Shown one piece after another: positions 1 through 24,916 of a DNA stretch of 24,916 nt (its first letter is position 1; every line of letters begins with the position of its first letter). Origin of the DNA: a virus. The notes under the pieces were generated by a model. It made no database searches. It saw nothing but the letters and a program-made list of their open reading frames with translations, and had not been told where the DNA came from. Position numbers and translations under genes: made by a program. The DNA lies in IMG/VR virus record IMGVR_UViG_3300010392_000050, positions 1 to 24,916 of that record, one strand, 5' to 3'.

Positions 1-669
1 ACCACAGTAGAGCCACTGGAGTTCAACATCTCCAGTATCACTCTGGACAACAATGAAGTATATGCCTCTATGTCAATAGACTACACCACAAACACAGGCA
101 CGCGCACAGTAGGCGATGTGATGTTTGGGTATCTGGCGGATTCTGGTAAGTACTCCAACCACGACGGCTACGCCGCCATAATAGTTGACAATGGCAGTGC
201 GGTTTCCTTTAACACTGGTATAGACTACGCCGTAGCCGCAGGTGAAGTAATGTACTTCATTAATCCGTTCCAGAGTATTCGTTTTGAGAACTGTAGCTTT
301 GGGCAGTGGACAGCCGCTGAGGACACAGGTAACGCCCTGTTTCGCAACAACGAGTTCTACTTCAAGGGCTGTAAGTTCGGCAACTACGTAAGCGAAGCCT
401 CCGGCTTGGCACGCATAACAAACCTACAGAGCACTCAGACCATTACGCACGGTCTCCCCTGCCGCCCTCGTAAGTTCAACATCGTTAGTACGGACAGCGA
501 CTTGTTGGTAAGCACTACGTATGGTAGTGCTATAGGAGCAGGCGATAGCGCAGATGCGCGTCGACACTTAATGCAAATGACATCCTACGCAAGCTTACTC
601 ACGGTGTTGTTCACCCGTGACGGGTCCGGTCCGACGACCGCACCGATGCACTGGTACGCCGAGATATAA
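1..669 (+). CDS. Tail fibre/virion structural protein, C-terminal part (5' truncated)
   Basis: The reading frame is open from the first base, so this is the last 222 residues of a longer gene whose start lies outside the window. The visible part is rich in beta-forming residues. Its last ~90 residues carry the pattern THGL-x-C-R-P followed by alternating hydrophobic strands and a closing F-T-R-D-G-S-G...H-W-Y-A-E, which resembles the small beta-sandwich modules that end many phage tail and virion fibre proteins (family resemblance by eye). The middle (F-E-N-C-S-F, F-K-G-C-K-F-G) reads like rungs of a beta-helix. The terminase follows at once. A role in the tail fibre or spike that contacts the host surface is inferred; another virion surface protein is possible. 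Confidence 0.6.
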   Translation, partial: TTVEPLEFNISSITLDNNEVYASMSIDYTTNTGTRTVGDVMFGYLADSGKYSNHDGYAAIIVDNGSAVSFNTGIDYAVAAGEVMYFINPFQSIRFENCSFGQWTAAEDTGNALFRNNEFYFKGCKFGNYVSEASGLARITNLQSTQTITHGLPCRPRKFNIVSTDSDLLVSTTYGSAIGAGDSADARRHLMQMTSYASLLTVLFTRDGSGPTTAPMHWYAEI

Positions 670-670
670 C

Positions 671-2215
671 TTGCCTAAGAAGTCAAACCACGACCTGATA
701 CGCGAGGCAGCAGAGCAAGACCTCTCAACTTTCATTAAGTTGGTTGCCCCGCACCGTGTACTGGGTGACGTACACGAGGAAGTTCTGACGTGGTGGACAC
801 GAGAAGACCGCAAGTCTCACCAGCTTGTACTGCTACCGCGAGACCATCAGAAGTCCGCAATGGTAGCTTATCGTGTGGCTTGGGAGATAACACGTAACCC
901 AGCAGTTACGGTACTGTACATCAGTTCAACTCGTAACCTAGCGGAGAAACAATTAGGATTCATCAAAGACATACTAACTAGCGATATCTATAGGCGGTAC
1001 TGGTCGGACATGGTTCACAAGGACGAAGGTAAACGGAAACAATGGACCGTTTCAGAAATCTCAGTAGACCACCCTAAGCGTCTGGAAGAAGGGGTACGAG
1101 ACCCCACAGTGTTCACGGCAGGACTCACAACCTCCGTCACTGGTATGCACTGTAACATCGCAGTCCTCGACGATGTTGTTGTGCAAGAGAACGCCTACGT
1201 CAAAGAAGGTCGTGATAAAGTGAAAAGCCAGTACTCGCTTCTCGCTAGTGTAGAGACTACTAACGCAGAGGAATGGGTAGTAGGTACTCGCTACCATGGG
1301 GATGACCTGTATGGCGCGATGATGGAAATGCACATGGAGGAATACGACGAGTTCGGTAACGTAACATCGTCTACCCCAGTATATGAAGTTTTTCAAAGGG
1401 AAGTGGAAGATAGAGGTGATGGCACGGGCGAATTCCTGTGGCACAGACAAATGCGTATGGATGGGGCTTGGTTTGGCTTCAACACTGAGGTCCTCGCTAA
1501 GAAGCGAGCGCAGTACCTCGACAAGGCACAGTTCAGGGCACAATATTATAATAATCCCAACGACCCTGACAATGAAGCAATTGCTAGAAAGCTATTCCAA
1601 TACTACGACCGTAGGCACTTGGATAAGCGAGGCAGTAACTGGTATTACAAAGAGGCACGGCTCAATGTATACGCGGCTGTGGACTTTGCATTTTCAATGA
1701 GAGACGAGGCTGACTATACAGCCATCGTAGTAGTAGGTATGGACGCGGATGGTAACATCTACATCCTAGACATAGACCGCTTTAAAACGAACAAGATTAG
1801 CGAGTACTACAAACACGTACTCGACCTGCACCAGTACTGGAACTTCCGCAAGCTACGCGCAGAGGTAACAGTAGCGCAGGACGCTATCGTAGAGTCACTG
1901 CTAGACCAAGTCAAGCGCGACGGCATACGTTTGTCAATTGACAAGTATCGCCCAACACGTAACCTAGGTACGAAGCAGGAAAGGATTGACGCTATTCTCA
2001 ATCCTCGGTATGAGAACCTTGCGGTATTCCACTACAAAGGTGGACTAACACAAGAGCTAGAGGAAGAGCTGAGACAGCCACGACCTCGGCACGATGATAT
2101 TAAAGACGCACTAGCAAGTGCGATAGATGTAGCCATAGCCCCGTCCGCTAACAAAGGACGTGAGCGTGTGGTACGCATTGATGTACATCCACGCTTCGGG
2201 GGCGTAACAGCATAA
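671..2215 (+). CDS. terL: Terminase large subunit (DNA-packaging ATPase and nuclease)
   Basis: This is the motor that pumps phage DNA into the prohead and cuts it. From a TTG start at 671 the protein is 514 aa. The N-terminal ATPase shows a Walker A-like LLPRDHQKSAM at residues 54-64 and a Walker B IAVLDD at 163-168. The C-terminal RNase H-like nuclease shows the acids D338 (AAVDFA), E398 (RAEVT) and D475/D476/D479 (RHDDIKDALA). The frame extends upstream to a GTG at 617, but that has no ribosome site, overlaps the previous gene by 53 bp and adds an odd Arg/Cys-rich leader. The TTG lies one base after the upstream stop and gives a typical MPKKSNHD start, so it is preferred. No small terminase subunit is visible. 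Position directly before the portal differs from T7, where gene 19 is at the end. Confidence 0.95.
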   Translation: MPKKSNHDLIREAAEQDLSTFIKLVAPHRVLGDVHEEVLTWWTREDRKSHQLVLLPRDHQKSAMVAYRVAWEITRNPAVTVLYISSTRNLAEKQLGFIKDILTSDIYRRYWSDMVHKDEGKRKQWTVSEISVDHPKRLEEGVRDPTVFTAGLTTSVTGMHCNIAVLDDVVVQENAYVKEGRDKVKSQYSLLASVETTNAEEWVVGTRYHGDDLYGAMMEMHMEEYDEFGNVTSSTPVYEVFQREVEDRGDGTGEFLWHRQMRMDGAWFGFNTEVLAKKRAQYLDKAQFRAQYYNNPNDPDNEAIARKLFQYYDRRHLDKRGSNWYYKEARLNVYAAVDFAFSMRDEADYTAIVVVGMDADGNIYILDIDRFKTNKISEYYKHVLDLHQYWNFRKLRAEVTVAQDAIVESLLDQVKRDGIRLSIDKYRPTRNLGTKQERIDAILNPRYENLAVFHYKGGLTQELEEELRQPRPRHDDIKDALASAIDVAIAPSANKGRERVVRIDVHPRFGGVTA

Positions 2216-4002
2216 TGACAAATAAGACTGTACACATTCAAGATATCACAGGTGAGCCTAAGCGGTTAGCCTCTGTTATCGCAACACAGCACCAGAACTA
2301 TAAGTCCGCACGCTCAGGCTGGGAAGCCGAGCAGAAGGAACTGCGGAACTTTCTTTTTGCAACTGATACAACCAAAACCACCAATAGCTCTCTTCCGTGG
2401 AAGAACAAGACTACCCTGCCTAAGCTGACGCAGATACGCGATAACCTGCACGCTAACTACATGGCAGCTTTGTTCCCACACGAAGACTGGTTAGAGTGGA
2501 CAGCAGTAGACGCTGATGCAGCTTCTAAAGATAAATCTAAGACCATCAAAGCGTACATGAAGAACAAACTAGAGCAGAGTAAGTTTCGGTCCGAAGTATC
2601 CAAGTTGGTGTACGACTACATCGACTATGGTAACTGCTTCGCAGAAGTAGTGCACGTAGAAGAGTTCACCGAGGTAGATGGTGAAAAGATTCCCGTGTAC
2701 ATAGGTCCTAAGCTCAAGCGCATATCTCCACTGGACATTGTGTTTGACCTTACGGCATCTGAGTTCAAGTCTGCTCCTAAGATTACCCGACGTGTAGTAT
2801 CCCTAGGCGAGCTTCGCAAGATACAGAGCACCGAGGTATCGAAAGCTGGATGGATTGACGATGCTTTTAATTCTGTTTTTGAAAACCGCAGGGCTGTCTT
2901 ACAAAGTTCTACGGAAGAAACTCTCAAAGCGGATGGCTTTGCTGTCGATGGCTTCGGTAGTATCTATCAGTATTACAACTCTGGTTTGGTTGAACTACTA
3001 GAGTTCGAAGGAGACATATACGATGAAGACTCAGATACACTACTGGAAAACCATAGAATCATTATTGCCGACAGACACCATGTCCTTTATTCTCAGCCAT
3101 ATAATTCTTGGCTCGGCAGAAGTAACAAGGAACATGTTGGCTGGAGACAACGTCCCGACAACCTAATGGCACAAGGTCCACTAGCAAACCTAGTGGGTAT
3201 GCAGTACCGAATTGACCATCTTGAGAATCTCAAGGCGGACGTGTTTGACCAGATTGCCGTACCCGTTGTGTATCAACGTGGTGAGGTAGAGCCTTGGGCA
3301 TGGGGTCCGGGTGAAAAAATCTTCGGTGACATTGACAGTGAAGTGTCAGTACTTCGTCCAGACTCAACCGCACTTAACGCGGACATGGGTATCCAACTGT
3401 TAATGAATCACATGGAGGAGCTAGCCGGAGCACCACGTCAGGCTATGGGCATACGAACTCCGGGTGAGAAGACAGCTTTGGAAGTACAGACTCTTGAGAA
3501 CGCAAGTGGTCGCATCTTCCAGAATAAGATTACGTACTTCGAAGAGAACTTCCTAGAGCCTCTGTTGAATCAGATGCTGGAAGCAGGTCGTCGTAATATG
3601 CTTGAGCCTACTACGATTTCAATAGCTGACCCAGACTTCGCAGTACAAGACTTCGCAACTATATCCCAGAAGGATATCACTGGTAAGGGTTACCTCACAC
3701 CGCGTGGTGCTAGACACTACGCACGTAAGGCACAGCTGGTACAGAACCTTGTTCAGCTGTATAACTCAGCCTTGGCTAACGACGAAGAAGTACGCAACCA
3801 CATCTCAAGCGTGAAGCTAGCTCACATTGTAGAGGAGTTGCTGGACTTGGATAGGTTCGACTTAGTAGACGAGAACGTCCGTGTGTTCGAACGAGCAGAG
3901 CTTGCTAAGGCACAGAACGTAATTAACCAACAGGTTCAGGAAGAAGCCGAGACTATTCCTGAAGAAGTAGCACAAGCAGGGATGGGAGAGATACCACTAT
4001 AA
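2215..4002 (+). CDS. Portal protein (head-tail connector)
   Basis: This 595-aa protein is expected to form the twelve-subunit ring at the capsid vertex through which DNA enters and leaves; it docks the terminase and the tail adaptor. Support is its size, its place between terL and the scaffold/capsid genes, and recognisable podovirus portal stretches, such as PWKNKTTLPKL near residue 60, followed by N-L-H-A-N-Y-M-A-A-L-F-P, and G-A-P-R-Q-A-M-G-I-R-T-P-G-E-K-T-A near residue 410. The C-terminal tail is acidic and Glu/Gln-rich. The ATG overlaps the terL stop by one base (TAATG), which fits coupled translation and matched dosage. The family assignment is by recognition; no structure search was possible. 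Confidence 0.9.
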   Translation: MTNKTVHIQDITGEPKRLASVIATQHQNYKSARSGWEAEQKELRNFLFATDTTKTTNSSLPWKNKTTLPKLTQIRDNLHANYMAALFPHEDWLEWTAVDADAASKDKSKTIKAYMKNKLEQSKFRSEVSKLVYDYIDYGNCFAEVVHVEEFTEVDGEKIPVYIGPKLKRISPLDIVFDLTASEFKSAPKITRRVVSLGELRKIQSTEVSKAGWIDDAFNSVFENRRAVLQSSTEETLKADGFAVDGFGSIYQYYNSGLVELLEFEGDIYDEDSDTLLENHRIIIADRHHVLYSQPYNSWLGRSNKEHVGWRQRPDNLMAQGPLANLVGMQYRIDHLENLKADVFDQIAVPVVYQRGEVEPWAWGPGEKIFGDIDSEVSVLRPDSTALNADMGIQLLMNHMEELAGAPRQAMGIRTPGEKTALEVQTLENASGRIFQNKITYFEENFLEPLLNQMLEAGRRNMLEPTTISIADPDFAVQDFATISQKDITGKGYLTPRGARHYARKAQLVQNLVQLYNSALANDEEVRNHISSVKLAHIVEELLDLDRFDLVDENVRVFERAELAKAQNVINQQVQEEAETIPEEVAQAGMGEIPL

Positions 4003-4304
4003 TGTCTGACAAGGTATACGAACTGGGCGAAGATATCCCATACGATGAGACTAAGTCCGCCAACCATGGTATTAGCCAGAAGTGGCTGCACGGAGTGGAG
4101 GACGTTGATAGTTTCCGAGACCAGATTAAATCTAACACACGTATCTGGAAACAGCTACACAGAATTTTAAACAGTAAGTATCGTAGCGCCTGTAACCAGC
4201 CTATCAACTTTGATACGCCTAACTACAGAGAACGTTTGATATACTGGGAAGGGTATAAGAAAGCGTTGCGCGATATTAACTCACTACTTCCAAATAAGGA
4301 TTAG
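4002..4304 (+). CDS. Small head-module protein of unknown function
   Basis: A 100-aa protein starting on a TAATG overlap with the portal stop and ending 3 bases before the scaffold start. It is hydrophilic, has no membrane segment or cysteine pair (one Cys), and has an acidic N-terminus followed by a basic, aromatic-rich C-terminal half (Y-R-E-R-L-I-Y-W-E-G-Y-K-K-A-L-R-D near residues 78-94). I do not recognise a family. The tight position between portal and scaffold suggests a head assembly or packaging accessory. That is inference from context only. Confidence 0.8.
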   Translation: MSDKVYELGEDIPYDETKSANHGISQKWLHGVEDVDSFRDQIKSNTRIWKQLHRILNSKYRSACNQPINFDTPNYRERLIYWEGYKKALRDINSLLPNKD

Positions 4305-4307
4305 GAC

Positions 4308-5060
4308 ATGACCAATGTACTAGACTCGCTGGACACGACCAACGAACCAGCAACACCTGCAAAAGACTCCAAGTCTGATGACCTGTCAACACTGGACACT
4401 TTGGTAGGAGAGGGACGTAAGTATACCGATGTGGAAGCTCTGGCTAAAAGTCGAGTAGAAGCGGACGAGTTCATCGAACAACTCAAAGCCGAAGGCGCTG
4501 AGATGCGAGAACAGCTCGGTAAGCTCGAAGAAGAACTGAAAGGCAAAGCTGAAGTAGAAGAACTACTTAAGAACCTCACACCGAAGCAAGAGGTAGCGGA
4601 TAACCAAACGCAACTGACCGCAGAGGATGTAACTAAAATAATTCAAGACCAACAGCAGCAGACGGTTGCTGAGCAGAATAAGAAGGTAGTCGAACAGAAA
4701 GTCCTTGATAAGTTCAACGGTGACACTGAAGCTACTAAGCTGTTCCTTCGGGAGCAACTGGTAGATGCAGGTGTATCCGCCTCGGACTTCCAAGCACTAG
4801 CTAAGAACTCACCGAAGGCTGCTCTTCGTCTCGTTGGAATTGATGCTAACATTACTAAACCAACTCAGACCCCAGCAGTTTCAACTATCCCATCTGTGAA
4901 CAACGAGCAGATTCCTGAACCTAGTGTACGCAATGATGCGTACTACAGGGCACTGCGGCAGAAGATGGGTAGCAAGGCTTTCTATGCAGACCACAATCTG
5001 CAAAAAGAAAAGTTCGACCAGTTGAACAAGTTGGGTGATGAATTCTTTAAGACAGATTAA
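4308..5060 (+). CDS. Capsid assembly scaffolding protein
   Basis: Scaffolding proteins guide capsid subunits into a prohead and are then removed. This 250-aa protein lies between portal and major capsid protein, the canonical place. It is highly charged. A pattern common in podovirus scaffolds, TLVGEGRKYTDVEALAKSRV (residues 31-50), leads into a long predicted coiled coil at about 44-90 (repeated E-x-x-E-x-L-K heptads). A Gln-rich linker follows (Q-D-Q-Q-Q-Q-T around residue 112), and the C-terminus is basic/aromatic, as expected for a capsid-binding tail. An AGGA-type ribosome site precedes the ATG. The assignment rests on composition, motif and position together. Confidence 0.88.
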   Translation: MTNVLDSLDTTNEPATPAKDSKSDDLSTLDTLVGEGRKYTDVEALAKSRVEADEFIEQLKAEGAEMREQLGKLEEELKGKAEVEELLKNLTPKQEVADNQTQLTAEDVTKIIQDQQQQTVAEQNKKVVEQKVLDKFNGDTEATKLFLREQLVDAGVSASDFQALAKNSPKAALRLVGIDANITKPTQTPAVSTIPSVNNEQIPEPSVRNDAYYRALRQKMGSKAFYADHNLQKEKFDQLNKLGDEFFKTD

Positions 5061-5073
5061 ACGGAGATAATAT

Positions 5074-6066
5074 ATGTCTATCACCACTGGTGTTACAGGC
5101 ACACATCTGCACCGTGCTAATCTGTGGTCCTCTGAACTGAAGGAAGCGCTTCGGGACGAACTCAATGGTCAGGGCTATGTGCGCTGGCTTACTGATTTCC
5201 CTGAAGGCGACCAGTTAAACATCCCGTCTATCGGTGATGCGACTGTTCGAGATTACGTCGAAAATGACCCTGCGGTCTACGACTCTCTCGACACTGGTAA
5301 CTTCCAGTTTGGTATCACAGAGTACAAGCAGAGTGGTCTGTACATTACTGAAAAAGCACGTCAGGACTCTTACTACGCTTCACAGTTGGAAGCTAGTTTT
5401 GTGCCCAAGCAGAACCGCGCTCTTGCCGAGAATATCGAAACCGATATCTTCGGTCTCGCAGCCCCTGCTGGCGACGCACAGAACAAAGCTTACAATGGAG
5501 TAGGTCAGACTGGCAACGACGCTAATACTATCAACGGCGCAGCTCACCGTTTCGCAGCGGGTCTTGATGGTACTACTGGTTTGATTGAAGTGGCGGACTT
5601 TGCGAAAGCATTGAACTCACTCAAGAGAGCTAACGTACCTGATACCAACCTAATTGCAATCGTTGACCCGTCAGTTGAGTATGTATTCAATACGCTGTCA
5701 AGCTTCACCAACTTTACCAACACTCCTCGTTGGGAAGGTCTGGTAGCTGAAGGTGGCATTAGCTCAGGTATGCGCTTTACGAAGAACATTTATGGCTTCG
5801 ACGTCTACGTTTCGAACTACCTCCCGTCTAGCACGGGCGAGTTCACAGTACCTAACGGTGTCTCTAACATCTTCTTCTCAGCAGCTTCGCCGGATATCGT
5901 ACCGTTCATTGGTGCGTGGCGACAGATGCCTAAAGTGGATTCTGAGTACAACAAAGACTTCCAGCGTGAAGAATACATTACTACGGCTCGTTACGGTCTT
6001 TCACTGTATCGTCCTGAGAATCTGGTAACTATCATTTCTGATACTAACCAGATTACTTACTCATAA
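5074..6066 (+). CDS. Major capsid protein
   Basis: 330 aa, the size expected for an HK97-fold capsid subunit of a podovirus, directly after the scaffold gene. The N-terminus (L-W-S-S-E-L-K-E-A-L-R-D-E-L near residue 16) and the segment around D-F-P-E-G-D-Q-L-N-I-P (residues 41-51) match the N-arm/E-loop style of this capsid group. The C-terminal part (T-A-R-Y-G-L-S-L-Y-R-P-E-N-L-V) reads like the end of the A/P domains. It has its own GGAG ribosome site at 5063-5066, seven bases before the ATG, in a 13-base gap. Codons are noticeably restricted to common ones (GGT, CGT, AAC), which fits high expression. This should be the most abundant virion protein. Confidence 0.92.
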   Translation: MSITTGVTGTHLHRANLWSSELKEALRDELNGQGYVRWLTDFPEGDQLNIPSIGDATVRDYVENDPAVYDSLDTGNFQFGITEYKQSGLYITEKARQDSYYASQLEASFVPKQNRALAENIETDIFGLAAPAGDAQNKAYNGVGQTGNDANTINGAAHRFAAGLDGTTGLIEVADFAKALNSLKRANVPDTNLIAIVDPSVEYVFNTLSSFTNFTNTPRWEGLVAEGGISSGMRFTKNIYGFDVYVSNYLPSSTGEFTVPNGVSNIFFSAASPDIVPFIGAWRQMPKVDSEYNKDFQREEYITTARYGLSLYRPENLVTIISDTNQITYS

Positions 6067-6072
6067 GGAGGT
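6065..6072 (+). promoter_or_regulatory. Consensus Shine-Dalgarno AAGGAGGT
   Basis: The sequence AAGGAGGT is fully complementary to the 3' end of bacterial 16S rRNA and lies seven bases before the ATG at 6080. It is the strongest ribosome site seen in the rightward operon and predicts very high translation of the 181-aa protein that follows. Confidence 0.85.
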
Positions 6073-6079
6073 ATAAGTT

Positions 6080-6625
6080 ATGAGTCGTGAAACAGTATGG
6101 CATAACGAAGATGGACTCGCTGTGGGTTTCGGTACTCGTTCAGCTCAGACGAGCACTGGTGGCGCTACCGTCACTGCTGGTCGTACTCAGGAAATCGTAT
6201 ATACGTACGACGACCTGACTGCGCTGGGTACTGACGCTACGGCAGATTCTGGCATCTATGCTGCTGGCAAATGGGTTAACTCACCACAGATTCCTGCTGG
6301 TGCAACTGTACAGAAAGTAACTATTACTACTGATACCGCTGCAACTTCAGGTGGTGCTGCTGACCTGCTCATTGGTATCTACACCATTTCAGACACGGAT
6401 GGTCTGTTGGATGCTGTAGACGCTGATGGTCTCGCCGCTGCTGGTGACTCTGCTTTGGCAGATTTCTCAGCTGTAGGTGAAACGGTAGTTCTGGATAAGT
6501 CAGCTGCTGCTGCTTACATTGGTAAAGTCAACGTGGGTTCTAGCCCTGTAGTTGTCGCGCCAACGTACGCAACTGCTGCTTATACAGCTGGTGCTTTGAC
6601 TGTAACAGTCGAGTACACTAAGTAA
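6080..6625 (+). CDS. Probable capsid decoration or minor head protein
   Basis: A 181-aa protein of Ala, Gly, Thr, Asp and Val with no Cys and few Lys/Arg, apparently all beta-structure. The N-terminus S-R-E-T-V-W-H-N-E-D-G-L-A-V-G-F-G-T-R is a pattern I associate with small structural proteins encoded just after podovirus capsid genes. It sits between the capsid gene and the terminator-like hairpin, with a perfect ribosome site, so it should be made at capsid-like levels. Repeated T-A-D-S-G/T-S-G-G-A turns and a closing L-T-V-T-V-E-Y-T strand fit a beta-sandwich that binds the capsid surface. The decoration role is inferred; a head-completion or fibre-anchor role is possible. Confidence 0.65.
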   Translation: MSRETVWHNEDGLAVGFGTRSAQTSTGGATVTAGRTQEIVYTYDDLTALGTDATADSGIYAAGKWVNSPQIPAGATVQKVTITTDTAATSGGAADLLIGIYTISDTDGLLDAVDADGLAAAGDSALADFSAVGETVVLDKSAAAAYIGKVNVGSSPVVVAPTYATAAYTAGALTVTVEYTK

Positions 6626-6628
6626 GTC

Positions 6629-6659
6629 AAGAGGGAGGGGCTTCGGCTCCTCCCATCTT
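6629..6659 (+). terminator. Rho-independent-type terminator with UUCG tetraloop
   Basis: A nine-pair GC-rich stem (6633-6641 with 6646-6654, one G-U pair) closes on a C(UUCG)G tetraloop, among the most stable RNA loops known. It is extended by four more pairs (6629-6632 with 6656-6659) across a single bulged A at 6655. The downstream tract is short (TCTTT then AA), so termination may be partial. It fills the only sizeable gap in the rightward operon, after the capsid and decoration genes. That is where T7 has its late terminator after gene 10, so it probably lowers transcription of the tail genes relative to capsid. Confidence 0.75.
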
Positions 6660-6672
6660 TAAGGAAAGGTTT

Positions 6673-8304
6673 GTGGATTCTAAGCAAAGAACATTAAGGC
6701 AATGGGGATTCGGTGGCTCTATACAGGATATGGAGGCTGAGTTCTACGCATCCGAAGGTTACGTAGGTGGCGGTCTAGCTGACCGACGCAGGGCTTTCCT
6801 TAGCGATAAAGGGTACTTAGACTTTGGAGTATACGCCAAGTCTCTTGGTTTCGTTAGTGAAGAAGAGTACTGGCGAGACAAGGTACGTCGGAAGAACACC
6901 GACGAAGAATACTGGATTATGGGTGACTCACAGAGTACTGAAGGTTTCCAGAGCCTCAGTAATAACTGGTACGACACATTCGGAGACAGTGTCAAGAATG
7001 TCTACGCACAAGGTGCTAAAGGTCTAAAGGACTTTGTAGGTGGCACACTGGACGCTCCGTTGAACGGTCTGACCCACCAAGACTTTATTAACGACAACGG
7101 CACACGCACGTTGTTGATGTACATAGGTACTAATGATTTAAACAACGCTGGTTTCCCGTGCACGACAGAGGCACAGGTAAACACAGCAGTGTCAACCCTC
7201 ACAGCAAACATAGACACAGTAGTAGCGGATTGTCGCACCGCTGGTATGAAGGTAGTTATCAGTAAGCTAATGCCTTTCAAGGGCTTCTGGTTCTGGGACT
7301 ACGTACCTACTGAAGCTTGGATTATAACAGGCTGGCAGAACGTTAACGCACATATTGAAAGCTTACGAGCTGATGATGTTATAGTAGTAGACCCACTAGC
7401 TCTCACAGTAGTGGCAGACTATCAAGTAGACCAGCGCCTTGTAGCGAATGATGAACTACACTGGAACGACAGAGGTCGTTACCTGTTTGGTACACACATG
7501 CGTAGAGGTGCAGCTAAGCTTGAGCACTGGAACTCTAACGCTAAGACAGCACTAGGAAACTACTCAGCCCTCACTGAGGTAGAGCAGGATGCTATGGGTG
7601 CTTTCATTGTAGACCTAGATGATACGTACTCCTCAGTACGAGAAGCCTATGTGTTCGGTCTCACCGACGATGGTGACCAGTACGAGGGTATCAAGGGTAA
7701 CACAGCCACAACTAGTGGTACTGTAACTAACCAAGGAACAGACGGTATCTCTCACGATACCGCCGCTAGCTACACAGACCTGACAGTCATACCGCAAGGT
7801 AGTGGTGGAGCAGGAGACGATGAACTCTCGTTCGGGGTATACAACACGGCAGTCCCTGATGTAGACGTTGGCGAGACAGTGTACGTAGCTGGCGTATACC
7901 AAGCATTCGCAGGGTTCACGGACAGCATCCTACTCTGGAATGAGCACGCCTCTCTGGGAGAGCGTATGCAATGGGCAGTTACTGGTACAACGGTTACTCC
8001 TGCATTAGAGCCATACGTCTCCGATAAAAGCTGGTTACTAAATGAGTACATCCAGTTGACCCGTACCTCAACAGGTACTACGGTGACCCGAAAGATTAAC
8101 GAACACACGGAGACAGGTTCTACCCCAACTGGTAGCGCTCCATCACACAGCCAGTTCCTCAATGCACGTAATGGTACGGCAGTGAGTAATAGTAGCGTAG
8201 CTGGATTACAGGTGTTCTTCTACATTACTGGGTACAGTGACCTCGACTACGACGTAGTAAGAGAAGCGGTACGAAAACTAAAACGGAGATTAGACAATGG
8301 CTAA
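6673..8304 (+). CDS. Virion-associated SGNH/GDSL-type hydrolase with C-terminal beta domain
   Basis: A 543-aa protein from a GTG start preceded by AAGGAAAGG. Residues 1-78 are a helical linker (A-D-R-R-R-A-F-L-S-D-K-G-Y style) seen near fibre or anchor domains. Residues 80-270 contain the SGNH esterase blocks: G84-D85-S86 (nucleophile Ser86), G152-T153-N154-D155 (Gly/Asn oxyanion block), and D260-E-L-H263-W-N (catalytic Asp/His). Residues ~310-540 look like a concanavalin/LamG-type beta-sandwich ending in a short basic helix. Such enzymes remove acetyl or other acyl groups from carbohydrates. Placement between capsid and head-tail adaptor suggests a virion fibre or spike enzyme that trims surface polysaccharide. 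The catalytic blocks are seen; substrate and virion location are inferred. Its 3' end overlaps the next gene by 8 bp. Confidence 0.8.
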   Translation: MDSKQRTLRQWGFGGSIQDMEAEFYASEGYVGGGLADRRRAFLSDKGYLDFGVYAKSLGFVSEEEYWRDKVRRKNTDEEYWIMGDSQSTEGFQSLSNNWYDTFGDSVKNVYAQGAKGLKDFVGGTLDAPLNGLTHQDFINDNGTRTLLMYIGTNDLNNAGFPCTTEAQVNTAVSTLTANIDTVVADCRTAGMKVVISKLMPFKGFWFWDYVPTEAWIITGWQNVNAHIESLRADDVIVVDPLALTVVADYQVDQRLVANDELHWNDRGRYLFGTHMRRGAAKLEHWNSNAKTALGNYSALTEVEQDAMGAFIVDLDDTYSSVREAYVFGLTDDGDQYEGIKGNTATTSGTVTNQGTDGISHDTAASYTDLTVIPQGSGGAGDDELSFGVYNTAVPDVDVGETVYVAGVYQAFAGFTDSILLWNEHASLGERMQWAVTGTTVTPALEPYVSDKSWLLNEYIQLTRTSTGTTVTRKINEHTETGSTPTGSAPSHSQFLNARNGTAVSNSSVAGLQVFFYITGYSDLDYDVVREAVRKLKRRLDNG

Positions 8305-9109
8305 GACTCTACTGAAAATGACTCAGGACATTCTGAGCGACATTGATGGAGACGAAGTAAACAGCATTGATGATACTATCGAAAGCCAACAGATTTCACG
8401 AGCTATTGTGGACATGTTCGACTTCATAGTATCAGACCAAGAGCTGCCCTCCATCAAGCAGACCTTCCAACTCGAAGCGTATGGGGACACGGATAAGCCT
8501 ACACACTTCGACATTCCCGCAGACGTTAACACCATAGACGTGTTACGTTACAATACTGCGGACGATGGGGAGAGGGAAACCTTCGTCAAGGTGTACTACC
8601 TTGAGCCAGTGGATTTCCTGCGGCAGACTAAGAACCGTAATGTTCTGGACACCAATGTCATCTCAGTAGAGGTAGAAGACAACGTCACCGTGAACATACG
8701 TAACGATGTCAGCCCTACGTACTGGACGACGTTCGATAACGAGACGATTATCTTCGACTCCTTTGACGAGAACATCAGCTCAACCATGACAGCTTCCAAT
8801 ACCGAAGCGTATGGTCAGCGTCCTCCCACGCTCTCGCGTGTAGACGGTGCGTTCATTAACCTCCCCAATAACTTACTCCCGTACCTCCAAGCAGAGGTAC
8901 GGGAGTACGCCTTTGACGTATGGAGAGGCGGAGCTACACCAAAGATTCAGCAGCTTGCTCGTAAGGGTAGGGTGCGTCAACAGCGGTCGCGTGACAAACT
9001 GCGCCGCAACGTTAAACTTCCGAACTACGGACGTAAGTCGATAGGCGGAATAACTGTAGGTAGTGTGGATAGCGGATACGCTAAACCTCTACCTGACCAT
9101 CTCAAGTAG
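8297..9109 (+). CDS. Head-tail adaptor / tail tubular protein A-like
   Basis: A 270-aa protein. The N-terminus L-L-K-M-T-Q-D-I-L-S-D-I-D-G-D-E-V-N-S-I-D-D-T is a pattern shared by podovirus adaptor (T7 gp11-like) proteins, and the rest alternates beta segments with a helical, very basic C-terminal region (R-K-G-R-V-R-Q-Q-R-S-R-D-K-L-R-R, residues ~223-238). It should form the ring joining portal to nozzle. It starts at an ATG inside the last codons of the SGNH gene with CGGAG upstream, and is followed after two small steps by the nozzle gene, as gp11 precedes gp12 in T7. The gene contains an unusual perfect inverted repeat at 8874-8907, listed separately. Confidence 0.8.
   Translation: MAKTLLKMTQDILSDIDGDEVNSIDDTIESQQISRAIVDMFDFIVSDQELPSIKQTFQLEAYGDTDKPTHFDIPADVNTIDVLRYNTADDGERETFVKVYYLEPVDFLRQTKNRNVLDTNVISVEVEDNVTVNIRNDVSPTYWTTFDNETIIFDSFDENISSTMTASNTEAYGQRPPTLSRVDGAFINLPNNLLPYLQAEVREYAFDVWRGGATPKIQQLARKGRVRQQRSRDKLRRNVKLPNYGRKSIGGITVGSVDSGYAKPLPDHLK
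8874..8907 (+). repeat. Perfect 14-bp inverted repeat (hairpin) inside adaptor gene
   Basis: Arms TACTCCCGTACCTC (8874-8887) and GAGGTACGGGAGTA (8894-8907) are exact reverse complements with a 6-base loop CAAGCA. The arms encode part of L-P-Y-L-Q-A-E-V-R-E-Y. No T-run follows, so it does not look like an intrinsic terminator. It is far longer than other hairpins in the coding regions of this window. Confidence 0.85.
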
Positions 9110-9117
9110 GAGACCCA

Positions 9118-9462
9118 ATGGAACTTGAAGACCACATCAAGCGAAGCTACGCAATTGAACATGGTATAGATGCCTTCGGTAAGAAGTGGGGCATTACTCT
9201 TAAATCACAGACCTCACTGTACGGTATCGGTTTGGTAGATAAAGATACCGAGATTGTAACGATTCCCAAGAAGCACCCCAGTAAGTTTATTGCTGGACTG
9301 TTTACTAACACTATCAAGGCTCGTGAGAACCTTGACCTATACCTTAACGAGAGCTGGGACTTTGCCGAAAAAGAAGCGCAGAAAGCTACCCGTAAAGCCC
9401 ACAAAGACACCGTCAGTAAAGCTGACGATGCTCCAAAAGAAGCTGTTGCTGCGGAGGGCTAA
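9118..9462 (+). CDS. Small tail-module protein of unknown function
   Basis: A 114-aa protein with an AGGAG ribosome site, between the adaptor and nozzle genes. Residues 1-60 are a mixed globular segment (H-G-I-D-A-F-G-K-K-W-G-I, then short beta strands ending near P-K-K-H-P-S-K-F). Residues ~75-114 are a charged Ala/Lys/Glu helix and tail. There is no membrane segment and no cysteine. I do not recognise a family. The position and the stop/start overlap with the nozzle gene (TAATG) suggest a role in tail assembly or in the virion; this is contextual inference. Confidence 0.8.
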   Translation: MELEDHIKRSYAIEHGIDAFGKKWGITLKSQTSLYGIGLVDKDTEIVTIPKKHPSKFIAGLFTNTIKARENLDLYLNESWDFAEKEAQKATRKAHKDTVSKADDAPKEAVAAEG

Positions 9463-12029
9463 TGCCACAGATACCCGTCGATAAAACGTTCTTCACCTTC
9501 AGTAAGGGATTCCTCACCGAGGTATCTCCACTTAACTTCCCAGATGAAGTAAGTCTTGAGGAGGAGAACTTTGAATTACTGCCCGATGGGAGTCGGCGCA
9601 GACGACGTGGTATTGCCGTAGAAACTGACACAATAGCCATCTCCCTACAAGACGAACTTGAGGGAGATGAAGCTATGCAAGCTTTTGTATGGAAGCACGT
9701 AGACTTAGATTCCCAACAGAACTTTGTCTTGATACAAGTGGGACTTTACGTGTACGTGTACGAAGAGAACGAGGTACTTGGTGGTAACTACACCGGAGAG
9801 ATTATCAATCTAGCCGACTCAGTTACTACCACAGCCGCTGAAGCGCGGACTGTACCTATCTCGTTTACCAGTGGGCGAGGACATCTGTTCATCGCCAGTA
9901 CAGACCTAGAGCCTAGCTACGTAACGTATGACGCTAACGCAGCTACGAAGTTCGAAGTAAACCAGATTGGAATTAAGGTACGGGATTACGTAGACATTGA
10001 CGATGGTGTCGACCTACTCGATACACCATCCGATGACCCTGACAACGCAAACAAACCTACGCCATCACATCACTACAATCTAGCCAATAGAGGCTGGGCA
10101 GTAAGTGGTTACGATGGCACAGCTGGTTCAATCCCCAGTAACCCGAAGGGTTCTAACGGAGTGGACTACCGACACAACAACGGGGTATGGGCTAGCAAAG
10201 CCATGTTGCCGTGGGTTGGTTGGAGACGTAGTACTGTAGAGGATTCTAACTGGTACTCGCTCAGTAGTTCAAGCAAGGTATGGGATAGCTCCCGTTTCGA
10301 TGAAGAGATTTTAGCATATGTACCAGCACCAAATGGTTCGCTTATCATTAACCCGTTTGATACCAGAACGGCAATCGCTCCGCTTGATGGAGACAGTTAT
10401 GTGCTACCTAATGTATATAACAGCAACTTCTATCCGACAGGTTTGGGAACAAGCACCCTCACCTTTCGGCTTGACCTTGGTACGACCCACACACTAAACG
10501 TAGGGGACACTATTGAGATAGGTCCGTCTAGTTCTAACTTGATTACCTACTTAAATCACGACGGTAACAAAGCATCCATTGAAGCGTTAGGTGGAGACTT
10601 GAGCGTATTATTTCGCAAACATATACGGATTATGTGGCGGCTCTATCCTAAACACGTGGTCACTAACGTAGGTAGTAGCTGGATTGAATGGGAGCTTCCC
10701 GCAGCGTGGGGAGTACACGCTACGTCTCTGTATGATAACACTTGGAATAAACCAGCCACTGTAACGAACAGTGTACTAGATAATCCAGAGGGAGAGGTAA
10801 CTACTAAGAGACCATCCTGCTGCGAATACTACGCAGGTAGGATTGTGTTCGGTGGTTTGAATACCTCTCGTTGGTCGGATGTAATCTTCTTCAGTAAGAT
10901 TATATACGACGATAACGACTACGAAGCCATGCTGCAAATGGCAGACCCTACTCATCCAGTACTGAACGAGCTGCTGCCAGATGATGGTGGTACTATTCAG
11001 ATACCGGGATTAGGTACAGCCATTGAGATGGTAACCTTCCAAGGTAGTCTGCTAGTATTCGGCAACACAGGCGTATGGGAAATATCAGGCTCACAGGCTT
11101 TCGCTGCCGATGACATAATCGTGAGAAAGATAACTGAAGCGGAAGCTATTAATAAGCAGGGTATCATGAAGACAGATGACGTTGTGATATTCGCGTCACA
11201 CCGTGGTATCTACGCAATTGGAGGAGACGGACAGACTGGTCGGGTACAAGCACAGAACATAACCGAACCTACTATCCAGAAATACTGGAACGACCTCGGC
11301 ACAGAAGCCAGAGCTAACTGTCAGATGGCATACGATGATAGCCTACGTAGGGTACACATCTTGGTCAACGAGTCTAATGATGACTCCAAGTACTACTACG
11401 ACGCAGTACTGACGTTCGACCAGAGATTAGGAGCGTTCTACAGGTACACTTTCAACAAGGCATCTGATAACTATATCGGAGCTTTCGTCGCGCTATCAGT
11501 AGCGGATGACCCGTCTACCTACCAGAAGGTTAAGTACTTTAACGTGGTCAACAATAGGCAGCTACGCATAGCTGACCAATCGGTCTACGCTTTCACTGAC
11601 TACGACTCAAGTGAGAAAGTACCGTACCTGATTACAGGTTACGATAACCTAGGAGACTGGTCTCGTAAACGATACGCACCAGTAATCCACACGTACATGG
11701 AACGTACCGAAGAGGCATGGGAAGATGACGGCTCTGGTAACCTAGTAGTAGACAACCCTAGCTCGTGCACTATGCAAGCACGGTGGGATTGGACAGACTC
11801 AAGTAACGCCAACAAGTTTGGTACAGCACAGCAGGTATACAAGCACAGGCGCGTGTATACACCTACGCAAGCAGGAGACGCGTTTGACAATGGAGAACCT
11901 GTGGTAGTTGTGCGGTCTAAGGTACGAGGACGCGGACGCGCTCTAAACCTTAAGTTCACAGGCGAAGAGGGCAAGGACTGCCATCTCTTAGGTTGGGCAA
12001 TACATTACGAAGGAGACAATAAAGTCTAA
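9462..12029 (+). CDS. Tail nozzle / tail tubular protein B-like
   Basis: 855 aa, close to the usual size of podovirus nozzle proteins (T7 gp12 is 794 aa). The N-terminus T-F-S-K-G-F-L-T-E-V-S-P-L-N-F-P followed by N-F-E-L-L-P-D-G-S-R-R-R-R-R-G is a signature stretch of this family as I know it. The remainder is beta-rich, with blade-like segments such as R-I-V-F-G-G-L-N-T-S-R-W-S-D-V-I-F-F-S and G-S-L-L-V-F-G-N-T-G-V-W-E-I, in keeping with the propeller-type nozzle. It forms the distal tail tube to which fibres attach and through which DNA exits. The ATG overlaps the upstream stop by one base. Confidence 0.9.
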   Translation: MPQIPVDKTFFTFSKGFLTEVSPLNFPDEVSLEEENFELLPDGSRRRRRGIAVETDTIAISLQDELEGDEAMQAFVWKHVDLDSQQNFVLIQVGLYVYVYEENEVLGGNYTGEIINLADSVTTTAAEARTVPISFTSGRGHLFIASTDLEPSYVTYDANAATKFEVNQIGIKVRDYVDIDDGVDLLDTPSDDPDNANKPTPSHHYNLANRGWAVSGYDGTAGSIPSNPKGSNGVDYRHNNGVWASKAMLPWVGWRRSTVEDSNWYSLSSSSKVWDSSRFDEEILAYVPAPNGSLIINPFDTRTAIAPLDGDSYVLPNVYNSNFYPTGLGTSTLTFRLDLGTTHTLNVGDTIEIGPSSSNLITYLNHDGNKASIEALGGDLSVLFRKHIRIMWRLYPKHVVTNVGSSWIEWELPAAWGVHATSLYDNTWNKPATVTNSVLDNPEGEVTTKRPSCCEYYAGRIVFGGLNTSRWSDVIFFSKIIYDDNDYEAMLQMADPTHPVLNELLPDDGGTIQIPGLGTAIEMVTFQGSLLVFGNTGVWEISGSQAFAADDIIVRKITEAEAINKQGIMKTDDVVIFASHRGIYAIGGDGQTGRVQAQNITEPTIQKYWNDLGTEARANCQMAYDDSLRRVHILVNESNDDSKYYYDAVLTFDQRLGAFYRYTFNKASDNYIGAFVALSVADDPSTYQKVKYFNVVNNRQLRIADQSVYAFTDYDSSEKVPYLITGYDNLGDWSRKRYAPVIHTYMERTEEAWEDDGSGNLVVDNPSSCTMQARWDWTDSSNANKFGTAQQVYKHRRVYTPTQAGDAFDNGEPVVVVRSKVRGRGRALNLKFTGEEGKDCHLLGWAIHYEGDNKV

Positions 12030-12841
12030 TGGCACTAAGTCATGTAAGAGCAGCTAGACGAGCATCGGCAGCCGCAGCTGAACTCCGTCGTATCAATACC
12101 TATATGGAACGTCGTAAGCGTATCCGTACAGGTCTGCGTGCGCAAGGTGAACTGGGAGCTATCTATCCACACACAGGTGTAGGTACAGATAAGTCTTCAG
12201 CACCCACAGCACAGATAGGTAGTGTAAGGACACAGTTAGCAGACGCTACCAACATAGGTAACCGTCAGGAAGAACTAACGGAACAGATGCAGGAAGACTT
12301 GAAGTCGGCTCGTCGTGGTGGAGCAATATTCCAAGGCGTAGTTATTGCAGCTACTATTATCGCAACCATCCTTACCGCAGGCGCGGGTACAGGTCCGGTA
12401 GCCAGTGCTGGTGGCGGTGGTAGTACCGCAGCTACAGGTGCTACGGGCGCAGTAGGTGCTACGGGTGGGGCAGCTACTGGTGCTAGTATCACTACTACTG
12501 GTGTAGGCGTAGGTGGTTCAGCTGGACAAGGTTTGGCTATCGCCCAAGGTATCTCAGCATCTACTATAAGTAGCTCTACTTCCGTAGGTTTCTGGGGAAG
12601 TATAGGCGCAGCAGCTAGTAAGCTAACTAGTATAGCCCAGCCTATAGCTACTAACGTAGGTATAGCCAAGAGTGCCTTGGGAGTGTTTGACACTAACGTA
12701 GACCAGATGGTAGCGACAGCAAGTATCTCTGCTCCGCAACCCTCACAGTCAGTACGAGCTAGTGAGTTCGCGTCTGCTCGTAAACAGACAGGCAGATACG
12801 CTGGTATACCACGCGTTAATGACGGAGCGTTTAATGGATAA
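12029..12841 (+). CDS. Internal virion (ejection) protein, small (gp14-like position)
   Basis: A 270-aa protein directly after the nozzle. It has a strongly basic, Ala-rich helical N-terminus (residues 1-38), a charged helix (~65-97), a hydrophobic segment AIFQGVVIAATIIATILTAG (99-118), then a Gly/Ala/Thr/Ser-rich low-complexity stretch that includes four Gly-X-Y-type triplets at 137-148. Size, amphipathic plus membrane-seeking character and order match the smallest of the T7 core proteins, which enters the outer membrane during genome ejection. That match is by position and character, not sequence identity. It begins on a TAATG overlap with the nozzle stop. Confidence 0.75.
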   Translation: MALSHVRAARRASAAAAELRRINTYMERRKRIRTGLRAQGELGAIYPHTGVGTDKSSAPTAQIGSVRTQLADATNIGNRQEELTEQMQEDLKSARRGGAIFQGVVIAATIIATILTAGAGTGPVASAGGGGSTAATGATGAVGATGGAATGASITTTGVGVGGSAGQGLAIAQGISASTISSSTSVGFWGSIGAAASKLTSIAQPIATNVGIAKSALGVFDTNVDQMVATASISAPQPSQSVRASEFASARKQTGRYAGIPRVNDGAFNG

Positions 12842-15800
12842 CGATAACAAGCCAGTCATTGAAGTGCCAGTAGCAGAGCCTACCTACCCAGAACAGGGTA
12901 TACTTACACCTGAACCTACTCCAGCTGTACCGGAATCGGCAGCTGAGGATATGGCTGTGCAAGCAGCCACTATAGCAGACGAACCTTTCAACAAAGACTA
13001 CCTCAAGCAACAGACACAGGAGTTCCTAGACACTGGGGAAAGTAAGGTCACCGCATCCTACGAGATGCTATACTACAGTGATGCCACTACCAAACTATAC
13101 ATAGATAAAGTCAAGGACAAAGCAGCAGAACTCGGCGTAGCCCCTGTTACTGTAGCTCAAGTGTTTGGCTCTCAGTTCTCCAACGAAGCAGAGCAAGAGG
13201 CTCTAGCTTCTAAGGTAAACCCACAGGCACACCTGTACTTCCAGAAACTCTTGGACGACATGAACCACCCTGACTTCGTGGACGGGGAGACTATGGCTAT
13301 GCGCCGTGAGATGAAACGAAATAGTCGTACTACGGCTGAGTTCATCGACATGCAGCGCGATGAGATAGTCAAGGAAGCTCAGGCAGAGTTAGCTCGATAC
13401 TCAGATGAAGAAGGGTTTGAAGACAAGGTATCCGAGACTATCGGAGGTCTACTCGTAGAGCTAATCCCCGGATACAACTTTGTTAGGACACGTAAGTTTG
13501 TAGACACTGTCTCAGAAGATGGTATCCCATTAATAAGTCTGTCTGGTGGTATGATGGAAGAGTTACGTGCGCAGACAAAGGACGCGTACAACAACGACCC
13601 AGACAAGTTCCTAACGATAATGAGAAACATTCGCAACTTCGCGGGTGACCAAAGCATGATAGACACGGACTTTGGTACTCAGTATCTGTTCGGTCGTATC
13701 CTCACAGACAAGACTCTTAACGGTCAGGTCGAAGACTCAACGTGGCTATGGTCTATGGAAGAGGGAGTTATTGATGTCATTATCAATAACGCCATTGACG
13801 TACTAGACGCAACGTTTCTTACATCTATAGTAGGTAGATTGGGTAGAGCGGCTACTGCAAGTGCCGCGTTCGGCGCTACGTGGAGACACGGTATGGGTGC
13901 TTCACATAAAGCAGCCAACGCCTACAACAAGTCACACCTCAATGACCAACTCCTCCTTACGTGGGAGAACCCTACGTGGCAGGGCGGTAAGTCAAGCCCT
14001 AGTCCTCACGATATTGCTGGTGCTAACACGCCACACTGGGGTAGGTATGCTGAAGTCAAGGATGATATCCCAGACGTAACCTCACTCACAGCAGCAGAGT
14101 CTGCTCGTGTACAGCACCTACGTTCTCAGGTAGCAGAGATTGTAGAGAACACCGAGGGTGCAGCCCTCACAGGACGAGACAAGCAGTACGCTGTTAGGCA
14201 ACTAGAGTTAGATATACAGAACGTGTGGGGAGGTCGTGCAAGACCGGGACGCTCTAGTCTTATACCACATGACGATGGCAACGGTGTAAAGATTCAGGTT
14301 ATGATTGGTGGCGATACAGTCAACGGCATGACTGAACGAGCCGCCTTAGAATTAGCAGAACAGTATACAGTGGATGGTACTGGTGTCCGAATCTACAATG
14401 TAGAGTTCGGCAAGATGCGTCCGTACTCTACGGGACGTGAGGCTATGTCGGACCTAGAGAAACTTAGGTCAGGTAAAGCTACAGAAAATCCGGGGGAGTA
14501 CTACGTTGAACTGGCTTATGATTATTATTTCCGTCCTGACGACAAGTTATTGTTCGGAGACTACCCAGTACTCAGCCCAGCAGGTTTGGGACGAGCAGGT
14601 AGACACCTACTCACTCCATCAGCACAGTTTAGTCCAGAGGTTTACAGTCCTTTTGTAGCCAATGTGCTATCAGAGCAAGCTCTGTCATCATCACTAGACC
14701 GTATCGTAACACCTCTGTTCCAGATGAGCAGAGATGTACGACGTAACGTGGGTGAGATATACGACTGGACGTATACTAAGTCTATCGAGCAGAACGGTAA
14801 GCCTGTCTCTATCAGTCAAATACGGGAGAGATTCCCAGACGTTACAGCAGACGAGTTGCACGGTTACTCGCTACTGCGTGAGTTCTACCGTACACTGTAT
14901 GATGTACAGAATCAGCGTCTGTACAAAGACTACGCCTCTCGTGGGTACAAGACTCTCACTAATAACGAGGGTACTGTACAGATACACGGAGAGCCACTGA
15001 AGCGTGAGTACTTCAAGACACACAGTCGTGGTGGTACAGTATCTGTGTACGACCCAGTAAGTGGTAGTACCCGCAAGCTAAAGACCAAGGATATCAACAC
15101 CATATACAACGCAGGTGGTTCAATCATACGAACCGACCTGCCTATCAGTGCGGGTGACAAAGCGTACCATAAGCTAGTACTGTTTGATAACGAAGTAGAT
15201 GCCTTCCGCATCCGTCCGTTGAATCAGAACCCACTGAAGAGGTACGAGGGTTACTATCCTCGTATGTACGAAGACCACTACTACATCAACCGTACCGTGC
15301 GTAACGCTACGCTGGACGGACAGCCGCACACGCAGACACACACGGTGCGTATTGCTGGTACTAAGAAGGAAGCTGAAGAGTTTGTTCGGAGAATGAACGC
15401 TAAGTATCCTGACCAAGAGTGGTCATGGAGTGATGGAGCTAGGTTCTCCACCAAGGATAGGATTGCAAAAGACCTAGAGGCTATGCAGGTAGAAGGTCGT
15501 CTGTTCTTCGACGACAGGCAGAACGCTCCATTGATGAACATCAACGGTACACCTGCGGACATTGTTGACCCAGTAAACATGGTACAACGTTCTAGTCGTA
15601 TGGTATCACGACAAGTAGCCGTAGAAGACTTAGTCAAGTCTATGAAGAATGCCTTCGGTACTCAGTATGGTCATCTCTTAGAGAAACCACTAGACCAAGT
15701 ACCGGCGTCTCAGGTGCACGAACAACTCAAGCACCAGATGTTAGAGGGTGAAACAGACACCATACGTAAGCAAGCATCCGACGCCCTGAACTTGTGGGAC

Positions 15801-17777
15801 TATATCCGTGTACAAGAAGGTAACATGGACAACGCACCTAAGTGGTTCAGACGACAGGCTGTAGCCGCAGCAGAGTTCGTACACGAAACCATGCACGGTG
15901 TCAAAGGATTCAACAGACCTAGCACATGGTTGTTCCGTAACGCACACAAGGCTGCTCCGATTGAGACAGCCAAGCAGTTGGCGTTCATCGACTTCATTGT
16001 CACACGTCCTGTACGTCAGGTAGCTCTACAGGCATCTCAGCACTTGTTTGTGCAGAGCATAGCTCCTGAGTACATCGGTCGTATGCAACGTGATATGGTG
16101 CTCCTGCTCGAAGGAGCGAAGCGCACCTCCTTGGCACAAGCCTATGGTAAGGATGTTGGAGACTTCCTTGTCAAGCGTAACGCAACTATGATGGGATTGA
16201 CCGAAGAAGAGTACCTTACACTGGTACACCAGTTCGAGATAAGTGGTAACCTTCAGTCAGTAAACATGCACAGTCTCGCAGGAGACCTACCTAAAGCTAC
16301 CACTGTCACACCACTGTCAAAGGCTGGTGACGTAGCACAGACAGCGTGGCGTACAGCTACAGCTGCGCCTGTGCGTGAGGGTATGCAACGGTATGGCTTC
16401 GACCTTGGTGAGCAGTTGAACCTTAGTGGTTCGTACATGCTGGCTATACATGAGTTTAAGAAGTCTACTGGTAAGACTATCGGACAGTTCACTAAGGATG
16501 ACTGGAAAGCTATCTCCATTCAGGGTAACAACTACGCCCTGTCTATGAACCGCGCTAACTCACCTAAGTGGCAGACTGGCATCTTCAGTCTCCCCCTACA
16601 GTTTATGTCCTTTACGCAGAAGACTCTGCTCACAGGTATACGTGGCATGGGTAAGACTGGTGCTAAGTACGGTAACAAAGCAGTTACCACACTAGAGGCT
16701 CGTAAGATTCTAGCTGGACAGATGCTACTGTTTGGCGGAGCAGGCTTTGGTCTTAAGGACTGGGCATCAGAGTACGCCTACCAAGCCATGGAAGCAGCTG
16801 GTCTGGTAGACCATCCGCAGGCACAGATGGTAGGAGAGCTACTGGCTAGTGGTATGCTAGACATGAGCCTCGATATGATGCTCACACTTGCTACTAGTGA
16901 TGACACTGACTTAGCGTGGGACGAGTACCTAGCCCCCGGTGGTAACATACTACAGACAGCACAGGATTACTGGGATGCTGCATGGGGACAACCTATACTT
17001 GAGACAGCTATGGGTGCTTCTGGCGCTACTACATCCCGTATCTTGCAGGGTGTACAGCTAGCCCACACCATTATGAACTACGAGGTGGAGGGTAGGACAG
17101 ACGCACAGCGTCTATCACACGTCAAGGACGAACTCTTAGCTGGTGCGTTCAGTGGATACAGTGATTACTACAAGGCTAAGCTAGCTTACAAGACTGGACA
17201 TTGGATTGACCGTAGCGGTAACAAGTCCGCGTGGACTCCCACTATGACGGAAATCCTAGCTAAGGGTATTGCTGGTCTTAATAGTGAGCGCTATCTTACC
17301 GAGTATAAGATACGAGATGAGGGACGAGAGTACCAAGCAGCTCTCAAGCATGACGCTACCACTATGTGGAAAGAGATGCAGCGCGTCGCTATAGGAGCAG
17401 CTGATGGTGAGATTACGTCGGATGATATGATAGCTAAGATTAACTACATAGCAGACGGCTACAAGGATGTGTTCGACGAAGAGGAGTGGATGTACGTCCT
17501 TGAAATCTTCCAAGAGTTAGAACATCGTAACCAAGATGGGCGTAGAGACAGTGTGGGTGAGTACATAGTACGAGCCTTCGGCACTAATCTGTCAACACCA
17601 GACAGTATCGTGTCTCGACTCCCCTCTGTTGTACCAGAGGACGAGCGAGCCGAACTACTGGAGTTACTACGAGCTGTCGATGAGCAGATTAAAGCAGAAG
17701 CTAAGAGTACCTACGACCTGACAGTACGTGGTATGATTGAAACAGAAGAGAATCTTAAGAGACTTGAGGAGCAGTAA
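12834..17777 (+). CDS. Giant internal virion / DNA-ejection protein (gp16-like C-terminus)
   Basis: The preferred start is ATG 12834, which overlaps the previous stop by 8 bp and has GGAG at 12824-12827. The frame is open to 12762, but that start is deep inside the upstream gene. The product is 1647 aa. The N-terminus is Pro/Glu-rich and acidic. No transglycosylase motif is evident, unlike T7 gp16. The C-terminal third resembles T7-type core protein D, with N-Y-A-L-S-M-N-R-A-N-S-P-K-W-Q and I-F-S-L-P-L-Q-F-M-S-F (~1235-1260), then a hydrophobic Gly-rich stretch M-L-L-F-G-G-A-G-F-G-L (~1295-1310). It should be stored in the capsid and injected to build the trans-envelope channel. The function is inferred from family, size and position. 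Confidence 0.8.
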   Translation: MDNDNKPVIEVPVAEPTYPEQGILTPEPTPAVPESAAEDMAVQAATIADEPFNKDYLKQQTQEFLDTGESKVTASYEMLYYSDATTKLYIDKVKDKAAELGVAPVTVAQVFGSQFSNEAEQEALASKVNPQAHLYFQKLLDDMNHPDFVDGETMAMRREMKRNSRTTAEFIDMQRDEIVKEAQAELARYSDEEGFEDKVSETIGGLLVELIPGYNFVRTRKFVDTVSEDGIPLISLSGGMMEELRAQTKDAYNNDPDKFLTIMRNIRNFAGDQSMIDTDFGTQYLFGRILTDKTLNGQVEDSTWLWSMEEGVIDVIINNAIDVLDATFLTSIVGRLGRAATASAAFGATWRHGMGASHKAANAYNKSHLNDQLLLTWENPTWQGGKSSPSPHDIAGANTPHWGRYAEVKDDIPDVTSLTAAESARVQHLRSQVAEIVENTEGAALTGRDKQYAVRQLELDIQNVWGGRARPGRSSLIPHDDGNGVKIQVMIGGDTVNGMTERAALELAEQYTVDGTGVRIYNVEFGKMRPYSTGREAMSDLEKLRSGKATENPGEYYVELAYDYYFRPDDKLLFGDYPVLSPAGLGRAGRHLLTPSAQFSPEVYSPFVANVLSEQALSSSLDRIVTPLFQMSRDVRRNVGEIYDWTYTKSIEQNGKPVSISQIRERFPDVTADELHGYSLLREFYRTLYDVQNQRLYKDYASRGYKTLTNNEGTVQIHGEPLKREYFKTHSRGGTVSVYDPVSGSTRKLKTKDINTIYNAGGSIIRTDLPISAGDKAYHKLVLFDNEVDAFRIRPLNQNPLKRYEGYYPRMYEDHYYINRTVRNATLDGQPHTQTHTVRIAGTKKEAEEFVRRMNAKYPDQEWSWSDGARFSTKDRIAKDLEAMQVEGRLFFDDRQNAPLMNINGTPADIVDPVNMVQRSSRMVSRQVAVEDLVKSMKNAFGTQYGHLLEKPLDQVPASQVHEQLKHQMLEGETDTIRKQASDALNLWDYIRVQEGNMDNAPKWFRRQAVAAAEFVHETMHGVKGFNRPSTWLFRNAHKAAPIETAKQLAFIDFIVTRPVRQVALQASQHLFVQSIAPEYIGRMQRDMVLLLEGAKRTSLAQAYGKDVGDFLVKRNATMMGLTEEEYLTLVHQFEISGNLQSVNMHSLAGDLPKATTVTPLSKAGDVAQTAWRTATAAPVREGMQRYGFDLGEQLNLSGSYMLAIHEFKKSTGKTIGQFTKDDWKAISIQGNNYALSMNRANSPKWQTGIFSLPLQFMSFTQKTLLTGIRGMGKTGAKYGNKAVTTLEARKILAGQMLLFGGAGFGLKDWASEYAYQAMEAAGLVDHPQAQMVGELLASGMLDMSLDMMLTLATSDDTDLAWDEYLAPGGNILQTAQDYWDAAWGQPILETAMGASGATTSRILQGVQLAHTIMNYEVEGRTDAQRLSHVKDELLAGAFSGYSDYYKAKLAYKTGHWIDRSGNKSAWTPTMTEILAKGIAGLNSERYLTEYKIRDEGREYQAALKHDATTMWKEMQRVAIGAADGEITSDDMIAKINYIADGYKDVFDEEEWMYVLEIFQELEHRNQDGRRDSVGEYIVRAFGTNLSTPDSIVSRLPSVVPEDERAELLELLRAVDEQIKAEAKSTYDLTVRGMIETEENLKRLEEQ

Positions 17778-19951
17778 TGCCTAAGACACCAACATTAAGT
17801 GACCCGCAGACTCAAGGTGTATCCAGTGTTGAGACACAGGACGGCACTGCTATGAGTCTGGACACTGCTATCTTTACCGCTAAGAACGCTATGGATATCG
17901 GTGGTAAAATAGCCACAGCTAACCGCAAGAGGCAGGGCAACAAACTACAAGGAGAGGTACTCGACTCTCTCATTAACCTAGAGAACCAAGCATCCGCAGA
18001 CTTCGACGCCTACGAGGGTGGTGGAGCGTATGCAAGTTACATGAGTAAAGCTGGTATAACAGCTGAAGACTTTACAGCAGCCAGTGATGCAGAGAAACGG
18101 TACTTTGTAGAGAATGCTAAGTTAGAGGCAAGGGCAGACCAAGGGGTACTGCCAGCACAACGCTTTGAGATTGAGAAGGAGAAGCTACTCCGCTCGTACA
18201 TACGAGCTAATCCAGCCTACTCCAACGAGATACTCAGTATCTACGGAGCTTTCAATAAGTCAAGCGCTGTAAGTACCATCCTTAACACCAAGCAAGCCTT
18301 GGTGCAAGCACAGGATGCCGAGAAGAAAGAGCTGTACAAGAAGCAGCGGGAGCTAGGTGCAGAGCTAGGCGTAGACCTAGACGGTGAACTGTGGATGAAT
18401 GACAGGGATGAGTTTTATCGGCAGCTTACTCCCAAGGTAGACGCACGAGAACGTACCATAGAACTGCAACGTATGACTGAGAGACGTGACGCACAGGGTG
18501 CGTACACGGCTTCACAGGCTCGTGAGTACGCGAATGAGAACATGGGCAACGCTGTTATTGAGGCAGAGACCCACATTAACAGCATCCTACGTGACCAGTT
18601 TGGTATAGTAGACCTAGACAAAGCCTCCGACCTAGACCCAGCAGAGCTGGATAGGTTGAAGCTGACCCTACAGTCAGGCTTAGTAGCCTTCCTCAGAGAC
18701 CAGAGAGAGGTGTTCCGCACCACTGGTTCTCAATCAGGGTTCGATGGTGCATCTGGAGCGCACTATATCTCAGATGAAGAGTGGGCTAAGATGTACGAGC
18801 CTGTTGCACAGCTGTACACGGTAGCTCAAGAGCTAGTAGGAACGGATAAAGCAGCCGGAACACTGAAGAACGTAGTCAATATCTCCAAAGACAAGGCTCT
18901 AGCTAGAGTACCTAACGTAGGTACGGTACTAGCAGCCGCTGATATAGCAGGTAGGATGGGTAAATCCCTTGCTGGTACACGTACTGGTGTAGTGACTGAC
19001 GCTTACCTAGCCAACGCTACGGTAACCCTGCTAGAAGTTAGCCAAACTAGCGACAATGGTGGGGATTCAGGTGGTGATTCACCTCCCGCTGTGTCCTCAT
19101 GGAGCGAAGCAGTTGGTGAGCACTCATATTCTGAGTACACCAAGAAAGGTGGCGGTCTATCCCGTGATGCGTTCATGGAAAACGCAGCTGTTAAGACACT
19201 AGACACCGCATACGACCTCATCACAGCTCCCGAAGGCGTTATCCCAGAGGATAAGGTAGATAAGTACGCTAAGAATAGCGTATCCCTACTGTTCAAGGAC
19301 TACTACGACAAGGCACAACGTGGTGAGAAGCTACAATCTCGTGAAGTTACCGATGGATTGCTGCGTGTAGCGGCAGCTCCAGCTTTCTTCGACATCTGGA
19401 GTAAGATGTCACCGGAAGACCAGACCGTACACGGTGAAGTAGCACGAGAGGCTATCAATTACCACTGGAATTACATGATGAAAGAAGAAGCAGGCTTCTA
19501 TGAAGGTGTGCTTCTGAAGGATTTGGTAACTACGTTCCCACATCATGGTAACAGACCGTCAGTACCTAGCGACCCTATGGGTAGGTGGGCGCATCAGACT
19601 GTAACCAACCAGATAGATGCCCATACTTTCGTAGATAACGCTGGCAACCCACTACGAGCAGGGGATATGCTCACAGTTATCCGTACTGGAGACTCCAACG
19701 ACAACCTACAAGTACAGTGGGCTATCCGTGAGGATGCGTTTAGTGGCGCTACCTTTGATAAGCAGAACTCTCAGGCAAGACAACAGCTGGAACTGATGGT
19801 AGCCAAGCTAAACACTCGCATGTCACCACGAATGACGCAGTTAGTCAAGGCTAACGCGCACTTCAATCCCGACTACAATGTCAACGGGAAGCCTAACTAC
19901 GACGCTTCCTTAACTTTACTTTCAAGTAGCCTACTCTCAGGGATTCGTTAA
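17777..19951 (+). CDS. Internal virion protein (gp15-like)
   Basis: A 724-aa, mostly helical, Ala/Asp/Lys-rich protein with no signal peptide. It lies between the giant core protein and the muralytic virion protein. Its size is close to T7 gp15 (747 aa). Helical repeats dominate residues 30-330. A hydrophobic Gly-rich patch lies near V-G-T-V-L-A-A-A-D-I-A-G, and a short Gly/Asp/Ser linker (D-N-G-G-D-S-G-G-D-S) near residues 421-432 separates a second domain that contains D-I-W-S-K-M-S-P-E-D-Q. It probably forms part of the internal core that is ejected with DNA. Both ends are coupled to neighbours by TAATG overlaps. The identity is from context and size, not a diagnostic motif. Confidence 0.72.
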   Translation: MPKTPTLSDPQTQGVSSVETQDGTAMSLDTAIFTAKNAMDIGGKIATANRKRQGNKLQGEVLDSLINLENQASADFDAYEGGGAYASYMSKAGITAEDFTAASDAEKRYFVENAKLEARADQGVLPAQRFEIEKEKLLRSYIRANPAYSNEILSIYGAFNKSSAVSTILNTKQALVQAQDAEKKELYKKQRELGAELGVDLDGELWMNDRDEFYRQLTPKVDARERTIELQRMTERRDAQGAYTASQAREYANENMGNAVIEAETHINSILRDQFGIVDLDKASDLDPAELDRLKLTLQSGLVAFLRDQREVFRTTGSQSGFDGASGAHYISDEEWAKMYEPVAQLYTVAQELVGTDKAAGTLKNVVNISKDKALARVPNVGTVLAAADIAGRMGKSLAGTRTGVVTDAYLANATVTLLEVSQTSDNGGDSGGDSPPAVSSWSEAVGEHSYSEYTKKGGGLSRDAFMENAAVKTLDTAYDLITAPEGVIPEDKVDKYAKNSVSLLFKDYYDKAQRGEKLQSREVTDGLLRVAAAPAFFDIWSKMSPEDQTVHGEVAREAINYHWNYMMKEEAGFYEGVLLKDLVTTFPHHGNRPSVPSDPMGRWAHQTVTNQIDAHTFVDNAGNPLRAGDMLTVIRTGDSNDNLQVQWAIREDAFSGATFDKQNSQARQQLELMVAKLNTRMSPRMTQLVKANAHFNPDYNVNGKPNYDASLTLLSSSLLSGIR

Positions 19952-22203
19952 TGTCAGGTGCTATTGTAAAACCAGTCGTACAGGCGGGCGCGAAAGCAGG
20001 CGCACCTACCGCAGGTACAGTCATACCTAAGCTGAGTGATTATTCTAAAACATTTGGTGAGGGTGTGGGTATATATAGCCGGACGGCTCAAGAAGCATAT
20101 CAGATTAATCTTAAGTCAGGTAACTTTGCCGGGACATCTATGCGCCCCGGTGAGTTACTCGAACTTACTGATGAGACTGTCGAACTTAGCACACTAGACA
20201 AGGCAGCTTTCGACAGAGAGATGCTGGATGGTAACTGGTCAGGTATCCCTGAGATACGGGGAGAGTACGACCGAGCAGGTTCGTACACAGTATCAGGAGT
20301 CACTGAACTAGAGAGGCTATCATACCTAGCTGAGAAGTATCCAGATATGCAAGTACCAGTTAGGATGGCTAACTGGGGTACTATGGGTGGTCTTAATCAA
20401 TCCTCAGTCCTACCATCGCAGATGGTTTACAAGGGTAACCAGACCCGTGCTTTCCCAGACCTGCACGGTATGCCGTATAATCCACGGGCGGAGATAGAAC
20501 CTAGGGATTTCATAGCTAACTCAGAGTATTTCATGCGCACACCTGTGCGCGATAACGAGTTTCCTACGTTCTTCAAGGCTTTGATGACACCGGAGTTTAA
20601 CGCCCCGTACCATACGGAAGAGTTCACGCGGTATATGTATAGCACTATGACGGATGTAGAGATTGAGGGTATGGAGATACTGGACTCTGCCACAGCATGG
20701 CGAGTAGGTAGGGATACAGTAACCGACGAGAGCCTCAATACTACTAGACGGCACTTCCAAATTCAGCAGCACCATAGTAATGTACGAGATACTGAGTTCT
20801 TTGGTAGTTTAGACCCTGTCTTACAGGAAGAACTAAGAGCAGGTGTTAAGTCAGGTAAGATAGTAGGAGACGACGTGTTTGGAGGCAGTGGTGAACTGCC
20901 ATTCTTAGTTAGTCGTTATGATTACAACTCTGCCATAGACCCTAACACAGGACAGTTAGCTGCTAAGAGTCTGCCTATTGAGACTGGTAGGCACTTTGGC
21001 ACTACAGCTACAGCAGACTACTTCAATCCTAATACCAGATTTCCCGACAGGGACAAGGAGCAAGCAGGTAGTCTACGCAAGTGGCTAGCTGAAGACTGGG
21101 ATGCCCCTATTGCTACTAAACAAGAGTTCATCAACAGAGTAGCCACTATCATAGATGATACTATACTCCCTACTAAAGTAGAGGGCAGCTTTGTTAGTTA
21201 TAACTACAAGGACTTAGAGAGACAACTTAGAGGTTTGGTTGAGGAGTTTGAAATACCTAACGAGGGTATGATGAACACCTTAGTTCTAGACCCTGTGGTT
21301 AAGCAGGAGTTAAGTAACTTCAGTACCCTAGAGAGGGGATACCTCCAAGACCCTAGACCTTTACATGTACTAGACATAGGATACTTCAGCCCGCAGAATG
21401 TTGCGCGTAGTATGTTAGGCAGACCTGAGTTTGCTAAGTATGAGATGGAACTGTACGACTTCATACGCAACCCTAAGTACGAGAACAAGCGTATGGACTC
21501 GTATGAAGAGGGTACTAAGCGTGTATGGGATATTATCCATGACGCTGGGTACAATATGATTAGTTATCCTAACGCCCGTGAACCGCACGGAGCAGAGGGA
21601 GTCCCTAGTTTTATCATACCTAACACTGAATGGTCACCATACGTACCTCTAGTATCTAAAGAAGTAATGGATGGTCGTCCGACTATCAGCGCAGGCAACT
21701 ATATTACCGGAGTAGCTGGTGGTGTAGGGCTTGGCTCTATGATATACACGGAACAGGAAGCACAAGCCAATGAGTTCCGTCGTCAAGTACGTTCAGTAAG
21801 AAATAATAATCCCGGCAATATCAAGGACTTAGGTATTGATTGGAAAGGGGAGACAGGTAAGACAGACTCAGGTGGTACCTTAGCCTCTGGTTCGTTTGAG
21901 ATATTCTCAACACCAGAGTACGGAGTCCGTGCGTTAACGAGAGACTTGAAGACTAAGCGTAAGCGTGGGCTTACGACTATTAGACAGATTCTAGAAGTCT
22001 ACGCACCTAACGGTAGGGAGAACGACACCAATGCGTACATACGTAGCGTTAGTCGTTCTGTTGGTATAGGTGCTGATGCACCTCTAAAAGATGAGCACAT
22101 GTTTAAGCTCATAAAAGGAATCATCAAACACGAAGGTGGCAAGGAAGCTGTCAAGTACTATGATGATACAATAATAAGAACTGGTATGGAGATGGCTAAG
22201 TGA
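19951..22203 (+). CDS. Internal virion protein with C-terminal peptidoglycan-degrading domain
   Basis: 750 aa. Residues 1-575 are a virion domain I do not recognise. A Gly-rich hydrophobic segment (~575-600) leads into residues ~610-735, which carry R617-N-N-N-P-G-N-I624 then D-W-K-G, F-E-I-F-S-T-P-E-Y-G-V-R-A, T-I-R-Q-I-L-E-V-Y-A-P-N and N-D-T-N-A-Y-I. This is the pattern of phage virion lytic-transglycosylase/lysozyme-like domains (often annotated as structural protein P5-like). It should open the cell wall locally during infection. In T7 the wall enzyme is the N-terminal domain of gp16; here it is on the C-terminus of a separate, last-encoded protein next to the lysis genes. The stop overlaps the next GTG start by four bases. 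Confidence 0.82.
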   Translation: MSGAIVKPVVQAGAKAGAPTAGTVIPKLSDYSKTFGEGVGIYSRTAQEAYQINLKSGNFAGTSMRPGELLELTDETVELSTLDKAAFDREMLDGNWSGIPEIRGEYDRAGSYTVSGVTELERLSYLAEKYPDMQVPVRMANWGTMGGLNQSSVLPSQMVYKGNQTRAFPDLHGMPYNPRAEIEPRDFIANSEYFMRTPVRDNEFPTFFKALMTPEFNAPYHTEEFTRYMYSTMTDVEIEGMEILDSATAWRVGRDTVTDESLNTTRRHFQIQQHHSNVRDTEFFGSLDPVLQEELRAGVKSGKIVGDDVFGGSGELPFLVSRYDYNSAIDPNTGQLAAKSLPIETGRHFGTTATADYFNPNTRFPDRDKEQAGSLRKWLAEDWDAPIATKQEFINRVATIIDDTILPTKVEGSFVSYNYKDLERQLRGLVEEFEIPNEGMMNTLVLDPVVKQELSNFSTLERGYLQDPRPLHVLDIGYFSPQNVARSMLGRPEFAKYEMELYDFIRNPKYENKRMDSYEEGTKRVWDIIHDAGYNMISYPNAREPHGAEGVPSFIIPNTEWSPYVPLVSKEVMDGRPTISAGNYITGVAGGVGLGSMIYTEQEAQANEFRRQVRSVRNNNPGNIKDLGIDWKGETGKTDSGGTLASGSFEIFSTPEYGVRALTRDLKTKRKRGLTTIRQILEVYAPNGRENDTNAYIRSVSRSVGIGADAPLKDEHMFKLIKGIIKHEGGKEAVKYYDDTIIRTGMEMAK

Positions 22204-22511
22204 GTGATGACGTAAGCCACACGGAACTAGGGGTGGAGATAGGTCGAGTGCAACAGCAGTTAGATGATTACATCAAGGTACACGGAGTGACAAAGGCAGA
22301 AGTTAAGGCATTAGAGTCTAAGGCTGACCGGCAGCACGCTAACCTTATGGATAAGGTAGAAGCTAACGCGCAGGGTATTGAAGAAATAAAAGAGTCCATG
22401 ACTAAATATAAAGGTTTTGTAGCAGGTATGTTATTTGTATTTGGTGCTATTTGGGGTTTGATGTTATTTCTTAAAACATGGATACTTAAAATTATAACTG
22501 GAGGTATTTAA
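22200..22511 (+). CDS. Coiled-coil membrane protein, holin candidate
   Basis: A 103-aa protein from a GTG (overlap GTGA with the previous stop; GGAG upstream). Residues ~10-68 are a charged, heptad-patterned coiled coil with several H/K/E/D. Residues 72-91 (G-F-V-A-G-M-L-F-V-F-G-A-I-W-G-L-M-L-F-L) form one strong membrane segment, followed by a short amphipathic K-T-W-I-L-K-I-I tail. The layout, soluble coiled coil then C-terminal anchor, resembles XhlA-type hemolysin/holin-associated phage proteins. It is first in the block that ends with the spanins, so a role in membrane permeabilisation is likely but inferred. The 3' half is unusually AT-rich compared with the genes before it. Confidence 0.6.
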   Translation: MSDDVSHTELGVEIGRVQQQLDDYIKVHGVTKAEVKALESKADRQHANLMDKVEANAQGIEEIKESMTKYKGFVAGMLFVFGAIWGLMLFLKTWILKIITGGI

Positions 22512-22766
22512 ATGAACGTATTTTTTAAAGGTTTATATAGATATATTTTAAATCAATTAATTGTTTTAGATTTAGTTGTTAACAGTTTAACGGGTGGTGA
22601 CCCGTTTGAAACTGTATCCTCAAGACTTGGTAGACGTAACCGTAATACAGGTAATCCTTGCAAACCTTGTCAATGGATTTGTTGGGCGCTAGATAAGGTA
22701 GACCCTAACCACTGTGTTGACTCAGCTAAGTCTGATGCCAGTGATAGGGAAGTGTTCAGGCTCTAG
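22512..22766 (+). CDS. Small Cys-containing phage protein in lysis block, unknown function
   Basis: 84 aa with a strong ribosome site GGAGGT (22500-22505) six bases before the ATG. Residues 10-28 are hydrophobic (Y-I-L-N-Q-L-I-V-L-D-L-V-V-N-S-L), followed by T-G-G-D-P-F-E-T-V-S-S-R-L-G-R, then Cys50-x2-Cys53-x3-Cys57 and His67-Cys68, and a final S-D-R-E. This order (hydrophobic helix, G-G-x-P-x-E-T-x-S-S-R, H-C near the end) matches a short conserved phage protein often found beside lysis genes, whose function is not known to me. The extra Cys/His could bind a metal. The first ~100 bases share the AT-rich island with the previous gene. Confidence 0.7.
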   Translation: MNVFFKGLYRYILNQLIVLDLVVNSLTGGDPFETVSSRLGRRNRNTGNPCKPCQWICWALDKVDPNHCVDSAKSDASDREVFRL

Positions 22767-22993
22767 TGGACGTATTCAAGAAAGGTATGGGGGGGCAGAG
22801 GCGTGACAGACATGCTCCCAGTAGGATTAAGGCTGAGTTTGGTAAAAGAGAAATGTCCACTATTGATAGAATACGGGTGTATTTCCAAGGTAAACCAAGC
22901 TCCCCCTATACTACTATGTTGTACAGGCAGGAGTATAACGACTTGAACAAGCACATACAAGGCAAGTATAGACGGAGACCTACTTACAAATGA
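22766..22993 (+). CDS. Small basic protein of unknown function
   Basis: A 75-aa protein with a GTG start that shares one base with the upstream TAG, and a stop that overlaps the Rz ATG (ATGA). It is strongly basic (about a quarter Lys/Arg; R-R-D-R-H, G-K-Y-R-R-R-P-T-Y-K) with several Tyr and no hydrophobic segment. The ribosome site is weak, so it may depend on coupling to the upstream gene. No family is recognised. A nucleic-acid or membrane-surface role would fit the charge but is speculative. Confidence 0.6.
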   Translation: MDVFKKGMGGQRRDRHAPSRIKAEFGKREMSTIDRIRVYFQGKPSSPYTTMLYRQEYNDLNKHIQGKYRRRPTYK

Positions 22994-23313
22994 CAGCCCT
23001 GTTGACATTCTTTTCTAGTGGTAGGAACTGGATGCTGATACTCAGCGTAGCTGGTATGCTGTTCCTACAATGGTCAATGAATAACTACCGTGAGAAGCTA
23101 GAAGCTCAGGTTATGGCTGATGTAGCTACTGAGGTAGTAGTGGATGAACGACAGGCTTTCTCAATCGTATCGGAACGAGAAAGTAACGACGAATCCACAA
23201 TGAAGGAGTGGGTAAAAGATGTGGAAGAGACTGGTACTAATACTACTGCTCTGCCTAGTACTCAGCGTGAGCGGTTGCTCCGTGTTCAAGAGTACGCCGA
23301 AACCTCCGGTTAG
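22990..23313 (+). CDS. Rz: Inner-membrane spanin subunit (Rz-like)
   Basis: A 107-aa protein with a single N-terminal membrane segment (~residues 14-29, W-M-L-I-L-S-V-A-G-M-L-F-L-Q-W) followed by a charged, helical periplasmic domain to the C-terminus. This is the architecture of Rz i-spanins, which pair across the periplasm with Rz1 and fuse inner and outer membranes at the last step of lysis. The identification is secured by the Rz1-like lipoprotein embedded out of frame in its 3' end. The start overlaps the previous stop by four bases (ATGA). Confidence 0.88.
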   Translation: MTALLTFFSSGRNWMLILSVAGMLFLQWSMNNYREKLEAQVMADVATEVVVDERQAFSIVSERESNDESTMKEWVKDVEETGTNTTALPSTQRERLLRVQEYAETSG

Positions 23314-23470
23314 CTACAGTATCCCCTATAGCTACCTCCAGCATTGTGAGTTTGGTGGTTGGGAGTTCAATACAGTAGGTGAACTAGAGGCTGCTTATGT
23401 TGAGGCAGCCATGTGTGCGCGTACAGGTAACGAGGATAAGGCGCGTATACGGGAGTTAATTAGTGAGTGA
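23219..23470 (+). CDS. Rz1: Outer-membrane spanin lipoprotein (Rz1-like), overlaps Rz
   Basis: An 83-aa protein starting at an ATG 95 bases before the end of Rz in a different frame, with AAGGAG ten bases upstream. M-W-K-R is followed by a hydrophobic signal (L5-L15) and a lipobox V17-S-G-C20, so Cys20 should be lipid-modified and sent to the outer membrane. The mature part starts S-V-F-K-S-T-P-K-P-P, the proline-rich feature typical of Rz1. It continues past the end of Rz with C-E-F-G-G-W-E-F-N-T-V-G-E-L and a helical A-A-M-C-A-R-T-G-N-E-D-K-A-R-I-R. This is a two-component spanin with partial overlap rather than a fully nested Rz1. Confidence 0.9.
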   Translation: MWKRLVLILLLCLVLSVSGCSVFKSTPKPPVSYSIPYSYLQHCEFGGWEFNTVGELEAAYVEAAMCARTGNEDKARIRELISE

Positions 23471-23711
23471 GCAACGTAAGATAGTGATAGTATCGTGGGC
23501 GGACGCACACGGTTCAGATAAAGCTGTCACAGTAGATGACATAGAGCACGAACCCTACATGACAGATAGCCTAGGGTGGCTAATTAAAGAGGATGAAGTC
23601 GGAGTAACTATCTCAATGGATAGTTACCCCAACCATCCCGAAGATGTACATACTGTGGCGTTTATACCACGGGGTATGGTACGATGTATAACATACCTAT
23701 CCGACGAGTAG
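23463..23711 (+). CDS. Conserved small phage protein of unknown function
   Basis: 82 aa from a GTG with GGGAG seven bases upstream; it overlaps the Rz1 stop by 8 bp. The pattern K-I-V-I-V-S-W-A-D-A-H-G, D-S-L-G-W-L-I-K-E-D-E-V-G-V-T-I and a closing F-I-P-R-G-M-V-R-C-I-T-Y-L is one I recognise from many unrelated phages as a short beta-rich protein with no assigned role. It is the last rightward gene and its 3' end overlaps the convergent leftward membrane-protein gene by 15 bp. Confidence 0.78.
   Translation: MSEQRKIVIVSWADAHGSDKAVTVDDIEHEPYMTDSLGWLIKEDEVGVTISMDSYPNHPEDVHTVAFIPRGMVRCITYLSDE
23604..23627. repeat. Perfect 9-bp inverted repeat near convergent gene ends
   Basis: GTAACTATC (23604-23612) and GATAGTTAC (23619-23627) are exact reverse complements around a 6-base loop, inside the last rightward gene. 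The inner part CTATC/GATAG is shared with the second hairpin at 23693-23723. Confidence 0.6.
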
Positions 23712-23723
23712 TATGATAGGTAT
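23693..23723. terminator. Hairpin at operon convergence, possible bidirectional terminator
   Basis: ATACCTATC (23693-23701) pairs perfectly with GATAGGTAT (23715-23723) around a 13-base loop that contains the rightward gene's stop codon. It lies exactly where rightward and leftward genes overlap by 15 bp. It lacks a T-run on either strand and is AU-rich, so strong intrinsic termination is doubtful; pausing or collision control is an alternative. Confidence 0.4.
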
Positions 23724-23840
23724 CATTACTATAGCGAAAGCTACAAGTAACAGGAACACAGCCCCTAACCAGATAGTCACGGTCTCTAAGAGGAACGAGG
23801 CTGTGTGCTTAAGCACCCTAGCTAGGGAATTCCACGACAT
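23697..23840 (-). CDS. Small single-membrane-segment protein, leftward operon
   Basis: From ATG 23840 the protein is 47 aa: a short amphipathic basic N-terminus (S-W-N-S-L-A-R-V-L-K-H) and one long hydrophobic segment (I-W-L-G-A-V-F-L-L-L-V-A-F-A-I-V-M-I-P-I-I-L-L) to the C-terminus. The frame is open to an ATG at 23885 (62 aa), but that has no ribosome site and a 68-bp overlap. The shorter start overlaps the upstream gene by 23 bp. The ribosome site is weak in both cases. The long hydrophobic run is unlikely by chance. A membrane-targeted phage factor is plausible; the function is unknown. Confidence 0.55.
   Translation of the reverse strand: MSWNSLARVLKHTASFLLETVTIWLGAVFLLLVAFAIVMIPIILLVG
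23805..23833. promoter_or_regulatory. Three abutting perfect palindromes (operator-like)
   Basis: GTGCTTAAGCAC (23805-23816), CCCTAGCTAGGG (23816-23827) and GGAATTCC (23826-23833) are each perfect two-fold palindromes and overlap by one or two bases. The first two centres are 11 bp apart, about one helical turn. They cover the stop codon of the 94-aa gene and the start region of the membrane-protein gene. With no loop they suit dimeric protein binding better than RNA hairpins. A regulatory role is inferred. Confidence 0.4.
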
Positions 23841-24102
23841 TGTCAGGAAGTTCCAAGCCTTCAGCGTTAGCTTCGGCAAAGCCATGGTCGGCTAAGTTAT
23901 CAGCGTTAAGTTCAACGGCAGTCATTGATACAATGTACTGCTTACCTGCTACATCCGTGAGAATCACATTGAACTCATACTCACACCCGTCTTCTGGTTC
24001 ATCTTCGTTAATAGAAGCGACAACATACTGCAACACTTCTTTAGCCGGACGTTCTAAGTCCAGCGTGTAGAGACCATCGGTCTCGTTAATAATATCAGAC
24101 AT
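23818..24102 (-). CDS. Highly acidic small phage protein
   Basis: 94 aa from ATG 24102 with AGGAG five to six bases upstream. The frame is open further upstream, but that would run deep into the preceding gene without a ribosome site. The protein has 22 Asp/Glu and only three Lys/Arg (R18, K21, K54), with an acidic cluster I-N-E-D-E-P-E-D-G at 31-39. A central beta-like segment (Y-E-F-N-V-I-L-T-D, Q-Y-I-V-S-M-T-A-V-E-L) suggests a folded domain rather than a disordered tail. No family is recognised. Such charge is typical of DNA-mimic inhibitors, but other acidic early proteins exist. The start overlaps the upstream gene's stop by 8 bp. Confidence 0.75.
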   Translation of the reverse strand: MSDIINETDGLYTLDLERPAKEVLQYVVASINEDEPEDGCEYEFNVILTDVAGKQYIVSMTAVELNADNLADHGFAEANAEGLELPDNVVEFPS

Positions 24103-24394
24103 TATTTCTCCTGTGTATTTCACGTTCCACAAAGTATTTAATCTTGTGGAGGTCGTATATATCTGAGACACCTTCTTTGTGTCCCAATCTATAGCACGCT
24201 TTAAAGATATTACCTACATTGAAGTTCATATCTCGGTGTTCAATCAAATCACCCAGCTCTGAGGCATTGGGTGGAAGCTGATAGTAGTCCGAAGACCAGC
24301 CTTCCTGTCCTTCTACAACTCTTACTGAGTTCTCAAAGTCCTTCTCGGACACTCCATTAAGTCCCCGCTCAAGCGGGCTTGGTTCTTTAGCCAT
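24095..24394 (-). CDS. DUF3310-like small phage protein
   Basis: 99 aa from an ATG that overlaps the upstream TGA (TGATG), with GAGGAG upstream. A GTG three bases earlier is also possible. The C-terminal half, M-N-F-N-V-G-N-I-F-K-A-C-Y-R-L-G-H-K-E-G then D-L-H-K-I-K-Y-F-V-E-R-E-I (residues 56-92), fits the G-N-x-x-K-x-x-x-R-x-G-x-K...D-L-x-K-x-x-x-Y-x-x-x-E-I layout of the DUF3310 family. That family is common in phage early regions, sometimes called SaV-like or nucleotide-kinase-like; its activity is not established to my knowledge. The N-terminal third is unrelated and charged. The match was made by eye. Confidence 0.7.
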   Translation of the reverse strand: MAKEPSPLERGLNGVSEKDFENSVRVVEGQEGWSSDYYQLPPNASELGDLIEHRDMNFNVGNIFKACYRLGHKEGVSDIYDLHKIKYFVEREIHRRNNV

Positions 24395-24588
24395 CACAGG
24401 TACTCCTCATACGGAGACTTGGCAAAGTTAAAGTTCGGACTTGCCAAGTCCCGCCTCATGTTGACGACTGTATCCATACCCTGTAAACAATTGTCACAGA
24501 CCATAGTATCATCTCTCTGTTCAACTTTTCTCAGAACATCCTTAACTTGATGACCACATTCGGGACAAGTGTAATCATAGAATGGCAA
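24394..24588 (-). CDS. Zinc-ribbon protein (FmdB-type N-terminus)
   Basis: 64 aa from a TTG at 24588 with GGGAG six bases upstream; starts farther upstream would add unrelated residues without a ribosome site. Y-D-Y-T-C8-P-E-C11-G-H, then C31-D-N-C34, gives two Cys-x2-Cys knuckles 19 residues apart, the layout of FmdB-type regulatory zinc ribbons (M-P-x-Y-x-Y-x-C-x-x-C-G). The tail F-N-F-A-K-S-P-Y-E-E-Y-L is aromatic. It should bind one zinc; nucleic-acid or protein contact, perhaps with host transcription machinery, is inferred. It overlaps the gene before it by 14 bp. Confidence 0.8.
   Translation of the reverse strand: MPFYDYTCPECGHQVKDVLRKVEQRDDTMVCDNCLQGMDTVVNMRRDLASPNFNFAKSPYEEYL
24416..24450. 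repeat. Perfect 10-bp inverted repeat in zinc-ribbon gene
   Basis: GACTTGGCAA (24416-24425) and TTGCCAAGTC (24441-24450) are exact reverse complements with a 15-base loop, in the 3' part of the zinc-ribbon gene and 22 bases before the next start in the leftward direction. It could fold in the transcript close to the ribosome site of the DUF3310-like gene. Confidence 0.6.
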
Positions 24589-24796
24589 ACTTAACTCCCG
24601 ATTTACGGAGAGCCTTAAGGTCGCGCTGTCCACCTACAAAGATAGACACATCACCATACTCGTCTTCAATCCGAAAGACATAGCGAGGACGCACTGAACG
24701 ATAGGCTTCGTGCATACTGTTGTTTAGGTGCATAACACCGTAAACTATAAACCCTACTACCACAATGGTAGCTATAATAAGTGTAATTGTTTCCAT
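24575..24796 (-). CDS. Small N-terminally anchored membrane protein
   Basis: 73 aa from ATG 24796 with AGAGGAAG upstream; the ATG shares one base with the stop of the preceding 36-aa gene (TAATG). Residues 3-25 (T-I-T-L-I-I-A-T-I-V-V-V-G-F-I-V-Y-G-V-M) form a single membrane segment. A cytoplasmic or periplasmic domain follows with R-P-R-Y-V-F-R-I-E-D-E-Y-G-D-V-S-I-F-V-G-G and a basic L-K-A-L-R-K-S-G-V-K end. No family is recognised. The membrane anchor in an early-type operon would fit a host-envelope or exclusion role, which is inference. Confidence 0.75.
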   Translation of the reverse strand: METITLIIATIVVVGFIVYGVMHLNNSMHEAYRSVRPRYVFRIEDEYGDVSIFVGGQRDLKALRKSGVKFAIL

Positions 24797-24906
24797 TATT
24801 TCTTCCTCTTGTTGGAACATTTAGGACAGTGGTGTGGCTTGATACGCCAGAACCGTGCATTAGTAGTGAACCCACTACCACATTTGCTACAGAACTTTAT
24901 AATCAT
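24796..24906 (-). CDS. 36-aa zinc-ribbon micro-protein
   Basis: A complete short gene: AGGAG at the window edge (24912-24916), ATG at 24906, TAA shared with the next ATG. The product has C6-S-K-C9-G and C27-P-K-C30 with a basic R-F-W-R-I-K-P-H-H between and K-R-K-K at the end. Four cysteines in two Cys-x2-Cys pairs with a lone basic/aromatic spacer make a minimal zinc ribbon likely. It has no other domain. The good ribosome site and the coupled downstream start argue that it is real despite its size. DNA or RNA binding is a reasonable but untested guess. Confidence 0.75.
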   Translation of the reverse strand: MIIKFCSKCGSGFTTNARFWRIKPHHCPKCSNKRKK

Positions 24907-24916
24907 AGTAGCTCCT

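Follow-up and report, generated by a model that had tools for sequence, protein, structure and literature searches.

A predicted SGNH esterase encoded between the capsid and tail genes of a Zobellviridae-like podovirus

Why would a podovirus encode an SGNH hydrolase next to its capsid genes? SGNH enzymes are well known on phage tails, and most of the known phage examples are tailspikes. The window analyzed here (24,916 nt; IMG/VR virus record IMGVR_UViG_3300010392_000050) contains a gene for such a protein at positions 6673..8304. All window features described below lie on the plus strand. The SGNH gene is located between the genes for the major capsid protein (MCP; 5074..6066, phrog_267) and a 181-aa decoration-type protein (6080..6625) on one side and a tail protein or head-tail adaptor of the tubular-A type (8297..9109, phrog_7592) on the other. 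This is the placement given in the original prediction. The 181-aa protein had no family match and is named for its position downstream of the MCP, where many relatives have a gene for a protein of 150-200 aa. We asked what the SGNH protein is likely to do and where on the particle it might sit.

The window is a fragment that is 99.96% identical over its full length to part of a 48,543-bp IMG/VR contig of the same virus. This longer contig is nearly complete and has a 127-nt repeat near its ends. The two contigs differ at nine sites in 24.9 kb, and seven of the differences are nonsynonymous in the frames listed; one, at window position 7738, causes a T356A change in the C-terminal region of the SGNH protein. 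Judged from gene content and order, the phage is a Zobellviridae-like podovirus. Its MCP is 54-57% identical to those of roseophage SIO1 and Lentibacter ICBM1, and its adaptor aligns with those of cobaviruses at 33-37% identity. The portal, scaffold, tubular A/B, and internal virion proteins follow the Zobellviridae order, and the terminase agrees in synteny and homology. Two large ORFs in the internal-virion-protein region (17777-19951 and 12029-12841) gave no significant PHROG or Pfam match. The phage also has a tailspike of its own just upstream of terL. The window opens with the C-terminal part (199 aa; 1..669) of this beta-helix protein, which has a full length of 750 aa in the 48.5 kb contig and matches the phrog_17587 tail-fibre N-terminus and phrog_4775 (pre-neck appendage). 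In the Zobellviridae phage Klyazma, a beta-helix tail protein (orf001) is likewise encoded ahead of terL (PMC9960094). Because a separate beta-helix tailspike is present, the SGNH protein represents an extra gene and not a missing tailspike.

The SGNH gene codes for 543 aa from a GTG start, and its product consists of an N-terminal tandem-motif region, an SGNH domain (residues 76-291; 6898..7545), and a C-terminal beta-rich region. Three catalytic blocks had been predicted to be intact, and each was found as described: Block I GDS with the nucleophile Ser86 (residues 84-86; 6922..6930), Block III GTND (residues 152-155; 7126..7137), and Block V D260-E-L-H263 (7450..7461). We identified a fourth, the oxyanion glycine of Block II, at Gly114. 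The four blocks occur in order, and all align with invariant columns of bacterial SGNH hydrolases. A regular expression for the ordered blocks was matched by 5 of 20,000 shuffles of the protein, and the SGNH ORF was its sole match among the 15 long open frames in the window. The surroundings of Block I carry one substitution, GDSQ in place of GDSL or GDSI. PF13472 (Lipase_GDSL_2) matched the protein with E=3.1e-6 (28.3 bits) and, in a sweep of relatives, with E=1e-8 (30.2 bits). Both bit scores fall under the curated Pfam cut-off of 32.9, which is a database threshold and not a structural feature, and both E-values are still significant. Matches were also obtained to PF00657 (E=0.0019), to PDB sequences of SGNH hydrolases (E about 4e-5), and to a Streptomyces SGNH/GDSL protein (residues 83-268, E=3e-5).

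For structural comparisons, we used an AF2 model of the SGNH domain alone, built from a five-sequence alignment (pLDDT 58), and left the full-length model (pLDDT 40.6) out of the fold search. The first PDB match in Foldseek was the carbohydrate esterase PbeAcXE (E=1.3e-5), and the top matches comprised PbeAcXE, CspAcXE, and other SGNH esterases. VIA-align placed the domain model at Z about 13 over 170-180 residues of SGNH esterases; the best alignment, to an SGNH-fold chain, reached Z 13.2 with an rmsd of 3.3 over 171 aa for a model whose pLDDT is only 58. The closest solved relatives are the bacterial SGNH esterases PbeAcXE (7tog/7toh) and CspAcXE (7toj) and a polyvinyl-alcohol esterase (9kr0/9kqz). 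They match by sequence with E about 2e-4 to 4e-5 and are among the best by fold (Z 12-13), with only about 17-18% identity in structure-based alignments. These are free bacterial enzymes with a different overall architecture. The sequence and model comparisons thus lend good support to an SGNH domain of the carbohydrate-esterase type. As a whole, the protein is an orphan beyond its own virus. We found no close relatives of the entire protein among 50,697 phage records, none in IMG/VR except in the same virus, and none in genome contigs by direct query. No signal peptide was apparent by eye.

The regions flanking the SGNH domain were less readily classified. A ConA/LamG-like fold had been proposed for the C-terminal region (residues 292-543; 7546..8301). 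None of the sequence libraries bore this out, as the region had no match in Pfam, PHROGs, or PDB sequences. Strands were predicted at low confidence for residues 300-543 in the full-length model (pLDDT 41). The N-terminal region carries a tandem motif (residues 6-43, TLRQWGFGGSIQDMEAEFYASEGYVGGGLADRRRAFL; 6688..6801) that is a putative module for virion attachment or oligomerisation. A survey of 8,868 open frames at 181 loci located the tandem form only in the SGNH protein and in a 98-aa ORF of G093 (locus L173). Because members of this set were used to build the motif expression and profile, these counts are descriptive. The SGNH protein joins the set through a shuffle-tested alignment alone: its local alignment to the 98-aa ORF scored 56, and the best of 2,000 shuffles scored 51. 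The motif also starts ORF51 of T5S1, a large spike-like protein whose gene immediately precedes that of the endolysin, and gp42 of RIO-1, which is encoded between two tubular-B genes and looks lectin-like by eye. Independent support comes from tblastn matches (E 1e-3 to 5e-3) that connect the proteins of G093, T5S1, and RIO-1 with each other. Two further N-terminal matches, to the head protease of phage phiAP1 (E=0.3) and the minor tail protein of PSA-2T (E=6), were taken as chance.

The tandem motif is therefore common to the SGNH protein and three other Zobellviridae loci (G093, T5S1, and RIO-1), which supports the view that it is an interchangeable module on glycan-facing structural proteins. 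It lies in the region called anchor-like in the original prediction. The motif does not discriminate between head and tail. In G093, the 98-aa ORF lies directly upstream of a 589-aa SGNH spike-type protein (together L173:429-2496), just downstream of a terS-like ORF (L173 8-424). This SGNH tailspike (L173:727-2496) belongs to the same virus group as our protein. It differs in having another N-terminal domain and in occupying the tailspike locus before terL, not the capsid slot.

We next consider what related phages encode between their capsid or decoration genes and tubular A. Profiles of the MCP and the adaptor served to retrieve relatives, and the comparison covered 113 loci that contain both genes and differ in their MCPs. 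The slot usually contains a short protein with an LHEPKG N-terminus, and a decoration-type gene (150-200 aa) may be present or absent. Elsewhere it holds small ORFs with a head-fibre-like end, proteins with a tail-fibre N-terminus (phrog_17587; loci L066 and L061), or other inserts, or it is empty, as in two of the nearest relatives by MCP (L011 and L012, 64%). The C-terminus of the slot protein gp46 from CW02 matches the phi29 head fibre (3qc7, 6qvk) and a Schitoviridae decoration protein (9d82), and PA11 gp042 matches the PHROG annotated "head fiber". The CW02 matches suggest that one head-fibre motif is common to several podovirus families. In CW02 gp46 (L006:8655-8996) the matching part is the C-terminal 38 aa, and short slot ORFs of L013, L018, L021, and L022 end similarly. 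The slot protein of Vibrio phage 1.015.O (L005:10242-11501) joins an LHEPKG N-terminus to a long C-terminal region that looks beta-helix-like by eye and has a tail-fibre PHROG match at its end. Given this fibre-like C-terminus, LHEPKG may serve to attach slot fibres in general; its profile had no match in the PDB. On the strength of these gene contents, the position is a capsid-proximal fibre slot in the relatives. The claim that the SGNH gene does not lie with tail fibres is accordingly half right: the phage's own tailspike is upstream of terL, but relatives hold fibre-type genes in this same slot.

The SGNH protein is an unusual occupant of the slot. No other sampled relative among the 113 loci has an SGNH gene there. 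A PF13472 sweep of about 100 relative records detected the domain in this virus and G093 only; many of these records are fragmentary, which leaves absence unproven for individual genomes. The LHEPKG proteins (ICBM1 gp44, CRP-4 gp45, and PA11 gp041) occupy the same slot without an SGNH domain, and the SGNH protein is without LHEPKG. Similarly, the head-fibre-like slot proteins (CW02 gp46 and PA11 gp042) have no SGNH domain, and the C-terminus of the SGNH protein gave no PHROG or PDB match to the head-fibre motif of the phi29/CW02 gp46 type.

One little-noticed parallel for a capsid-proximal SGNH position is already known, in the T7-like Pseudomonas phages Phi-S1 and P421. A fold search of viral models with the SGNH domain returned the "minor capsid protein" of Phi-S1. 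This protein, gp35, is encoded between the MCP and tail tube A and combines a Big_2 Ig part related to T3/T7 10B with a PF13472 domain that scores above the cut-off; at least 80% of it is present in 27 phage records. Proteins of this type (Phi-S1 gp35, the vB_PpuP group, and P421 gp37) resemble our SGNH protein in coming from podoviruses, in their position between MCP and tail tube A, and in having a further C-terminal region after the SGNH domain. They differ in their 10B-related Big_2 Ig N-terminus, for which the SGNH protein has no Pfam match, and in the lack of an intervening decoration gene. We detected no sequence similarity between the SGNH protein and the Phi-S1-type protein (BLASTP E=3), so the common position looks convergent or very old. 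In Phi-S1 (L184:7358-8773), the Ig+SGNH ORF shares the reading frame of the MCP and stays open from the first base past the MCP stop codon, so readthrough of that codon would produce an MCP-Ig-SGNH fusion. The arrangement differs in P421, where the SGNH frame overlaps the end of the MCP gene in another frame.

The T7-like phages also provide a natural deletion experiment. P421 carries an SGNH minor capsid protein that was reported as its only substantial gene difference from P413, and it infected 13 Psg strains compared with 10 for P413 (PMC9003214). We checked the genomes and found the P421 gp37 gene between MCP and tail tube A. The genes of P421 and P413 (L185 and L186) are otherwise nearly identical, and in P413 the SGNH minor capsid gene is reduced to a remnant of about 34 aa. 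The Ig+SGNH type is thus absent from a close relative, as the SGNH gene described here is from sampled relatives. The published pair points to a host-range determinant on the head side. Should the enzyme be borne on the head or neck, the tail would not be the only place where phages process surface polysaccharide, and a host-range model based on tail fibres alone would miss a determinant. A search for enzymes encoded between MCP and tail tube A would be worthwhile across podoviruses. We also raise, with more doubt than conviction, the idea that two unrelated podovirus families independently placed an SGNH deacetylase on the capsid or neck and not the tail, with the tandem motif serving for attachment in Zobellviridae and an Ig domain of the 10B type doing so in T7-like phages. 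On approach, acetyl groups of the host polysaccharide would be stripped at the head surface, and the tailspike would cut or bind.

What the SGNH protein does can be judged from precedent. SGNH receptor-binding proteins of other phages are active esterases (PMC13123978), and podophage tailspikes with esterase activity have been described (PMC11654681). Receptor-binding esterases or deacetylases such as G7C gp63.1, the Moo19/B2 tailspikes, Klebsiella prophage fibres, and Pectobacterium Studiervirinae spikes display SGNH or esterase chemistry on a structural protein, likely for deacetylation of host polysaccharide. They are attached to the tail and encoded at tailspike loci, whereas the SGNH gene here is capsid-proximal and its product has another N-terminus. 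Decoration proteins or head fibres can also bind cells (PMC7602432). The explanation we favor, at about even chances of being correct, is that the SGNH protein is a low-copy, virion-associated acetyl-esterase in a variable fibre slot that acts with a separate tailspike. The tandem motif would attach the protein to the particle. The SGNH domain would strip acyl groups from host capsule or LPS; both fold and precedent make O-acetyl groups the most likely target. The C-terminal region may bind glycan or trimerise, and the enzyme would work beside the beta-helix tailspike encoded just upstream of terL.

Association of the protein with the virion is likely from its genomic context, and attachment to the head or neck is plausible. 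We slightly favor the head or neck over the tail because of the slot homology and the T7-like parallel; the tail-type relatives of the N-terminal motif argue the other way. The proposal of a capsid or collar enzyme that de-acylates polysaccharide is therefore partly supported, by the esterase-type domain and by a slot where relatives encode head-fibre proteins, but the slot also accepts tail-fibre N-termini and the motif occurs on a spike-like protein. Other observations count against our favored explanation as well. The protein lacks both motifs of the usual slot occupants, LHEPKG at the N-terminus and the head-fibre type at the C-terminus; its own N-terminal motif is common mainly to proteins that may be tail-associated, and it is an orphan with a PF13472 score below the cut-off and a domain model of pLDDT 58.

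The strongest competitor, a serious one that we regard as less likely than not, is that the SGNH protein is a second tailspike or receptor-binding protein. It would sit on tubular A, tubular B, or the main spike and perform the same deacetylase chemistry, and its capsid-adjacent position would reflect operon mosaicism. The slot proteins of L066 and L061 with their tail-fibre N-termini fit this explanation, as do the motif on T5S1 ORF51, on RIO-1 gp42 between the tubular-B halves, and on the 98-aa ORF before the G093 SGNH spike, and the predominance of tailspikes among known phage SGNH enzymes. Against it, a beta-helix tailspike already occupies the canonical locus, the SGNH gene is in a capsid-proximal slot where head-fibre proteins occur, and neither residues 1-75 nor the whole protein gave a PHROG match to the tail-attachment N-terminus of T7 gp17-type fibres (phrog_17587).

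An esterase outside the virion is improbable. Such a moron-type enzyme would act inside the cell or after release, for example in superinfection exclusion or in progeny release via a change in host polysaccharide. The absence of the gene from sampled relatives is compatible with this role, and the moron/auxiliary class of PHROGs includes some SGNH proteins, among them phrog_6102, which is matched by Phi-S1 gp35. However, the gene resides within the morphogenesis operon and overlaps the downstream adaptor gene by 8 nt, its N-terminal motif is common to structural-module proteins, and the protein has no signal peptide apparent by eye. We consider it very unlikely that the domain is a catalytically dead glycan-binding module: the weak family scores below the Pfam cut-off and the change to GDSQ would suit such a module, but all residues of the catalytic blocks are intact, including the DxxH pair.

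The sequence around the start of the SGNH gene bears on its expression. The GTG start is preceded by AAGGAAAGG, with a strong SD-like sequence upstream. A stable hairpin with a cUUCGg loop (6629..6659; -21.5 kcal/mol, z -2.7), an element of the attenuator or processing type, separates the decoration and SGNH genes. Two features would suit a recoded decoration-SGNH fusion displayed on the capsid in the manner of T7 10B: relative to the decoration gene, the SGNH frame is shifted by -1 and has no stop as far back as the decoration stop codon, and the hairpin starts about 6 nt after the last sense codon. We rejected this least credible explanation because there is no slippery heptamer (ACT AAG TAA). 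In addition, a shift one codon earlier would run into a -1-frame TAA at 6619-6621, relatives without any slot gene keep the hairpin, the SGNH gene has its own SD-like sequence and GTG start, and an open frame beyond the decoration stop is seen in only 2 of 57 slot genes. A comparable hairpin (below -15 kcal/mol) follows the decoration gene in 61 of 67 relatives, versus 21% of control windows. Of 46 loci that have no decoration gene, 38 show it upstream of an LHEPKG gene; this count is the best of several scanned windows and has no matched control. The conserved hairpin after the decoration gene resembles the T7 terminator after gene 10. We infer that it marks a border between high-copy capsid genes and slot and tail genes that would be expressed at lower copy. 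The location of the SGNH gene 3' of this conserved post-capsid hairpin is consistent with a low copy number for its product.
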